DNA from: Catenuloplanes indicus
GTDB lineage: Bacteria > Actinomycetota > Actinomycetes > Mycobacteriales > Micromonosporaceae
Assembly: GCF_030813715.1 (NCBI RefSeq)
Contig: NZ_JAUSUZ010000001.1
Coordinates: 2,542,001-2,606,000, forward strand
Length of the DNA stretch: 64,000 nucleotides
Direction of reading: 5' to 3'
In this document: positions 1 to 64,000 of the stretch, one piece after another
How the letters are laid out: each line of letters starts with the position of its first letter
Numbering within the stretch: the first letter of the stretch is position 1
Position numbers and translations under genes: made by a program
The notes under the pieces: model-generated
Databases searched by the model: none
Seen by the model: only the letters and a program-made list of their open reading frames with translations
What the model was told of the DNA's origin: nothing

Positions 1-651
1 TGCCGGAACGCGCTCTACGTGAACTCGATCCAGGACTACTGGAAGGACGCGCTGCCGCAGCACTTCGGCGAGCAGTACGCCGAGTCCGACACGGTCTTCT
101 TCCAACAGGCGGTCAGCACCGGGTGCGGCAACGCGGACTCCGGCGTAGGCCCGTTCTACTGCCCGGCCGACGACCTGGTGTACATCGACCTCACGTTCTA
201 CCGCCAGCTCGCCGACCAGCTCGGCGCGCCCGGCGAGTTCGCCCAGCCGTACGTGCTGGCCCACGAGTACGGCCACCACGTGCAGGACCTGCTCGGCACG
301 GAGGCGGAGATGCGCCGCGCCCAGCAGCGTGACCCGAACGGCGCAAACCAGCTCTCCGTGATGCTGGAGCTGCAGGCCGACTGCTACGCCGGCGCCTGGG
401 CGAAGAACGCGACCGGCACCGACGACGCGAGCGGCCAGAAGATCTTCAAGAGCATCACCGACCGGGACATCCAGGAGGGCCTGGACACCGCGGCCGCGAT
501 CGGCGACGACACGCTCCAGCAGAAGTCCGGCAACCCGGTCGACGAGGAGGCGTTCACCCACGGCTCGTCCGCGGACCGGCAGAAGTGGTTCCGCACCGGC
601 TACGACAGCGGCGACCCGAAGTCCTGCGACACGTTCGGCAGCGCGATCTAG
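1..651 (+). CDS. Neutral zinc metallopeptidase, 5' end cut by window edge
   Basis: The reading frame is open at base 1, so the N-terminus lies outside the window; a GTG at 19 is in frame but is probably internal. The visible part contains the zinc-binding motif HEYGHH (bases 262-279), in which the two His residues bind zinc and the Glu is the catalytic base. About 35 residues downstream comes LELQADCYAGAWA, whose Glu fits the third zinc ligand. This pairing is characteristic of the putative neutral zinc metallopeptidase (YpfJ-like) family. Such proteins usually have an N-terminal signal or membrane segment, which would be in the missing part. Substrate unknown. Family assignment is firm. Confidence 0.88.
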   Translation, partial: CRNALYVNSIQDYWKDALPQHFGEQYAESDTVFFQQAVSTGCGNADSGVGPFYCPADDLVYIDLTFYRQLADQLGAPGEFAQPYVLAHEYGHHVQDLLGTEAEMRRAQQRDPNGANQLSVMLELQADCYAGAWAKNATGTDDASGQKIFKSITDRDIQEGLDTAAAIGDDTLQQKSGNPVDEEAFTHGSSADRQKWFRTGYDSGDPKSCDTFGSAI

Positions 652-734
652 AACTGGTCGGGTTGCCGACAGAACGAGATCATCAAAGCTCGCATCACAC
701 AGCAGGACGAACCTCCTGTGAAAGGAAGACCGTG

Positions 735-1457
735 ATGCGAGCTCTCCCTCTGGTGACCACCGCACTGACCCTCGCGCTCCTGACCGGCTGCGCCGCCTCC
801 CCGGAGGAGGTGGCGGGTCAGGCGGCCCCGGCCGGCGCCCCCAGCGCGGTGCCGGTCACCACTGCACCGGCCACCCCGTCCCGGCCGGCCGCGTCGGTCA
901 CTCCGCCGGCCACCGCCTCGGCCGTCCCGCCACCCGCCGCCGCGAAGCCTCCGTCGTCGATCCCCGCTCCGGCCAAGAACACCCCGGCGCCGGTGGCCAG
1001 CCCGTTCTTCCCCCAGCCGATCGAATACACCGACTGGCGGAACGCGACGATCCACGGCATGCGGGACGCCGGGGACGCGACCTTCCGCAACGGCACGGCG
1101 ACGTCCGGCTCGACCACCTGCACCATCAATCCCGGCGGGGTACAGCCCGGCTACGGTCACTTCATCGTCGAGGAGCCGGCCAGCGCCGCGGCAACCGGTG
1201 ACGCGGCCGTCCTCGTCGAGTGCGGCAGCGACCGGCGGCAGGCGATCGTCCCGGTACAGTTCGGCTACGACCAGACGACGCTGCACGCGCGGGGGTTCAT
1301 CCAGGCCGACGCGCCCGCCGGATCGAGCCGGATGACCTTCACCCGCCTGCTGATCGACGGCGTCGACATCGTGGCCACGGTCGCACTGCCCGGCGGCGGC
1401 ACGGAGGAGCGCCGGTACCACCACTGGGGCATGGGCAGCGAATGGCGGCAGGTCTAG
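735..1457 (+). CDS. Secreted lipoprotein with Pro/Ala-rich linker
   Basis: A protein of about 240 residues. ATG 735 (or the adjacent GTG 732) is preceded by a purine-rich ribosome site GAAAGGAAG. The N-terminus is a lipoprotein signal: a short positive start, a hydrophobic stretch and the lipobox LLTGC, with Cys about 18 as the lipidated residue. Residues about 20-90 are a Pro/Ala/Thr/Ser-rich low-complexity linker typical of wall-spanning regions. A globular domain follows with two or three cysteines that could form disulfides. The domain is not recognised. Its end overlaps the convergent kinase gene by 4 nt. Likely cell-surface anchored; function unknown. Confidence 0.8.
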   Translation: MRALPLVTTALTLALLTGCAASPEEVAGQAAPAGAPSAVPVTTAPATPSRPAASVTPPATASAVPPPAAAKPPSSIPAPAKNTPAPVASPFFPQPIEYTDWRNATIHGMRDAGDATFRNGTATSGSTTCTINPGGVQPGYGHFIVEEPASAAATGDAAVLVECGSDRRQAIVPVQFGYDQTTLHARGFIQADAPAGSSRMTFTRLLIDGVDIVATVALPGGGTEERRYHHWGMGSEWRQV

Positions 1458-2860
1458 GCGGCGGGTGCGAGCGAGTCGCTGGTGCGTACCCCGCGCAGGA
1501 TTCTCTCGGTGTGGTCGGCGGCGTCGACCTGGCGGATCTGGACGTAGACGCCGTAGTCGCCGGCCGCCGGCGTGATCAGTGCCTCGGTGAAGGAGATCGT
1601 GGTGCCACCGCAGCCGGTCCAGCGCTTCACGGTGACGGATCCGTCGCCCAGGCGGCGGATCCGGGCCGGTTCCGCCGCGCAGCCGGAGTGGTCCGGCAGC
1701 GCCGGGCGGCCCTCGCGCAACGCCCGGCTCGCACCGGCGAACACGCCGGGGACCGCACTCGCCGGGTCGGACCACGCGGTCAGGTCCGCGCCGACGACCA
1801 GGCCGGGCGCGCGGCCGGGCGGCAGGTTGATCGTGGCCGGGTTCCAGCCGGTGGTGCGCACCTGCGTGGCCCAGGCGGCCGGCACCGTGACCGAGACGCC
1901 GCCGGAGGCGTCGGTGACCGTGACCCACCGGGGCCGCGGCGGCGACCCGGTGTCCGCGACGGCACCGGTGGCCAGCGCCGCAGCGGCCAGCACGAACCCG
2001 GTCGCGACCCGCAGCGCCCGCACCACGGGCCGCACCGGGCGTGGCGCCGCGGCCGTGACCAGCGCGTCGGCGAACGCGGCCGCGGACGGCCACCGCCGCG
2101 CCGGATCGGTCTGCACCGCCCGCAGCACCACACCGTCCACCGCGGACGGAACACCCGGCCGGAGCTTCGACGGCCGCACCACCGGCGTCGCGGCAGCGGC
2201 CGCGACCGCCTGGACCGACTCGGGAAGACTCGGAGGACGCCCGGTGAGCATGTGGTAGGCCAGCGCGCCGAGCGCGTAGACGTCCGCGCGCGCGTCCAGC
2301 CCGGCACCGAGCCGGGCCTGCTCCGGAGCCATGTAGCCGGGCGACCCGGCGATCACGGTGAACGCGGAGCCGTGCGCCAGCGCCTTCGCCAGGCCCAGGT
2401 CGCCGACCACCACCCGCTCCGCGCCGGGCTCGCCGGTGAAGAGCACGTTGGACGGTTTCAGGTCCCGGTGCAGGACGCCCAGGTCGTGCAGCACGGCCAC
2501 CCCCCGGGCGAGGTCGGACGCGACGCGCAGCGCGTCGCGCACCGGCATCGGGCCGCGCTCGAGCCGTTCCGCGAGCGTGCCGCCGGTCGCGTAGGTCATC
2601 ACCAGGTAAGGGCGGCCGTCGTCCAACTCGCCCACGTCCAGCACGCGGATCAGCCGGTCCGACTCGGCACGGCGCATGATCCGCGCTTCCTCGGTGAACC
2701 GGGCCCGCACGTCCGCGTGGTGGGTCCAGTTCTCCGCCAGCACCTTCACCGCGACCGACGACCGCAGGCTCTCGTCGTCGGCGAGCCACACCGTGGCGAA
2801 CGCACCCGATCCGAGTAAGCGGCGAACGTGGTAACGACCTATCCGGTCGGGCACTGGCAC
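1454..2860 (-). CDS. Membrane-anchored serine/threonine protein kinase
   Basis: A 468-residue Hanks-type kinase of the actinobacterial PknB-like superfamily. Glycine loop GSGAFATV at 17-24, ATP-anchoring Lys39, catalytic loop HRDLKPSN at 131-138, a DLG (not DFG) metal-binding triad at 154-156 and APE at 178-180. The C-lobe ends near 275, followed by a basic segment, one transmembrane helix (about 283-303) and an extracellular domain of about 165 residues without PASTA repeats. Start is GTG 2860; AGGAGG lies 14 nt upstream, and a TATAGT hexamer between them could be a -10 box giving a near-leaderless message. Divergent from an ECF sigma gene with only 28 bp between starts, so the two are probably co-regulated. 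Confidence 0.9.
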   Translation of the reverse strand: MPVPDRIGRYHVRRLLGSGAFATVWLADDESLRSSVAVKVLAENWTHHADVRARFTEEARIMRRAESDRLIRVLDVGELDDGRPYLVMTYATGGTLAERLERGPMPVRDALRVASDLARGVAVLHDLGVLHRDLKPSNVLFTGEPGAERVVVGDLGLAKALAHGSAFTVIAGSPGYMAPEQARLGAGLDARADVYALGALAYHMLTGRPPSLPESVQAVAAAAATPVVRPSKLRPGVPSAVDGVVLRAVQTDPARRWPSAAAFADALVTAAAPRPVRPVVRALRVATGFVLAAAALATGAVADTGSPPRPRWVTVTDASGGVSVTVPAAWATQVRTTGWNPATINLPPGRAPGLVVGADLTAWSDPASAVPGVFAGASRALREGRPALPDHSGCAAEPARIRRLGDGSVTVKRWTGCGGTTISFTEALITPAAGDYGVYVQIRQVDAADHTERILRGVRTSDSLAPAA

Positions 2861-2888
2861 AGCCGTACTATAAGCCTCCTTTCGAGAA

Positions 2889-3455
2889 ATGGATCTCCCC
2901 CACATGACACCCGGCCCGGACCTCGACACCCTCGCCCGGAACGCGTCGGCCGGCGACGCCGCGGCGCTGCATGAACTGCTGACCCGCATCCGGCCCGACG
3001 TGATCCGCCACTGTGCACGGTTCCTGCCGTGCGCGCAGGACGCGGAGGAGGCGGCGCAGGACGCGCTGCTGCAGGTGACCCGGCACATCAACCGGTTCGA
3101 GGGCCGGGCGAAGTTCTCCACCTGGCTGCACACGGTGGTGGCGAACTGCGCGCGGCAGACGTACCGCACGCTGAAACGGCGGGCGGCCGAGCGCGCGGAC
3201 GCGGACCTGCCGGTGCACCTGCCGGACCCGCGCACCACCAGCGTGATCGCCGGTTCCCGGCTGGACCTGCTGGACGCGCTGGAACGGCTGGAGGCGGACC
3301 GGCCGAACCTGGTGGCGGCGCTGGTGCTCCGCGATCTGTCCCAGCTGGACTACGAGGAGATCGCGGAGCAGCTGGCGCTCCCGGTCGGCACCGTCAAGTC
3401 CCAGGTGCACCGCGCCCGGCAGCACGTCCGCGCCTCACTGGCCGGAGAGCGTTGA
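2889..3455 (+). CDS. ECF-type RNA polymerase sigma factor
   Basis: A protein of 188 residues (183 if the second ATG at 2904 is used). Region 2 is visible as CARFLPCAQDAEEAAQDALL followed by the helix around FEGRAKFSTWLHTVVANCA, typical of sigma-70 region 2.3-2.4. Region 4 is the C-terminal helix-turn-helix LDYEEIAEQLALPVGTVKSQ. There is no extra C-terminal domain and no adjacent anti-sigma gene on this strand. It is transcribed divergently from the Ser/Thr kinase at 1454-2860. Phospho-signalling from kinase to sigma factor is a plausible but untested link. The promoter set it serves is unknown. Confidence 0.9.
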   Translation: MDLPHMTPGPDLDTLARNASAGDAAALHELLTRIRPDVIRHCARFLPCAQDAEEAAQDALLQVTRHINRFEGRAKFSTWLHTVVANCARQTYRTLKRRAAERADADLPVHLPDPRTTSVIAGSRLDLLDALERLEADRPNLVAALVLRDLSQLDYEEIAEQLALPVGTVKSQVHRARQHVRASLAGER

Positions 3456-3489
3456 GAGACACTGGCCGGGGCGGCAGCGGGGCGCCCGG

Positions 3490-4155
3490 TCAGCCGGGTG
3501 GGTGGCCACCTTCCAGAATCAGGATCGAGACCGCGCGGGCCTCGGGAAGCGCGGCCTCCAGGACGGCCTGACGGGGCTCGGGCACGTCCAGGAAGCGCTC
3601 GGCCCGCAGCTCCAGCAGCGGGGCCAGGCGGCGGTCGGCGAGGATCGCGTCGACCGCGGCCCGGTCGCCGCCCGTCACCAGCGTGGTCAGCTCCGTCGCG
3701 CGGGGCAGCAGCAGGCGGACCGCGATGTCGGCGGCGCCACCGGCCGCGGCCTTGGCCTGGTTGTCCCGGCGCCGGGCGAAGCGCTGCTGGGACCAGCCAC
3801 CGGCCGCGGTCCGGGACTGCACGTAGCTGCGGTCCACCTTCGACTCGCGCAACTCGGCGCCGGCCGCCCAGCCGACCGCGACCGCGGACTTGCGTGCCAG
3901 CAGCAGCCCGAGTGGGCGGGGCGCGACCGCGGCGGCCAGGAACGACTCCGGGTCGCCGGTCAACGGCGCACCGGGCGGCGCGTGCAGTTCCGCGATCGCG
4001 CCGTCCGGTGCCTCCAGGCGCATCGCGTACCCCCGCATGGTGGTCCGGGGTTGTCCGTGCCGGGCCGTGAAGTTGTCGAGCCAGCGGGTCAGGCGGCCGG
4101 GGACGACCTCGACCCGGCGGCCGCCGCCCGCGGCCGGTCGCGCGCGCATGCCCAC
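3490..4155 (-). CDS. acVLRF1-type peptidyl-tRNA hydrolase (Vms1-like release factor)
   Basis: About 220 residues, matching the actinobacterial acVLRF1 family of Vms1/ANKZF1-like release factors, which hydrolyse peptidyl-tRNA on stalled or split large ribosomal subunits. The diagnostic loop GGWSQQRF with the following Arg/Lys-rich helix FARRRDNQAK is present near residues 117-130; the Gln there corresponds to the catalytic Gln of the family. Start is GTG 4155 or ATG 4149; neither has a well-placed ribosome site, and the AGGAGG at 4175-4180 lies inside the end of the upstream sigma gene, whose stop is 11 nt away, so translational coupling is likely. Family assignment is strong; the role in ribosome rescue comes from the family. 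Confidence 0.85.
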   Translation of the reverse strand: MGMRARPAAGGGRRVEVVPGRLTRWLDNFTARHGQPRTTMRGYAMRLEAPDGAIAELHAPPGAPLTGDPESFLAAAVAPRPLGLLLARKSAVAVGWAAGAELRESKVDRSYVQSRTAAGGWSQQRFARRRDNQAKAAAGGAADIAVRLLLPRATELTTLVTGGDRAAVDAILADRRLAPLLELRAERFLDVPEPRQAVLEAALPEARAVSILILEGGHPPG

Positions 4156-4166
4156 AGCGTAATGGG

Positions 4167-4802
4167 CTAGTCGGCCTCCTCCAGCAGCAGCGCGCGGTGG
4201 TCGCCGAGGAGCCGGCGCAGGCGTTGCAGGCAGCGCTTGCTCTGCGACTTCACGACCGTGGTGGAGACGCCCATCACCTCGGCGACGGTCTCCACGCTGT
4301 GGTCCTCCCAGTAGCGGAGCACGACGATCGCGCGGTCCCGCTCCGGCAGCGTGCCGAGCGCCTCCAGCAGCGTCATCCGCAGCTCCGGGCCGGCGTCCGG
4401 GGCCGGTGAGTCGAGGTGGTCGCCGGTCGCGATGCCGACGAACTCGCGGCCGCCCCTGCGCCGGTGGTCGAAGAGCGCGTTCATCAGCACCTTGTGGCTG
4501 TACGCCTCGACGTTGACGGTGCCGTGTATCCGGTTCCACGACACGTACATCTTGGTGAGCGTGATCTGCGTCAGGTCCTGGGCGAGGTGCCAGTCGCGGC
4601 ACATCAGGAACGCGGTACGCCGCAGCCGCTCCGCCATCGCCTGGGCGAACTCGACGTACTCGTCCTCCTGGTCCTGGCGCGCGGCCCGGGCTCGCCCGGT
4701 GCGCAGCAGACGCCGCGTGCCGGACTCGGACGACGGCTGGGGCGGAGCGGAGGGGGCCACGGCCGGCGCCGCCAGGGCGTAGTTGCCGGGAACGCTGGTC
4801 AC
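4167..4802 (-). CDS. SigE-family ECF RNA polymerase sigma factor
   Basis: A 211-residue sigma factor of the actinomycete SigE family. An Ala/Pro-rich N-terminal tail of about 45 residues precedes region 2 (FAQAMAERLRRTAFLMCRD, then DLTQITLTKMYVSWNRI). Region 4 ends with the helix-turn-helix SVETVAEVMGVSTTVVKSQ. Start GTG 4802 follows directly after the stop of the upstream membrane protein (TGA then GTG with no gap), and GGAGG in that gene's last codons is its ribosome site. Sigma and membrane protein therefore form one translational unit, the usual layout for a sigma factor with a membrane regulator. Target promoters unknown. Confidence 0.9.
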   Translation of the reverse strand: MTSVPGNYALAAPAVAPSAPPQPSSESGTRRLLRTGRARAARQDQEDEYVEFAQAMAERLRRTAFLMCRDWHLAQDLTQITLTKMYVSWNRIHGTVNVEAYSHKVLMNALFDHRRRGGREFVGIATGDHLDSPAPDAGPELRMTLLEALGTLPERDRAIVVLRYWEDHSVETVAEVMGVSTTVVKSQSKRCLQRLRRLLGDHRALLLEEAD

Positions 4803-5837
4803 TCAGCCTCCAACAATCGTGTCGAGCTTGTTCAGATCGACTTTGCTCGACTTGACCAGTTCGATCGGCATCTCCGGTCCCCACTGCGGGTTCAGCACCA
4901 CGGTGACCGCCTCCTGCAACGTCAGCGCGACCTGGCCGGGCGGGTTCTGCCGGCCGTCCCACATCAGGCAGTCGCCGAGCATCAGGGACACCACCACGCC
5001 GTCCGCGCGGTACAGCGAGACGGTCTGGTAGAGCGTGCACTCGTCCGGGTTGTTCTCCACCACCAGCAGCCCGGTGCCGGGGATGTTGACGCAGGACCGC
5101 ATGGCCACGCACATCCGCGACGCCAGCCCGGACGTCGTCTTCTCCGGCCCGGCGACGTAGAGACGGATCATGCCGAAGCCGTCGCCGCGGTCCAGGTACA
5201 TCTGCACGTAGGTGGACCCGGCCGGATCGTCGGGGGTCTCCCGGTAGGCCAGCCCGCCGATCGCGCCCTTCGGGATCAGCGAGGCGAGCAGTTCCAGCGC
5301 GGCCGTCGGCGTGGTGCGGACGAGCCCCTGCTCGGTGACGGGCACCCCGGCCGGCGCGGTCAGGTCGATGCCGCGCAGCGCGCCGGTGCAGTCGACCATC
5401 CAGAGGCCGCCGCTGCCCCACCCGTCGTCCGCCTGCCCCTGGCCGGTGCCGCCGGTCTGGGCGACGCCGGTGCCGGGGAGCGGGCCGGGGTCGCCGTCCG
5501 GCGTGACGGCGCTCGCGGTCGGTGTGGTGCACCGCGCCGGTGCCGCCTGCTCGGGCTCGGCCGCCGGAATCGCCTGCGCCGACGCGGCGGCCCCGGTCAG
5601 CGCCGGCGAGGACCCCGCGGAGGGTGGCCGGGTGGAGCCGGTCGGTGTGCCCAGCGCGACGAGTCCCGCGACGGCGAGCACGGCGGCCGCGGTACCGCCG
5701 CCGGCACCGGCGAACCACCGGCGCCGGCGGCGGACGCGTCGCCCCGAGTCGACGGACACCCGCACCACGTCGCCGAGCGGTGGTGGCGTCTCGCCGGCGA
5801 GCTCCTCCTCGAGGAGCCGGCGTAGTTCATGAGTCAC
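4803..5837 (-). CDS. Single-pass membrane protein, probable partner of the SigE-type sigma factor
   Basis: A 344-residue protein. The cytoplasmic N-terminus (about 45 residues, THELRRLLEEELAGE) ends in an RRVRRRRRW stop-transfer cluster, followed by one transmembrane helix (AGGGTAAAVLAVAGLVALG). The extracytoplasmic part of about 270 residues starts with a Thr/Ser/Pro/Ala-rich linker and continues into a folded domain with several Cys residues. Start is GTG 5837, with a GGAAGAGGGA ribosome site. The topology is that of a membrane anti-sigma factor, and the gene is fused translationally to the SigE-type sigma. However, I see no HxxxCxxC zinc motif, so the anti-sigma role is inferred from context only. 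Confidence 0.75.
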   Translation of the reverse strand: MTHELRRLLEEELAGETPPPLGDVVRVSVDSGRRVRRRRRWFAGAGGGTAAAVLAVAGLVALGTPTGSTRPPSAGSSPALTGAAASAQAIPAAEPEQAAPARCTTPTASAVTPDGDPGPLPGTGVAQTGGTGQGQADDGWGSGGLWMVDCTGALRGIDLTAPAGVPVTEQGLVRTTPTAALELLASLIPKGAIGGLAYRETPDDPAGSTYVQMYLDRGDGFGMIRLYVAGPEKTTSGLASRMCVAMRSCVNIPGTGLLVVENNPDECTLYQTVSLYRADGVVVSLMLGDCLMWDGRQNPPGQVALTLQEAVTVVLNPQWGPEMPIELVKSSKVDLNKLDTIVGG

Positions 5838-5907
5838 AGCGGTGTTTCCCTCTTCCGGCCGACGCCATGAAGACTCCGCGGACGCCGGTTCGGTGACACA
5901 ATGCCGC

Positions 5908-6564
5908 ATGGACGTCGTCGATCGGTTGACGATCACCTACCGTGCGGCCGCGGACCCGGTGCGTGCGGAGGCGATGAGCGCGTACATGCGCGGCCGCTTC
6001 CCGTTCCTCGGCATTTCCACGCCGCGCCGGCGGGCGCTGGACCGTTCGGTGCTGCCCTCGGTCTCCGCGGCCGACGCGCCGCTGGTCGCCGAGCGGGTCT
6101 GGGAGCTGCCGGAGCGGGAGTACCAGCACTTCGGGGCGGACCTGCTGCGCCGGCACGCGCCGCGGTCACCGGTCACGCTGCTGCCGGTGGTGCGGCACCT
6201 GATCACCACGAAGTCCTGGTGGGACACGGTCGACACGCTGGCCACCCGGGTCGTCGGCCCGCTCGGCGCCACGCACGCGACGGTCCGCGACGAGATGGAC
6301 GAGTGGATCACCGACCCGGACGTGTGGGTGATCCGGACCGCGCTGCTGCACCAGCTGCACTACGGCGCGGACACGGTGACCGAGCGGCTGTTCGCGTACT
6401 GCCTGCGCCAGGCCGGGCACCCGGACTTCTTCGTCCGCAAGGCGATCGGCTGGGCGCTGCGGCACTACGCCCGGACCGCGCCGGAGGAGGTGCGTGCGTT
6501 CGTCACCGCTCACGCGGACGTGCTGTCGCCGCTCTCCGCCCGGGAGGCGCTCAAGAACCTGTGA
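5908..6564 (+). CDS. DNA alkylation repair protein (AlkD-like HEAT-repeat glycosylase)
   Basis: A protein of 218 residues from ATG 5908 (in-frame GTG 5893 is an alternative). The sequence shows the AlkD/DNA_alkylation family pattern: an N-terminal AYMRGRFPFLGISTPRRR, then helical repeats containing EREYQHFGADLL, TKSWWDTVDTLA and PDFFVRKAIGWALRHYA. The family excises N3- and N7-alkylated purines from DNA without base flipping; the Trp-Trp-Asp within the TKSWWDTVD segment corresponds to the active-site WxxD region. The last 55 nt overlap the end of the convergent FAD-enzyme gene. Transcribed divergently from the sigma/membrane-protein operon (starts 70 bp apart). Assignment strong. Confidence 0.9.
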   Translation: MDVVDRLTITYRAAADPVRAEAMSAYMRGRFPFLGISTPRRRALDRSVLPSVSAADAPLVAERVWELPEREYQHFGADLLRRHAPRSPVTLLPVVRHLITTKSWWDTVDTLATRVVGPLGATHATVRDEMDEWITDPDVWVIRTALLHQLHYGADTVTERLFAYCLRQAGHPDFFVRKAIGWALRHYARTAPEEVRAFVTAHADVLSPLSAREALKNL

Positions 6565-7994
6565 CCCGCCCGCAGGATCAGACGATCAGGACGCACCACG
6601 AGGGTACGTCCGGGGCGTACCCATGCGGTCAAGGTCTTCGTCTCGTCCGTGACGTCGGTCGTCAGGTCGATCACCGGCGCGTCCAGCGCCGCCCCGAGCT
6701 CCGCCGTGCGCCGCCCCGGTGCCGTGGTGAGGATCGCGAAGCCCGGGCCGAGCACGTCGTCGAGCAGCACGTCGCGGCCCCGGTGACGGACCCGCGGCTG
6801 CGGCAGGACACGGCCGGTCGGCGGGCGGCTCCACCACGGGCGCAGCTCGCTCGGCCCGACCAGCGGCGCGATGCCGCGCAGACCGGCCGCGGTGAACCCG
6901 GGCACCCGCACGGCCGCGGCCAGCACGGCCCGGCGTACCGCCGCGGCGCCGTCCTGTCCCCCGGTCATCGCGGCGCCGAGCAGCCGGGCCACCTGGATCA
7001 GGCGCAGCGCGGGCCGGCGGCGCTCCCGCTGGTACGTGTCGAGCAGCGCCTCACCGGCCCGCCCGGACAAGACCATCTCCAGCTTCCACGCCAGGTTCGC
7101 CGCGTCGCGCAGTCCCGCGCCCAGCCCCTGCCCGATGAACGGCGGCGTCTCGTGCGCGGCGTCGCCGAGCAGGAAGACACGGCCGTGCCGCCATCGATCC
7201 GCGATCCGCGCCCGGAACGTGTACCCGGTCCGCCGCCGGATCTCCACGGCCGCGCCACCGGTCCACGGCGCGAGCAGCGCGCCGAGATCCGGCCCGTCCG
7301 CCGTCTCGCCCGGCAGCAGCCGGAACTCCCATCGGTAGCGGTCCGCGCCGATCTGCATGAACGTGGCCGCGCGACGCGGGTCGCTGACCTGGTGCACGCC
7401 GGCCCAATGCCCGAGATCGCGCTCGCTGACCGCGTCCACGACCAGCCAGTCCTCGCTGTAACCGAGATCGGTGCTGCGGGTGCCGAGCAGCGTGCGGACC
7501 GTGGAGTTCGCGCCGTCGCAGGCGAGGATGGCGTCCGTTTCGAGGCGGTAAGTGCCTGTGGGCGTGCGGAGGGTGGCGTGCCGGCCCGCCGGGTCGAGCG
7601 CGATCAGCTCGGTTCCGGTGCGCAGCTCCGCGTGCGGCAGCGCGGACAGGCGGTCCCGCAGCAGGGCGTCCAGCGCGGGCTGGTCGAACATGTTGGCCTG
7701 CGGCCAGCCGTGCAGACCGACCGGCCTGTCCCGCCGGAACTCGGCCAGCGTACGCAGCCGCCCGTCCACGATCCGCAGGCCGAGCGCGGGGCGGCTGATC
7801 CCACTGAAGGCGTCGGCGACGCCCGCCCACTGCAGGATCCGGTGCCCCTCGTCGTCGAGGTGGACCGCGCGGGGCAGTGGGTACGGCTCGCGGTGCCGCT
7901 CGGCGACGATCACCGGCACGCCGCGCTGGGCGAGCAGAATCGCCGCCGTCAGCCCGGTGGGGCCCGCGCCTACTACCAGCACCGTCACGCTCAT
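6510..7994 (-). CDS. FAD-dependent aromatic hydroxylase (PheA/MhpA-like monooxygenase)
   Basis: A 494-residue group A flavoprotein monooxygenase. The FAD-binding Rossmann motif GAGPTG is at 9-14, the second NAD(P)H/FAD motif DGANSTVR at 160-167, and the third flavin motif GDAAHETPPFIGQG at 277-290, as in phenol and 3-(3-hydroxyphenyl)propionate hydroxylases. The C-terminal thioredoxin-like domain seen in longer members is reduced to about 120 residues. Start ATG 7994. The gene stands alone, with no ring-cleavage partners beside it, so the substrate (an aromatic or polyketide ring) cannot be inferred. Its 3' end overlaps the convergent AlkD-like gene by 55 nt. Confidence 0.85.
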   Translation of the reverse strand: MSVTVLVVGAGPTGLTAAILLAQRGVPVIVAERHREPYPLPRAVHLDDEGHRILQWAGVADAFSGISRPALGLRIVDGRLRTLAEFRRDRPVGLHGWPQANMFDQPALDALLRDRLSALPHAELRTGTELIALDPAGRHATLRTPTGTYRLETDAILACDGANSTVRTLLGTRSTDLGYSEDWLVVDAVSERDLGHWAGVHQVSDPRRAATFMQIGADRYRWEFRLLPGETADGPDLGALLAPWTGGAAVEIRRRTGYTFRARIADRWRHGRVFLLGDAAHETPPFIGQGLGAGLRDAANLAWKLEMVLSGRAGEALLDTYQRERRRPALRLIQVARLLGAAMTGGQDGAAAVRRAVLAAAVRVPGFTAAGLRGIAPLVGPSELRPWWSRPPTGRVLPQPRVRHRGRDVLLDDVLGPGFAILTTAPGRRTAELGAALDAPVIDLTTDVTDETKTLTAWVRPGRTLVVRPDRLILRAGHRFLSASRAESGDSTSA

Positions 7995-8152
7995 ATCCAA
8001 CCGCAGACTCGCCGGGTGCGCTCGCCGCGCGACCTGCGGAACAGTTCGCGGGTCGCGCGGGCGACGATGACGCGGCCGGGAAGCCGGGAGCCGGCGGGAA
8101 GCCGCGCCCCGGAGGCAAGCGCGACCCGCCAGCAAGCGCGGCCCTGCGGCAA

Positions 8153-8188
8153 GCCGCGACCCGCCAGCGAGCCGCGACCCGCCAGCGA
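8153..8188. repeat. Two exact tandem copies of an 18-bp GC-rich unit
   Basis: The unit gccgcgacccgccagcga occurs at 8153-8170 and 8171-8188. Degenerate copies (gcgacccgccagcaa) lie just upstream from about 8121. The repeat sits in the 248-bp region between the starts/ends of the FAD hydroxylase gene (start 7994) and the LysE-type gene (end 8243). No ORF or hairpin with a T tract explains it. It looks like slippage-derived low-complexity DNA. Confidence 0.7.
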
Positions 8189-8242
8189 GCCGGGAGCCGG
8201 CGCGCAACCAAGCGCCGCCGCGGTGCGGCAGTGCGGCGGTGG

Positions 8243-8866
8243 TCAGGAGGTGACGGTATGGGCGGCCAAGGCCATGATCAGGACGGCGGAGGTCAGCGCG
8301 GTCAGCAGGCGGCCACGGCGGCCGGTCAGCACGCGGCCGACCATGGAGCCGCCGGCCGCGATCAGCAGTTGCCAGCTCGCCGACGCCAGGAACGCACCGA
8401 CCACGAACGCGGCCGCCGCGGCCGGCGGCAGGTCGCCGGAGGCCTGCCGGGCCAGGACGAGCGCGCCGAAGTAGACGACGGTCATCGGGTTCAGCAGGGT
8501 CAGCGCGAGAATCCCGCCGTACGCACGGATTGGTGTGGTCATCCCGGTGCCGGCCGCCGCGCGGGCCGGACGGCGGTACCGGCGGATCGCGGCGAACGCG
8601 GTTTGCCCGGCGAGCGCGATCAGAACGGTCGCGGCGATCCAGCGCATCGGCGCGGCGACCGGTGCGATGACTCCCGCCAGCGCGGCTCCGCCGGTGACCG
8701 CGACCGCCGCGTAGAGACCGTCCGCGGTGGCGACGCCGAGCGCGGCTCCGGCGCCGACCCGCAACGACGTGCGGGCGGTCAGGCCGGCGATGAGGATCGC
8801 GATCGCCCCGACCGGTACGGCTACGCCGTAACCGGCGACCACCCCGGCCAGGAAGGCCGCCCTCAC
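8243..8866 (-). CDS. LysE-family amino-acid/threonine exporter
   Basis: About 207 residues from GTG 8866, the usual size of LysE/RhtB proteins; an ATG at 9037 would add a 57-residue hydrophilic extension that the family lacks. About six transmembrane helices are visible: FLAGVVAGYGVAVPVGAIAI, ALGVATADGLYAAVAV, the helix WIAATVLIALAGQTAF, then GGILALTLLNPMTVVYFGAL, AFVVGAFLASASWQLLIAAG and ALTSAVLIMALAAH. The LNPMTVVYF stretch is characteristic of the family. It should export an amino acid or derivative; the substrate cannot be told. No clear ribosome site is visible at the chosen start. Confidence 0.82.
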   Translation of the reverse strand: MRAAFLAGVVAGYGVAVPVGAIAILIAGLTARTSLRVGAGAALGVATADGLYAAVAVTGGAALAGVIAPVAAPMRWIAATVLIALAGQTAFAAIRRYRRPARAAAGTGMTTPIRAYGGILALTLLNPMTVVYFGALVLARQASGDLPPAAAAAFVVGAFLASASWQLLIAAGGSMVGRVLTGRRGRLLTALTSAVLIMALAAHTVTS

Positions 8867-9213
8867 GATCGGAGGCGGTACGCCGGGGCGGCCGGGGAGC
8901 CGCGCCGCTGTCGCACGGCCCGGTCGGCCGTCGGGACAGTGTGCCGGCTCCGCTTCGCCTCGGTCATGCGCTCCATCGTGGCCGTCGGTACCGTCACCGG
9001 GCCACCGGTTTTCCGGCCGCGTGGCCGGCGACATCAATCGTGATCAGGGCTTCCCTCGTGCCGCCGGAACAGCAGAAAGCCCTCATCACCAGAACGCCGG
9101 CACGGCCCCGGACGATGACCGTCCACCGCCGCGAAGCCACGCCGGGCGCCTGCCACCGCCCAGCAGCCGCGCCCGCGCCCAGCAGCCGCGCAGGTGAGCC
9201 AGATCTGGAACCG
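8867..9213. other. Intergenic region without a supported gene
   Basis: This stretch lies between the LysE-type gene start and the end of the HAD-like gene, both on the minus strand. It holds the promoter region of the exporter. A 16-bp direct repeat (cgcccagcagccgcgc at 9157-9172 and 9176-9191) lies close to the end of the HAD-like gene. I see no RNA gene, no hairpin terminator and no ORF with credible coding features. Confidence 0.6.
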
Positions 9214-9957
9214 TCAGGTCAGGTACGCCTGGAGCAGGGTACGGAGGGCCTCCGCGTCCGCGACGTTCGTGTGGGGCGTGATGGACGGGTGCGGGATCGG
9301 CTCCGGGGACATCAGGATGGTGGCACCGACGCCCGCGCGCCGGCCGCAGAGAACGTCGCGGTCCAGTTTGTCGCCGGCGAACCAGGCGTGGGCCAGGTCG
9401 ACGCCGAGCCGGTCGGCCGCGTGCTTGAGGATGGCCGGGTTGGGTTTACGGACGCCGACCTCGTCGCTGTAGATCTCCGCACCGAACGCCCCGTCCAGCG
9501 GGGATGCCGCGATGATCTCGCGGAAGGCGGCGCCGCACAGCGTGTTGCTGACCACCGCCACCGGCAGGCCCGCGTCGACCGCGGTCCGGACCAGGTCGAC
9601 GACGCCGGGCAGCAGCGTCCAGTCGTTATTGTCGATCAGCCAGAGGCGGCTGAGCACCTCGGCGCTGTCCCGGACCGCGGTGCGCGCGGCGGACGGCCAG
9701 TCCGCGGCCACGTACTCGCCCCAGAACTCCTGCTGGGACAGCTCCGGCGGCGCGGACGGGCGGGACATGGCGTCGCGCCACGCGCGGTACGCCGCGCGCG
9801 CGGCCGTGTGGTCGGCGCGGACCCGCTCGACGGGCACGGACGGCCCGGCGATGCGCGCGAGGACCTCGATGAACGCGTCCTCGCGGCCGGGGCGGGCCTC
9901 CGCGTGGCCGATCACCCCGTGAAAGTCGAGCAGCAGCGCCCGTGGCCTGATCAACAC
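9214..9957 (-). CDS. HAD-superfamily hydrolase with atypical DxH nucleophile motif
   Basis: A 247-residue HAD-like protein. Motif I is LLLDFHGVIG, with the nucleophile Asp11 but His at position 13 where most phosphatases have the acid/base Asp. Motif II is VVSNT, motif III lies in GVRKPNPAIL, and motif IV is FAGDKLDRDV with the Mg-binding acidic residues. A helical cap lies between motifs I and II. The replaced second Asp argues against ordinary phosphatase chemistry and leaves dehalogenase-like or non-catalytic roles open. Start GTG 9957. Downstream neighbour of the SUF operon but separated from it by a strong palindrome. Confidence 0.85.
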   Translation of the reverse strand: MLIRPRALLLDFHGVIGHAEARPGREDAFIEVLARIAGPSVPVERVRADHTAARAAYRAWRDAMSRPSAPPELSQQEFWGEYVAADWPSAARTAVRDSAEVLSRLWLIDNNDWTLLPGVVDLVRTAVDAGLPVAVVSNTLCGAAFREIIAASPLDGAFGAEIYSDEVGVRKPNPAILKHAADRLGVDLAHAWFAGDKLDRDVLCGRRAGVGATILMSPEPIPHPSITPHTNVADAEALRTLLQAYLT

Positions 9958-9986
9958 GGCATTGATCCTGACATGTTCGCACCGGG

Positions 9987-10018
9987 CGGCCGTATCGGGG
10001 GATCCCCCGATACGGCCG
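9987..10018 (-). terminator. 32-nt perfect palindrome, probable terminator of the SUF operon
   Basis: A perfect 16-bp inverted repeat with no loop (cggccgtatcggggga and its complement), centred between 10002 and 10003. It starts 22 nt beyond the stop of sufT and lies before the HAD-like gene start. There is no T tract, as is common for actinobacterial terminators. It could alternatively be a dyad operator for the HAD-like gene. Confidence 0.6.
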
Positions 10019-10039
10019 GTGTCCTGAGCGGCCGGTGGG

Positions 10040-10471
10040 TCAGACGTTGAAGCCGAGCGAGCGGAGCTGGTCCCGGCCCTCGTCGGTGATCTTGTCGGGG
10101 CCCCACGGCGGCAGCCAGACCCAGTTGATCCGCACGTCGTTGACCAGGCCGCCGTCCGGGCCGCTGAGCAGCGCGGTACGCGTCTGGTCCTCGATCACGT
10201 CGGTCAGCGGGCAGGCCGCGGACGTCAGCGTCATGTCGAGCGTGGCGACCTTCTCCGCATCCACGTAGACGCCGTAGATCAGGCCGAGGTCGACGACGTT
10301 GATGCCGAGTTCGGGGTCGACGACGTCCTTCATCGCCTCCTCGATGTCCGCGACCAGCTTCGGGTCGACGGCCGCCGGGGCGACCGCGACCTCCGAGGCC
10401 GGCACGTCCGACGTGGTGGACGCGGGAACGGTCGCGTCGTAGATCGACGCGGGGGTGTCAGGAGAGGTCAT
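10040..10471 (-). CDS. sufT: SufT-like metal-sulfur cluster assembly factor (DUF59/MIP18)
   Basis: A 143-residue protein. After a 40-residue Ala/Pro/Thr-rich N-terminal tail comes the DUF59 domain: DVVDPELGINVVDLGLIYG, then LTSAACPLTDVIEDQ with the conserved Cys, and a C-terminal WVWLPPWGPDKIT. Members help Fe-S cluster maturation or transfer. It is the last gene of the SUF operon, 13 nt after sufU, the standard position in actinobacteria. Start ATG 10471. A strong palindrome follows its stop. Confidence 0.92.
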   Translation of the reverse strand: MTSPDTPASIYDATVPASTTSDVPASEVAVAPAAVDPKLVADIEEAMKDVVDPELGINVVDLGLIYGVYVDAEKVATLDMTLTSAACPLTDVIEDQTRTALLSGPDGGLVNDVRINWVWLPPWGPDKITDEGRDQLRSLGFNV

Positions 10472-10484
10472 TGCAGTGAACCTT

Positions 10485-10940
10485 TCAGGCAGCGGGTGTG
10501 GTCACGGCCACGCCGGCACGCGCCGCCGCGTCCTTGAACGCCATCCAGGGCAGCAGCGCGCACTTCACGCGCGCCGGGTACTTCGCGACGCCGGCGAACG
10601 CGACGCCGTCACCGAGCAGTTCCTCGTCCGGCTCGACCGTGCCGCGCCCGCCCATCAGGTGCGCGAACGCCGCGTGCACGCGCGCGGCCTCGTCCGGCCG
10701 GCGGCCCTGCAGCAGCTCGTGCAGCACGCTGGCGGACGCCTGGCTGATCGAGCAACCCTGCCCGTCGTACGAGATGTCGGTGAGCACGCCGTCCGGGTCC
10801 ACCGCGACGCGCATGGTGACCTCGTCGCCGCACGTGGGATTCACGTGGTGCGCCTCCCCGGCGAAGGGGTCACGCAGCCCGCGCCCGTGCGGGTGCTTGT
10901 AGTGGTCCAGGATGATCTCCTGGTAGAGCCCGTCAAGCAT
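10485..10940 (-). CDS. sufU: Fe-S assembly sulfur-transfer protein SufU
   Basis: A 151-residue IscU-like protein. It accepts sulfur from SufS. The three conserved Cys ligands of zinc-dependent SufU are visible: Cys37 in NPTCGDEV, Cys63 in GQGCSISQAS and Cys127 in VKCALLPW, and the SufU-specific insertion region between them (about 75-110) is present. Lies 12 nt downstream of sufS, its functional partner. Assignment certain. Confidence 0.95.
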   Translation of the reverse strand: MLDGLYQEIILDHYKHPHGRGLRDPFAGEAHHVNPTCGDEVTMRVAVDPDGVLTDISYDGQGCSISQASASVLHELLQGRRPDEAARVHAAFAHLMGGRGTVEPDEELLGDGVAFAGVAKYPARVKCALLPWMAFKDAAARAGVAVTTPAA

Positions 10941-10952
10941 CGCTCGCGCCCC

Positions 10953-12245
10953 TCAGCCGAATATCTTCCGCACCTGATCGAGGCCGCGCACGAGCGCATC
11001 GACCTCCTCGGTGGTCGTGTACAGGTAGAACGACGCTCGGGTCATCGCCGGAACGCCGTACCGGGCGCAGACCGGGCGCGCACAGTGGTGGCCGACGCGC
11101 ACCTCCACGCCGAGCGAGTCGAGCACCTGGCCGACGTCGTGCGGGTGCACGCCGTCGAGCGCGAAGGAGAGCGTGCCGCCGCGGCCGACCGGCGTCTCCG
11201 GCCCGAAGATCCGAAGACCCGGAACGGCCAGAAGAGCGTCCAGCGCGTACGCGGTCAGCTCCTTCTCGTGCCAGGCGATGGCCTCCATGCCGATGCCGGT
11301 GAGGTAGTCCACGGCCGCGCCGAGGCCTACCACCTCCACGATCGGCGGCGTGCCGGCCTCGAACCGCGCCGGCGGTGCCGCGAACGTGGACCCGCCCATG
11401 GACACGGTCTCGATCATCGAGCCGCCACCGAGGAACGGCGGCATCGCGCTGAGCAGCTCGTACCTGCCCCACAGCACGCCCACGCCGGTCGGGCCGCACA
11501 TCTTGTGCCCGGTGAACGCGATGAAGTCCACGTTCAGGTCCTGCACGTCGACCGGGATGTGCGGCGCGGCCTGGGATGCGTCCAGCATCACCAGCGCGCC
11601 GACCTCGCGGGCCCGCGCGGTGATCGCGGACGTCGGGTTGATCGTGCCGAGCGTGTTGGAGACCAGCGCGTACGACACGATCTTGGTGCGCTCGTTGACC
11701 AGCTCATCGAGCGTGTCCAGCTGCAGCCGGCCCTGGTCGGTGATGGAGAACCAGCGCAGCGTCGCGCCGGTGCGCTCGCAGAGCAGCTGCCACGGCACGA
11801 TGTTGCTGTGGTGCTCCATCTCGGAGATGACGATCTCGTCGCCCGGACCGATCCGGAAGCGCGGGTCGTCGGCGCGCTCGGAGAACGAGTACGCCACCAG
11901 GTTGATCGACTCGGTGGCGTTCTTGGTGAACACCACCTCGTCGACGCTCGGCGCGTTGATGAAGCCCGCGACCTTCGCGCGGGCCCCCTCGTACGCCTCG
12001 GTCGCCTCGGTGCCGACCGTGTGGACGGAACGGGACACGTTGCCGTTGTGCCGCTCCAGGTGCGCCTGCATGACCTCGAGCACCTGGCGGGGTTTCTGCG
12101 ACGTGTTGCCGCTGTCCAGGTAGACCATGCGGTGACCGTTGACCTCACGGTCGAGGATCGGGAAGTCGGCGCGGACCTTCTCCACGTCGAACCGGGGCTT
12201 GTCCTCGTACTGGGGCATGCCCTGCGGAATCGCGGCGGTCGACAT
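10953..12245 (-). CDS. sufS: Cysteine desulfurase SufS
   Basis: A 430-residue PLP-dependent group II cysteine desulfurase. It converts cysteine to alanine and passes persulfide sulfur to SufU. Visible features: LDSGNTSQKPRQV near the N-terminus, the PLP-binding lysine in TGHKMCGPTG, and the catalytic Cys in RVGHHCARPV near the C-terminus. Start ATG 12245 follows the ribosome site GGAGGAG; the frame stays open upstream but that part does not look like the family. It lies 16 nt after sufC in the SUF operon. Confidence 0.95.
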   Translation of the reverse strand: MSTAAIPQGMPQYEDKPRFDVEKVRADFPILDREVNGHRMVYLDSGNTSQKPRQVLEVMQAHLERHNGNVSRSVHTVGTEATEAYEGARAKVAGFINAPSVDEVVFTKNATESINLVAYSFSERADDPRFRIGPGDEIVISEMEHHSNIVPWQLLCERTGATLRWFSITDQGRLQLDTLDELVNERTKIVSYALVSNTLGTINPTSAITARAREVGALVMLDASQAAPHIPVDVQDLNVDFIAFTGHKMCGPTGVGVLWGRYELLSAMPPFLGGGSMIETVSMGGSTFAAPPARFEAGTPPIVEVVGLGAAVDYLTGIGMEAIAWHEKELTAYALDALLAVPGLRIFGPETPVGRGGTLSFALDGVHPHDVGQVLDSLGVEVRVGHHCARPVCARYGVPAMTRASFYLYTTTEEVDALVRGLDQVRKIFG

Positions 12246-12261
12246 CAGGCTCCTCCGGCGA

Positions 12262-13035
12262 TCAGATCGCGGCCGCGCCGGCGCCGGCGACGTACCGCTC
12301 GTAGCCCTCGGACTCCAGCTTCTCGGCCAGCTCCGGGCCGCCCTCCTCAACGATCTTGCCGTTGACGAAGACGTGCACGAAGTCCGGCTTGATGTAGCGC
12401 AGGATCCGGGTGTAGTGCGTGATCAGCAGCAGGCCGGTGTCGCCGTTCTCGCGGACCCGGTTGACGCCCTCGGAGACCACCCGCAGCGCGTCCACGTCGA
12501 GGCCGGAGTCGGTCTCGTCGAGGATGGCGATCTTCGGCTTGAGCAGCTCCAGCTGGACGATCTCGTGGCGCTTCTTCTCACCGCCGGAGAAGCCCTCGTT
12601 CACGTTGCGCTGGGCGAACGCCGGGTCCATCTGCAGCCGCTCCATCGCGCCGCGCAGCTCGCCGGCCCAGGTGCGCAGCTTCGGCGCCTCGCCGTCGATC
12701 GCGGTCTTCGCGGTGCGCAGGAAGTTCGCCACGGACACGCCGGGGACCTCGACCGGGTACTGCATGGCGAGGAACAGGCCGGCGCGAGCCCGCTCGTCCA
12801 CGGTCATCTCCAGCACGTCGACGCCGTCCAGCGTGACCGTGCCACCGGTGATCTCGTACCGCGGGTGGCCGGCCAGCGAGTAGGCCAGCGTGGACTTGCC
12901 GGAGCCGTTGGGGCCCATGATGGCGTGCGTCTCGCCCGACTTCACGGTCAGGTCGACGCCGCGCAGGATCGGCTTGAGCTCGCCCTCGGGCAGCTTGACC
13001 GACACCTGGAGGTCGCGGATCTCGAGGGTGCTCAC
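12262..13035 (-). CDS. sufC: SUF scaffold ATPase SufC
   Basis: A 257-residue ABC-type ATPase that drives the SufB-SufD scaffold. Walker A GPNGSGKS at 41-48, the signature FSGGEKKRHE, and the Walker B region IAILDETDSGLD. Start GTG 13035 overlaps the stop of the Rieske ferredoxin gene (GTGA), so the two are translationally coupled. The open frame extends upstream to 13239 but that part is a shadow of the Rieske gene. Cytoplasmic, no membrane segments. Confidence 0.95.
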   Translation of the reverse strand: MSTLEIRDLQVSVKLPEGELKPILRGVDLTVKSGETHAIMGPNGSGKSTLAYSLAGHPRYEITGGTVTLDGVDVLEMTVDERARAGLFLAMQYPVEVPGVSVANFLRTAKTAIDGEAPKLRTWAGELRGAMERLQMDPAFAQRNVNEGFSGGEKKRHEIVQLELLKPKIAILDETDSGLDVDALRVVSEGVNRVRENGDTGLLLITHYTRILRYIKPDFVHVFVNGKIVEEGGPELAEKLESEGYERYVAGAGAAAI

Positions 13036-13370
13036 GGCTTCTTTACTCCATTGCTCGGATTCAGGTCGACGTAGATGTCCCCGTCCCGGATCTCGACGGG
13101 GAAGACGGCCACCGGCTCGGTGGCGGGCAGGCCGGTGGGCTCGCCGGTCCGCAGGTCGAAGCGCGAGCCGTGCAGCCAGCACTCGAGCGTGCAGCCGTCG
13201 ACCTCGCCCTCGGAGAGCGGGATGGTGGCGTGCGAGCACTCGTCGTGGACGGCGTGGAACTCGTCGTCGTCGGTGTGCACGACCGCGAGCGGGACGCCGT
13301 CCACCTCCACCGAGATCGCCGTTCCCTTGGCGACCTCGGTGGCGGCTGCCACCCGTACCGTTGCAGGCAT
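13032..13370 (-). CDS. Rieske-type [2Fe-2S] ferredoxin of the SUF operon
   Basis: A 112-residue soluble protein with the Rieske signature Cys45-x-His47 and Cys64-x2-His67 (ECSH and ECWLH), which binds a [2Fe-2S] cluster with two His ligands. It resembles the small ferredoxin subunit of non-heme iron oxygenases. In actinobacteria this gene regularly sits between sufD and sufC, where it may donate electrons during cluster assembly; that role is inference. Start ATG 13370 is adjacent to the sufD stop; its own stop overlaps the sufC start. Confidence 0.92.
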   Translation of the reverse strand: MPATVRVAAATEVAKGTAISVEVDGVPLAVVHTDDDEFHAVHDECSHATIPLSEGEVDGCTLECWLHGSRFDLRTGEPTGLPATEPVAVFPVEIRDGDIYVDLNPSNGVKKP

Positions 13371-14501
13371 TTATGCCCCTGTCTTGGCGAGCCGGGCCTC
13401 GATGGCGTCGCCGAGCCGCTCCCGCAGGTCCTCCACCGGGATCTTGTGCAGGATCTCGGCGAAGAAGCCGCGGACCACCAGACGGCGGGCCTCGGCCTCG
13501 GGGATGCCCCGGGCCATCAGGTAGAACAGCTGCTCGTCGTCGAAGCGGCCGGTGGTGCTGGCGTGCCCGGCGCCGGCGATCTCACCCGTCTCGATCTCCA
13601 GGTTCGGCACCGAGTCGGCGCGGGCGCCGTCCGTGAGCACCAGGTTCCGGTTGATCTCGTACGTGTCGGTGCCGGTCGCCTCGGTCTGGATCAGCACGTC
13701 GCCGACCCAGACCGTGTGCGACTCCGCACCCTGCAGCGCGCCGCGGTAGCCGACGTAGCTGCGGCAGTCCGGCACGCTGTGGTCGACGAGCTGGCGGTGC
13801 TCCTGGTGCTGGCCGTTGTCCGCGAAGTACAGGCCGTACAGCTCGGCGTCGCCGCCCCGGTCGGTGTACTCCACGCTGGTGAACTGCCGGACCAGGTCGC
13901 CGCCGAGCGTGACCTGGGTGTGCACGACGCGCGCGTCCCGGCCGAGGCGGATCTTGAGATGCTGCGCCTGGACCGCGTCGGACGCCCAGTCGGCGACCGT
14001 GACGAGGTTGAGCCGGGCGCCGTCCGCGATCACGACCTCGACGTTGTCGGTCAGCGTGACCGAACCCGCCTGCCAGACCACCAGCGAGGCCTCGGCGAAC
14101 CGGCCGACCGTGATCTGGGTACGTGCCGCGTGCAGCCCCTCGGCGCCGGTGCCGGTGATCGTCACGACGGCCGGCTCCTTGATCACCGCGTCCTTGGCGA
14201 TCTCGATGAGCGTGACCTCGGTGGCGGCGCCGTAGCCGAGCGCGCTGATCCGGTCGAACGGGGTCAGCACCTTCTCGGCGTCGGTCACCGTCGACAGCGT
14301 CACGCCCTCGACCGGGGCCGCCAGCTCGACGGTCACCCCGCCGCTGACCGCCGACGTCGCACCGGCCAGCCCGCGGAGGCGCTTGAGCGGCGTGAACCGC
14401 CAGTCCTCCTCCAGGCCGGTCAGCGCCGGGAAGTCGGCAACATCGTAGGAGCGCAGCGCCTGCGACTTGGTCTTCGGCGGCGCTATGGCTTCAGCAGTCA
14501 T
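13371..14501 (-). CDS. sufD: Fe-S cluster assembly scaffold SufD
   Basis: A 376-residue protein of the SufB/SufD beta-helix family. The N-terminus includes YDVADFPALTGLEEDWRFTP; the C-terminal motif GHASTTGRFDDEQLFYLMAR with the conserved His is the SufBD-core hallmark (in SufB the matching stretch is [20 protein letters not shown]). It forms the SufBC2D scaffold with SufB and SufC. It begins 35 nt after sufB and its stop abuts the Rieske ferredoxin gene. Confidence 0.94.
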   Translation of the reverse strand: MTAEAIAPPKTKSQALRSYDVADFPALTGLEEDWRFTPLKRLRGLAGATSAVSGGVTVELAAPVEGVTLSTVTDAEKVLTPFDRISALGYGAATEVTLIEIAKDAVIKEPAVVTITGTGAEGLHAARTQITVGRFAEASLVVWQAGSVTLTDNVEVVIADGARLNLVTVADWASDAVQAQHLKIRLGRDARVVHTQVTLGGDLVRQFTSVEYTDRGGDAELYGLYFADNGQHQEHRQLVDHSVPDCRSYVGYRGALQGAESHTVWVGDVLIQTEATGTDTYEINRNLVLTDGARADSVPNLEIETGEIAGAGHASTTGRFDDEQLFYLMARGIPEAEARRLVVRGFFAEILHKIPVEDLRERLGDAIEARLAKTGA

Positions 14502-14536
14502 CTCGTCCTAGCTCTTGATCCGGGGAATGTCGGAAC

Positions 14537-15963
<1,427 letters not shown>

Positions 15964-15967
<4 letters not shown>

Positions 15968-16716
15968 CGATCTGTCCTCACGGTGGAGTTCTTCTTCGTG
16001 GTGGTGTTACCTGCGTGCCCGGCCGGAGCCGGGATATGCGTGGTGCAGACCCCGTCGCCGTGCGCGATCGTGGCCAGACGCTGCACGTGGGTGCCGATCA
16101 GGCGGGAGATGACCGCCGTCTCCGCCTCGCAGAGCTGGGGGAACTCGGCGGCCACGTGCGCCACCGGGCAGTGGTGCTGACACAGCTGCCCGCCGGTCGC
16201 GATCGTGGTCGCGTTGGCAGCGTAGCCCTCCGCGGTCAGCACGGCCGCGAGTGCCTCCGCCCGCGCGAACGGGTCCTCGCCGGCGCCCTCCATGGCCGCC
16301 CGGCAGCGCTGCTCCAGTGCGGAGACCTGCGCCTCGGCGAACTCGGTGACCGCGGCCGCGCCGCTGTGCACCGCGATGAAGCGCAGTGCCGCGGAGGCGA
16401 TGTTGTCGTAGGCGTGCGTGCCGCAGCGCAGCCGGGCCGCGTCGGTGAGCAGGAAGACCTTGGCCGGCCGCCCGCGCCCGCGCGGCGTGCCGGAGGTGTG
16501 GTCACGGGTGGTCACGTCGCCGTCGGCGAGCAGCGCGTCCAGATGGCGGCGGATGCCGGCGGCGCTCAGCCCGAGCGCCCGGCCCAGCTCGGCCGCGGTC
16601 GCGCCGCCGCGCTCCAGCAGCAGTTGCGTGATCTTGTCCCGGGTGCGGCCGTCCTGCGCGCCGGTGGCCGTGTCGGCCTCCGTCGCGCTCGCGGAGAGCA
16701 GCTCCAGGTTTTTCAC
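15964..16716 (-). CDS. sufR: SufR, Fe-S-sensing repressor of the SUF operon
   Basis: A 250-residue regulator from GTG 16716. The winged helix-turn-helix is at about 38-66 ([20 protein letters not shown]), followed by the [11 protein letters not shown] wing. A CxxHC-x12-C cluster-binding signature is visible (Cys179, Cys183, Cys196), with a further Cys at 224, as known for SufR proteins that bind a [4Fe-4S] cluster and repress the suf genes when iron-sulfur status is adequate. Translational coupling to sufB and the dyad over the start codon both support autoregulation. An ATG further upstream would place the operator inside the coding region and is less likely. Confidence 0.93.
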
Positions 16717-16726
16717 TACGCCAGTG
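16714..16726 (-). promoter_or_regulatory. Probable SufR operator over the sufR start
   Basis: The dyad CACT-N5-AGTG (acactggcgtagtga on the minus strand, 16727-16713) covers the GTG start of sufR. It closely resembles the ACACT-N5-TGTGA site described for mycobacterial SufR. Covering the start codon suggests a leaderless or very short-leader message blocked by SufR binding. Confidence 0.65.
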
Positions 16727-16821
16727 TTACGTATTTCGGTTCGCACCTGCAAACCACCCCTCCGGTGACCCGCGCCACCGGGGTGAACACGCGTCTACGA
16801 CGCTGCGTAGGATTGGCGTCC

Positions 16822-17739
16822 GTGAGCCAATCGTCCGTGATCACGCCCGCGCCGCCCACGTCCGATTCCGGAGCAGCCCGGAACATGGATCGGTGGTTGC
16901 GCGGGTTCGGCCTGGCGTCCCTCGTCGCGAACGTCGGCATCGTGGTCACCGGCGGCGCGGTCCGGCTCACCAAGTCCGGCCTCGGCTGCCCCACCTGGCC
17001 CCGGTGCACGGACGAGTCCTACACCACCACGCCCGAGATGGGCATCCACGGCATCATCGAGTTCGGCAACCGGCTGCTCACGTTCGTGGTCATCGCGATC
17101 GCGATCGCCGCGCTGCTCGCCGCCGTCCTGGAACGCCCCCGCCGTCGCCGCCTGGTCACGCTCGGCCTGGTCACGCTGCTCGGCATCCCGCTGCAGGGCG
17201 TGATCGGCGGCATCACCGTGCTGACCAATCTCAACCCGTGGGTGGTCGGCCTGCACTTCCTCGGCTCGATCTTCGTCATCACCACCGCGTACCTCTTCTG
17301 GCGCCGCACCGTCGACCGCCCGGTCAGCAGCGCCCCGCCACGCCCGCTGCGCCACCTGGCCTGGATCACCACGCTGGTCAGCCTGGCCGTCGTCATCGTC
17401 GGCGTGATCGTCACCGGCGCCGGCCCGCACTCCGGCGACGGCGGCGCCAAGCGCAACCACCTCGACCCCGAGCTGATCTCGCAGCTGCACGTCGACCTGG
17501 TCATGCTGCTGATCGGCCTGTCCGTCGCGCTCTATTTCGCCGCCCGGATCGCCGGCGCACCCACCCGCCCGGCGATCATCCTGATCGTGGTGGAGCTCTC
17601 CCAGAGCGTCATCGGCTTCGTCCAGTACTTCACGCACCTCCCGGTCCTCCTGGTCGGCGCCCACATGCTCGGCGCCTGCCTCGTCTGGATCGCCACCCTC
17701 CACGCCCTGCACGCGACCCGCAGCCCCGACAACGCCTAA
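16822..17739 (+). CDS. ctaA: Heme A synthase (COX15/CtaA family)
   Basis: A membrane protein of 305 residues (285 if ATG 16885 is used). It converts heme O to heme A for cytochrome aa3 oxidase. Around eight transmembrane helices are visible; conserved motifs include GGAVRLTKSGLGCPTWPRC with the Cys pair, then IHGIIEFGNRLLTF, GLHFLGSIFVITTAYL and VGAHMLGACLVWIA, with the His residues that bind heme in the family. GTG 16822 lies 8 nt after a TAGGAT hexamer and may be leaderless. Divergent from sufR; the heme O synthase gene ctaB lies 1.8 kb downstream. Confidence 0.92.
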   Translation: MSQSSVITPAPPTSDSGAARNMDRWLRGFGLASLVANVGIVVTGGAVRLTKSGLGCPTWPRCTDESYTTTPEMGIHGIIEFGNRLLTFVVIAIAIAALLAAVLERPRRRRLVTLGLVTLLGIPLQGVIGGITVLTNLNPWVVGLHFLGSIFVITTAYLFWRRTVDRPVSSAPPRPLRHLAWITTLVSLAVVIVGVIVTGAGPHSGDGGAKRNHLDPELISQLHVDLVMLLIGLSVALYFAARIAGAPTRPAIILIVVELSQSVIGFVQYFTHLPVLLVGAHMLGACLVWIATLHALHATRSPDNA

Positions 17740-17760
17740 GGCCGGATTCCCCGCTTGCGG

Positions 17761-17857
17761 CGCGGTGCGGCCCGCATGCTCGGAGCGGGCGAACCGCGCG
17801 GAGGCCTCCGACTCCGCCGGCGCTCCGCTCCGGCCGCCGCGACGCAGCCGGTCCCGC
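17761..17857. repeat. Structured intergenic repeat, copy A
   Basis: Downstream of ctaA and before the convergent ATP-grasp gene. Core hairpin 17761-17798: outer arms cgcggt/accgcg, inner arms gcccgc/gcgggc, loop beginning atgctc. Distal blocks ggcgctcc (17819-17826) and ccggtcccgc (17848-17857) recur in the same order in copy B at 29091-29156. The inner stem is conserved and the outer stem varies with base pairing kept. It may act as a 3'-end structure. Confidence 0.5.
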
Positions 17858-17897
17858 CGCCGGTCACCGGAAAAACGTCACGCGGGAATCGCCTGCC

Positions 17898-18824
17898 CTA
17901 ACGGGTGATGTGCGCGGCCACGGCCGCCGCGAACCGGCCGGCGGCGTCCTGATCGAAACCGAAGAAAAGGGACGGTTCGGTGAGTTCGAGCTCGACCACC
18001 ACCGGGTCGCCGCCCGGCCCGGGGAGCAGGTCGACGCGGGCATAGAGGAGCCGGCCGGTGCCGCCGGGAATCGCGGCCAGCGCACGCTCCGCGACCGCCC
18101 GCTGGGCCTCGGTGGCCACCCGCGGGTCGATCTGCTCCTGCTTGTAGAGCCCCTCGACGCCGGTGTCCGGCCCGGCCAGCATCGGTCCCTTGCGGATCGC
18201 GTGGCTGTACGCGAGCGCGCCGGTCGCCGGATCCGTGAAGAAGAGCAGCGCGGTCTCGCCGTCCGTGTCCACCGCGGTCAGGTAGGGCTGCACCATCACC
18301 AGCCGGGCCGCCGCGAGCAGCCGCTCCACGTGCAGCTCGGCCAGCTCACGGTGCTCCGGGTCGCTCAGGTCGTAGCGGCCCGCGTCCACGCTGCCGGCGC
18401 CGACCGCGGGCTTGACCACCCACTCACCGGCCGCCGGCGGCGTCCACACGTCACCGCCGCCGATCCACTGCGTCTCGGTGACCGGCACGCCGGCCGCCGC
18501 CAGGTCGCGCAGGTAGGTCTTCTCGGTGTTCCAGACGACCACGTCGGCCGGGTTGAGCAGGCCCGGGACGGAGGAGACCCAGGCCAGGAAGTCGGCCCGG
18601 CGCTCGGTGTAGTCCCACGGCGAGCGGAGCAGGACCCGGTCGTACGCCGTCCAGTCCACGGTGGGGTCGGTCCAGACGACCGGCTCCGCGGTGATCCCGG
18701 CGGCGGCCAGCGGCGCGAGGATCAGGCGGTCGTCCGGCTCCAGGTCGGGAAGGGAGGCTGCGGTGACGACAGCGACCCGGGCCGGGGCCCGGGTCGCGGT
18801 GTCGTCGAAGGGTCGGGTTGTCAC
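17898..18824 (-). CDS. ATP-grasp domain protein (glutathione-synthetase/RimK-like)
   Basis: A 308-residue protein with an ATP-grasp layout: a pre-ATP-grasp alpha/beta domain (VAVVTAASLPDLEPDDRL), the segment VLLRSPWDYTERRADFLAW typical of a family of actinobacterial ATP-grasp proteins, a lysine in EWVVKPAVGAGSVDAGRYD and the metal-binding acidic region RVDLLPGPGGDPVVVELELT with following Glu and Ser. Members ligate a carboxylate to an amine or thiol through an acyl-phosphate. The substrate is unknown. Start GTG 18824. Located between ctaA and ctaB but not obviously part of heme synthesis. Confidence 0.82.
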   Translation of the reverse strand: MTTRPFDDTATRAPARVAVVTAASLPDLEPDDRLILAPLAAAGITAEPVVWTDPTVDWTAYDRVLLRSPWDYTERRADFLAWVSSVPGLLNPADVVVWNTEKTYLRDLAAAGVPVTETQWIGGGDVWTPPAAGEWVVKPAVGAGSVDAGRYDLSDPEHRELAELHVERLLAAARLVMVQPYLTAVDTDGETALLFFTDPATGALAYSHAIRKGPMLAGPDTGVEGLYKQEQIDPRVATEAQRAVAERALAAIPGGTGRLLYARVDLLPGPGGDPVVVELELTEPSLFFGFDQDAAGRFAAAVAAHITR

Positions 18825-18893
18825 ATCAAAGATGGTGCTAGAGGTTGCGGTGCTGCCGCGCGCCGGGGTCAGCGCGCCATCACGCTGCCGGGA

Positions 18894-19220
18894 TCAGCGC
18901 GCCATCATGCGACGGCCCATGGACCGCCAGAGGTCGTTGCTGGGCCGCATCTGCTCCATCAGCTCGCGCTCCCACTCGTTCTCCACCGCGACGCCGGCCT
19001 TCTCGCAGGCCTGCCGCGCCGTCTTGGTGTCGGAGGCGAACTGGTCCGCCCACTCACCGTCCTCGCCCACGAGAACGATGCGGGCGCCGCGCTTGCCGAC
19101 GTACTCGACGACCGCTTTCGCACCGCCGTGCCCTGCGGCGAAAGAGCGGATGCTGCCGACCAGAGCGGTCGGCTGCGACTTCTCGTCGATCGTCAGCGTC
19201 GTATCGGAACCTTCTGCCAT
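18894..19220 (-). CDS. Conserved small hypothetical protein
   Basis: A 108-residue acidic-to-mixed protein beginning MAEGSDTTLTIDEKSQ, without a signal peptide or membrane helix. A compact alpha/beta core is suggested by AKAVVEYVGKRGARIVLVGEDGEW and a helical C-terminus. I do not recognise a domain. The last 14 nt of the coding region, including the stop, are duplicated 25 nt downstream (18869-18882). Upstream lies a comparatively AT-rich 285-bp region that must carry its promoter. Confidence 0.65.
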   Translation of the reverse strand: MAEGSDTTLTIDEKSQPTALVGSIRSFAAGHGGAKAVVEYVGKRGARIVLVGEDGEWADQFASDTKTARQACEKAGVAVENEWERELMEQMRPSNDLWRSMGRRMMAR

Positions 19221-19507
19221 GAGGGGAAGAGTAGGCAGACAGCAGGTGAAACGCAGGCGTTACGTGGAGTTTTTGTGATGCCTCTAACGAGGGGTTTCAA
19301 CGTCATTTCTGCCTGCTTCGTCCGGCTTTATCCCAGAAAAACCGGACAAAAAATAAGGACGAAACGGGCGTTCGCCACCACACCACCGAGGTAGCACTAA
19401 ACGATGCCTATTTCAGGGCGTTTCACCGGTAGATCGACCCGTAAGGCACGCCACGCATCAGCCGTTCGGCCGAAGCGACCGAGGTGACAACCGTTACCGG
19501 ATGGTGA
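19221..19507. promoter_or_regulatory. AT-richer intergenic region upstream of the 108-residue gene
   Basis: This stretch is visibly lower in GC than its surroundings (19260-19400). It contains an imperfect hairpin (gtccggcttt paired with aaaaccggac, about 19319-19347) next to an A-rich run. On the minus strand it is the leader of the small gene at 18894-19220 and also the 3' flank of ctaB. I do not see a clear promoter hexamer pair. Confidence 0.45.
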
Positions 19508-20464
19508 TCAGACCAGCGCGTCGATCGCGACCGCGAGGAACACGATCGTGAGGTACGTCGTGGACCAGTGGAACAGCCGCATCGGCTTCACCGGCTCCCC
19601 CTTGGACGCCCGCCGCGCCAGCAGGTGCGCCTCCAGCACGAACAGCGCGCCCACGATCGTCGCCGGCACGCCGTAGATCCAGCTCAGACCGAACGGCCAG
19701 GCGGCCAGCGAGGAGATCAGCGTGAGCCAGGCGAAGCCGACGATCTCCACGTTGACCCGCTTGACCGACGCCACCACCGGCAGCATCGGGATGCCGGCCC
19801 GCGCGTAGTCGTCCTTGTACTTGATGGCGAGCGCGTAGAAGTGCGGCATTTGCCAGAAGAAGACCACGCCGAACAGCGCCCAGGCCGCGGGCGACAGCGA
19901 GCCGGTGACCGCGGCCCAGCCGATCAGCACCGGCGCGGAGCCGCAGATGCCGCCCCAGAACGTGTTCCACGCGGTGACGCGCTTCAGCCAGAGTGTGTAG
20001 ACCACGTCGTAGTAGACGATCGAGCCGAGCGTCATGGCCGTGGCCAGCCAGTTCGTGGCCAGTGCCATGATCGCGACGCTGAGCGCGGAGAGCGTGAGGC
20101 CGAAGATCAGCGCGTTGCGCGGCGAGACTGAGTGGGCCGGCAGCGGGCGGCGCTTGGTGCGCCGCATCACCTGGTCGATGTCCCGGTCGATGTAGCAGTT
20201 CAGCGCGCTGGCGCCACCGGCGGCGAACGAACCGCCGACCAGAACCGCCGCCATCAGCCACAGCGACGGCAGTCCGTTTGCGGCCAGCATCATCGCGGGT
20301 ACGGTCGTGACCAGTAGCAGTTCGACGATACGCGGCTTGGTGAGCGCGACGTACGCCTTGATCACATCGCTGGCGCGCGGCGTGGAGCCCGTAGGACGCT
20401 TCACCGACCGGGTCTTCCGCCCCTTGACCGAGGGCAGAACCGGGCGTTCGGTGAGTGTGCTCAC
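19508..20464 (-). CDS. ctaB: Protoheme IX farnesyltransferase (heme O synthase)
   Basis: A 318-residue UbiA-superfamily prenyltransferase with about nine transmembrane helices. It adds a farnesyl group to protoheme to make heme O, the substrate of CtaA. The first Asp-rich motif region is [19 protein letters not shown], with the preceding [11 protein letters not shown]-like segment [15 protein letters not shown]. Start GTG 20464. Divergent from tkt. In actinobacteria the ctaB and tkt genes are regularly neighbours, as here. Confidence 0.95.
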
Positions 20465-20756
20465 GGATTGTCACCTTCCGGCTGGGGCGATGGAGTGACC
20501 AGGCGACGACGGACCGCGGAACCAAGGTCACGCGCCATGGGCGACAGCCTATCGGCACCGGATTCGCCGCCCCGCCAGACCCGGCGAGGATGCACGGCGT
20601 CACACCGGCACACGCGGATGATCAAGGCGTGTGTCCGCTCACAGCTTAGGTTGTTCCCGCGTTCCGCGGGCGCGTGTTCAACAGCGCTCGCTAGGGTCGG
20701 ACACTGGAGTAGTCGAAAATCTCATTTGCCGGTCACACCCGAGGAGCACACAGATC
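20465..20756. promoter_or_regulatory. Divergent promoter region between ctaB and tkt
   Basis: 292 bp serving ctaB (minus) and the tkt operon (plus). A short perfect hairpin, cccgcg-ttc-cgcggg, is at 20656-20670. A TAGGGT hexamer at 20691-20696 could be a -10 box for tkt, although no matching -35 is evident. The tkt ribosome site GAGGAG is at 20741-20746, 10 nt before its GTG. Confidence 0.5.
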
Positions 20757-22895
20757 GTGGCTGCCACCCCATCCGAGGACAGCGCTCTGAGCTGGTCCGA
20801 TCTCGACCGTAAGGCGGTCGACACCGTCCGCGTCCTGGCCATGGACGCCGTGGAGAAGTCCGGCAACGGTCACCCCGGCACCGCCATGAGCCTGGCACCC
20901 GCGGCCTACCTGCTCTTCAACAAGGTCATGACGCACAGCCCGGCGAACTCGGCCTGGCCGGGCCGGGACCGCTTCGTGCTGTCCGCCGGGCACTCCAGCC
21001 TCACCCTCTACATCCAGCTCTACCTGTCCGGGTACGGGCTGGGCCTGGACGACCTGAAGTCGCTGCGCCAATGGGGCTCGCTCACCCCGGGCCACCCGGA
21101 GCAGGGGCACACCGACGGCGTCGAGACCACCACCGGCCCGCTGGGCCAGGGCATCGGCAACGCGGTCGGCTTCGCGATCGCGGCCCGCCGGGAGCGCGGC
21201 CTGTTCGACCCGGAGACGCCGGACGGTGAGTCGATCTTCGACCACAACGTCTGGGCGATCGCCTCGGACGGCGACATCGAGGAGGGCATCAGCCACGAGG
21301 CCAGCGCGATCGCCGGCCACCAGAAGCTGGGCAACCTCACGCTGATCTGGGACGACAACGAGATCTCGATCGAGGACGATACGAAGATCGCGAAGTCCGA
21401 GGACGTCGCGGCGCGCTACGCGGCGTACGGCTGGCACGTGCAGGTCGTCGACTGGCGCAAGTCCTTCGACGAGGGCGGCGACTACGCCGAGGACGTCGAG
21501 GCGCTGTACGCGGCGCTGGTCGCGGCGAAGGCCACCACGGACAAGCCGTCGTTCATCGCGCTGCGTACGGTCATCGGCTACCCGGCGCCGAAGAAGCAGA
21601 ACACCGGCAAGATCCACGGCTCCGCGCTGGGCAAGGACGAGGTCGCCGCCACCAAGCAGGTGCTCGGCTTCGACCCGGCGCAGGACTTCCAGGTGGACGA
21701 CAAGGTCCTGCAGCACGCCCGCGAGGTCGTCGAGCGCGGCAAGGCCGCCGAGGCCGCCTGGCGGGAGAAGTTCGACGCGTGGGCCGCGGCGAACCCGGAG
21801 CGCAAGGCGCTGTGGGACCGGATGTCCAAGCGTGAGCTGCCGGCCGGCTGGGACGCCGCGCTGCCGGTCTGGGAGGCCGACCCGAAGGGCGTCGCCACCC
21901 GCGCCGCCTCCGGCAAGGTGCTCAACGCGCTGGCCCCGGTGCTGCCGGAGCTGTGGGGCGGCTCGGCCGACCTGGCCGAGTCGAACAACACGACGATGGA
22001 GGGCGAGCCGTCCTTCATCCCGGAGGAGTACGCCACCAAGGCGTTCCCGGGCCACAAGTACGGCCGCACGCTGCACTTCGGCATCCGCGAGCACGGCATG
22101 GGCGCGATCATGAACGGCATCGCGCTGCACGGCGGCACCCGCGTCTACGGCGGCACGTTCGCGGTGTTCTCCGACTACATGCGCCCGTCGGTGCGGCTCG
22201 CCGCGCTGATGAAGCTGCCGGTCGTCTACGTGTGGACGCACGACTCGATCGGTCTCGGCGAGGACGGCCCGACGCACCAGCCGATCGAGCACCTGACCGC
22301 GCTGCGCGCCATCCCCGGCCTCGACGTGGTCCGCCCGGCGGACGCGAACGAGACCGCCCAGGCGTGGAAGGCGGCGCTGGAGCACACCGACCGGCCGACC
22401 GCGCTGATCCTGTCCCGGCAGAACCTGCCGACCATCGACCGGTCCACGCACGCCTCCGCGGAGAACACCGCGAAGGGCGCTTACGTGCTGGTCGACGCGT
22501 CGAACTCGCAGCCGTCGGTGATCCTGCTGGCGTCCGGCTCCGAGGTGCAGATCGCGCTGACCGCGCGGGAGCGGCTGGAGGCCGAGGGCACGCCGACGCG
22601 CGTCGTCTCCGTGCCGTGCCAGGAGTGGTTCGACGCGCAGGACCAGGCGTACCGCGAGTCGGTGCTGCCGTCGTCGGTCAAGGCGCGGGTCAGCGTCGAG
22701 GCCGCCATCGGGATGTCCTGGCGGCACCTGATCGGCGACGCCGGCGAGTCGGTCAGCATTGAACACTACGGAGCCTCCGCGCCGTACACGGTGCTGTTCG
22801 AGCAGTTCGGTTTCACGGCCGACAACGTGGTGGCGAAGGCGCACGCCTCGCTCACCAAGGTCGGCGTCATCACCGGCAACAAGACCGGCAACTGA
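20757..22895 (+). CDS. tkt: Transketolase
   Basis: A 712-residue thiamine-diphosphate enzyme moving two-carbon units between sugar phosphates. Visible motifs: the N-terminal [14 protein letters not shown], the TPP-binding region [20 protein letters not shown] ending near [12 protein letters not shown], and in the pyrimidine domain [14 protein letters not shown], with the sequence [19 protein letters not shown]. Start GTG 20757 with GAGGAG 10 nt upstream. First gene of the tkt-tal-pgi-zwf-opcA-pgl operon. Confidence 0.96.
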
Positions 22896-22918
22896 CTTCT
22901 GATAGGGGTGTGATTCCG

Positions 22919-24055
22919 ATGACCGATCGGCTCAAGGAACTCTCCGACGCCGGCGTGGCGGTGTGGCTGGACGACCTGTCCCGCGTGCGCCTCGCGTCCG
23001 GCACGCTGGACAAGCTCCGCACGGAGAAGCACGTTGTGGGCGTGACCACCAACCCGACCATCTTCGCCAAGGCGCTCTCCGACGCGGACGCGTACGACGA
23101 GCAGCTGCGCGAGCTGGCCGACCGCGACGTCACCGTGGAGGAGGCGACGCGCGCGCTGACCACGTACGACGTGCGCTGGGCCGCCGACGTGATGAAGCCG
23201 GAGTACGACCGCTCGCAGGGTCAGGACGGCCGCGTCTCGATCGAGGTCGACCCGCGCCTGGCGCACGAGACCTCGAAGACGGTCGCCGAGGCCAAGGCAC
23301 TGTGGTGGCTGGTCGACCGGGACAACGTGCTCATCAAGATCCCGGCGACGCTGGCCGGCCTGCCGGCGATCACCGCCACGCTGGCCGCGGGCATCAGCGT
23401 GAACGTGACGCTGATCTTCTCGCTGGACCGGTACGGCAAGGTGATCGACGCGTTCCTGGACGGTCTGGAGCAGGCGAAGGCGAACGGCCACGACCTGTCG
23501 AAGATCGCCTCGGTCGCGTCGTTCTTCGTCTCCCGGGTGGACACCGAGATCGACAAGCGGCTCGACAAGATCGGCTCCGACGAGGCGAAGGCGCTGAAGG
23601 GCAAGGCCGCGGTGGCCAACGCCCAGCTGGCGTACAAGCTCTACGAGGAGAAGTTCGGCGGCGAGCGGTGGGCCGCGCTCAAGGCGGCCGGCGCGCACCC
23701 GCAGCGTCCGCTGTGGGCGTCCACCGGCACGAAGAGCGCGGAGTACAAGGACACGATCTACGTCGAGGAGCTGATCGCGCCCGGCGTCGTCAACACGATG
23801 CCGGAGTCGGTCATCGACGCGTACGCCGACCACGGTGACACCCGCGGCGACACCGTCACCGGGTCGTACGCGGCGGCGCAGGAGGTGTTCGACAAGCTCA
23901 CCGCGGTCGGCATCGACTTCGACGACGTGGTGAAGGTGCTCGAGGAAGAGGGCGTCCAGAAGTTCGAGGCCTCCTGGGGCGAGCTGCTGGAGGGCCTGGC
24001 CAAGTCGCTGGACGCGGCCAAGAAGGGCGCGGCCAACCCGAGCGACGCGGCCTGA
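22919..24055 (+). CDS. tal: Transaldolase
   Basis: A 378-residue class I aldolase-fold enzyme of the larger actinobacterial/cyanobacterial transaldolase type. The Schiff-base lysine lies in [15 protein letters not shown]; the N-terminal [14 protein letters not shown] and the internal [17 protein letters not shown] are conserved. ATG 22919 is chosen over GTG 22910 because the AGGGGT ribosome site is correctly spaced for the ATG. It follows tkt by 23 nt; pgi begins one base after its stop. Confidence 0.95.
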
Positions 24056-24056
24056 G

Positions 24057-25709
24057 ATGAGTGATCTGCTCAGCGGTGGCGCCGAGGCAGCCGCCGGACT
24101 TGCCGTCCACGGCGCTCGTGCCATCGATGAGCAGTCACCGGCGTCCGTCCGGCGGGCGCTGGTCGCCGACGGTGTGCCCGGCCTGCTGGCCCGCAAGGAC
24201 CCCACGCTGTGGGGTCCGGAGGCGGAACCGGCGGCCGCGGCACACCTCGGCTGGCTCGACACGTTCCACCGGTCCCGCGAGCTGCTCCCCCAGCTCGCGG
24301 AGCTGTGCGCGGAGCTCGGCGACCTGGACCACGTGGTGCTGTGCGGCATGGGCGGCTCCTCGCTGGCACCGGCCGCGATGGCCGCGACGCTCGGCCGGCC
24401 GCTGACCGTGCTGGACACCACCGACCCGGGGCAGATCCGGGCCGCGCTCGGCGACCGGCTGGACACGACCGTGGTGGTCGTGTCCAGCAAGTCCGGCAGC
24501 ACGATCGAGACGGACGCGCAGCGCCGGGCGTACCACCGGGCATTTCTTGATCTTGGCCGGACTCCGGAGGAGGCCGGCCGGCACTTCGTGGTCGTCACCG
24601 ATCCGGGCTCGCCGCTGGTCGAGACCGGGCTGGAGATGGGTGCGTTCGTCATCGTGGCGGACCCCACGGTCGGCGGGCGGTTCGGCGCACTGACCGCGTT
24701 CGGGCTGGTCCCGGCCGCGCTGGCCGGTGTCGACGTGGCCGAGCTGCTGGACCAGGCGGAGGAGTTCGCGGCCTCGCTCGGCGGCGAGGACGGCAATCCG
24801 GCGCTGGCTCTCGGCGCCGCGATCGGCGCGGCCGCCACCGCCGGATACTCCGCGGTGGCGCTGGTCCCGGACGGCAGCGGGCTGGACGGGCTCGGCGACT
24901 GGGCCGAGCAGCTGCTCGCGGAGTCGCTGGGCAAGGACGGCCTCGGGCTGCTGCCGGTCGTGGTGGACTCGCCGGACGAGCCGGGCGCGACCGGGCTGGG
25001 CGTGCTGACCGTGGCGTACGGCGGGTCGCTCGGCGCCGGCGCGGTGCCCGGCGGCGGGATCGGCGCGCAGCTGGCGGTCAACGGTCCGCTCGGCGCGCAG
25101 TTCCTGGCCTGGGAGTTCGCGACCGCGCTGGCGGCCCGGGTGCTCGGCGTGGACCCGTTCAGCCAGCCGGACGTGGCGTCCACCAAGGCGCACACGACGC
25201 GGCTGCTGGAGGCGTTGCCCGCGGAGCAGCCCGCGTTCACCGACCGCGCGCTCCAGGTCTTCCCCGGCCGCGCGATCCAGGTCGTCCCCGGCGGCACGAT
25301 CCAGGACGGTGGCCTCGCCGACGTACTGCGGACCGTCCTGGACGCCGGCGACTATCTTGCCGTCATGGCCTATCTGGACCGTCATGACGATGCGGAGATC
25401 GCACGTTTGAGGTCCATTCTGGCCGACAAATCCGGTAAGCCGGTTACCTTCGGCTGGGGGCCGCGCCTGCTGCACACCGCCGGACAGTTCCACAAGGGTG
25501 GACCGCCATCCGGCGCGTTCCTGCAACTCACCGGCGTGGTCTCGGACGATCTGGCGATTCCCGGCCGGCCGTACACGTTCGGGCGCCTGCAGGCCGCGCA
25601 GGCCGCCGGTGACCGGGCCGCGCTGGACGGCCGCCCGCTGCTTCGTCTGCACCTCACCGACCGCACGGCCGGAATCAATCAACTCGTAACGGCCGCGCAG
25701 GCACTGTAA
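24057..25709 (+). CDS. pgi: Glucose-6-phosphate isomerase (actinobacterial type)
   Basis: A 550-residue protein with tandem SIS-type sugar-isomerase folds. The first sugar-phosphate site is visible as VVLCGMGGSSLAPAAM and VVVVSSKSGSTIETDA. It interconverts glucose-6-phosphate and fructose-6-phosphate. The sequence is the divergent form found inside actinobacterial tal-zwf clusters rather than the classical Pgi. The C-terminal part keeps FGWGPRLLHTAGQFHKGGP, which carries the conserved His and Lys region. It starts one base after the tal stop and is followed by zwf after 37 nt. Confidence 0.88.
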   Translation: MSDLLSGGAEAAAGLAVHGARAIDEQSPASVRRALVADGVPGLLARKDPTLWGPEAEPAAAAHLGWLDTFHRSRELLPQLAELCAELGDLDHVVLCGMGGSSLAPAAMAATLGRPLTVLDTTDPGQIRAALGDRLDTTVVVVSSKSGSTIETDAQRRAYHRAFLDLGRTPEEAGRHFVVVTDPGSPLVETGLEMGAFVIVADPTVGGRFGALTAFGLVPAALAGVDVAELLDQAEEFAASLGGEDGNPALALGAAIGAAATAGYSAVALVPDGSGLDGLGDWAEQLLAESLGKDGLGLLPVVVDSPDEPGATGLGVLTVAYGGSLGAGAVPGGGIGAQLAVNGPLGAQFLAWEFATALAARVLGVDPFSQPDVASTKAHTTRLLEALPAEQPAFTDRALQVFPGRAIQVVPGGTIQDGGLADVLRTVLDAGDYLAVMAYLDRHDDAEIARLRSILADKSGKPVTFGWGPRLLHTAGQFHKGGPPSGAFLQLTGVVSDDLAIPGRPYTFGRLQAAQAAGDRAALDGRPLLRLHLTDRTAGINQLVTAAQAL

Positions 25710-25746
25710 ACCTGCTCTGCCTGGCAAAAACTGGGAGGATGGCGGC

Positions 25747-27264
25747 GTGAGAAATCCGCTGCGCGACCCACAGGATCGCCGGCTGCCGAGAATCCCGGAG
25801 CCCTGCGCTCTGGTGATCTTCGGCGTCACCGGCGACCTGTCCCGTAAGAAGCTGATCCCCGCGGTCTACGACCTGGCCAACCGTGGCCTGCTCCCGCCCG
25901 GTTTCGTGGTGCTCGGCTTCGCCCGGCGCGACTGGGGCGACGGCGACTTCGAGTCGCTGGCGTACGAGGCGGCCAAGAAGGGCGCCCGCACCCCGTGGCG
26001 GGAGGACGTCTGGGCCCGGCTGGCGGAGAACATCAAGTTCGTGGCCGGCTCGTTCGACGACGACGCCGCGTTCGACACGCTGGCCTCCTCGCTGGACGAG
26101 CTGCGCGCCACGCACGGTATCGCCGGCAACGCCGCGTTCTACTTCTCGATCCCGCCGGTCGCTTTTCCCATCGTGCTCAAGCAGCTGGCCCGCACCGGCA
26201 TGGCCGACAACGGCAAGTCCGGCGGCTGGCGGCGCGTGGTGGTGGAGAAGCCGTTCGGCTACGACCTGGAGACGGCCAAGGAGCTCAACCGGCTGGTCGA
26301 CTCCGTCTTCACCGCGGACGACGTGTTCCGCATCGACCACTACCTCGGCAAGGAGACCGTCCAGAACATCCTGGCGCTCCGCTTCGCGAACTCGCTGTTC
26401 GAGCCGGTGTGGAACTCGAAGTACGTCGACCACGTGCAGATCACCATGGCCGAGGACGTCGGCATCGGCACCCGTGCCGGGTTCTACGACGGTGCCGGCG
26501 CCGCCCGTGACGTGCTGCAGAACCACCTGCTCCAGCTCATGGCGATGTTCGCGATGGAGGAGCCGACCAGCTTCGACCCGTCCGAGATCCGGGCCGAGAA
26601 GCTGAAGGTACTCAAGGCGATCACCGTGCCGAAGGACATCCAGGCCGACACGGTACGAGGTCAGTACCTCCAGGGCTGGGTCGCGGGCGAGCGCGCGGTC
26701 GGCTACCTGGAGGAGAAGAACATCCCGGCCGAGTCGAGGACCGAGACGTACGTCGCGGTCAAACTCGCCATCCAGAACCGCCGCTGGGCCGGTGTCCCGT
26801 TCTACGTGCGCTGCGGCAAGCGGCTCCCGCGCCGGGTCACCGAGATCGCGATCGTCTTCAAGAAGGCGCCGCACCTGCCGTTCGACCCGGCCGACGTGGA
26901 GATGCTCGGCCACAACCAGCTGGTCGTGCGCGTCCAGCCGGACGAGGGCATGGTGCTCAAGTTCGGCTCCAAGGTGCCGGGCACCACGATGGAGGTCCGC
27001 GACATCGCGATGGACTTCCAGTACGGCGAGGCGTTCACCGAGTCCAGCCCGGAGGCGTACGAGCGGCTGGTCCTGGACGTGCTGGTCGGCGACCGGACGC
27101 TGTTCCCGGACGCGGCCGAGGTGGAGCAGAGCTGGCAGGTGATCGACCCGCTCGAGGAGGCGTGGGCGGGCACCACGCCCGAGCCGTACCGGGCCGGCGA
27201 GTGGGGACCGCGCGCCGCCGACGAACTGCTGGCCCGTGAGGGCCGGAGCTGGAGGCGAGCATGA
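25747..27264 (+). CDS. zwf: Glucose-6-phosphate dehydrogenase
   Basis: A 505-residue enzyme oxidising glucose-6-phosphate to 6-phosphogluconolactone with NADP reduction. The Rossmann motif is GVTGDLSRKKLIPAVYDL, and the catalytic site RIDHYLGKETVQNI contains the conserved Asp-His pair. Start GTG 25747 with GGAGG about 9 nt upstream. Its stop overlaps the opcA start by 4 nt (ATGA), coupling enzyme and assembly factor. Confidence 0.96.
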   Translation: MRNPLRDPQDRRLPRIPEPCALVIFGVTGDLSRKKLIPAVYDLANRGLLPPGFVVLGFARRDWGDGDFESLAYEAAKKGARTPWREDVWARLAENIKFVAGSFDDDAAFDTLASSLDELRATHGIAGNAAFYFSIPPVAFPIVLKQLARTGMADNGKSGGWRRVVVEKPFGYDLETAKELNRLVDSVFTADDVFRIDHYLGKETVQNILALRFANSLFEPVWNSKYVDHVQITMAEDVGIGTRAGFYDGAGAARDVLQNHLLQLMAMFAMEEPTSFDPSEIRAEKLKVLKAITVPKDIQADTVRGQYLQGWVAGERAVGYLEEKNIPAESRTETYVAVKLAIQNRRWAGVPFYVRCGKRLPRRVTEIAIVFKKAPHLPFDPADVEMLGHNQLVVRVQPDEGMVLKFGSKVPGTTMEVRDIAMDFQYGEAFTESSPEAYERLVLDVLVGDRTLFPDAAEVEQSWQVIDPLEEAWAGTTPEPYRAGEWGPRAADELLAREGRSWRRA

Positions 27265-28229
27265 TCGGCCTGTGGGACACGACCGGCAACGAGGTCGTGA
27301 AGGCGCTCGCCGCGGAACGGCGCAGCGCCGGCGGCGTGGCCAGCGGCCTCGCGCTCACCCTGATCGCGGTGGTGGACGAGAAGCGGGTCCGGGAGGCGGA
27401 GGCCGCGGCCACGATCGCGGCCTCCGCGCACCCGTGCCGCCTGCTGATCGTGGTCCGCTCCGACGTGGAGAGCCAGCGCAGCCGGCTGGACGCGGAGATC
27501 GTGGTGGGCGGCCGGCTCGGCCCGGCCGAGGCCGCGGTGCTGCGCATGTACGGCCGGCTCGCGCTGCACGCCGAGTCCGTGGTGATGCCGCTGCTGGCGC
27601 CGGACGTGCCGGTGGTCTCCTGGTGGCACAGCGAGCCGCCGGAGCAGATCGCGAACGACTTCCTCGGCGTGGTAGCGGACCGGCGGATCACCGACTCCGC
27701 GCAGGCCCCCGACCCGGTTGCCGCGCTCAAGCAGCGGGCCAAGGACTACGCGCCCGGTGACACCGACCTCACCTGGACCCGGATCACGCTCTGGCGCACG
27801 CTCGTGGCCAGCGCGTTCGACACCACGTCCGAGCAGGTCGTCGGCGCCACCATCGTGGCGCCGGAGAAGGACCCGACCGCCGCGCTGATGGGCGGCTGGC
27901 TCGCCGCCCGCCTGGGCATCGTGCCGGTCCTGGAGCCGACCACCGAGCACCCGCGCATGCGCTCGGTCGAGCTGCAGTGCGCCAACGGCGACTGCATCAA
28001 GGTCACCCGCGACGAGAACACCGCGCTGTTCAGCCGCACCGGCCAGGCCGACCGCGAGATGCCGCTGGTCCGCCGCCCGGTCGGCGACGAACTGGCCGAG
28101 GAACTGCGCCGCCTCGACCCGGACCAGGTCTACTCCGAGGCACTCGGCGCGCTCGCCGGCCTGCCGCACCTGGAGAGCCGCCCCGCGCACCGCGTGCACG
28201 TCTGGAAGGACCCGGCGCTCGCGCACTGA
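27261..28229 (+). CDS. opcA: Glucose-6-phosphate dehydrogenase assembly protein OpcA
   Basis: A 322-residue OpcA, the activator of Zwf in cyanobacteria and actinobacteria. Characteristic segments include the N-terminal MIGLWDTTGNEVVKALAAER, RLLIVVRSDVESQRSRLDAE, VPVVSWWHSEPPE and the C-terminal SVELQCANGDCIKVTRDEN. Cytoplasmic, no membrane helix. Start ATG 27261 is inside the end of zwf, showing translational coupling. A hairpin follows its stop before pgl. Confidence 0.95.
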   Translation: MIGLWDTTGNEVVKALAAERRSAGGVASGLALTLIAVVDEKRVREAEAAATIAASAHPCRLLIVVRSDVESQRSRLDAEIVVGGRLGPAEAAVLRMYGRLALHAESVVMPLLAPDVPVVSWWHSEPPEQIANDFLGVVADRRITDSAQAPDPVAALKQRAKDYAPGDTDLTWTRITLWRTLVASAFDTTSEQVVGATIVAPEKDPTAALMGGWLAARLGIVPVLEPTTEHPRMRSVELQCANGDCIKVTRDENTALFSRTGQADREMPLVRRPVGDELAEELRRLDPDQVYSEALGALAGLPHLESRPAHRVHVWKDPALAH

Positions 28230-28242
28230 CCGTGTCCCCGTG

Positions 28243-28272
28243 GTCCGCTCGCGATTCGCCTCGCGGGCGGAC
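28243..28272 (+). terminator. Stable hairpin between opcA and pgl
   Basis: A 12-bp stem (gtccgctcgcga with tcgcgggcggac, one G-U pair) and a 6-nt loop, starting 14 nt after the opcA stop. No T tract follows, only a pyrimidine-rich stretch. It may be a partial terminator or a processing/stabilising structure that lowers pgl expression relative to zwf-opcA. Confidence 0.55.
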
Positions 28273-28303
28273 CCTTCCATCTCTTCGTGAAGGTGCCCTA
28301 CCG

Positions 28304-29023
28304 ATGACAGAACCGACCGTGATCGTCCACGCGGACGCGGACATCCAGACCCAGGCCGTCGCGGCCCGTCTGATCGTCAAGATCATTGACACGCAGGCCG
28401 CCCGCGGCACCGCCGGCATCGTCCTCACCGGCGGCCGTGGCGCCGCCAAGATCTACCGGGCGATCGCGTCCTCCCCCGCCGCCACCGCCATCGACTGGTC
28501 CCGCGTCGACCTGTGGTGGGGCGACGAGCGTTTCCTGCCGCTCGGCCACGCCGACCGCAACGAGACCCAGGCCCGCGAGGCACTGCTCGACGCGCTGCCG
28601 CTCGACCCGAAGCGCATCCACCCGATGCCCCCGTCCGACGGCCCGGACGGCGACGACGCCACGGCCGCGGCCGCCCGCTACGCCGCCGAGTGGACCGCCG
28701 CCACCCCGCACATCGACGTCATCCTGCTCGGCGTCGGCGAGGACGGCCACGTCGCCTCCCTCTTCCCCGGCCACCCCGGCCTGACCGAGACCGGCATCGC
28801 CGCCGGCATCCAGAACAGCCCGAAGCCGCCACCCACCCGCATCACGCTCACGCTCCCCACGATCAACGCCGCCGACGAGGTCTGGCTCATCGTCACCGGC
28901 GCCGACAAGGCCGACCCGGTCGCGGCCGCGATCCGCGGCGGCTCTGACCTGCCGTGTGCCCAGGTCCACGGCACCTCCCGCACCCTCTGGCTGATCGACA
29001 AGGCAGCCGCCGCGGGCCGATAG
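28304..29023 (+). CDS. pgl: 6-phosphogluconolactonase
   Basis: A 239-residue DevB/SOL-type lactonase that hydrolyses the product of Zwf. Conserved stretches: IVLTGGRGAAKIYRAI, the active-site segment VDLWWGDERFLPLGHADRNE and DVILLGVGEDGHVASLFPGH. ATG 28304 has a GAAGGT ribosome site about 10 nt upstream; the frame continues upstream but that part is not family-like. Last gene of the pentose-phosphate operon; a 6-phosphogluconate dehydrogenase gene is not in the window. Confidence 0.95.
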   Translation: MTEPTVIVHADADIQTQAVAARLIVKIIDTQAARGTAGIVLTGGRGAAKIYRAIASSPAATAIDWSRVDLWWGDERFLPLGHADRNETQAREALLDALPLDPKRIHPMPPSDGPDGDDATAAAARYAAEWTAATPHIDVILLGVGEDGHVASLFPGHPGLTETGIAAGIQNSPKPPPTRITLTLPTINAADEVWLIVTGADKADPVAAAIRGGSDLPCAQVHGTSRTLWLIDKAAAAGR

Positions 29024-29090
29024 CGACCCGGTCCGCGAACGTCTCCCTCACAGACGGTCGCGGACCACGACCCTTTCTTCCCACTTCCGG

Positions 29091-29156
29091 CGTGGTGCTG
29101 CCCGCATGCTCCCGCGGGCCACGGTCGTCGCTGGCGCTCCTCCCTGCCGGTCCCGC
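29091..29156. repeat. Structured intergenic repeat, copy B
   Basis: Downstream of pgl, before the convergent 2H-phosphoesterase gene. The hairpin has outer arms cgtgg/ccacg and inner arms gcccgc/gcgggc around a loop beginning atgctc, then ggcgctcc (29133-29140) and ccggtcccgc (29147-29156). It is the shorter counterpart of copy A at 17761-17857. A weak second hairpin (ccccac/gtgggg, 29161-29181) follows and may end pgl transcription. Confidence 0.5.
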
Positions 29157-29198
29157 GTCGCCCCACACCGCTTCCGTGGGGCTTTCCCAACGAGTTCG

Positions 29199-29867
29199 TC
29201 AGTGCGGCGGGTGTGGCCGGTCGATCGGGTAGGCCCGTGACGTACCGGTGGGCAGTGTGGTGTCCGAGTAGCGCACGAGACGCACATCAGCCGTGGTCAG
29301 GGAGATCCGGGTCGGCGGGGAAGCGGCCAGCTCGTTCCTGATCGCGGTCTCGGCGACGGTGACGTGCGCGGGGGCGCTGCCGCCGGGTGTCCGGCCGACG
29401 ACGAGATAGCAGTCCGGGTCGGTGTCGCCAGGGCATAGGTGGTAGCGGTGCCGGAAGCCGAACGCCTGGCAGGAGCGCCGCAGGTCGTCGAGCGCAGGTG
29501 TCGGCTCTCCGCTGCGGCCGTCGACCGGCCAGCCGATCAGCACCACGTTCGCGTCACTGACCAGGAAGGATCGTTCGTGAAGGCCACGGTCGCGGCTGCT
29601 GATCGGATACTCACGGTCAGCGAAGCCACCGAACTGGACGCTCATTCCGGGCCGGTGCAGCGCGGCGGTCAGGTGGCGTAGGAGCAGCGGAAGATCCGCG
29701 GCGCGGGCCGGGTCTTCCAGGCCGAGGAGCGTGGCGTGGACCTCGGGCATCGGCCGGGGACGGAAACCCGGGAGGTGCGACGCGGCCAGCCCCTGCACTC
29801 GGGCGATCAGCGTCTCCAAGGGTTTCGGCTTCGGCCCGTAGAACGCCACGATCGTCGAATTCTGCAC
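29199..29867 (-). CDS. 2H phosphoesterase-like protein
   Basis: A 222-residue protein not annotatable by overall similarity, but carrying two H-x-T motifs about 124 residues apart: HAT at 44-46 (EVHATLLGLE) and HVT at 168-170 (APAHVTVAE). This pair is the hallmark of the 2H phosphoesterase fold (2',5'-RNA ligase/cyclic phosphodiesterase superfamily), whose two His residues act on 2',3'- or 1'',2''-cyclic phosphates or 2'-5' linkages. Strand segments around each motif fit. Start GTG 29867. Convergent with pgl and divergent from the M50-like peptidase. RNA repair or nucleotide-signal cleavage would be guesses. Confidence 0.6.
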   Translation of the reverse strand: MQNSTIVAFYGPKPKPLETLIARVQGLAASHLPGFRPRPMPEVHATLLGLEDPARAADLPLLLRHLTAALHRPGMSVQFGGFADREYPISSRDRGLHERSFLVSDANVVLIGWPVDGRSGEPTPALDDLRRSCQAFGFRHRYHLCPGDTDPDCYLVVGRTPGGSAPAHVTVAETAIRNELAASPPTRISLTTADVRLVRYSDTTLPTGTSRAYPIDRPHPPH

Positions 29868-29956
29868 GCTGATCAGCGTATTTCGAGGCGACAGCCGGAA
29901 TCGGTCGATAGATCAGCGGATATCCCGGCCCGGGGCCGCCCCCATACGCTGCGCGC

Positions 29957-30619
29957 ATGACCAGCGCCGAACCTTCCCTGCTGCTGGCCGTCGGCTCGCT
30001 CATCCTCGGCCTGGCGGCCTCGGTCCTCTGGACGCTCACGCGCTATCTGATCATTGCTGCGCACGAGGGTGGGCATGCGCTCTTCGGGTCGGTCACCGGC
30101 GGCGAAGTGGAAAGCATGCGATTGAATCCGGACAGCTCCGGACTCACCGTCACCATCAACGGGAATGCCTTCCTGACCTCGGTATCCGGCTATCTGGGGC
30201 CATCCTTGTTCGGGCTTGTCGGGGCCACGATGCTGGCGCACGGGCTGAGCCCGGACGCGGTGCTGTGGACGTGCGTCGTCCTACTGATCATCACCTTCGT
30301 GCAGATGCGCAACTTCTTCGGATTCTTCATCGTCGGGCTCTACGGCACGCTGTTCTTTCTCCTCGCACGCCATGGCTCCCCCGGCGTGCGAGCGCTCTCC
30401 GCGTACACCCTGGTGTGGTTCTTGCTTCTCGGCGGCGTGATCCACACGGCGCTCAGCAATCTGAAGGCCGGGGACTCCACCAACCTACGGAAGATGACCA
30501 TGATCCCGGCCGGCTTCTGGGGCGCCTTCTGGTGGCTGGCCACGCTGGCCGCGCTGGTCTACGGTGCCGGCGTGCTGCTCGGGTTCATCGATCCGGTGTT
30601 CCAGCGCGCGCCCGGGTGA
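29957..30619 (+). CDS. M50-like intramembrane metalloprotease
   Basis: A 220-residue, strongly hydrophobic protein with about six transmembrane helices. The zinc-binding HEGGH motif is at 36-40 inside helix two, as in site-2-protease (M50) families; small actinobacterial M50B-like proteins of this size are common. A second DG motif (NPDG/LDG type) that would supply the Asp zinc ligand is not clear; MRNFFG (about 115-120) occupies the expected region. Start ATG 29957. The last 35 nt overlap the convergent end of the AAA-HerA ATPase gene. Substrate unknown. Confidence 0.75.
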   Translation: MTSAEPSLLLAVGSLILGLAASVLWTLTRYLIIAAHEGGHALFGSVTGGEVESMRLNPDSSGLTVTINGNAFLTSVSGYLGPSLFGLVGATMLAHGLSPDAVLWTCVVLLIITFVQMRNFFGFFIVGLYGTLFFLLARHGSPGVRALSAYTLVWFLLLGGVIHTALSNLKAGDSTNLRKMTMIPAGFWGAFWWLATLAALVYGAGVLLGFIDPVFQRAPG

Positions 30620-33600
30620 CCACCTCCTCGGTGGAGAGTGGGCTGGCCGGGTGGTGGGTGAGGCAGAGCGGGGTGCGGAGCTTGCGGGGAGCGGAGCCCT
30701 CCGCGGCCAGGTAGAACTCGCCGCTGGTGAGGCGGGCGATGTCCGGGACGTCGCCGCCCTTGGCCTTGGCCATCTCGCGGGCCGTGTCCATCTGGATGGG
30801 GCTGTTCAGGCGGCCGTAGAGCTGCGTCGCGGAGTTGCCGGGGATCTGGTTGTGCAGCCCTTTCGGGGACTGGGTGGCGAAGATCAGGCCGAGGCCGTAC
30901 TTGCGGGCCTGGGACACCAGCGCGAGCGTGCTGCGGGTGCACGGCGTCATGGCGGTGGACGGTGCGAGGTTCTGCGCCTCGTCCATGATGAGCAGGCCGC
31001 CGAGCGGGCGGTCGCCGGCCGGGTTGCGCTTGATCCAGGCGAACAGCGCCATCTGCAGCTGGTTGACGAAGCTCTGCCGCATCTCGTCGCTGCCCAGGCC
31101 GACCATGCTGATCACCGACACCCGCGCGCGCTTGCCCGGCGGCGGTGTGAGCAGCATGCCCGGGTCCATCGCGGTGCCGGCGCCGCCGAACAGCGGATCG
31201 TTGTACTTCGCCGCGGTCAGGGACTGCGCCAGGCCGTTCGCGATCTTCGCGGAGTCGTCCAGCTCGATGATGTCCTCGGGGAAGTCGGTGAGCGTGTCGA
31301 TCAGCCCCTGCAGCCGGTTGCCGCCCTGCCGCCCGTAGTGCTCGACCGCCTTGCGCAGCACGGCCAGCTGCAGGTTCGACTTCGCGCCGCGCCCGCTCAG
31401 CGCGCGCGGCGCCAGCGACGCGACCGCGGACTCGACCGCCTCGTTGAACTCGTCGCGATCGTCGCGGACACCCGCGAAGTCCGGCAGCGCCTGGAACACC
31501 AGCGGCCGGCCGCCGTCCCGGCGCGGGGTCCAGATCACCACATCGGTGTACGCGAGGTAGTCGGCCGCCTTGGCTGCGTCGCCGGGCTCCCACGCGGCCG
31601 GTTCTTCCGGCCAGGCGTCCCCGAGGCGGGCCAGGTCGTTGTTGACGTCCAGCACGATCGAGGACACGCCGTGCAGCGCGCACTCCTCCACGATCCGCCG
31701 GATCAGCACGGTCTTGCCCGACCCCGAACCCGCGAAGATCGACATGTGCTTCCGGAGCGCCTCCAGCCGCAGCGGCACCGCGGCGCCGGTGACGTGGTCG
31801 TGCCCGATCACGAACTCGGACACCGCGGCCCGGGTGTCCGGCGGGCCACCGGTCTCCTCGACCGACTGGCGCGGGATCCGGCCGACGACCGGTGTCCGGC
31901 GCCGCTCCGCGCCGCCGGAACTGGCATGACCGGGGCGGCCAGCCGGTGGCACGGTGGCGGACGTCTCGGCCGCTCGCACCACGGTCACCCGGCCGCCGTC
32001 GCCCACCGGCGCCTCGGACCGGGCGGCCGGCCCGGCATATGCCGCCGGCCCCACCTCGGCGCGGCCCGCCGGCCCGGCCTCGGCCACAGCTCCGGCCAGC
32101 GTGGCCGCGGTCCGCGACGCGGCCGTGGCCGGTGCTCCGGAGACGGCGGTCTGGTCCGCCGGGAGCCAGGCGTCCACGTCCGCGAGCGCCTCCTTGAAGA
32201 CGGCGATGCTGCGGGTCGGGCGGCGGGCGGCCAGCCACGCGCGCAGGTCGGCGGACGGGTCCTGGAGCAGCATGCGCAGCGCGAAGAGGATGCGCAGGTC
32301 CTCGTCGTCCAGCGGCAGCCGGGTGCCGTTGTCGCTCTCGAACGCGGCCACCGCCTCCCGCATCTTCGGCCCGCCGGTCAGCCCGGTGTTCCGCAGCACG
32401 AACAACTTCCGCTTCGGCACCCGGTGGTCCAGCCCGGCGGCCATGCACGCCTTGCGCAGCCGGGACAGCGCCGCGTTGCCGTGGTGGCCGTCGCTGATCG
32501 CCCGGAACGACCAGTGCACCTGGTCCTCCCGGTCCTCGTCGACGATCAGGCGGAGCCGCGCGTGCAGCGACGGGCGTGAGCTGGGCGGCGGGTCCAGCCG
32601 GAACCGCTCGCCCGCGGCGCCCCGCTCCGAGATCCAGGCGGTCAGCCCGGCCGTGAGCAGCGACGGGATCTCCGCGTCCTCACGTGCGCCGGTCAGTGGC
32701 CCGACCACGTCCGCAACCCGCTTGAACTCGACGAAACGCGCGTCGAACCGATCCAGATCGCCGGTCGCGACCGCCGGCACCGGCACCTCGACGCGGGACG
32801 TCGTGCCCTCGCCGAGCCGGGTCAGCTCGCGGACCTCACCGGACAGCAAACACGCCCGTACGTGCGCGTCGATCTCGATCAGCAGCTGCCGCGGCGTGAA
32901 GTCGCCGACCTCGGCGAACGCGGTCTCGCTGACCGGCCAGGTCGGGTACGGCGGGCGGAAGCCGATCTCCTCGAACCGCACCGCGAACCGCTTCTCAACG
33001 ATCTGCCGGCCCAGGTTGTTGTCCTTGATCGTGCTGAGGATCGGGGAGAGCCGGAACCGGTCGTGCACCGACGCCGTCGCGCGCTTCTCGATCAGCGTCC
33101 AGGTCGCCGGGATGCACGAGATCACGGTCAGCGTACGGCTGGTGATCTCGCGCAGCGTCATCAGCCCGCCCGCGACCTCCTCCAGCGCGACCAGCTCGGC
33201 CGGATCGGACGACTCCCCGCCGGCGGTCCGCCCGGCGTACTGCGCGATCAGGGTGTCGATCTGGTCGACCGCGATCACCGTGGGGCCGGTCAGCGCCAGC
33301 AGCCGGGACAGCTCCCGGACGATCTCCTGCGACGTCTTCGGCAGCCGGCGCATGCCCCAGGCGGTCCGCTCCCCGGGCGCACCCTCGTCGAGCAGCGCGA
33401 AGTAGCTGTCCGCCAGGTCCTGGTGCGCCACGTCGCCGGAGGCGCTGAGCGCGAGCGCCCGCGCGGTGTCCTGGCTGTACCGCCCGACGTAGGGGTCGTA
33501 GGCGGTGAGCCCCTGGATGAACGCGTCCAGCGTCTCGCGGGTCAGCTCGGTGTCGCCCATGAACGCGCGACGGGCCAGCCGGGGTGCGCCGACCTTCGAC

Positions 33601-33992
33601 GAGATCCGGCGCAGCAGCAGGTGCAGCTGGGTCTCGCTGCCCGGGATCGGCCGGGCGAGACCGTCCAGCATGGAGGTCAGCACGCTGTCCCAGAAACCCT
33701 TGGAGTCGAGCAGGCTGACCAGGAAGAAGTATCCGCCGATCTGCTGCGTGTGCTGCCGGACGAAGCCGAGCAGGTGGGTCTTGCCGGAGCCGGGCGGCCC
33801 TTGCAGCGCCACCCCGATCGGGCTGCGGTCCGTGCTCCGGTCCGCGTCGGCGATGCCCTCCACCACGGTCTGTACGACCGCCGGATGCAACCCGTCGACG
33901 TGGAAACGCGACGGGCGCCAGACGTCGTCCGGCACCCGCGCCCAGTCGAAACTGAGCGCCTGCAGGGCGGCCCGCTCCTCCTCGGTCATCAC
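30585..33992 (-). CDS. Dual-ATPase: AAA domain fused to HerA-like DNA translocase
   Basis: A 1135-residue protein with two P-loop domains. The first has Walker A GPPGSGKT (65-72) and Walker B VIAVDQID (239-246), an AAA/ORC-like loader type. A central region of unknown fold follows, then an Ala/Gly/Pro-rich linker (about 609-720). The C-terminal domain is HerA/FtsK-like (DUF87 type): Walker A GSGSGKT near 752-758 after LEALRKHMSIFA, SSIVLDVNNDL, Walker B LLIMDEAQN near 994, and GLIFATQSPKG, the sensor region. HerA proteins are ring translocases that pump DNA or feed it to nucleases. Last gene of the four-gene operon; its GTG overlaps the stop of the preceding gene by 4 nt. Function inferred only from domains. 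Confidence 0.82.
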   Translation of the reverse strand: MMTEEERAALQALSFDWARVPDDVWRPSRFHVDGLHPAVVQTVVEGIADADRSTDRSPIGVALQGPPGSGKTHLLGFVRQHTQQIGGYFFLVSLLDSKGFWDSVLTSMLDGLARPIPGSETQLHLLLRRISSKVGAPRLARRAFMGDTELTRETLDAFIQGLTAYDPYVGRYSQDTARALALSASGDVAHQDLADSYFALLDEGAPGERTAWGMRRLPKTSQEIVRELSRLLALTGPTVIAVDQIDTLIAQYAGRTAGGESSDPAELVALEEVAGGLMTLREITSRTLTVISCIPATWTLIEKRATASVHDRFRLSPILSTIKDNNLGRQIVEKRFAVRFEEIGFRPPYPTWPVSETAFAEVGDFTPRQLLIEIDAHVRACLLSGEVRELTRLGEGTTSRVEVPVPAVATGDLDRFDARFVEFKRVADVVGPLTGAREDAEIPSLLTAGLTAWISERGAAGERFRLDPPPSSRPSLHARLRLIVDEDREDQVHWSFRAISDGHHGNAALSRLRKACMAAGLDHRVPKRKLFVLRNTGLTGGPKMREAVAAFESDNGTRLPLDDEDLRILFALRMLLQDPSADLRAWLAARRPTRSIAVFKEALADVDAWLPADQTAVSGAPATAASRTAATLAGAVAEAGPAGRAEVGPAAYAGPAARSEAPVGDGGRVTVVRAAETSATVPPAGRPGHASSGGAERRRTPVVGRIPRQSVEETGGPPDTRAAVSEFVIGHDHVTGAAVPLRLEALRKHMSIFAGSGSGKTVLIRRIVEECALHGVSSIVLDVNNDLARLGDAWPEEPAAWEPGDAAKAADYLAYTDVVIWTPRRDGGRPLVFQALPDFAGVRDDRDEFNEAVESAVASLAPRALSGRGAKSNLQLAVLRKAVEHYGRQGGNRLQGLIDTLTDFPEDIIELDDSAKIANGLAQSLTAAKYNDPLFGGAGTAMDPGMLLTPPPGKRARVSVISMVGLGSDEMRQSFVNQLQMALFAWIKRNPAGDRPLGGLLIMDEAQNLAPSTAMTPCTRSTLALVSQARKYGLGLIFATQSPKGLHNQIPGNSATQLYGRLNSPIQMDTAREMAKAKGGDVPDIARLTSGEFYLAAEGSAPRKLRTPLCLTHHPASPLSTEEVVTRARAGTPDR

Positions 33993-34651
33993 ACTCCGAT
34001 CGCCAGCAGGTGCTTGTCCTGGCCACCGGTCCGGATCGCCGCGTCGACCTCCGCCGCGGTCAGCGACTTCTGGTTGTCCTCCGGTGCCAGGTGGACGTCG
34101 TCCTCGCGGCTGAGTTGCCTGAGCGCCGCGTCGAGATCCGCGCGCGGCACGTCGGCGAAGTGCGGCCGCAGGCTGGCCAGGCTCACCCAGGCACCGGCCC
34201 GGCTCGCCAGCGACCCGTAGACACCGCGGATCCGCTCCCCGAGATCGTCCTTCACCACCGGCTCCACCTCGGCCTCGACCCGCTGCGCGGGGACGATCGA
34301 GCTCTGCGAGAGCGCCTCGCCGAACGTGGTGAACTGGGTCTTCGGCAGCACCCGGTCGCGCATGGCCGCGTGGAACGCGGACAGCGCCGCACCCAGCACC
34401 CGTGGCGTGGACCGGGGGAAGTGCAGGTCCTCCTCCATGAGCGCCCAGCCCTTGTCGCCGAGCGCGTGCACGAACGTGCGGCCCTCCTTGCGGCTCTCCA
34501 GATAGCCGAGCCGGTTGAGCTTGTCCCGGCTCGGCTTCTTCAGCTCGCCGTACTTCTCGGTCAGCTCGGTATTGGAGATCTCCCGCATCTCGGACATGAG
34601 GAGAAGCAGCAGCGCGTTCTCGCTCGCGGTGAGACTGTCGGCCATGATCAT
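33989..34651 (-). CDS. Small winged-helix-like protein of the four-gene operon
   Basis: A 220-residue soluble protein. The N-terminal 75 residues look like a winged helix: MADSLTASENALLLLLMSEM, SNTELTEKYGELKKPSRDKLNRL, then a wing EGRTFVHALGDKGW. The rest is helical and charged, ending RTGGQDKHLLAIGV; no enzyme motif is visible. Start ATG 34651 overlaps the stop of the nuclease gene (ATGA), and its stop overlaps the start of the dual-ATPase gene (GTGA). By position it may be an adaptor or DNA-binding subunit of the ATPase complex. I do not recognise the family. Confidence 0.75.
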   Translation of the reverse strand: MIMADSLTASENALLLLLMSEMREISNTELTEKYGELKKPSRDKLNRLGYLESRKEGRTFVHALGDKGWALMEEDLHFPRSTPRVLGAALSAFHAAMRDRVLPKTQFTTFGEALSQSSIVPAQRVEAEVEPVVKDDLGERIRGVYGSLASRAGAWVSLASLRPHFADVPRADLDAALRQLSREDDVHLAPEDNQKSLTAAEVDAAIRTGGQDKHLLAIGV

Positions 34652-35625
34652 CGCCCTCTCGAATGTTCGTGTCGCCGTTGGTGGATCAGGATGCCGATCT
34701 GGCGGACGACCGCCTCGACGTCGTGACGTACCCGCGCGTTGGTGAACCTCAGAACGGCGAAGCCGTCGAGCTGGAGACGCACGTCGCGCTGCCGGTCCTC
34801 CTCGAAGCGGTCCGCCCGGCAGTGTTCCGGCCCGTCGATCTCCACGACGCAGCGCTCGTCCCGCCACAGCAGATCGAGCCGCACCGGGCTGTCCAGCACA
34901 CGCGACCGGTAGGTCTGGTTCCACGCCCGCCCGGTCGCCCACGGCTGCCGGGCCAGCGCCGCCTCCAGCGCGACCTCGCACGAGCTGCGCGGATGCGGCC
35001 GTCCCGCGGCCGGCTGTGTGCCCGCGAGCGGCGTCTCCGGCACGGCCGGCGGCGCGGCGACGCTCAGGCGGTCGATCGTGGTCAGTGGTGCGCCGCACAG
35101 CCAGACGCCGGTGCCGGCCCGGTCCGCGAGCCATTCCGCCCCGGCCGCGACCGTGCGTTCGCCGTCCGCGCTCAGCCCGTCCGGCACCCGGACGAGCAGC
35201 ACCAGCCGTGTCCGCCCGAGACCGTCCGCCACCGCGCGGGCCAGGCCCCGGGCCCGGATCTCAGGGGCAAAACGACGCCGCGACGGTACGCCGGAGAGCG
35301 CGCTCGCGGCCAGGTCGGCGAGAAACGGTCCGAAGTGGGCGGTACGGGTCGCCCGCTCGGCAGCGAGCGCCCGGACCGCGGCCAGCCCGGCGCCGCCCGG
35401 GGCGTCGATGTGTTCCGCCTCCGGCAGCCAGGCCGGGAAGAGCTCGATCGCGGCCGTCTCCAGGTCGTCGAGGACCGCCCGCACGAAGTCGGCCACCCGA
35501 CCGGCCGTGCGGACCCGGTGGCTGAGCACGGCGGGTGACTCCGGGCCACCGCGCGCGGTGAGCAGCGCTATCCGGTCCGGGTCGCCGCGGTGCAGCTGGA
35601 CGACCCGGTCGGCCGGCGGCATCAC
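34648..35625 (-). CDS. PD-(D/E)XK/DUF559-type nuclease protein
   Basis: A 325-residue protein. The C-terminal 110 residues carry the Vsr/DUF559 endonuclease pattern: a helix with Glu221 (CEVALEAALARQ), then VRLDLLW with Asp251, CVVEIDGPEH with Glu262, Asp264 and His268, a RQRDVRLQLDGF helix and the strand FAVLRFTN. This is the usual catalytic layout of Vsr-like nucleases, where E-x-D-G replaces E-x-K. The N-terminal 210 residues are a separate, unrecognised alpha/beta region. Start GTG 35625 overlaps the stop of the STAND-like gene by 4 nt. Probably the effector or DNA-processing nuclease of the operon. Confidence 0.75.
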   Translation of the reverse strand: MMPPADRVVQLHRGDPDRIALLTARGGPESPAVLSHRVRTAGRVADFVRAVLDDLETAAIELFPAWLPEAEHIDAPGGAGLAAVRALAAERATRTAHFGPFLADLAASALSGVPSRRRFAPEIRARGLARAVADGLGRTRLVLLVRVPDGLSADGERTVAAGAEWLADRAGTGVWLCGAPLTTIDRLSVAAPPAVPETPLAGTQPAAGRPHPRSSCEVALEAALARQPWATGRAWNQTYRSRVLDSPVRLDLLWRDERCVVEIDGPEHCRADRFEEDRQRDVRLQLDGFAVLRFTNARVRHDVEAVVRQIGILIHQRRHEHSRGR

Positions 35626-37823
35626 GGCGTACCCGCCGCGGGGGTGCCGTCCGCGTTGATGCCGAACGCGCGAAGCAGGTGCAGCGTCTCCGGCGAGGTC
35701 TCCTCGCGCGCCGTGAGCAGCGCGAGGTAGCGGTCCACCGCACCGGGCGTGCCCGCGTTGACCTCGTCCAGCAGGGCGTCCGCGACGCCGAGGTCGAAGA
35801 GCAGCGTGGTGAGCGTGCGCGCCGCGCTCTCGTCGCCCGCGTCGACCCTGGCCCGCAGCTCCTCGATCTGGCGGGCGGCCGCGTCCCGGCCGGGGGTTCC
35901 ACCGGCCGTCATCCCGCCGTAGCGCCGGATCGCGGCCGCGTCGCCACGCTCGGCGCGCGCCTTCAGCTCGTCGATCCGGCCGTGCAGTGCGAGAAGGTCG
36001 GCCAGCTGCTCCCCGGCGTAGTCGTCGCCACGGTCGGCGCGCTGTCGGAGCCCGTCCAGCTGCCCGCGCTCGGCGAGCAGGTCGACGAGTGCCTCGGCCG
36101 CCGTGCGGTCACCGGCGTCCGCGCATTCGCGCAGCATGTCGGCGTCGCCCCAGTCGGCTAGCAGTTCGTCGAGCGCGGTGGCCGCGGTGGGCTGCACCGG
36201 AATCCTCGGGCGGATCGCGTCGGCACGGCGGGTGAGGTTCAGCAGCTTCTCGTACCGGTCGCGAAGGTCCTGGGTGGGGTTCTCCGCGAGCCGCGGGAAG
36301 AGTGCCATCCGCGCGTCGTGCAGGCGGTCCTGCCGCACCAGCAGGTCGGCGAGGTCGAGGGCGGCCAGGTCGTTGCGCTCGGGCAGCCGGAGCAGCGCGG
36401 CCTCGGCGTACCGGTAGCGCATGCGCACCTGCGCACTGACCGAGAGCCGGCGCAGATCGTCCGGGTTGGTGACGTGCGTCAGCAGCGCGTCCCAGAGGCT
36501 GGCCGGTGGGCAGGCCGTACGGTGCACGCCGGCGATGTGCTGGGCGAGGAAGTCCGCGATCACGTACCCGTCGAGGGATCCGGCCTTCCGGGCGTGCGGG
36601 GCGAGCACGGTGACGCCGCCGCCGAGTTCGTCGGTGAGGTACGGCAGCGCGCGGTCCAGCCACTGCTCGGGCGGGGTGGCCCGGTCCACGGGGCTGAGGT
36701 ACCCCTCCATCGCCTCGCGTAACAGGATCTCCGGCAGTGGTGAGCCGACGCCGAGGCGGCGGGCGTCCGCGGCCGCGCTGATCACCGCGCGGACGAACGG
36801 GCTCGGCGCGTGCACCCAGCTCTCCAGCAGGGCGGACGCGCCGACCAGGGCGCGCGGCAGGCCGGCCGCGCCACCGGTCGCGAGCGCGACGCGAAGCCGC
36901 TCGTCCTGCTCGGCCAGGGCCGCCGCCGCTGCCCGCTCACCCGCGGTGAACTCCGCGTCCACCGGGATCCGGCACGCCCGTTTGAGCAGCTCCCGGTCGG
37001 CAGCGTACTTGTCGAACCCGTCCGGGCGGCGCAGCGGTGAGCGTGCGTTGTAGTGCTCCGACCACATCGTGCCGACCACGATCATGCCGGTTCGGGTCAG
37101 GCCGTCCAGGATCGCCCGGTTGAGCGGCGGGTCGGCCCCGAGAAAGTTCTGCAGCTCGTCGAGCCAGACCACGGTGCGCTCGGTGGGTTCCCGGTACGCG
37201 CGGATCACGTCCCGGGTGTCGGCCGGATGCAGCAGCCACCAGTCCGGCACAACATTGAGAATGGCTTCGTAGAGCGATCGCGTCTTCCCGGTCGACGAGT
37301 CACCGACCAGCAGTACGAAACAGCCCTCGTCCGCGCCCTTGGCGATCATCTCGCGGAGATCGTCGTCAAAGTGCCGGCTCACATAGGCCGGGAGATCGTC
37401 CTTGGAATCGCCGGCCCGAATCGACGCGTGGATGCCGAGCGCATGCGGCGACGCGTCCCGGCATCGCCCGGCGCCCGCGGGGCCGGCACCGGCCCGCACG
37501 TCCAGCCGGCGCCACACCTCGCGCACCTGGCTGCGCTGGCCGTCCGGCAGGGACCAGGCACGGAGCAGGCCCTCCAGCAGCGCTTTCCGGATCGGACGGC
37601 GCCCGATCAGCGCGTCGCTGACGGCGCCGCGGTCGAGCTCGTGGCCGTCCGTACCGGACTCGGCCGCCTCCAGGTCGGACAGGCTCATGCCGGTCGCCTG
37701 GTGGATCAGACTCAGGTACAGCGCGAAATCGGCCCAGTTCCCGATCTCGAACGGATCGTCGGCGAAGGCGGCGGACGTCAGCGTGCTCAACCCCTCCGTC
37801 GCGGGCTGCCAATATTCCGGCAC
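35622..37823 (-). CDS. STAND-like ATPase with helical N-terminus and C-terminal repeats
   Basis: A 733-residue protein. The N-terminal about 110 residues resemble the helical HTH-type domain at the start of many actinomycete NTPases (FALYLSLIHQATGMSLSDLE, then AVSDALIGRRPIRKALLEGL). Walker A GDSSTGKT is at 174-181 and Walker B VVWLDELQ at 218-225. A helical region follows, and from about 535 five degenerate units of about 28-36 residues with the core RADxGDxxAxxxLADLLAxxG, superhelix-forming and typical of sensor arms. Start GTG 37823. First gene of the operon; by analogy with Avs-like STAND proteins it could be the trigger sensor, but that is inference. Confidence 0.75.
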   Translation of the reverse strand: MPEYWQPATEGLSTLTSAAFADDPFEIGNWADFALYLSLIHQATGMSLSDLEAAESGTDGHELDRGAVSDALIGRRPIRKALLEGLLRAWSLPDGQRSQVREVWRRLDVRAGAGPAGAGRCRDASPHALGIHASIRAGDSKDDLPAYVSRHFDDDLREMIAKGADEGCFVLLVGDSSTGKTRSLYEAILNVVPDWWLLHPADTRDVIRAYREPTERTVVWLDELQNFLGADPPLNRAILDGLTRTGMIVVGTMWSEHYNARSPLRRPDGFDKYAADRELLKRACRIPVDAEFTAGERAAAAALAEQDERLRVALATGGAAGLPRALVGASALLESWVHAPSPFVRAVISAAADARRLGVGSPLPEILLREAMEGYLSPVDRATPPEQWLDRALPYLTDELGGGVTVLAPHARKAGSLDGYVIADFLAQHIAGVHRTACPPASLWDALLTHVTNPDDLRRLSVSAQVRMRYRYAEAALLRLPERNDLAALDLADLLVRQDRLHDARMALFPRLAENPTQDLRDRYEKLLNLTRRADAIRPRIPVQPTAATALDELLADWGDADMLRECADAGDRTAAEALVDLLAERGQLDGLRQRADRGDDYAGEQLADLLALHGRIDELKARAERGDAAAIRRYGGMTAGGTPGRDAAARQIEELRARVDAGDESAARTLTTLLFDLGVADALLDEVNAGTPGAVDRYLALLTAREETSPETLHLLRAFGINADGTPAAGTP

Positions 37824-38191
37824 AGCCTAAGAGAACGCATGCGGCGGACACCATAGGCGACGCGGGGTGCAACCGATCGGGTGTGGAGACCGCGCCGATC
37901 GGCCAATGCGTTCCGGGTGAACGTCGACCGTCCACGTCGCACTCCAGTGGGAGTTCCGTTTCCGGCGAATCGCATTCCGTGCCGGATACGGCAAATATCG
38001 GCGCGACCGCGGCGGCACCGGCGCGACTCGCGTTGGCACGGCGGGAACGGTGCGGGATCCGGCCGGTGCTCGGGGGCCAAAGGGCCCTCGATCGAGACCC
38101 TCCGGCCCTGATCCACGGCCCGCCCGACGAGACATGCTGATCATGCAGCCGCGGCCGGAGCCACCGGCCGGGAGCCCGAGGGAGAAGCGCG
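37824..38191. promoter_or_regulatory. Divergent promoter region of the four-gene operon
   Basis: 368 bp between the STAND-like gene (minus) and the small ORF at 38192 (plus). On the minus strand a TATGGT hexamer (37855-37850) lies about 27 nt before the GTG start, with TTGCAC 11 nt further up, too close for a standard -35. A 7-bp hairpin (cggccgg-agcca-ccggccg, 38152-38170) precedes the ribosome site of the plus-strand ORF. No RNA gene or insertion remnant is visible. Confidence 0.5.
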
Positions 38192-38536
38192 ATGTACGTC
38201 AGCAGCCAGTCCACCGTTCTCGCACCGGCCCGCCTGCGCGGCGGCTTCGGCGCCTACCGGGGCACGACCAGCGGCACCCGCCGCCACCAGCTGCCCCGGC
38301 CCCCGCGCCAGCGCACGTCTCCCGGTAGCGCGATCACCGAGAGCGCGGCCACCGGCGCCCCGGCCACCCGGGTCGAGGACGCGGACCGGGGAGCCGCCAC
38401 CATCGCGACCGGCGCCACGGCCCCGGCGAGGACGCGGACCGGCACCGCGGCGGTCACCGGCGATGACCCGATTCCCGGCACGCCGGCCCGGGCCGAGGCC
38501 GACACCGGCTGGTTCGTCCACCCCTTCGTCGACTGA
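38192..38536 (+). CDS. Small disordered hypothetical protein
   Basis: A 114-residue ORF starting MYVSSQSTVLAPARLRGG, with an AGGGAGAAG ribosome site 4 nt before the ATG. The composition is Ala/Thr/Arg/Gly/Pro-rich and probably disordered, ending in an acidic/aromatic DTGWFVHPFVD. No domain is visible. The good ribosome site and defined end favour a real gene, but low complexity and absent homology leave doubt. Confidence 0.45.
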   Translation: MYVSSQSTVLAPARLRGGFGAYRGTTSGTRRHQLPRPPRQRTSPGSAITESAATGAPATRVEDADRGAATIATGATAPARTRTGTAAVTGDDPIPGTPARAEADTGWFVHPFVD

Positions 38537-38675
38537 CCCCACAGACCTGTCTCAGCACCCCGGAACCTGAGTGGTCAGCCGGATCCCACCGGCCGGTCCG
38601 GAGCCGCAGCCGACCCGCCCCCTCCCGCGAAACGGCTGATCACTCAGGCTTCCCACCGCCCGTACAATGTACGGT

Positions 38676-39101
38676 ATGACGTACACACCCACGAACGACG
38701 ACGTCGACGGTCTGCTCGCCTGGTTCGCCCGGTACGACGCGCACACGCGCGACAACGACACCGAGGCCATGGCCGACATGGCGCTCTTCCCGCTGATGGT
38801 GATGACCGACGATTCGGCCGGTGAGTGCGTCGGCCAGGTCTGGGACCGGCCGACGTTCATCGCGGCGATGAGCATGGCCGGTGCGGACTCCGCCACGGTC
38901 GAGTTCGACAACCACCGCAGCCCGACGTTCCTCGACGCCGACCTGGCCGTCGTCACCACGGACTCCACGATGACCATCGACGGCGAGACCACACGCACCC
39001 GCTACGTCGACGTCATGGCCAAGCAGAACGGCGAGTGGCGCTTCAAGAGCATGATCCAGTCCGGCTGGGGCGACATGCTGAAGCAGCATCTGGGTGCATA
39101 G
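38676..39101 (+). CDS. SnoaL-like (NTF2-fold) protein
   Basis: A 141-residue protein of the NTF2-like/SnoaL fold: an N-terminal helix pair (DDVDGLLAWFARYDAHTRDN), the strands LFPLMVMTDDSAGEC, then TVEFDNHRSPTFLDADLAVV and the C-terminal RTRYVDVMAKQNGEWRFKSM. Such cone-shaped proteins bind small hydrophobic ligands or are isomerases/hydrolases; the activity cannot be told. ATG 38676 is chosen because a TACAAT -10 hexamer (38663-38668) lies 7 nt upstream, which would make the transcript leaderless; ATG 38667 is the alternative. Followed by a strong terminator. Confidence 0.8.
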   Translation: MTYTPTNDDVDGLLAWFARYDAHTRDNDTEAMADMALFPLMVMTDDSAGECVGQVWDRPTFIAAMSMAGADSATVEFDNHRSPTFLDADLAVVTTDSTMTIDGETTRTRYVDVMAKQNGEWRFKSMIQSGWGDMLKQHLGA

Positions 39102-39105
39102 CGAT

Positions 39106-39141
39106 GCGGGGGTGCTCACCGCACGTGGTGAGCACCCCCGC
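39106..39141. terminator. Bidirectional terminator between SnoaL-like gene and rbpA
   Basis: A perfect 15-bp stem (gcgggggtgctcacc with its complement) and 6-nt loop between convergent genes, beginning 4 nt after the SnoaL-like stop and ending 48 nt before the rbpA stop. No T tract on either side. Confidence 0.8.
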
Positions 39142-39189
39142 AGCTACGACGAAACCGACGCCAGACCCGGCTGCCGCCCCCGAAGGTCT

Positions 39190-39534
39190 CTAACGCTCGC
39201 CGCGTCGCGCCCGCACCGCCGCCAGCGCCTCCGCCAGGATCGCCTCGCCGTCCTCAGGGGAGCGGCGCTCCTTCACGTAGGCGAGATGCGTCTTGTACGG
39301 CTCCGGCCGGGCCGGGCCGGGCGGGTTGTCGCGGTCGCGGCCGGCGGGCTGACCGCAGCGGGGGCAGTCCCAGGCCTCCGGCGCCGGGGCGTCGGCCGCG
39401 AGCCGCAGCTCGGTCGTGTGGCCGTTGCCGCACCAGTAGGTGACGGGGACGCGCGGGGCCGGTTCGCTTCTCTCGGTAGGGCGCATGGGGCTGGAGCCCA
39501 CGCGGGTGCCCCGGATAGCGCTGCCGTTCGGCAC
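39190..39534 (-). CDS. rbpA: RNA polymerase-binding protein RbpA
   Basis: A 114-residue RbpA, the actinobacterial RNA polymerase and principal-sigma-factor activator. The N-terminal AIRGTRVGSSPM tail matches the RbpA core-binding tail. The central domain has a zinc-type ribbon (YWCGNGHTTEL and WDCPRCGQ), and the basic/sigma-interacting C-terminus (EPYKTHLAYVKERRSPEDGE) is present. Start GTG 39534, about 10 nt after an AGGAGC ribosome site. It lies downstream of secG beyond that gene's T-tract terminator, so it should have its own promoter in 39535-39577. Confidence 0.88.
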   Translation of the reverse strand: MPNGSAIRGTRVGSSPMRPTERSEPAPRVPVTYWCGNGHTTELRLAADAPAPEAWDCPRCGQPAGRDRDNPPGPARPEPYKTHLAYVKERRSPEDGEAILAEALAAVRARRGER

Positions 39535-39577
39535 GATTCGCTCCTGTCCGTTGGGGGTTCGGTGGAAGCGGGGGAAG

Positions 39578-39627
39578 CAAACAAAAACTCTGCGCCCGGC
39601 CCCGAGGACGGGGACCAAGCGCAGAGT
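39578..39627 (-). terminator. Rho-independent terminator of secG with T tract
   Basis: On the minus strand a stem actctgcgc/gcgcagagt (39627-39619 with 39595-39587) encloses an additional inner hairpin and is followed by TTTTTGTTTG. It is the only terminator in the window with a classical T run, and it separates secG from rbpA. Confidence 0.82.
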
Positions 39628-39646
39628 GTACGACTACGGGTGCCGC

Positions 39647-39904
39647 TCAGGCACCGTCGACGGCGAGTTTCAGCCAGAAGCCGAGCCCGACGATGCAGGC
39701 GAACCACACGATTCCGACCAGAACGGTGTAGCGGTCGAGATTCTTCTCCGCCACGGACGATCCGGCCAGGCTGGAGGTGACGCCGCCGCCGAACATGCTC
39801 GACATGCCGCCGCCCTTGCCCCGGTGAAGCAGGATGAGCATGGTCAGGATGGCACTCGTGATGATCAGCAACACGATCAACGTGTAGGCGAACCACATCG
39901 GCAT
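39647..39904 (-). CDS. secG: Preprotein translocase subunit SecG
   Basis: An 85-residue membrane protein with two transmembrane helices (WFAYTLIVLLIITSAILTML and TVLVGIVWFACIVGLGFWLK) and the linking GKGGGMSSMFGGG region typical of SecG, which aids SecA-driven protein export through SecYEG. Lies 120 nt after tpiA, beyond a hairpin, the standard actinobacterial order gap-pgk-tpiA-secG. Confidence 0.95.
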   Translation of the reverse strand: MPMWFAYTLIVLLIITSAILTMLILLHRGKGGGMSSMFGGGVTSSLAGSSVAEKNLDRYTVLVGIVWFACIVGLGFWLKLAVDGA

Positions 39905-39983
39905 GATCGGGTCGTTCCTCTCTTGGGCAGGGCCGTCGCCAAGGATAGCGGGCGGTCGAAGTCACAGTCACGCGGGGCACGCG

Positions 39984-40011
39984 GAAGGGGGCCCGGTAAA
40001 GAGCCCCCTTC
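39984..40011 (-). terminator. Terminator after tpiA
   Basis: A 9-bp stem (gaagggggc with gcccccttc) and 10-nt loop, 12 nt past the tpiA stop. It separates the glycolytic genes from secG. No T tract. Confidence 0.65.
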
Positions 40012-40023
40012 GTGCGGAACGCG

Positions 40024-40815
40024 TCAGCGAGCGACGTGCTCCGGGAAACGCACGATCTGCACGAACTGCTCGGCGTCGATGCTCGCACCGCCAACCAGCG
40101 CGCCGTCCACGTCCGGCTGGGCCATGATCTGGGCGACGTTGTTGCCCTTGACCGAGCCGCCGTAGAGCACGCGAACCTTGTCCGCGGTCTCCTGGCCGTA
40201 CTTCTTGGCGAGGCGGGCGCGGATGTCGCCGCACACCTCCTGCGCGTCCTCCGGCGTCGCGGTCTTGCCGGTGCCGATCGCCCAGACCGGCTCGTACGCG
40301 ATCACGATCTTCTCGACCTCGGCGGCGGTGAACCCGTCGAGACCGGCCTCGAGCTGGTCGGCGCAGTGGGCGATGTGCCCACCGGCCTCGCGGACGTCCA
40401 GGCCCTCGCCGATGCACAGGATCGGCGTGAGCTCGTTCGCCAGCGCGGCCTTGGCCTTCGCGTTGACCAGCGCGTCCGACTCGTTGTGGTACTCGCGGCG
40501 CTCGGAGTGCCCGACCACCACGTAGGAGCAGCCGAGCTTCGCGAGCATCGCGCCCGAGATCTCGCCGGTGTAGGCACCCGACTTGTGCGCCGAGATGTCC
40601 TGCGCGCCGTAGCCGATCAGCAGCTTGTCACCGTCGACCGCGGTCTGCACCGTGCGGATGTCGGTGAACGGCGGGAGGACCACGGTCTCCACGTCGGTCA
40701 GCTGCTTCTCGGTGAGACCCGCGGCCAGCTTCTGGACGAGAAGGTTCGCCTCGAAGTGGTTGAGGTTCATCTTCCAGTTGCCGGCCATCAGCGGCCGGCG
40801 CGACGAGGTCGCCAT
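40024..40815 (-). CDS. tpiA: Triosephosphate isomerase
   Basis: A 263-residue TIM-barrel enzyme. N-terminal MAGNWKMN with the substrate lysine, the electrophilic His in [10 protein letters not shown], and the catalytic Glu loop [17 protein letters not shown] 40815 overlaps the last base of the pgk stop and has GGAG 5 nt upstream; GTG 40818 is too close to that site. Third gene of gap-pgk-tpiA. Confidence 0.96.
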
Positions 40816-42011
40816 CACTTCTCCAAAGCCTCGATACCGGGGAGGGTCTTGCCCTCGAGGTACTCCAGCGAGGCACCGCCACCGGTGGAGATGTGGCCGA
40901 ACGCGGACTCGTCCAGGCCGAGCGTACGCACGGCCGCGGCCGAGTCGCCGCCGCCGACCACGGTGAAGCCGTCGACCTTGGTGATGGCCTCCGCGACGCC
41001 CCGGGTGCCGGCCGCGAACGGCGCCAGCTCGAAGACGCCCATCGGGCCGTTCCAGAACACGGTCTTGGCACTGCTCACCGCGTCCGCGAAGAGCTTCACC
41101 GACTCCGGGCCGATGTCGAGGCCCAGGCGGTCGGCGGGAATCCCGTCCGCGGGAACGACGTCGTGCGGGGCGTCAGCCGAGAACTCGGTCGCCGCCACCA
41201 CGTCGACCGGCAGGACGATCCGGTCGCCGCCGCGCGCCAGGAGATCGGCGCACGTGGAGATCATCTCTTCCTGGAGCAGCGACTTCCCGACCTCGTGGCC
41301 CTGGGCCTTGAGGAACGTGAAGCACATGCCGCCGCCGATGAGCAGCTTGTCCACCTTGGGCAGCAGCGCCTCGATCACGGCCAGCTTGTCGCTGACCTTC
41401 GAACCGCCGAGCACCACGACGTACGGCTTCTCCGGCGCGGAGACCTTCTTCAGCACCTCGACCTCGCGGCCGACCAGGCCACCGGCGTAATGCGGGAGCA
41501 GGGCCGGCACGTCGTAGACGCTGGCGTGCTTGCGGTGCACCGCACCGAAGCCGTCGCCCACGTAGACATCCGCGAACGCGGCGAGCTTGGCCGCGAAGGC
41601 CTCCCGCTCCGCCGCGTCCTTGCTGGTCTCGCCCGCGTTGAAGCGCAGGTTCTCGAGCAGCAGGACGTGACCGTCCTCCAGCGCGGCGACCGCGGTCTCG
41701 GCGCCGGGGCCGACCGTGTCCTCCGCGTAGACCACGGCGGATCCGAGCAGCTCACGGAGCCGGTCGGCGACCGGCGCGAGCGTGAACGCCGGGTCCGGCG
41801 CACCCTTCGGGCGGCCGAGGTGAGACATGACGATGACGCGGGCACCCGCGTCACGGAGCGCCACGATCGTCGGCAGCACCGCGCGGATGCGGCCGTCGTC
41901 GGTGATGACGCGCGGGTCGGAGCCCTTCTCGAACGGGACGTTCAGGTCGGCGCGCACGAGCACGCGCCGACCCGAGACACCCTCGCCGAGCAGGTCGTCG
42001 AGAGTCTTCAC
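40815..42011 (-). CDS. pgk: Phosphoglycerate kinase
   Basis: A 398-residue kinase of standard length. N-terminal [13 protein letters not shown], the substrate helix region [16 protein letters not shown], and the C-terminal nucleotide loop [16 protein letters not shown]. Located 12 nt after gap and coupled to tpiA. Confidence 0.96.
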
Positions 42012-42023
42012 AGATTGAGTCCC

Positions 42024-43334
<1,311 letters not shown>

Positions 43335-43365
43335 CAGAGGGTACGGCCGGCGGCCGTACCCTCTG
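43335..43365 (-). terminator. Terminator of the whiA operon
   Basis: A perfect 14-bp stem (cagagggtacggcc with its complement) and 3-nt loop, 11 nt past the whiA stop on the minus strand. It is followed by GATGGTTTTCG, a weak T tract. Confidence 0.85.
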
Positions 43366-43376
43366 TGTTCTCCGAG

Positions 43377-44357
43377 CTAACAGGCGAGCATCTCCGGAGT
43401 GACCGCGGCTTCCGTGTCCGGTATTCCCAGATCGCGTGCCCGCTTGTCGGCGAGCGCGAGCAGGCGGCGGATGCGGCCGGCGATCGCGTCCTTGGTCAGC
43501 GGCGGATCGGCGAGCGCTCCGAGCTCCTCCAGCGACGCCTGCCGGTGCTGCAACCGCAGGTGACCGGCGGAGGTCAGGTGGTTCGGCGCGTCCTCGGAGA
43601 GGATCTCCAGTGCACGGGTGACCCGGGCGGCGGCCGCGACCGCGGCCCGCGCGGACCGGCGCAGGTTCGCGTCGTCGAAGTTCGCCAGCCGGTTCGCGGT
43701 GGCCCGGACCTCGCGGCGGACCCGGCGCTCCTCCCAGGACAGCACGCTGGAGTGCGCGCCGATCCGGGTGAGCAGCGCGGCGATCGCGTCGCCGTCCTTG
43801 ACCACCACCCGGTCCACGCCGCGCACCTCGCGCTGCTTGGCCGTTATCCCGATCCGCCGGGCCGCGCCGACCAGCGCCAGCGCCGACTCCGGGCCGGGGC
43901 AGGTGATCTCCAGCGCGCAGGAGCGGCCGGGCTCGGTCAGCGAGCCGTGCGCCATGAACGCGCCGCGCCAGGCCGCGACCGCGCAGCACGCGTTGCCGGA
44001 GATCACGTGGTGCGGCAGCCCGCGCACCGGCCAGCCGCGCACGTCGAGCAGGCCGGTCTGCCGGGCCAGCGCCTCGCCGTCCTTGACCACCCGGACTATG
44101 AAGTGGCTGCCCTTGCGCAGGCCACCGGAGGCGAGCACGTGCGTCTCGCTGGAGTAGCCGTACACCTCGGCGATCTCCCGCCGGAGGCGGCGGGCCGCGA
44201 CGCCGGTGTCGAGCTCGGCCTCCACGACCACCCGGCCGGACACGATGTGCAACCCGCCCGAGAAGCGCAGGAGCGCGGTCATCTCGGCCCGCCGGCAGCA
44301 CGGCTTCGCCACTTCCACGCGGCTCAGCTCGTCCTTGACGGCCGCAGTCATCGCCAT
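43377..44357 (-). CDS. whiA: Sporulation regulator WhiA
   Basis: A 326-residue WhiA with the LAGLIDADG-like N-terminal domain and a C-terminal helix-turn-helix ([20 protein letters not shown], then [13 protein letters not shown]). The N-terminus [20 protein letters not shown] matches the family start, so ATG 44357 is chosen. In Streptomyces it acts with WhiB on cell-division genes at sporulation. It ends the conserved uvrC-rapZ-yvcK-whiA cluster. Confidence 0.96.
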
Positions 44358-44419
44358 ATCGTCGTCACCTCGTGCACGCAATCCTTGAGTTGAATGTCTC
44401 GGCTCGCCTCGCCCATGGC

Positions 44420-45388
44420 TTAACGATCGACTTCCAGCACCGGCACCAGCGCGGTGCCGAGTGTGACCGGATCATGCCGCGGGCTGCCGTCCGGCACCGC
44501 GACGGGTGCCAGCACCAGCCGGGCACCCAGCGATTCTGCCGCACCCGCGACCGGTTCGGGGTCACCGACCGCCGCGGGATCCGCGAGAACCACGTCCGCG
44601 GTCAGGCCCGGCAGGTACCAGGCGAGCGCGGCCAGGTGATCGGCGACGGAGAGCCCGAACGTCTCCTTCTCCGCCGCAAGGTTGAGCAGCACCAGCCGCC
44701 GGGCCGGGCTGGCCAGGATCGCGGCGGCCAGCTCCGGCACCAGCAGGTGCGGGATGACACTGGTGTACCAGCTGCCGGGCCCGAAGATCAGCCAGTCCGC
44801 CTCGGCCACGGCGGCGAGCGCCTCCGGGCAGGCGGGCGGATCCTTGGGCAGCAGCCGGACCTGCTGCACGGTGCCGCGGGTCACCGCAACCTCGTGCTGG
44901 CCGTGCACGGTGCTGATCTCCTCGGGCCGGTCCGGGTCGGCGCCGCGCACGTCCGCCTCCAGCTGCACGCCCTGCTTCGACATCGGCAGCACCCGGCCCT
45001 GCGCGCGGACCAGGCCGGCCGCGTGGTCGAGCGCGGCTATCGGGTCGCCGAGCAGCTCCATCAGGCCGCAGAGCAGCAGGTTGCCGACCGCGTGGCCGGT
45101 GAGCGGGTCCTCGGCGCCGAAGCCGGCCGCGGTGAACCGGTGCTGGAGCAGCGCGGCGGTACGGGCCGACGTCTCGTCCTCCGCGGACAGCGCGGCGAGC
45201 GCCTGGCGCAGGTCGCCGGGCGGGAGGATGCCCCGCTCCGCGCGCAGCCGGCCGCTCGACCCGCCGTTGTCACCCACGGTGACCACCGCGGTCAGCTCGA
45301 GGTCCAGCTGGGGGCGGATCCCCCGCAGCGCGCGCAGCGACGCCCCCAGACCGTGTCCCCCGCCGAATGCGACGACCTTCAAGCTCAT
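44420..45388 (-). CDS. yvcK: YvcK/CofD-family UDP-GlcNAc-binding protein
   Basis: A 322-residue Rossmann-like protein: N-terminal [32 protein letters not shown], and [17 protein letters not shown], all hallmarks of YvcK/GlmR proteins that bind UDP-GlcNAc and influence cell-envelope carbon flow. Start ATG 45388 overlaps the rapZ stop (ATGA). Cytoplasmic. In the usual position between rapZ and whiA. Confidence 0.94.
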
Positions 45389-46347
45389 TCCCGTCCCAGG
45401 TCGCGGTGGTGGGCGGTGGCGGAGAGGCGGGCCTCGCGGAGGCGGCTGGCGAGCTCCTCGGTGATCGCGACGCTGCGGTGTTTGCCGCCGGTGCAGCCGA
45501 TCGCCACGGTCAGGTAGCGCTTGCCCTCGCGCTCGAAGCCGGACGCGGTCGCGGCGATCAGCGACGCGTACGACCCGACGAAGTCGAGCGCGCCGTCCTG
45601 ACCCAGCACGTACGAGCTGACCGACTCGTCGCGGCCGGTGAACTCGCGCAGCTCCGGCACCCAGTACGGGTTGGGCAGGAACCGGGCGTCGAGCACGAAG
45701 TCCGCGTCCGGCGGCAGCCCGTACTTGAAGCCGAACGACAGCACGGTCACCCGCAGCCGGCGCGCGTCCTCGCCGCCGAACAGCTCCTCGACCCGGCGGC
45801 GCAGCTGGTTGACGTTCAGGTGGCTGGTGTCGATGATGACGTCGGCCTGGTCGCGGGCCTCCTCGAGCAGCTTCCGCTCGGCCGCGATGCCCTCCTCCAG
45901 CCGGCCCTCGCCCTGCAGCGGGTGCGAGCGGCGGACGCTCTCGAAGCGGCGGATCAGCACCTCGTCGTCCGCGTCCACGAACACCACGCGCGGGTGGAAG
46001 CCCTTGTCGCGCAGCGCCTGGATCGCACCGGCCAGGTCGGTGGAGAACGCGCGACTGCGCACGTCCAGCACCATCGCGGTCTGCCGGGTCGCACCGCCAC
46101 CGGCCGCGAACGCCAGCTCGGCCATCTCGACCATGAGGGCCTGTGGCAGGTTGTCCACGACGTAGAAGCCGACGTTCTCCAGTGCCCGGGCCACGGTGCT
46201 GCGGCCGCCGCCGGAGACACCGGTGACCACGACGAGGCTGATCTCCTCGCGGGACGACGAGTCGCCCTCCGGTCGCTGCTCGCCGTGCCGGTCGAACCGG
46301 TCGGTCACTGTCTCCTCCGGTCGCTCGTCGTCGCGCCGCTCGGTCAC
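45385..46347 (-). CDS. rapZ: RapZ/YvcJ-family nucleotide-binding protein
   Basis: A 320-residue P-loop protein: Walker A GVSGGGRST near residues 35-43, DNLPQAL, and the C-terminal GCTGGKHRSVAI domain characteristic of RapZ. In E. coli RapZ directs RNase E to a small RNA; in actinobacteria the role is unclear. Start GTG 46347 follows GAGGGGG. The first 30 residues are Arg/Asp/Glu-rich and unique. Translationally coupled to yvcK. Confidence 0.93.
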   Translation of the reverse strand: MTERRDDERPEETVTDRFDRHGEQRPEGDSSSREEISLVVVTGVSGGGRSTVARALENVGFYVVDNLPQALMVEMAELAFAAGGGATRQTAMVLDVRSRAFSTDLAGAIQALRDKGFHPRVVFVDADDEVLIRRFESVRRSHPLQGEGRLEEGIAAERKLLEEARDQADVIIDTSHLNVNQLRRRVEELFGGEDARRLRVTVLSFGFKYGLPPDADFVLDARFLPNPYWVPELREFTGRDESVSSYVLGQDGALDFVGSYASLIAATASGFEREGKRYLTVAIGCTGGKHRSVAITEELASRLREARLSATAHHRDLGRE

Positions 46348-46387
46348 GACGGCCCCCTCAAGGTCGAAAGTCTGTCGGCCGCCAATC

Positions 46388-48586
46388 CTAGAGTTCGGGT
46401 GTGGCGGGCCGTGCGCCTGCGTCGGACTCAACATCCCCGGTGGATGCGCTGTTCCCCGGCATATCGGCCGTCTCCGGGGCGGCGGAGCCGGCCGGCTTTT
46501 CACCCGTCAGGGCGGTCAGGATGGCCTCGGCCGTGCGCGGCCCGATGCCGGGGACCTCGGCGATCTCCGCGGGTGTGGCCGCGGCCAGCTTCTTCACCGA
46601 GCCGAACCGGCGCAGCAACGCCTTGCGGCGCACCTCGCCGAGGCCGGGCACGTCGTCCAGCGCGGAGACCGTCATCCGCTTGGAACGACGCTGCCGGTGG
46701 AATGTGATGGCGAACCGGTGCGCCTCGTCGCGGACGCGCTGCAGCAGGTAGAGCGCCTCGGAGTTGCGCGGCAGGATGACCGGGAACTCGTCGTCCGGCA
46801 GCCACACCTCCTCCAGCCGCTTGGCCAGGCCGCACAGCGCGACGTCGGTGACGCCCATCTCGGCCATCACCGCGGCCACGGCCGCGACCTGCGGGGCACC
46901 GCCGTCCACCACGATCAGGTTCGGCGGGTACGCGAAGCGCCGTGGCCGGCCGGTGGTCGGGTCGATGCCGGGCAGCTCAGCCGGGACCGGTTCGCCGCGC
47001 GCGGTCAGCTCCTCGCTCAGCGCCGCGCCGCGGCCCGAGTCCGGCTCACCGCCCGAGGTGAGCGCGCCGTCCGCGCCGACCTCCTCGTTCGCGACCGGCT
47101 CGCCGCCCGCCACCTCGTCGCCCGCCTCAAGCCAGCCGCCGGACCGTACCGTGTCGGCCTGGTCCTTGGCCTGCGCGTTCTCCGACTTGAGCCGGGCGAA
47201 GCGGCGGCGCATCACCTCGGACATCGCGGACAGGTCGTCCATGCCGCCGCCGTGCCGGTCGCCGCGCACGATGAACCGCCGGTACTCCCCCTTGCGGGGC
47301 AGCCCGTCCTCGAAGACGACCATGCTGGCGACCACGTCGGTGCCCTGGATCTGGGAGACGTCGAAGCACTCGATGCGCAGCGGCGCGGTGTCCATGCCGA
47401 GCGCGTCCGCGATCTCCTCCAGCGCCTTGCTGCGCGTGGTCAGGTCGCCGGAGCGCTTCAGCTTGTGCCGGGTCAGCGACTCGGCCGCGTTGCGCGCGAC
47501 CGTCTCCATCAGCGCCTTCTTGTCGCCGCGCTGCGGGATGCGGATCTGCACGCGGCTGCCGCGGTGGTCGGAGAGCCAGTCGGCGAGCGCGTCCGCGTCG
47601 TCCGGCAGCGCCGGGACCAGCAGCTCGCGCGGCACGTCGGTCTCGCCGTGCTCGGTGCCGTAGACCTGGGTGCAGAAGTGGTGCACGAGGTCGCCGAGGG
47701 ACAGCTCCTCGTTCTTCTCCACCACCCAGCCGCGCTGGCCCCGGATCCGCCCGTCGCGCACGTGGAAGACCTGGACCGCGGCTTCGAGCGGGTCGTCGGC
47801 GAACGCCACCACGTCCGCGTCGGTGCCGTCGCCGAGCACCACGGCCTGCTTCTCCAGCGCGCGGCGCAGCGCCGCTATGTCGTCCCGCAGGCGCGCGGCG
47901 AGCTCGAAGTTGAGCTCGTCGGACGCGGCCATCATCTCCCGCTCCAGCTTCTTGACCATGGTGTCGGTCTTGCCGGCCATGAAGTCGCAGAAGTCGAGCA
48001 CGATGTCGCGATGCTGCTCCATGCTGACCTGGCCGGTGCACGGCGCGGAGCACTTGCCGATGTAGCCCAGCAGGCACGGGCGGCCGACCTGGGCCGCGCG
48101 CTTGAACACGCCGGCCGAGCAGGTGCGTGCCGGGAAGACGCGAAGCAGCAGGTCGAGCGTCTCGCGGATGGCCCACGCGTGCGAGTACGGCCCGAAGTAG
48201 CGCACGCCCTTGCGCTTGGCGCCGCGCATCACCTGGAGGCGCGGATAGTCCTCGTCCAGCGTGACGGCGAGGAAAGGGTATGACTTGTCGTCCCGGTACT
48301 TCACGTTGAAGCGTGGGTCGAACTGCTTGATCCAGGTGAACTCCAGCTGGAGCGCCTCGACCTCGCTGCCGACGGTCACCCAGTCGACCGAGCCGGCCGT
48401 GGTGACCATCTGCTGGGTGCGCGGGTGCAGCGTGAACGTGTCGGCGAAATACGAATTCAGCCGGCTGCGCAGGCTCTTCGCCTTGCCGACGTAGATCACC
48501 CGGCCGGTCGGGTCACGGAACCGGTAGACGCCGGGGGACTCGGGGATGGTCCCGGGCGCGGGGCGATAGGTCGACGGATCGGGCAC
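46388..48586 (-). CDS. uvrC: Excinuclease ABC subunit UvrC with central insertion
   Basis: A 732-residue UvrC, about 80-100 residues longer than usual. Order: GIY-YIG nuclease ([20 protein letters not shown]), UvrB-interacting UVR region (near 206-241), the RNase H-like 5' nuclease ([15 protein letters not shown]) and a tandem HhH at the C-terminus ([17 protein letters not shown] and [13 protein letters not shown]). A Gly/Glu/Asp/Ala-rich insertion lies at about 475-540, before the RNase H-like domain. It makes the dual incision in nucleotide excision repair. Start GTG 48586. First gene of the uvrC-rapZ-yvcK-whiA cluster; uvrA is 0.8 kb away. Confidence 0.95.
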
Positions 48587-48622
48587 TCACCCAGCCTAAT
48601 CCGGGGGTGTGACAACCCTCCT

Positions 48623-48656
48623 CCGGTGGCCGGGCGTGCGGGCGCCCGGCCACCGG
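48623..48656 (-). terminator. Terminator after the Rieske lipoprotein gene
   Basis: A perfect 14-bp stem (ccggtggccgggcg with cgcccggccaccgg) and 6-nt loop, 10 nt past the stop of the Rieske gene on the minus strand and just before the uvrC start. No T tract. Confidence 0.75.
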
Positions 48657-48666
48657 GAGGCGGGAC

Positions 48667-49173
48667 TCAGGCGAGCGTGATCGACTCGCCGTCGACGGTG
48701 ATCTGCTTCTCCTCCAGCGGCTGACGCGCCGGGCCCGAGGTCGGCGAGCCGTCCTCGATGGAGAACAGGCTGTTGTGGCACTTGCAGACGATCGAGCCAC
48801 CGTCCACGCTGCTCACCGGGCAGCCCTGGTGCGTACAGATGTTGCTGAAGCACTTGAACGTGCCCGCGGCCGGCTGCGTGACGACGACCTGCTGCTCCGC
48901 GAGGATCACGCCGCTGCCGACCGGGACGTCCGCGGTCTTGGCGATCGCGTTCGCCGCGGCGTCGCCACCGCCGGCCGACGGCGCGCTGCTCTCCGCGCCG
49001 GTCGTCGAGGGGGCACCCGTGGTCGGGCCGGTCCCCGCCCCCGAGCTCGTGCTCGGCGAGTCGGTCTCGGTGCCGCACGCCGCGAGCGCGGCGACCGCAC
49101 CCACGGAACCGGCGCCGACCAGCAGCATCCGGCGCGACGCGGTCCCGGCCTCGAGCACCTGCTCGTTCTTCAT
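48667..49173 (-). CDS. Tat-exported Rieske [2Fe-2S] lipoprotein
   Basis: A 168-residue protein. The N-terminus has a twin-arginine signal (SRRMLLVGAG) ending in the lipobox LAAC, then a Ser/Thr/Gly-rich linker and a Rieske domain with CTHQGC and CKCHNSLF, giving the two Cys and two His ligands. Tat export fits a cofactor-containing protein, and the Cys suggests anchoring on the outer face. AGGAGGGG precedes ATG 49173. Similar actinobacterial proteins are of unknown redox partner. The neighbours uvrC and uvrA are not functionally linked. Confidence 0.88.
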   Translation of the reverse strand: MKNEQVLEAGTASRRMLLVGAGSVGAVAALAACGTETDSPSTSSGAGTGPTTGAPSTTGAESSAPSAGGGDAAANAIAKTADVPVGSGVILAEQQVVVTQPAAGTFKCFSNICTHQGCPVSSVDGGSIVCKCHNSLFSIEDGSPTSGPARQPLEEKQITVDGESITLA

Positions 49174-49256
49174 GCTGTAACCCCTCCTGTTAGCCCGCGG
49201 TGCGCCGGCCGCTGTGCCGCCGTGCGCGTCCACGTCCATAGACACGGGTGGCGGGC

Positions 49257-49283
49257 CCGGCCGGTTCGACGAGAACCGGCCGG
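49257..49283 (-). terminator. Hairpin downstream of uvrA
   Basis: A perfect 11-bp stem (ccggccggttc with its complement) and 5-nt loop, about 90 nt after the uvrA stop on the minus strand. It lies in the leader of the Rieske gene, so it could be a terminator for uvrA or a leader structure. Confidence 0.55.
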
Positions 49284-49371
49284 ACCTCCCCACGTCCGTT
49301 ACTCACGGTAGAGAACACACCTGTGCGTAACAGATGAACCCGGGCACAGTTCGCTGACAGAGGGTTGACCG

Positions 49372-52347
49372 CTATCGGCTGGCCGTGACCTTGGCTCGAC
49401 TGGAACGAGCCTTCGTGGCCGCGGCCGGTTTCACCGAGTTGACCTTTTCTCCGTTCGCCTTCGCGGCCCGCGCAACCGCGTCCTTCGCGCCGGCCGGCTC
49501 GCCCTCGAGGCCCAGCATCGGGCGCAGGAACCGGCCGGTGTGGCTCTCCGGCACCTCGGCCAGCTCCTCCGGCGTGCCCATGGCGAGCACGGTGCCGCCA
49601 CGGTGACCGCCCTCCGGGCCCATGTCGATCAGCCAGTCGGACGACTTGATCACGTCGAGGTTGTGCTCGATCACGATCACCGTGTTGCCCTTGTCGACCA
49701 GGCCCTGGAGGACCAGCAGCAGCTTGCGGATGTCCTCGAAGTGCAGGCCGGTGGTCGGCTCGTCCAGCACGTACACGCTGCGGCCGTTGGAGCGTTTCTG
49801 CAGCTCGGAGGCGAGCTTGACGCGCTGCGCCTCGCCACCGGAGAGCGTCGGCGCGGGCTGGCCCAGCCGGACGTAGCCGAGCCCCACCTCGACCAGCGTC
49901 TTCATGTGCCGGTGGATGGAGGTGATCGGCTCGAAGAAGGTCGCGGCCTCCTCGATCGGCATCTCCAGCACCTCGGAGATCGTCTTGCCCTTGTAGTGCA
50001 CCTCGAGCGTCTCGCGGTTGTACCGCGCGCCCTTGCACACCTCGCACGGGACGTAGACGTCCGGCAGGAAGTTCATCTCGATCTTGATGGTGCCGTCGCC
50101 CGCGCAGTTCTCGCAGCGGCCACCCTTGACGTTGAACGAGAACCGGCCCGGGCCGTAGCCGCGCACCTTCGCCTCGGTGGTCTCCGCGAACAGCTTGCGG
50201 ATGTTGTCGAAGACCCCGGTGTACGTCGCCGGGTTCGACCGCGGGGTGCGGCCGATCGGCGACTGGTCGACGCCGACCACCTTGTCGATCTGGTCGAGCC
50301 CGGTCACCCGGGAGTGCCGGCCGGGCACCATCTTCGCGCCGTTGATCTGGTTGGCCAGCACCTTGTAGAGAATGTCGTTGACCAGGCTGGACTTGCCGGA
50401 GCCGGACACGCCGGTGACCGAGATCAACTGCCCGAGCGGGAACGGCACGGTCACGCCGCGCAGATTGTTCTCCCGGGCACCCTGGACGACCAGTTCCCGA
50501 TCGGGGGTACGCGGCCGGCGCACCATCGGCGCCGGGATCGACTTGCGGCCGGAGAGATATGCCCCGGTCGCGGACTCCTTGTTCTTCAGCAGCCCGGCGT
50601 ACGGCCCGGAGTGCACCACCCGGCCGCCGTGCTCACCGGCGCCCGGGCCGATGTCGACCACCCAGTCGGCCTGGCGGATCGTGTCCTCGTCGTGCTCGAC
50701 CACGATCAGCGTGTTGCCCAGGTTCTTCAGCCGGACCAGCGTCTCGATCAGCCGGTGGTTGTCCCGCTGGTGCAGGCCGATGGACGGCTCGTCCAGCACG
50801 TAGAGCACGCCGACCAGACCGGAGCCGATCTGGGTGGCCAGCCGGATGCGCTGCGCCTCGCCGCCGGACAGCGTGCCGGCCGGCCGGTCCAGCGACAGGT
50901 AGTCCAGGCCCACGTCGACCAGGAACCGCAGCCGGGCGTTGATCTCCTTGAGGACCCGCTCGGCGATCATCTTCTGCCGGTCGTTGAGCTCCATCTCGCC
51001 GAGGAAGTCCGCGCACTCGCCGATCGAGAGGTTGCAGACCTCCGCGATCGACTTGTCGTTCAGCGTGACGGCCAGCACCTCGGGCTTGAGGCGGGCACCC
51101 TTGCACGTGCCGCACGGCACGTCCCGCATGTAGCCCTCGTACTTCTCCCGGGACCAGTCCGACTCGGTGTCCGCGTGGCGCCGCTCGATCCACTGCATGA
51201 CGCCCTCGAAACCGGTGTAGTACGACCGGTCCCGGCCGTACCGGTTCCGGTACTTGACGTGCACCTGGTCCTCGGAGCCGAACAGGATCGTCTTCTGCGC
51301 GCGGGACGACAGCTTGCGCCACGGCGTGTCCAGCGTGAAGTGCTCCTGCTCGCCCAGCGCCTCCAGCAGACGCAGGAAATACTCCTGGGTCTGGCCGCCG
51401 GCCCACGGCTGCACCGCGCCGTCACGCAGCGTGCGCTCGGTGTCCGGGATGACCAGCTCGGGGTCGATCTCCTTCTTGGTGCCGAGGCCGGTGCACTCCG
51501 GGCAGGCACCGTACGGCGCGTTGAACGAGAAGACCCGGGGCTCCAGGTCCTCGATCGCCAGGGGGTGCTCGTTCGGGCAGGCCAGGTGCTCGGAGAAGAG
51601 GCGCTCGCGGTCCGGGTCGTCCTCCGGCTGGTCGACGAACTCGAAGATGACCAGGCCGCCGGAGAGGCCGAGCGCGGCCTCGACCGAGTCGGTGAGCCGC
51701 TGCTTGCCGCTCGCCTTCACGCTGAGACGGTCGATGACTACCTCGATCGTGTGCTTCTCCTGCTTCTTCAGCTTCGGCGGGTCGGTCAGCGGGTGGACCA
51801 CGCCGTCGACCCGGGCGCGCGCGTAACCCTTGGTCTGCAGCTCGGCGAAAAGGTCGACGTACTCGCCCTTGCGGCCGCGGATCACCGGGGAGAGCACCAT
51901 GAACCGGGTGCCCTCGGGCATCGCGAGGATCCGGTCGACGATCTGCTGCGGGGACTGCTTGGAGATCAGCTCGCCGCAGACCGGACAGTGCGGCACACCG
52001 GCGCGGGCGAAGAGCAGGCGCAGGTAGTCGTACACCTCGGTGATCGTGCCGACGGTCGAGCGCGGGTTGCGCGACGTCGACTTCTGGTCGATCGACACCG
52101 CGGGCGAGAGGCCCTCGATGAAGTCGACGTCCGGCTTGTCCATCTGGCCGAGGAACTGCCGCGCGTACGAGGAGAGGGACTCCACGTACCGCCGCTGGCC
52201 CTCGGCGAAGATCGTGTCGAACGCGAGGCTGGACTTGCCCGACCCGGAGAGGCCGGTGAAGACGATCATCGCGTCGCGTGGCAGATCAAGGGAGACGTCG
52301 CGGAGGTTGTGCTCACGCGCGCCACGAATGATCAGTCGGTCGGTCAC
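49372..52347 (-). CDS. uvrA: Excinuclease ABC subunit UvrA
   Basis: A 991-residue protein with two ABC ATPase halves (Walker [10 protein letters not shown] and GVSGSGKSS) and the zinc modules ([27 protein letters not shown]...CEVCKGAR). It recognises DNA damage with UvrB. GTG 52347 is chosen since UvrA proteins start close to [17 protein letters not shown] 52380 and 52398 would add 11-17 residues. A C-terminal tail rich in Lys/Ala is present. No LexA/SOS box of the TCGAAC type was seen upstream. Confidence 0.96.
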
Positions 52348-52550
52348 TGCCCGCCCACTTCCCAGCTCAAAAAATGCCATACCTGTGGTCTGTGTCACAT
52401 TGGGCCGCTCGACGGCCCGGGATGTTCCAACGCCTCTTACCCCGGTTGAACTCCCGCTTCCCCGATCGGGGTACTAACAGCAGGTCAGACCGCAGAAGAG
52501 CGCCGCAGGCGACTCTAATCGGGGGGTACGACATTTTCCGTTCGCGGCGT

Positions 52551-54359
52551 TCAGACCGGGAGGTCCGACACCGCCCACACCCACGCGCCCCCGACCAGCA
52601 CAGGCTCCCGGCCGAGCAGGTCGGTCACCGTGGTCCTCAGGATCTCCGCCTGCGCGTGCCGCTCCCCCAGCACGAGCGCACCGGCCTTCCAGTATTTCAG
52701 GTCCTCCCGCGCGGCGGCCCGATCGGCCGCGGTGATCACCGGCGCCGTGCCGGACCGGACGATCTCGAACAGGATGTCCGACGTGCGGCGGGCCGGCGCG
52801 TTCCAGGTGCCGGTGGTGTCGATCTCACCGTTCGTCGGGCCCATGAAGTAGCCGCGCGGCACCGGCGCGTCCAGCGCGGCGAACGCGGCCATCCGCATAC
52901 CCTCGCGGCCCACCGTCACCTCGGGCAGCGGGACCGGGACCAGCGAACGGCCGTCCGGCACGAACTCGCGCCACTCGCCGGACGTGATCAACTCGGGCAT
53001 CGGCGTGGCCGGGACGGTGATCAGCGGCTTCGGCGCGACCGGGAGCAGCGCGACCGCGACCGTCACCCACCAGAGGACCGCGCGCCGGCGTACCGTGGCC
53101 GGTGCTTGCTCCTGGTGTGCGTTTTCGATCACCCGATCGGTGGCGAAGGCCAGCAGGAACGCGCACGCCCACACCACGACCATGGTGAAGCGCGTGGTGG
53201 TGATCAGGTTGATCAGCGGCAGGTGGCTGACGAAGAACAGCGGCATCGGCACCTCGGTGTCCTTGCCGCCGACCACCAGCGTCGGCCCGGACGCGATGAC
53301 CACGAAGACCAGCCCGGTGATCACGACCGCGCGCATCGCCTTCGACCGCCAGGTCAGCACCGCGCAGACCACCAGCACCACGACCAGCGGCAGCCCGAAG
53401 AAGCTGTTGTCCTCGGTCGCGCTGACGCTCAGCGACTCGGCCAGCCCGGTGTGGCCGGCGATCGACTGGCGGGCGTAGAACACGTACGACGCGAGGTCGG
53501 TGACGTAGACGTCCGGCGTGAACGGCAGGCCGCGGTAGTGCTGGCGGCCGAGGAACTGCTGGAACAGCGGGTACGCGAGCAGCACGCCGGAGGTGCCGGC
53601 CGCGACCGCGAGGCTGATCAACCCGGGCTTCCAGACCGTCTTGATCCGGTCGCGGTGCATCAGCAGCCACGACACCGTGAAGATCGCGCAGGCCAGCGCC
53701 ACGAAGAGCAGGATCTCCTCGTTGACGAAGACCTGAGCGGTGATCAGCAGGCCGAGGAGGACGCCGTTGCGCACCGGCCTCCCCGGTTCGCGGATCTTGG
53801 CAACCCGCCAGAACAGGAACGGCACCAGGATCAGCACGGTGAAGTTGATGTGCCCGTTCGCGTGCGAGATCATCGTCGGCGCGAAGCCGCCCCACAGCCC
53901 GGCGACGAACGCGGCGCTCCGGTGACCGACGAAGTGCCGGCCGAGCACCCAGTACCAGGCCGCGGCCGTACCGGCCAGCCCGACCGTGATCAACAGCGCC
54001 ATCGAGACACCCGGGCCGAACCAGTGCGTGATGGGCGAGACCGGGACGCCCAGCGCCAGGATCGACGTGTTCGCCATCATGTTGATGCCGTCCGGGAAGT
54101 TCAGCCGGTCCGTGAAGAACAGCGCCTCCCCGTGGAAGACCGCCCGCTCCGCGTGTGCGAGCACGAACAGGAAGAACCCGTGGTCGTCCTCGTTCGCCGC
54201 CAGCACCCGGCCGTTCGGGCCCGCCCAGAGGCGCGAGGTGACCAGCACCGCCAGCGCCGTATAGACCACGCCGGCTATCACGTCCCAGCGGCGGTGGGAT
54301 CCGGGCCGGCCGTCGGGCTTCGGCGTCGCCTCCTCGGGCGCGCTGTCCAGGACTCGCAC
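52551..54359 (-). CDS. Polytopic membrane protein, GT-C glycosyltransferase-like
   Basis: A 602-residue protein with about ten to twelve transmembrane helices and a soluble C-terminal part of about 160 residues. The first luminal loop contains ANEDDHGFFLFVLAHAERAV with paired acidic residues, as in GT-C enzymes that use polyprenyl-phosphate sugars; FPDGINMMANTSI follows. Start GTG 54359. Expected in envelope glycan or protein glycosylation, but the fold assignment rests on topology and acidic loop only. Divergent from the MBL hydrolase gene. Confidence 0.72.
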   Translation of the reverse strand: MRVLDSAPEEATPKPDGRPGSHRRWDVIAGVVYTALAVLVTSRLWAGPNGRVLAANEDDHGFFLFVLAHAERAVFHGEALFFTDRLNFPDGINMMANTSILALGVPVSPITHWFGPGVSMALLITVGLAGTAAAWYWVLGRHFVGHRSAAFVAGLWGGFAPTMISHANGHINFTVLILVPFLFWRVAKIREPGRPVRNGVLLGLLITAQVFVNEEILLFVALACAIFTVSWLLMHRDRIKTVWKPGLISLAVAAGTSGVLLAYPLFQQFLGRQHYRGLPFTPDVYVTDLASYVFYARQSIAGHTGLAESLSVSATEDNSFFGLPLVVVLVVCAVLTWRSKAMRAVVITGLVFVVIASGPTLVVGGKDTEVPMPLFFVSHLPLINLITTTRFTMVVVWACAFLLAFATDRVIENAHQEQAPATVRRRAVLWWVTVAVALLPVAPKPLITVPATPMPELITSGEWREFVPDGRSLVPVPLPEVTVGREGMRMAAFAALDAPVPRGYFMGPTNGEIDTTGTWNAPARRTSDILFEIVRSGTAPVITAADRAAAREDLKYWKAGALVLGERHAQAEILRTTVTDLLGREPVLVGGAWVWAVSDLPV

Positions 54360-54442
54360 CCGCGCATCATGCCAGAACCCGCGCCTGGCGTCCCGGTCGC
54401 TACGCTGGGACCTGAATCGATCATCGATGTATGGGGGCGCTC

Positions 54443-55096
54443 GTGTCGTACACCGGTCATGTCTCTCCGGGCTCCGGCCCGGCCGTGCGCGAGCTGCCCG
54501 CGCTGACCATCACGAAGCAGTCCGTCGGCGGCGCCTCCGACAACAACGCCTACCTGCTGCGCTGCACCGCCACCGGCGCCCAGCTGCTGATCGACGCCGC
54601 GAACGACGCGTCCGCGCTGCTGTCCCTGGCCGGCTCCGAACTCTCCACCGTCGTCACCACGCACGCGCACGGCGACCACTGGGGTGCCCTGGCCGAGGTG
54701 GTCGCCGCCACCGGCGCCGCGTCCGTGGCACACCGCGACGACGCGCCGGAGCTGCCGGTCGTCACCCGAACGGTGGAGGACGGCGACACGATCACGGTCG
54801 GCGAGGTCACGCTGGAGGTCATCCACCTCGTCGGCCACACACCCGGCTCGATCGCGCTGCTCTACCGGGACCCCGCCGGCACGCCGCACCTCTGGACCGG
54901 CGACTCGCTCTTCCCCGGCGGGGTCGGCAACACCCGCGGCGACCGGACCGCCTTCGAGTCCCTGATCACCGACGTCGAGACCAAGCTCTTCGCCCGACTC
55001 CCCGACTCCACCTGGTTCTACCCCGGCCACGGCGACGACTCCACGCTCGGCACCGAACGCCCCGCCCTCCCGGACTGGCACGAACGCGGCTGGTAG
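54443..55096 (+). CDS. MBL-fold metal-dependent hydrolase
   Basis: About 217 residues (221 from ATG 54431). Metallo-beta-lactamase motif THAHGDHWG (H-x-H-x-D-H), a later His in HLVGHTPGS, Asp in WTGDSLFPGG and final His in FYPGHGDDS complete a two-metal site like glyoxalase II-type hydrolases. GGGGG at 54433-54437 is a ribosome site well spaced for GTG 54443. Substrate unknown. Divergent from the GT-C-like gene. Confidence 0.88.
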   Translation: MSYTGHVSPGSGPAVRELPALTITKQSVGGASDNNAYLLRCTATGAQLLIDAANDASALLSLAGSELSTVVTTHAHGDHWGALAEVVAATGAASVAHRDDAPELPVVTRTVEDGDTITVGEVTLEVIHLVGHTPGSIALLYRDPAGTPHLWTGDSLFPGGVGNTRGDRTAFESLITDVETKLFARLPDSTWFYPGHGDDSTLGTERPALPDWHERGW

Positions 55097-55131
55097 GAAG
55101 CCTGTACATATTGGGATTACGCTCCGGACAT

Positions 55132-55245
55132 ATGGAGATCGGCATGGCCAAGGTTCTCATCGACGTCGATTAAGCGGGACTCGCCGAAGCCGCGAAGCTG
55201 CTCAGCAGGCGGACCGAGACGGACCGTCTCGGATACCTTTCGCCG
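55132..55245 (+). pseudogene. Decayed VapB-type antitoxin gene
   Basis: ATG 55132 or 55144 begins MAKVLIDVD, the start of many DUF2191/VapB antitoxins. A TAA at 55171-55173 interrupts the frame. After it the same frame continues AGLAEAAKLLSRRTETDRL, matching the family's helix, then similarity stops. No VapC toxin follows. It is therefore a remnant of a toxin-antitoxin pair. Confidence 0.7.
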
Positions 55246-55320
55246 GACGGCTCGGACGCGCCTGGCCGTTCACCGGGCCCGGCGGAAGGGACCGCCGGCA
55301 GTCATTAGTCGCCACCGACC

Positions 55321-55943
55321 TCAGAAGACCGTGCCGGCGTCGGCGGGGATTAGTCGGTCGAGGCAGCGTTCGACCAGGGCGGCGACGGTGAGGGTGGGGT
55401 TGCAGGCGGCGCGAGCCGGGGGCTGGCGTACCCGCGACCAGGGTTTGCAGGGTGTCACGGATCGCGGTTCGTGCGGCGGCGTCGGCGGCGGCGGCGGCGG
55501 CTGAAGACGTCGCCGTCCGGCTGCAGCATGACGCCGTCGACCAGCGGCAACCCGCCCACACCGGCGCCGGTGATCACATCCATGCCGTCGCCGCGGACAC
55601 GTTCGAAGAGACCGGCGTACGGGCGGTAGACCACCGGCGGCATGCCGGGGTAGACCGGCGTGGGCGTGAACCAGGACGAGCGGCGGTCGGGCGCGAGGAA
55701 CGGCGGGAACGTGTCACCGCCCGGCAGCACCGGCCAGCGCCGCCCCCGCTCCAGCACCACGCTCCGCACGCCGGCCTCGGCCAGCCGGTACGCCGCGATC
55801 GCGCCGCCGTACCCGGACCCGACGATGACCACCCGGTGGTGTTCCCGCCGCGGGGCGCCCCTTCCCCGCGCGCCGGGCAGGGACGGCAGCATCGCGGCGG
55901 CACCCAGCGCCAGCACGTTCCGGCGGGTCAGTTCCACGGCCAC
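55321..55943 (-). pseudogene. GMC/cholesterol-oxidase-like gene with internal deletion
   Basis: The N-terminal part (from 55943) has a twin-arginine signal (LTRRNVLALGAAAML), a FAD Rossmann motif VVIVGSGYGGAIAAYRLAEAG and VITGAGVGGLPLVDGVML, as in actinobacterial cholesterol oxidases, and continues to a premature stop near 55455. The C-terminal end of the same family (CNPTLTVAALVERCLDRL to the stop at 55321-55323) lies in another frame just downstream. About 1 kb of the middle is missing. The scar contains a GGC/CGG-rich run (around 55480-55500). Confidence 0.7.
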
Positions 55944-56217
55944 GGCAGCTCCTCACCGGATCGGCTGCACGCATTCTGAACCCACCCGGACCTCGACGCA
56001 TGTCGATCACCACGGCTCGGCCCGTCATCCGGCGAGCCGGCCGGGTCACCGAGGTGAACGACGCCGCCGGGGCACGGGCGGGCAACGAACTCACCGGACT
56101 TCCGCAACTGAGGTCCACGGCCTCCGTGATCGACGGCGCGGCCGGCCGCCGCCGGGCCGGTGCGGTACCGCGGGCGTGTGAGCGGTGGCTGGCCGGGAGC
56201 GCATAGAGTGGCGCGCG
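55944..56217. other. Intergenic region
   Basis: Between the decayed GMC gene and the helicase gene. An ORF at 56000-56206 has no ribosome site or recognisable domain and is not called. The helicase ATG at 56218 has only a weak upstream purine run. Confidence 0.5.
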
Positions 56218-58965
56218 ATGGACCCGCGGAAGATCCTTGTGGCGCTGGCGGACCTGGCGCCGGCCAGGTCGGAGCTGGTGCTGGACGTGACCCGGGCCGG
56301 GCAGCCGTTCGCGTGGCTGGAGGAACCGGAGCGGGCGCCGGTGGGGCGGGTCGGTGACCGGTTCGCCGGGCTGGACGCGCTGCACCGGGAGGAGCGGGTG
56401 CTGCGACGCGGGCTGGGCTGGGTGCTGGGCAGCGCGGAGATCGGCGGGGTGCGGCGGCGGGTGCGGGTGCCGTTGGTGTCGCAGCCGGTGCGGATGGAGC
56501 GCGGGCTGCGCGGGCGGCTGCTGCCGGCCGGGGATCTGGAGATCACGCCGCTGCTGGCGGACCGCGGGCTGGCGGCGCGGTTCGAGGAGGCGTCGGGGCT
56601 GGGCGGCCCGGGGTGGCTGACCGCGCCCGGCACGAAGGCGTGGATCTCGTCGCTGGCCTGGGCGGCCGAGCTGCCGGTGCGCGACGTGCTGGAGCCGCCG
56701 GTCCGGAAGGCGCCGGCGGAACACCTGGTGGCGTACGCGGTGGCGGCGCTCTACGTGGCCCGCGACGTGGCCTCGACCGGCCCGCGCGACACGCTGCTGA
56801 CCTGGTCCAACCGCACCGGCCTGGAACACACCGCGCTCGACGCCGTCTACCGCGGGACGGACGGCGGCGCGGACCCGCAGGCGGGCGAGGAGACCGGCGA
56901 GCGCGTCCGCTCGCCGCTTCCGCTGAACGCGGCGCAGCGGACGGTGGTCGCGCGCAGCCGCCGGGAGCGGCTGGTGGTGGTGTCCGGGCCGCCGGGCAAC
57001 GGCAAGTCGCACGCGGTCGTCGCGGCCGCGCTGGACACCGTGGACCGCGGCGGCTCGGTGCTGATCGCCACCCAGTCGCGGCACGCGGCCGAGGTGCTCG
57101 GCGGCCTGCTGGACCGCTATCCGGGCCCGGTGCCGGTGCTGTTCGGCGACGCGGAGCGGCGCGAGGAGATCGCCACGAAGCTGACCGCCGGTCTCGGCGA
57201 GGGCGTACCGCGGAGCCGCCTGGCCGAGGACGCGCGCCGCGCCGACGAGGCCGCCGCGACCGTGGCGCGCACCGAGCGGGAGATCACCGCGGCACTGGAC
57301 CGGGAGGCGCTGGCCGAGCGGCTGGAGGAGTGGCTCCCGCTGCTGCCCGCGCTGCGTACCGACGTACCCGCGGTCTTCGCCCCTGATTTTGATCTTGATC
57401 GGGCCCGGCGGCTGCACGGCGAGGCGACCGCGGAGGCGCACGGCTGGTGGCGGGCCTGGCGGCGGCGCCGCGCCGCGGCGCGACTGCGGGCACTGCACGA
57501 GGACCACGACCGCGTGGGTACGGCGTTGCGCGCCGCCGCGAGCGTGCGCGCCGCCGCCGAGCTGGCCGCGTCCGGCGGCACCGACCTGGCCGCGCACTGG
57601 GACGCGCTGGCCCGCGCGGACGACGCGCTCGCGGCCGCGACCGGCACCCGGATGCGCCACGACGCGACCAGCGCGGCCCGCTGGGACGCCGCCGCCCGCC
57701 GGAGCGCGTCCGCGCTGGCCGCCGCGCTGCGGGCCGGACGCGCGCGGCGCCGCGAGGCCCTGGCCGCGCTGGACGCGCAGGCGCTGGTCCGCGCGCTGCC
57801 GCTGTGGGTCGGCACGGTCACCGACGCGGAGGATCTGCTGCCGGCCGTACCGGCGCTGTTCGATCTGGTGATTCTGGACGAGGCCGCGCACATCGACCAG
57901 CTCCGGGCCGCGCCGGTGCTGGCCCGGGCCCGGGCCGCGCTGATCGTCGGCGACCCGCGTCAGCTGCGGTTCGTCTCGTTCGTCGGAGACGCGGACGTGG
58001 CCGTGACGCTGGCCGCGCACGGCCTCGGCGAGTACGCGGACCGCCTGGACCTGCGCCGGATCAGCGCGTTCGACCTGGCCGCCGGCGCCACCGCGGTGAC
58101 CGTGCTGGACGAGCACTACCGGTCCGTGCCGCACCTGATCGAGTTCTCCGCGCGGCGCTTCTACGACGACCGGATCGCGCTGGTCACCCGCCATCCGCGG
58201 ACCGAGGCCACGGACGCTGTCGAGGTGCGCACGGTCACGCCGGAGACCGAGATGGAGGCCGTGGTCGCGGAGGTCCGCGCGCTCGCCGCGGAGACCAGCA
58301 TCGGGGTGATCACGCCGTTCCGCGCGCACGCGGACGCGCTGGAGGCCGCGCTGCTGGCCGCGTTCGGCGTCGACGAGATCGAGGCGATGGGGCTGCGGGT
58401 CGGCACGGTACACGCGTTCCAGGGCGCGGAGGCGGACGTGGTGGTGGCGTCGCTCGGGCTCACCGACGCGGACCCGGCGTCCCGGCACCGGTTCGCCGCG
58501 GACCCGAACCTGTTCAACGTGCTGATCACCCGGGCACGCCGCCGGCTGGTCGTGGTGACCGCGCAGCGGGACGCGTCCGGGCTGATCGGCGACTTCCTCC
58601 GGTACGCCGCGGAGCCGCCCCGCCCGGCCTGCGCACCGCCGGACGCGGCCAAGGGCTGGGCCGCGCGACTGGGCCGCGAACTGGCCGAGTCCGGCGTGCC
58701 GGTCCGGGCCGGCTATCCGGTCGGCCGGTGGAGCGTGGACCTGTGCGCCGGCGAGACCGGCCTGATCTGCCGTGTGCACCCGGACGGCCCGGCCGCGCAC
58801 ATCGAGCGGCAGCGCACGCTGCGGCGCGCGGGCTGGCGGCTGCACGACGCGTTCCCCACCCGCTGGGACGGCGACGCCACCCGCGCCGCCCTGGAGCTGG
58901 CCGGCCCGACCGGCGAGTCAGCCGGTGATGTCCCGCGCCCGAGGCATAGCGACATCCAGGCCTAA
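56218..58965 (+). CDS. SF1 helicase with degenerate C-terminal nuclease domain
   Basis: A 915-residue UPF1-like superfamily 1 helicase. Q-motif/Walker A region SPLPLNAAQRT, then SGPPGNGKSH (about 258-267), motif II LVILDEAAHIDQ, motif III IVGDPRQLRFVSF, motif IV LDEHYRS and motif VI NVLITRARRRL. Residues about 375-540, between motifs Ia and II, are an Ala/Arg-rich helical insertion. The C-terminal 90 residues have the layout of the REase_MTES_1575 (Vsr-like) fold (YPVGRWSVDL and RQRTLRRAGWRL), but the catalytic E-x-D/K is replaced by CRVHPDG, so the nuclease may be inactive. GTG 56185 is an alternative start. Not in an operon. Confidence 0.82.
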   Translation: MDPRKILVALADLAPARSELVLDVTRAGQPFAWLEEPERAPVGRVGDRFAGLDALHREERVLRRGLGWVLGSAEIGGVRRRVRVPLVSQPVRMERGLRGRLLPAGDLEITPLLADRGLAARFEEASGLGGPGWLTAPGTKAWISSLAWAAELPVRDVLEPPVRKAPAEHLVAYAVAALYVARDVASTGPRDTLLTWSNRTGLEHTALDAVYRGTDGGADPQAGEETGERVRSPLPLNAAQRTVVARSRRERLVVVSGPPGNGKSHAVVAAALDTVDRGGSVLIATQSRHAAEVLGGLLDRYPGPVPVLFGDAERREEIATKLTAGLGEGVPRSRLAEDARRADEAAATVARTEREITAALDREALAERLEEWLPLLPALRTDVPAVFAPDFDLDRARRLHGEATAEAHGWWRAWRRRRAAARLRALHEDHDRVGTALRAAASVRAAAELAASGGTDLAAHWDALARADDALAAATGTRMRHDATSAARWDAAARRSASALAAALRAGRARRREALAALDAQALVRALPLWVGTVTDAEDLLPAVPALFDLVILDEAAHIDQLRAAPVLARARAALIVGDPRQLRFVSFVGDADVAVTLAAHGLGEYADRLDLRRISAFDLAAGATAVTVLDEHYRSVPHLIEFSARRFYDDRIALVTRHPRTEATDAVEVRTVTPETEMEAVVAEVRALAAETSIGVITPFRAHADALEAALLAAFGVDEIEAMGLRVGTVHAFQGAEADVVVASLGLTDADPASRHRFAADPNLFNVLITRARRRLVVVTAQRDASGLIGDFLRYAAEPPRPACAPPDAAKGWAARLGRELAESGVPVRAGYPVGRWSVDLCAGETGLICRVHPDGPAAHIERQRTLRRAGWRLHDAFPTRWDGDATRAALELAGPTGESAGDVPRPRHSDIQA

Positions 58966-59032
58966 CGATGACTAAGTCAACCCGGGACGAACCGTCCTAG
59001 ATCTGATAAAGATAGGTCCGGAGGTGGGAACA

Positions 59033-60214
59033 ATGGCGTTCTATCGTTCCGTCGGCGAGGTTCCGCCGAAACGGCACACCCAGCACCGGCGCCCGGACGG
59101 TGGCCTCTACTACGAGGAGCTGATGGGCGAGGAGGGCTTCTCCGCCGACTCGTCACTGCTCTACCACCGCGAGATCCCGACCGCGATCGTGGACGCGTCG
59201 CCGTGGCAGCCACCCGGCCTCGGCACCACCGCGAACCATCCGCTGCTCCCCCGGCACTTCAAGCTGCACGACCTGTTCAAGGACGCGGACGAGGCCGACG
59301 TGGTCACCGGGCGGCGCCTGGTCCTCGGCAACGGCGACGTGCGCATCTCCTACGCGGTGGCCAGCACGCCGTCGCCGCTCTACCGCAACGCAATCGGCGA
59401 CGAGTGCGTCTACGTCGAGTCCGGCAATGCGATCGTGGAGACCGTGTTCGGCACGCTGACCGCGACCGCCGGCGACTACGTGCTCCTGCCGCGCGCCACC
59501 ACGCACCGGTGGGTGCCGCAGAGCCGGGAACCACTGCGTGCGTACGTGATCGAGGCGAACAGCCACATCGCGCCGGCCAAGCGCTACCTCTCCCGGTACG
59601 GCCAGTTCCTCGAGCACGCGCCGTTCTGCGAGCGGGACCTGCACGGACCGGGCGCACCGCTGCTCGCCGACGGCACCGATGTCCCGGTGCTGGTCAAGCA
59701 CCGCGGCGGCGCCGGGGGCGTGACCGGCACCCGCTACGTCTACCCGAGGCACCCGTTCGACGTGGTCGGCTGGGACGGCTGCCTCTACCCGTACACGTTC
59801 AGCGTCCACGACTTCGAGCCGATCACCGGGCGGGTGCACCAGCCGCCGCCGGTGCACCAAGTGTTCGAGGGCGCCGGGTTCGTGATCTGCAACTTCGTGC
59901 CCCGCAAGGTCGACTATCACCCGCTGGCCATCCCGGTGCCGTACTACCACTCCAACGTGGACAGCGACGAGGTCATGTTCTACTGCGGCGGGAACTACGA
60001 GGCGCGCAAGGGCTCGGGCATCGGCCAGGGCTCGATCTCCCTGCACCCGGGTGGCCACCCGCACGGCCCGCAACCCGGCGCCTACGAACGCTCGATCGGC
60101 GTGACCGAGGTCGACGAGCTGGCCGTCATGGTCGACACGTTCCGCCCGCTGGAGCTGGGCGAGGGCGCCACCGCCTGCGAGGACCCGGCCTACCCGTGGA
60201 GCTGGGCCCGGTGA
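59033..60214 (+). CDS. hmgA: Homogentisate 1,2-dioxygenase
   Basis: A 393-residue iron(II) dioxygenase that opens the ring of homogentisate in tyrosine and phenylalanine breakdown. The cupin-like core includes HRWVPQSREPLRAYVIE, SNVDSDEVMFYCGG and SLHPGGHPHGPQPG with the iron-binding His/Glu residues. ATG 59033 has GGAGGT 7 nt upstream. Its stop overlaps the start of the fumarylacetoacetase gene (GTGA). The maleylacetoacetate isomerase step is not encoded nearby. Confidence 0.94.
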   Translation: MAFYRSVGEVPPKRHTQHRRPDGGLYYEELMGEEGFSADSSLLYHREIPTAIVDASPWQPPGLGTTANHPLLPRHFKLHDLFKDADEADVVTGRRLVLGNGDVRISYAVASTPSPLYRNAIGDECVYVESGNAIVETVFGTLTATAGDYVLLPRATTHRWVPQSREPLRAYVIEANSHIAPAKRYLSRYGQFLEHAPFCERDLHGPGAPLLADGTDVPVLVKHRGGAGGVTGTRYVYPRHPFDVVGWDGCLYPYTFSVHDFEPITGRVHQPPPVHQVFEGAGFVICNFVPRKVDYHPLAIPVPYYHSNVDSDEVMFYCGGNYEARKGSGIGQGSISLHPGGHPHGPQPGAYERSIGVTEVDELAVMVDTFRPLELGEGATACEDPAYPWSWAR

Positions 60215-61299
60215 GCCTGGGTGCCGCCGCCTACGGCGTGTTCAGCGTCGGGGACGGGCCACGGCGGCTCGGTGCGCTGGCCGGGGATCGCGTGCTCGAC
60301 CTGTCCGCGGCCGGGATCTTCGCGGCCACCTCGCTCAACCCGCTGCTGGCCGCCGGACCGGCCGTGTGGCGCGAGGTGCACGACCGGCTCGCCGACGTCG
60401 CCCTGGAAGAACACACACACCCCGCCGGCACGGTACGGATGCACCGCCCGTTCGACGTGGCCGACTACGCGGACTTCTACGCGTCCGAGCACCACGCCAC
60501 CAACGTGGGCCGGATCTTCCGCCCGGACGCGCCGCCGCTGCACCCGAACTGGAAACACCTGCCGATCGGCTACCACGGCCGGGCCGGCACGGTCGTGGTG
60601 TCCGGCACGGACATCCGCCGCCCGGCCGGCCCGCTCGGCCCCGGCGAGTTCGGGCCGACGCGCAAGCTCGACTTCGAGGCGGAGGTCGGGTTCGTGGTCG
60701 GCGTGCCGTCCCGCGGGCCGGTGCGCTGCGACGACTTCGCGGCGCACGTGTTCGGCGTCTGCCTGGTCAACGACTGGTCGGCCCGGGACGTGCAGCGCTG
60801 GGAGGCAACGCCGCTCGGCCCGTTCCTCGGCAAGTCGTTCGCCACGTCGATCGGCGCCTGGGTCGTACCGTTGCATGCTCTGGCTCCGGCCCGGACCGCA
60901 GCGCCGCGGCAGGAACCGCTGCCGCTGCCGTATCTCCGGGGTGACCGGCCATGGGCGCTGGACCTGGAGATCGAGATTCGGATCAACGGGTACGTGGTGT
61001 CCCGGCCCCGGTTCGCGGACATGTACTGGACGCCGGACCAGATGCTCGCGCACCTGACCGTGAACGGCGCAACGCTGCGCACCGGCGACCTGTTCGCGTC
61101 CGGCACGATCAGCGGGCCGGCCCGGGACCGGCGCGGCTGCCTGCTGGAACTCTCCTGGGACGGACGTGACCCACTGCCGCTCCCGGACGGCGGCTCGCGC
61201 ACCTACCTGGAGGACGGCGACACGGTCTCGATCTCCGCGACCGGTCCGGCCGGCGTCTCGCTCGGCACCGTCACCGGCACCGTCCGCCCTCACTCCTGA
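60211..61299 (+). CDS. fahA: Fumarylacetoacetase
   Basis: A 362-residue FAH-family hydrolase that splits fumarylacetoacetate, the last step of homogentisate breakdown. Metal-site segments DFEAEVGFVVG, VCLVNDWSARDVQRWE and GKSFATSIGAWVVP are typical. GTG 60211 is coupled to hmgA. The last 10 nt overlap the convergent permease gene. Confidence 0.93.
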   Translation: MSLGAAAYGVFSVGDGPRRLGALAGDRVLDLSAAGIFAATSLNPLLAAGPAVWREVHDRLADVALEEHTHPAGTVRMHRPFDVADYADFYASEHHATNVGRIFRPDAPPLHPNWKHLPIGYHGRAGTVVVSGTDIRRPAGPLGPGEFGPTRKLDFEAEVGFVVGVPSRGPVRCDDFAAHVFGVCLVNDWSARDVQRWEATPLGPFLGKSFATSIGAWVVPLHALAPARTAAPRQEPLPLPYLRGDRPWALDLEIEIRINGYVVSRPRFADMYWTPDQMLAHLTVNGATLRTGDLFASGTISGPARDRRGCLLELSWDGRDPLPLPDGGSRTYLEDGDTVSISATGPAGVSLGTVTGTVRPHS

Positions 61300-61946
61300 C
61301 GGCGGCCCACGTAGTAGACGGTGGCGGCGGCCGCGGCGACCATCAGCACGGAGACCGCGCCGAGGCCGGAGAGCGGCGTCAGCATGGTCTCCGGCGCGGC
61401 CTCGCTGCCGAGCAGCACCATCATCGGGCCGACCGGCGGCACCACGCGCAGCAGCACCATCGCGCCGACCGCGCCGACCGCGGCCAGCACGGCCACGCCG
61501 GTACGCCGGATCAGCAGCCGCGAGCAGAGCAGGCCGACCGCGATACCGGCGAACGCCGCGGTCAGCTGCGCCAGCACGCCGACCGCGAGGCCGGGGCCGG
61601 TGATCGGGTGCCGGCCCGCGTAGAGCGGATAGATCAGCCCGGTCAGCGTCAGCAGCGCCGCGACGAACGTGGCGGCCAGCACGTTCCCGGCCAGCACGCG
61701 GGTCTCGCCACCGGCCGCGGTCGCGGTCATCGCGCGCTGGGTGCGGTCCTCCGTGTTGACCAGCACGACGGTCAGCCAGGTCATGCAGAGGAACAGCACG
61801 AGCGCGCAGGCCGAGTACGTCTCGGCCAGCGGTCCGGCGTCGCCGGTGGTGAGCACCATGATCGCGGCGCCGAAGAGCAGGATCGGCGCGATGTACGCCT
61901 GGCTGCGCACCAGCATGGAGAGCGAGTAGCGGGCCAGCGCGATCAT
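61290..61946 (-). CDS. ABC transporter permease-like membrane protein
   Basis: A 218-residue protein with about six transmembrane helices (for example SQAYIAPILLFGAAIMVLTT and LAQLTAAFAGIAVGLLCSRL). Short loops; no enzyme motif. ATG 61946 overlaps the stop of the ABC ATPase gene by 4 nt, so it is the membrane subunit of that transporter. The substrate is unknown. Confidence 0.8.
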   Translation of the reverse strand: MIALARYSLSMLVRSQAYIAPILLFGAAIMVLTTGDAGPLAETYSACALVLFLCMTWLTVVLVNTEDRTQRAMTATAAGGETRVLAGNVLAATFVAALLTLTGLIYPLYAGRHPITGPGLAVGVLAQLTAAFAGIAVGLLCSRLLIRRTGVAVLAAVGAVGAMVLLRVVPPVGPMMVLLGSEAAPETMLTPLSGLGAVSVLMVAAAAATVYYVGRRQE

Positions 61947-63337
61947 CGGGCCTCCTCCGCGACGTCGGTGTCCTTCACCAGCGTGAGCTTGGGCCGCGGC
62001 CGGGGCTGCGGCTTCCGCGGCGCGGGGGCCGTGCGGGCGGGCGGCGGCTCGTCGGCGGCCGCGCTGTCGGCCCCCGCCGCGCTGTCGGCCCCCGCCGCGC
62101 TGTCGGCCGGGGCATGGCGGGAATCGTCGTCCGGCCGGTCACCACCGGAGACACCGTGGCCCTCCGAGTCGCGGCCACCGACACCTGCGACACCCCGATC
62201 GCCGCCGGAATCGCGGTCACCGCCACGCTCCCGGTCATCGACAGCACCGCGCTCGTCGCCGCCCCGGGAAGGCGCGACGGCCTCGGCGTCCGGCCTTCCG
62301 TCCGCCGCACGCCACGCGTCGCCGGGCCGGACGCCGCCCGACCGGCCGTCGTCCCACCCCGCATCGTCGTCGGGCCGCTGGTCACGCTCGTCCCCGTCCC
62401 GATCGCCCCGGGCCCCGGCCGCACGATCGTCGTCGGAGCGAACCCCCGCGCCGAACGCGTCGACCTCGTCCAGGCCCGCGCGTGCCCGCTCACCGGTCAC
62501 CACCGGCACCGGGGCTGAACGGCGGACCGACTGCACCGACCAGCCGTTGCCGAGCGCCTGGAAGATCAGCTCGTCCGCGTACTTCGCGACGATCTCCAGC
62601 GTCACCACCGCGTCGTCGCGGCGCGCATCGAGCACGCCGGGCAGCCGCCACCAGTCCGGCTCGGGCGCGTCCAGCGCCGCGTCGACCAGCTCCACGAACG
62701 CGAGCGTCTCGCCGGGCGGTGCGGTGGAGAGCCGGCCGCTCGCGATCCGGTAGATCACCGACGCGCTGGCCGAGACGACTGCCTCGCGGTGGTCGGTGAA
62801 CACCACGGCGCCGCCCTCGCGCGCGGTCTCCGCGATCAGCTCGGCCAGTACCTCGTGCGCGGCCGCGTCCAGCCCGGACCACGGCTCGTCCAGCACCAGC
62901 AGCTGCGGCGGGACCATCAGCGCCTGCGCGACCGCGACCTTCTGCGCGTTGCCCTTGGACAGCCGGCGCAGCTCCGCGTTCGCGCCGCCGACCAGCGCGA
63001 GCCGGGTGAGCAGCTCGTCCGCCCGGGCCACCGCGGCGCGCGTGCTCAGGCCCCGGATCCGGCCGATGTGCTTCAGGTAGGAGCGCGCCGAGATGCGCGC
63101 CTGGGTGGGGAACCGCTCGGGCACGTAGCCGACCACCCGTGGCCGGGCGATCACCGCGCCGGACGAGACCGGCGAGAGCCCGGCGACGATGCGCAGCAGC
63201 GTCGACTTGCCGGAACCGTTGCCGCCGACCACACCGACGACCTCGCCCGGATAGATCACCAGGTCGATGTCGTCCAGCACGGTGCGTGATCGATCGTATC
63301 GCTTGCCGACGCCGCGCAGCTCGACGAGGCCAGCCAT
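61943..63337 (-). CDS. ABC transporter ATPase with long disordered tail
   Basis: A 464-residue protein. The ATPase domain (1-210) has Walker A GGNGSGKST (about 39-47), signature LSKGNAQKVAVAQ, Walker B LLVLDEPWSGLD and an H-loop TDHREA. After about 285 it becomes a highly charged Arg/Asp/Gly-rich tail, ending with Pro/Arg-rich PRKPQPRPRPKLTLVKD and containing the tandem ADSAAG repeat. The tail is unlike standard ABC ATPases; the function is unknown. Start ATG 63337 with GGAGG 4 nt upstream. Confidence 0.85.
   Translation of the reverse strand: MAGLVELRGVGKRYDRSRTVLDDIDLVIYPGEVVGVVGGNGSGKSTLLRIVAGLSPVSSGAVIARPRVVGYVPERFPTQARISARSYLKHIGRIRGLSTRAAVARADELLTRLALVGGANAELRRLSKGNAQKVAVAQALMVPPQLLVLDEPWSGLDAAAHEVLAELIAETAREGGAVVFTDHREAVVSASASVIYRIASGRLSTAPPGETLAFVELVDAALDAPEPDWWRLPGVLDARRDDAVVTLEIVAKYADELIFQALGNGWSVQSVRRSAPVPVVTGERARAGLDEVDAFGAGVRSDDDRAAGARGDRDGDERDQRPDDDAGWDDGRSGGVRPGDAWRAADGRPDAEAVAPSRGGDERGAVDDRERGGDRDSGGDRGVAGVGGRDSEGHGVSGGDRPDDDSRHAPADSAAGADSAAGADSAAADEPPPARTAPAPRKPQPRPRPKLTLVKDTDVAEEAR
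62061..62111. repeat. 18-bp tandem repeat inside the ABC ATPase tail
   Basis: The unit gcgctgtcggcccccgcc occurs at 62061-62078 and 62079-62096, with a third partial copy to about 62111. It encodes the repeated peptide ADSAAG. The repeat length is a multiple of three, so copy changes keep the frame. Confidence 0.8.
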
Positions 63338-63454
63338 GACACCTCCATATTCGCAGGCATCCGCCCGTCGCCCGGCCCAGCATACAAACCGAGGAGCATT
63401 CGCGGGGGTACGGGAAAGCGCCGTCACCCACCCGAAGACGATTACTCGCAGTGA

Positions 63455-64000
63455 TCATCTCGTCGCGATCAGATCCACCACGATGAGCAGCGCGACCACG
63501 TCCCACCCTCGCCAGAGCTGCCGCAGCAGGTCGATCGGGAGCAGCCCGAACGGCGTCTCCACGACCGGCCCGTCGTAGACCAGCGACGGCCGGGTGCCCG
63601 AGCGGTACACCGCGCCGCCCACGCCGAGCAGCAGCACCACGGCCAGCCACGGCGGCCGCTCCCCCGCGACCGGCGCGGTGACCATGAAGAACAGTGCGGC
63701 GGCGAGCACCGGCACGGCCAGGTGCGCCACCTTCAGCTCGGTGTCGCCGCCGCCGAGCGCGCGCCGCAGCCCGGGCGACCGGGTGATCGCGCGCAGCCCG
63801 CCGGCCAGCCGGTCCCCGGCCAGGAACGCGGTGAGCACCAGCGCCGGGCCGGCCAGCCCCGGGACCGCGAGCGCGACCGCGTACTGCACCAGCACCAGCG
63901 CGGCCCAGCCGAGCAGCGCGGCCCGCCGCCGGACGGCCCGGCGCAGCTCCGCCTGGGTCAGCGCCCACCAGCGCGGACCGGCCCGGAACCGGCGGCTGCG
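63455..64000 (-). CDS. Integral membrane protein, N-terminus outside window
   Basis: The frame is open to base 64000, so the start lies beyond the window; 182 residues are visible. Several hydrophobic helices (for example AALLGWAALVLVQYAVALAV and VAHLAVPVLAAALFFMVTAP) and the C-terminal LRQLWRGWDVVALLIVVDLI are seen. It precedes the ABC ATPase and permease genes on the same strand and probably belongs to the same transporter. I do not recognise the family. Confidence 0.7.
   Translation of the reverse strand, partial: RSRRFRAGPRWWALTQAELRRAVRRRAALLGWAALVLVQYAVALAVPGLAGPALVLTAFLAGDRLAGGLRAITRSPGLRRALGGGDTELKVAHLAVPVLAAALFFMVTAPVAGERPPWLAVVLLLGVGGAVYRSGTRPSLVYDGPVVETPFGLLPIDLLRQLWRGWDVVALLIVVDLIATR

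Follow-up and report, generated by a model that had tools for sequence, protein, structure and literature searches.

The window analysed in the present study is a stretch of 64,000 nucleotides from Catenuloplanes indicus, in which a real open reading frame on the forward strand (56218-58965, +) starts with ATG and encodes a protein of 915 amino acids, an SF1 helicase followed by a C-terminal domain with a predicted Vsr-like nuclease fold. The gene gives a single match within its own 9.25-Mb genome. Downstream on the same strand (59024-61299, +) lie frames resembling homogentisate dioxygenase and fumarylacetoacetase, which were named from their translations alone; the former has a 91% identical match downstream of the helicase gene in Catenuloplanes japonicus as well. 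Upstream, a short frame on the reverse strand (55455-55943, -), which we take to resemble the first ~150 residues of an exported FAD oxidoreductase, stops early; the matching frame of C. japonicus continues to the edge of the stretch that was read, and the frame of the window is possibly a truncated gene.

The closest named match to the protein is that of C. japonicus (L002; 78% identity), a member of the Micromonosporaceae, and same-genus matches in three further genomes show 94, 91, and 86% identity, a fourth (80% by that tool) being the L002 sequence again; the gene occurs in all five sampled genomes of the genus. A match of some kind was detected in 94 of 121 genomes of the family at E 0.001, many of these being other helicases, and relatives were rare elsewhere: at E 1e-30, 6/148 in the class, and at E 1e-40, 5/296 in the phylum, with the genome of C. 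indicus counted in both. Most relatives are full length, and a few are partial or read in two frames (e.g., L020 and L021). In the Micromonospora fulviviridis copy (L020, 6001-8744), the tblastn pieces fall in frames 1 and 3, which reflects a frameshift or a sequencing error.

The helicase motor

Residues 233-800 (56914..58617, +) constitute a helicase core of the UPF1/IGHMBP2 type, based on Pfam matches to AAA_12 (72.5 bits) and AAA_11 (40.6 bits) and on structural matches, and a long helical insert occupies about residues 321-540 within it. Neither DUF4011, nor a kinase, nor a PLD domain was found in the protein by Pfam, with DUF4011 and PLD being searched for up to E 1. Motif I, the Walker A sequence GPPGNGKSH (residues 257-265; 56986..57012, +), carries K263, which is Lys in 61 rows of a 64-row alignment of relatives, some rows having gaps there. 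Motif II, the Walker B sequence DEAA (residues 554-557; 57877..57888, +), is also well kept (D554 in 64/64 and E555 in 63/64), as is motif VI, NVLITRARR (residues 767-775; 58516..58542, +), in which T771, R772, and A773 are each present in 64/64.

Among solved structures, the motor best matched IGHMBP2 (Z 16.7) and UPF1 (Z 16.2), followed by Sen1, the coronavirus helicase NSP13, and spliceosome chains, and when the helicase was compared by sequence with solved structures, IGHMBP2, Sen1, senataxin-like, and UPF1 chains were returned. With motifs I, II, III, V, and VI intact and conserved across the 64 relatives, the protein is a UPF1/IGHMBP2-type SF1 helicase. The full-length structural model is middling (pLDDT 70.8, pTM 0.64), with much of residues 15-112 being poor and the greater part of the helical insert and of the C-terminal domain being good.

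The C-terminal domain and the place of its catalytic residues

The C-terminal domain (residues 813-897; 58654..58908, +) is predicted to adopt a Vsr-like restriction-endonuclease fold of the MTES_1575 type, with a helix at 814-824, strands at 829-835, 838-844, and 847-850, helix B at 858-870, a strand at 874-877, and a C-terminal helix; a model of the domain by itself from AlphaFold reached a pLDDT of 83.4 and a pTM of 0.72. MTES_1575 is described as a novel Vsr-family REase (PMC3710099). The Pfam match of the protein to MTES_1575 is below threshold (18 bits against a cut-off of 38.2, residues 819-890), and the cut-off is also missed by the relatives L022 (17.9 bits) and L101 (29.1 bits). When a profile of 49 relatives was aligned with a profile of 14 MTES_1575 domains, hhalign returned a probability of 98.6, and homology to MTES_1575 was confirmed at this level of sequence profiles. 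For the domain, Foldseek detected nothing below E 0.001, its best value being 0.044, and, since these E-values are weak, the assignment of a Vsr-like fold leans on the MTES_1575 homology. Matches in VIA were led by I-Bth0305I (Z 8.9), NGO0050 (8.2), Vsr (7.9), and the RAP module of FASTKD4 (7.0), although a Z of 7-9 for Vsr-like folds is near the level that the VIA notes call common for unrelated arrangements; two Toxoplasma mitoribosome chains, which are presumably RAP-type, scored 8.6 and 8.5. The Pfam RAP family matches a related helicase, L045 (26.2 bits, cut-off 24.2). A profile of the domain produced no match to solved structures up to E 10, and the hits of a phmmer search of solved structures with the domain, chiefly designed beta-trefoil proteins matching along a short segment, were taken as spurious. 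Another sub-threshold MTES_1575-like stretch (31.8 bits) is present in the same genome (L048, G000:C1:8970022-8970207) and reads I-E-Y-E-G-D-H-H at the place of the strand-3 motif.

Fourteen reference domains were chosen from a strict PF18741 search for having both Asp and Glu, and the set thus leans to canonical sites; the strand-2 Asp, the strand-3 Glu, the x+2 Asp, the Asp and Arg of helix B, and the strand-4 Arg are each present in 14/14, and the helix-1 Glu and strand-1 Gln in 13/14. The relatives L105, L107, L109, L111, and L114 all contain G-V-E-C-x-[VI]-H-[PS]-x-G, and these Glu-bearing sequences fix the alignment such that the catalytic Glu corresponds to Ile850 and the x+2 residue to Arg852; the joint alignment and hhalign likewise place Ile850 at the catalytic Glu. 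A register that pairs His854 with the catalytic Glu (VHPDG against IECDG) was dropped because of the register of the Glu-bearing relatives and the predicted end of strand 3 at 850.

The initial annotation correctly identified the Asp strand SVDL and the RQRTLRRAGW helix as being retained, the metal-site Asp being Asp841 in strand 2 (58738..58740, +; Asp in 63/64 rows and Glu in 1/64). It also placed CRVH where the catalytic E-x-D/K should be; the Glu is indeed absent, whereas the residues at that place are Ile850-Cys851-Arg852 (58765..58773, +), so that CRVH (851-854) begins one residue past the Glu position. The same annotation had proposed an alignment to active family members as a check; in the alignment to the 14 reference domains, Glu and Asp stand opposite Ile850 and Arg852 in all 14. 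As for an active PD-(D/E)XK site, the strand-2 Asp is present (D841) and the strand-3 (D/E)-x-K/D half-motif is absent (I850-C851-R852).

The His of CRVH, His854 (58777..58779, +), follows strand 3 and is itself kept in 62/64 rows, the exceptions being Phe in L100 and L108. In helix B, His861 (58798..58800, +) is His in 64/64 at a position that is Asp in 14/14 reference domains, and at the end of strand 4, Asp877 (58846..58848, +) is Asp or Glu in 58/64 at a position that is Arg in 14/14 reference domains. His861 and the acidic residue at 877 may be an exchanged charge pair whose members face each other, in place of the Asp/Arg of the reference domains. In a 49-row family alignment, Asp841 is conserved in 48/49, His861 and R864 in 49/49, and Asp or Glu at 877 in 48/49, Glu850 is present in 1/49, and the x+2 position is mixed; the helix-1 Glu is gone (position 815 is mostly A/T/V), as is the strand-1 Gln (position 832 is mostly G/D/A/R). 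In the 64 rows, Y833, H861, and W873 are each invariant (64/64) and position 852 is variable. Acids are conserved in the Glu-less Micromonosporaceae clade at 856 (42/47), 877 (46/47), and 886 (46/47), and these are the candidates for an acid that might restore the metal site; D886 and R889, located where the last helix begins, are each kept in 46/47, and their conservation may be structural. Outside the Micromonosporaceae, position 856 is Asp in 5/8 Glu-less and 3/9 Glu-bearing rows, and this comparison provided no evidence that Asp856 is an acid compensating for the lost Glu850 (Fisher p 0.35).

Glu850 among the relatives

Relatives were sought in 296 genomes of the phylum, 138 from a single order, and 66 from a single class, and these wider searches yielded 16 more relatives outside the Micromonosporaceae, the domain being covered in 15. 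The rows that were left out comprised eight loci sharing their last 300 residues with another, L045 (the same gene as L060), L074-L079 (six of 30 PF18741 loci), which have no helicase-core match, L048, L049, and L112, which ends before the C-terminal domain; L020, with an apparent frameshift and its upstream residues out of frame, and L021 and L113, both partial, were kept in the alignment as read. Glu850 is present in nine of the 64 rows (L022, L100, L103, L105, L107, L108, L109, L111, and L114) and absent in 55, and its distribution is uneven: 0/47 in the Micromonosporaceae, in which position 850 is I/N/V/L/T/M/C/F in 47/47, and 9/17 in the other rows. The 47 rows are from genomes of the same family or from loci of named genera, four of which were looked up as Micromonosporaceae; Micromonospora and Verrucosispora rows were assumed to belong there. 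They form one side of a branch with an SH-aLRT of 99. On the helicase-core tree, at least six changes between Glu and non-Glu are required at 850, a count that depends on quick, unrooted tree searches with several long branches. The count itself has no direction; repeated loss appears to be the likelier one because Glu occurs in relatives outside the Micromonosporaceae, and, since nine relatives carry Glu850, the ancestral site probably used it. L100 and L108, in which His854 is missing, have both E850 and E852 and are 95% identical to each other over the helicase-core columns.

Departures from the canonical site extend beyond this family. Of the PF18741 rows that include a helicase core, 24 in all, both Asp and Glu are retained in 14, eight are without the Asp, and two are without the Glu; nine further rows, which were fetched for their likeness to the 915-aa helicase, are all without the Glu. 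Degenerate Vsr-like domains behind SF1 helicases thus seem to be common. In a related helicase clade (L044, L046, L047, and L094-L099), the Glu is absent and the Asp residues of strand 2 and of x+2 are kept. L094-L099 are open frames of 1,208-1,302 aa from the same family, L097 being from a same-genus genome, and they read [VI]-D-D-P after strand 3. The MTES_1575 domains of L064-L070 (six of the seven in one family) have E-T-D with Ala or Thr in place of the strand-2 Asp, a mirror image of the Glu-less case with Asp841.

Possible functions and known systems

The C-terminal domain is under purifying selection, as shown by a dN/dS of 0.13-0.38 in eight pairs of close relatives; these values are from a simple Nei-Gojobori script, with the eight pairs overlapping and the domain contributing 80 codons. 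In the same comparison, the second RecA domain spanned 0.16-0.60, the helical insert 0.18-0.55, and the first RecA domain 0.00-0.24, and the C-terminal domain was more constrained than the second RecA domain and less constrained than the first in seven of the eight pairs each. The mean column entropy of the C-terminal domain, 1.18 bits, is similar to the 1.12 of the second RecA domain, below the 1.64 of the helical insert, and above the values for the first RecA domain (0.97 and 0.81). The initial annotation offered a relic as one interpretation of the domain, and the repeated changes at position 850 and the unlike residues that fill it might be read as the decay of a part without function. 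A relic is not supported for a domain under purifying selection, and the (near-)invariance of Y833, D841, H861, and W873 also argues against decay, which we regard as very improbable.

Our preferred explanation, which we hold to be probable, is that of an active helicase whose Vsr/RAP-like module binds nucleic acid but does not cut it in the canonical, metal-dependent way. The ATP-driven motor of the UPF1/IGHMBP2 type would carry a Vsr-like domain that has lost this cleavage and that would serve beside the motor as a module for binding nucleic acid or guiding a strand, in the manner of the dead nuclease domain of RecC; motor and module may act on one substrate. The module would then bind DNA or RNA and not cut it, and the kinship of the motor suggests repair or single-gene defense as a possible cellular role. 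This reading is supported by the conserved helicase motifs, the clade-wide absence of Glu850, the variable position 852, the missing helix-1 Glu and strand-1 Gln, the low dN/dS of the domain, and the closeness of RNA-binding relatives of the fold, as seen in the FASTKD4 match and the RAP match of L045. There are two precedents: in RecC, an inactivated nuclease domain makes a hoop for single-stranded DNA (PMC1185551), and the RAP/FASTK proteins combine a Vsr-like fold and variable sites with RNA binding, which of their members cut being debated (PMC12687428). The near-invariance of D841, H854, and H861 counts against a binding module because it exceeds what a plain binding surface would need, as do the conserved acids 856, 877, and 886 in the Glu-less clade and the lower constraint on the domain than on the first RecA domain. 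The inactivation of the nuclease site suggested by the initial annotation is only partly borne out: the canonical Glu has been lost clade-wide in the Micromonosporaceae, whereas its absence alone does not imply inactivity because Vsr is also without Glu there, yet cuts.

Continued cutting by the domain, at a rewired, Vsr-like site in which Asp841 acts together with His854, His861, or both (D856 or D877 perhaps contributing) and the canonical Glu is not needed, is possible, if unlikely. The three residues are maintained although position 850 varies, the best fold matches include I-Bth0305I and Vsr, and H854 is missing precisely in L100 and L108, where E850 and E852 both occur. In Vsr, FxH replaces (D/E)XK and a further catalytic His lies elsewhere (PMC551604), and a figure legend in PMC1185551 names D51 and H69 as the catalytic residues of Vsr. 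On the other hand, position 852, the counterpart of the His in FxH, is not conserved, the helix-1 Glu is absent, His861 may just pair with the acidic residue at 877, and, as nine relatives carry Glu850, this Glu was probably used by the ancestral site. We consider it doubtful that the clade arrived at a new Glu-free nuclease site of Asp841-His854-His861, perhaps with the exchanged strand-4 acid, through repeated loss of the Glu once His861 and the strand-4 acid had been exchanged in; if true, helicase-coupled cutting would use Vsr-like histidine chemistry. The proposal that the protein acts as a single-gene effector against phages, similar to Hhe or Mokosh, with a C-terminal domain sensing foreign nucleic acid, concerns its cellular role and is compatible with either mechanism, and the probabilities attached to the readings therefore do not sum to one. 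This role is improbable in our estimation. The best PADLOC matches (MkoC 101 bits, MkoA 92, PDC-S37 49, and Hhe 33) agree with it, as do those of L045, which retains both Asp and Glu and whose C-terminal domain mediates its matches to PDC-S37 (270 bits) and Hhe (132 bits), and the patchy spread in the sampled family, full-length relatives being scattered, for example, within the genus g34. However, the PADLOC matches of the 915-aa protein cover parts of the helicase only, and the absence of DUF4011, kinase, and PLD domains in Pfam speaks against this role; the neighbors look like housekeeping genes (uvrA, homogentisate dioxygenase, and fumarylacetoacetase, named from translations alone), and the occurrence in every sampled genome of the genus also weighs against it. 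In 22 loci with flanks of up to 6 kb, some being shorter, no partner gene was found beyond the Micromonospora relatives, and, under the clustering used, a neighbor family was common to seven loci at most, all from Micromonospora.

A single helicase family with Glu in some members and not in others represents a natural series for the effect of the loss of a catalytic acid; it also calls for caution, as profile searches miss such degenerate domains or would call them nucleases. No paper on this Glu-less helicase family was found in the open-licence literature, among the matches listed.

Among known systems, the domain resembles MTES_1575 (PF18741) in predicted fold, the Asp strand, the helix-B Arg, the L-x-x-x-G-W signature, and its position after an SF1 helicase, and differs from it in lacking the Glu, the x+2 acid, the helix-1 Glu, and the strand-1 Gln, in having His for the helix-B Asp and Asp for the strand-4 Arg, and in scoring under the Pfam cut-off. 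Hhe (NCBIfam NF042953, PADLOC PDLC02194), which we take, partly from its NCBIfam name, to combine DUF4011, a helicase, and a nuclease domain, shares the SF1 helicase core, and its profile appears from the L045 match to run on into an MTES_1575-type domain; the 915-aa protein is approximately half the length of the profiles (1797 and 1911), has no DUF4011, and matches over part of the helicase only (33 bits, residues 521-656). Mokosh comprises a helicase with a PLD-type nuclease, and the protein matches it in the helicase, with PLD being absent by Pfam up to E 1. In Upx (PDB 9wuf), named as an anti-phage system in PMC12629846, chain residues 1123-1272 align with the domain at a modest Z of 5.4 (24% identity, 79 residues). 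Vsr shares the fold (Z 7.9), the strand-2 Asp, and a hydrophobic residue in place of the Glu; its x+2 His and helix-1 Glu are not conserved in the family, in which the domain is fused to a helicase, and, compared with FxH, the hydrophobic residue at 850 fits, 852 is not His, and H854 is a possible second His. The RAP/FASTK proteins, eukaryotic and mitochondrial unlike the present protein, are similar in their Vsr-like fold and variable site and in binding RNA, as the domain may do (PMC12687428). RecC resembles the protein in having a nuclease fold that is fused to helicase domains and has lost its catalytic site; its helicase domains are also dead and no metal ligand remains (PMC1185551), whereas in the 915-aa protein the motor is intact and Asp841 is kept.
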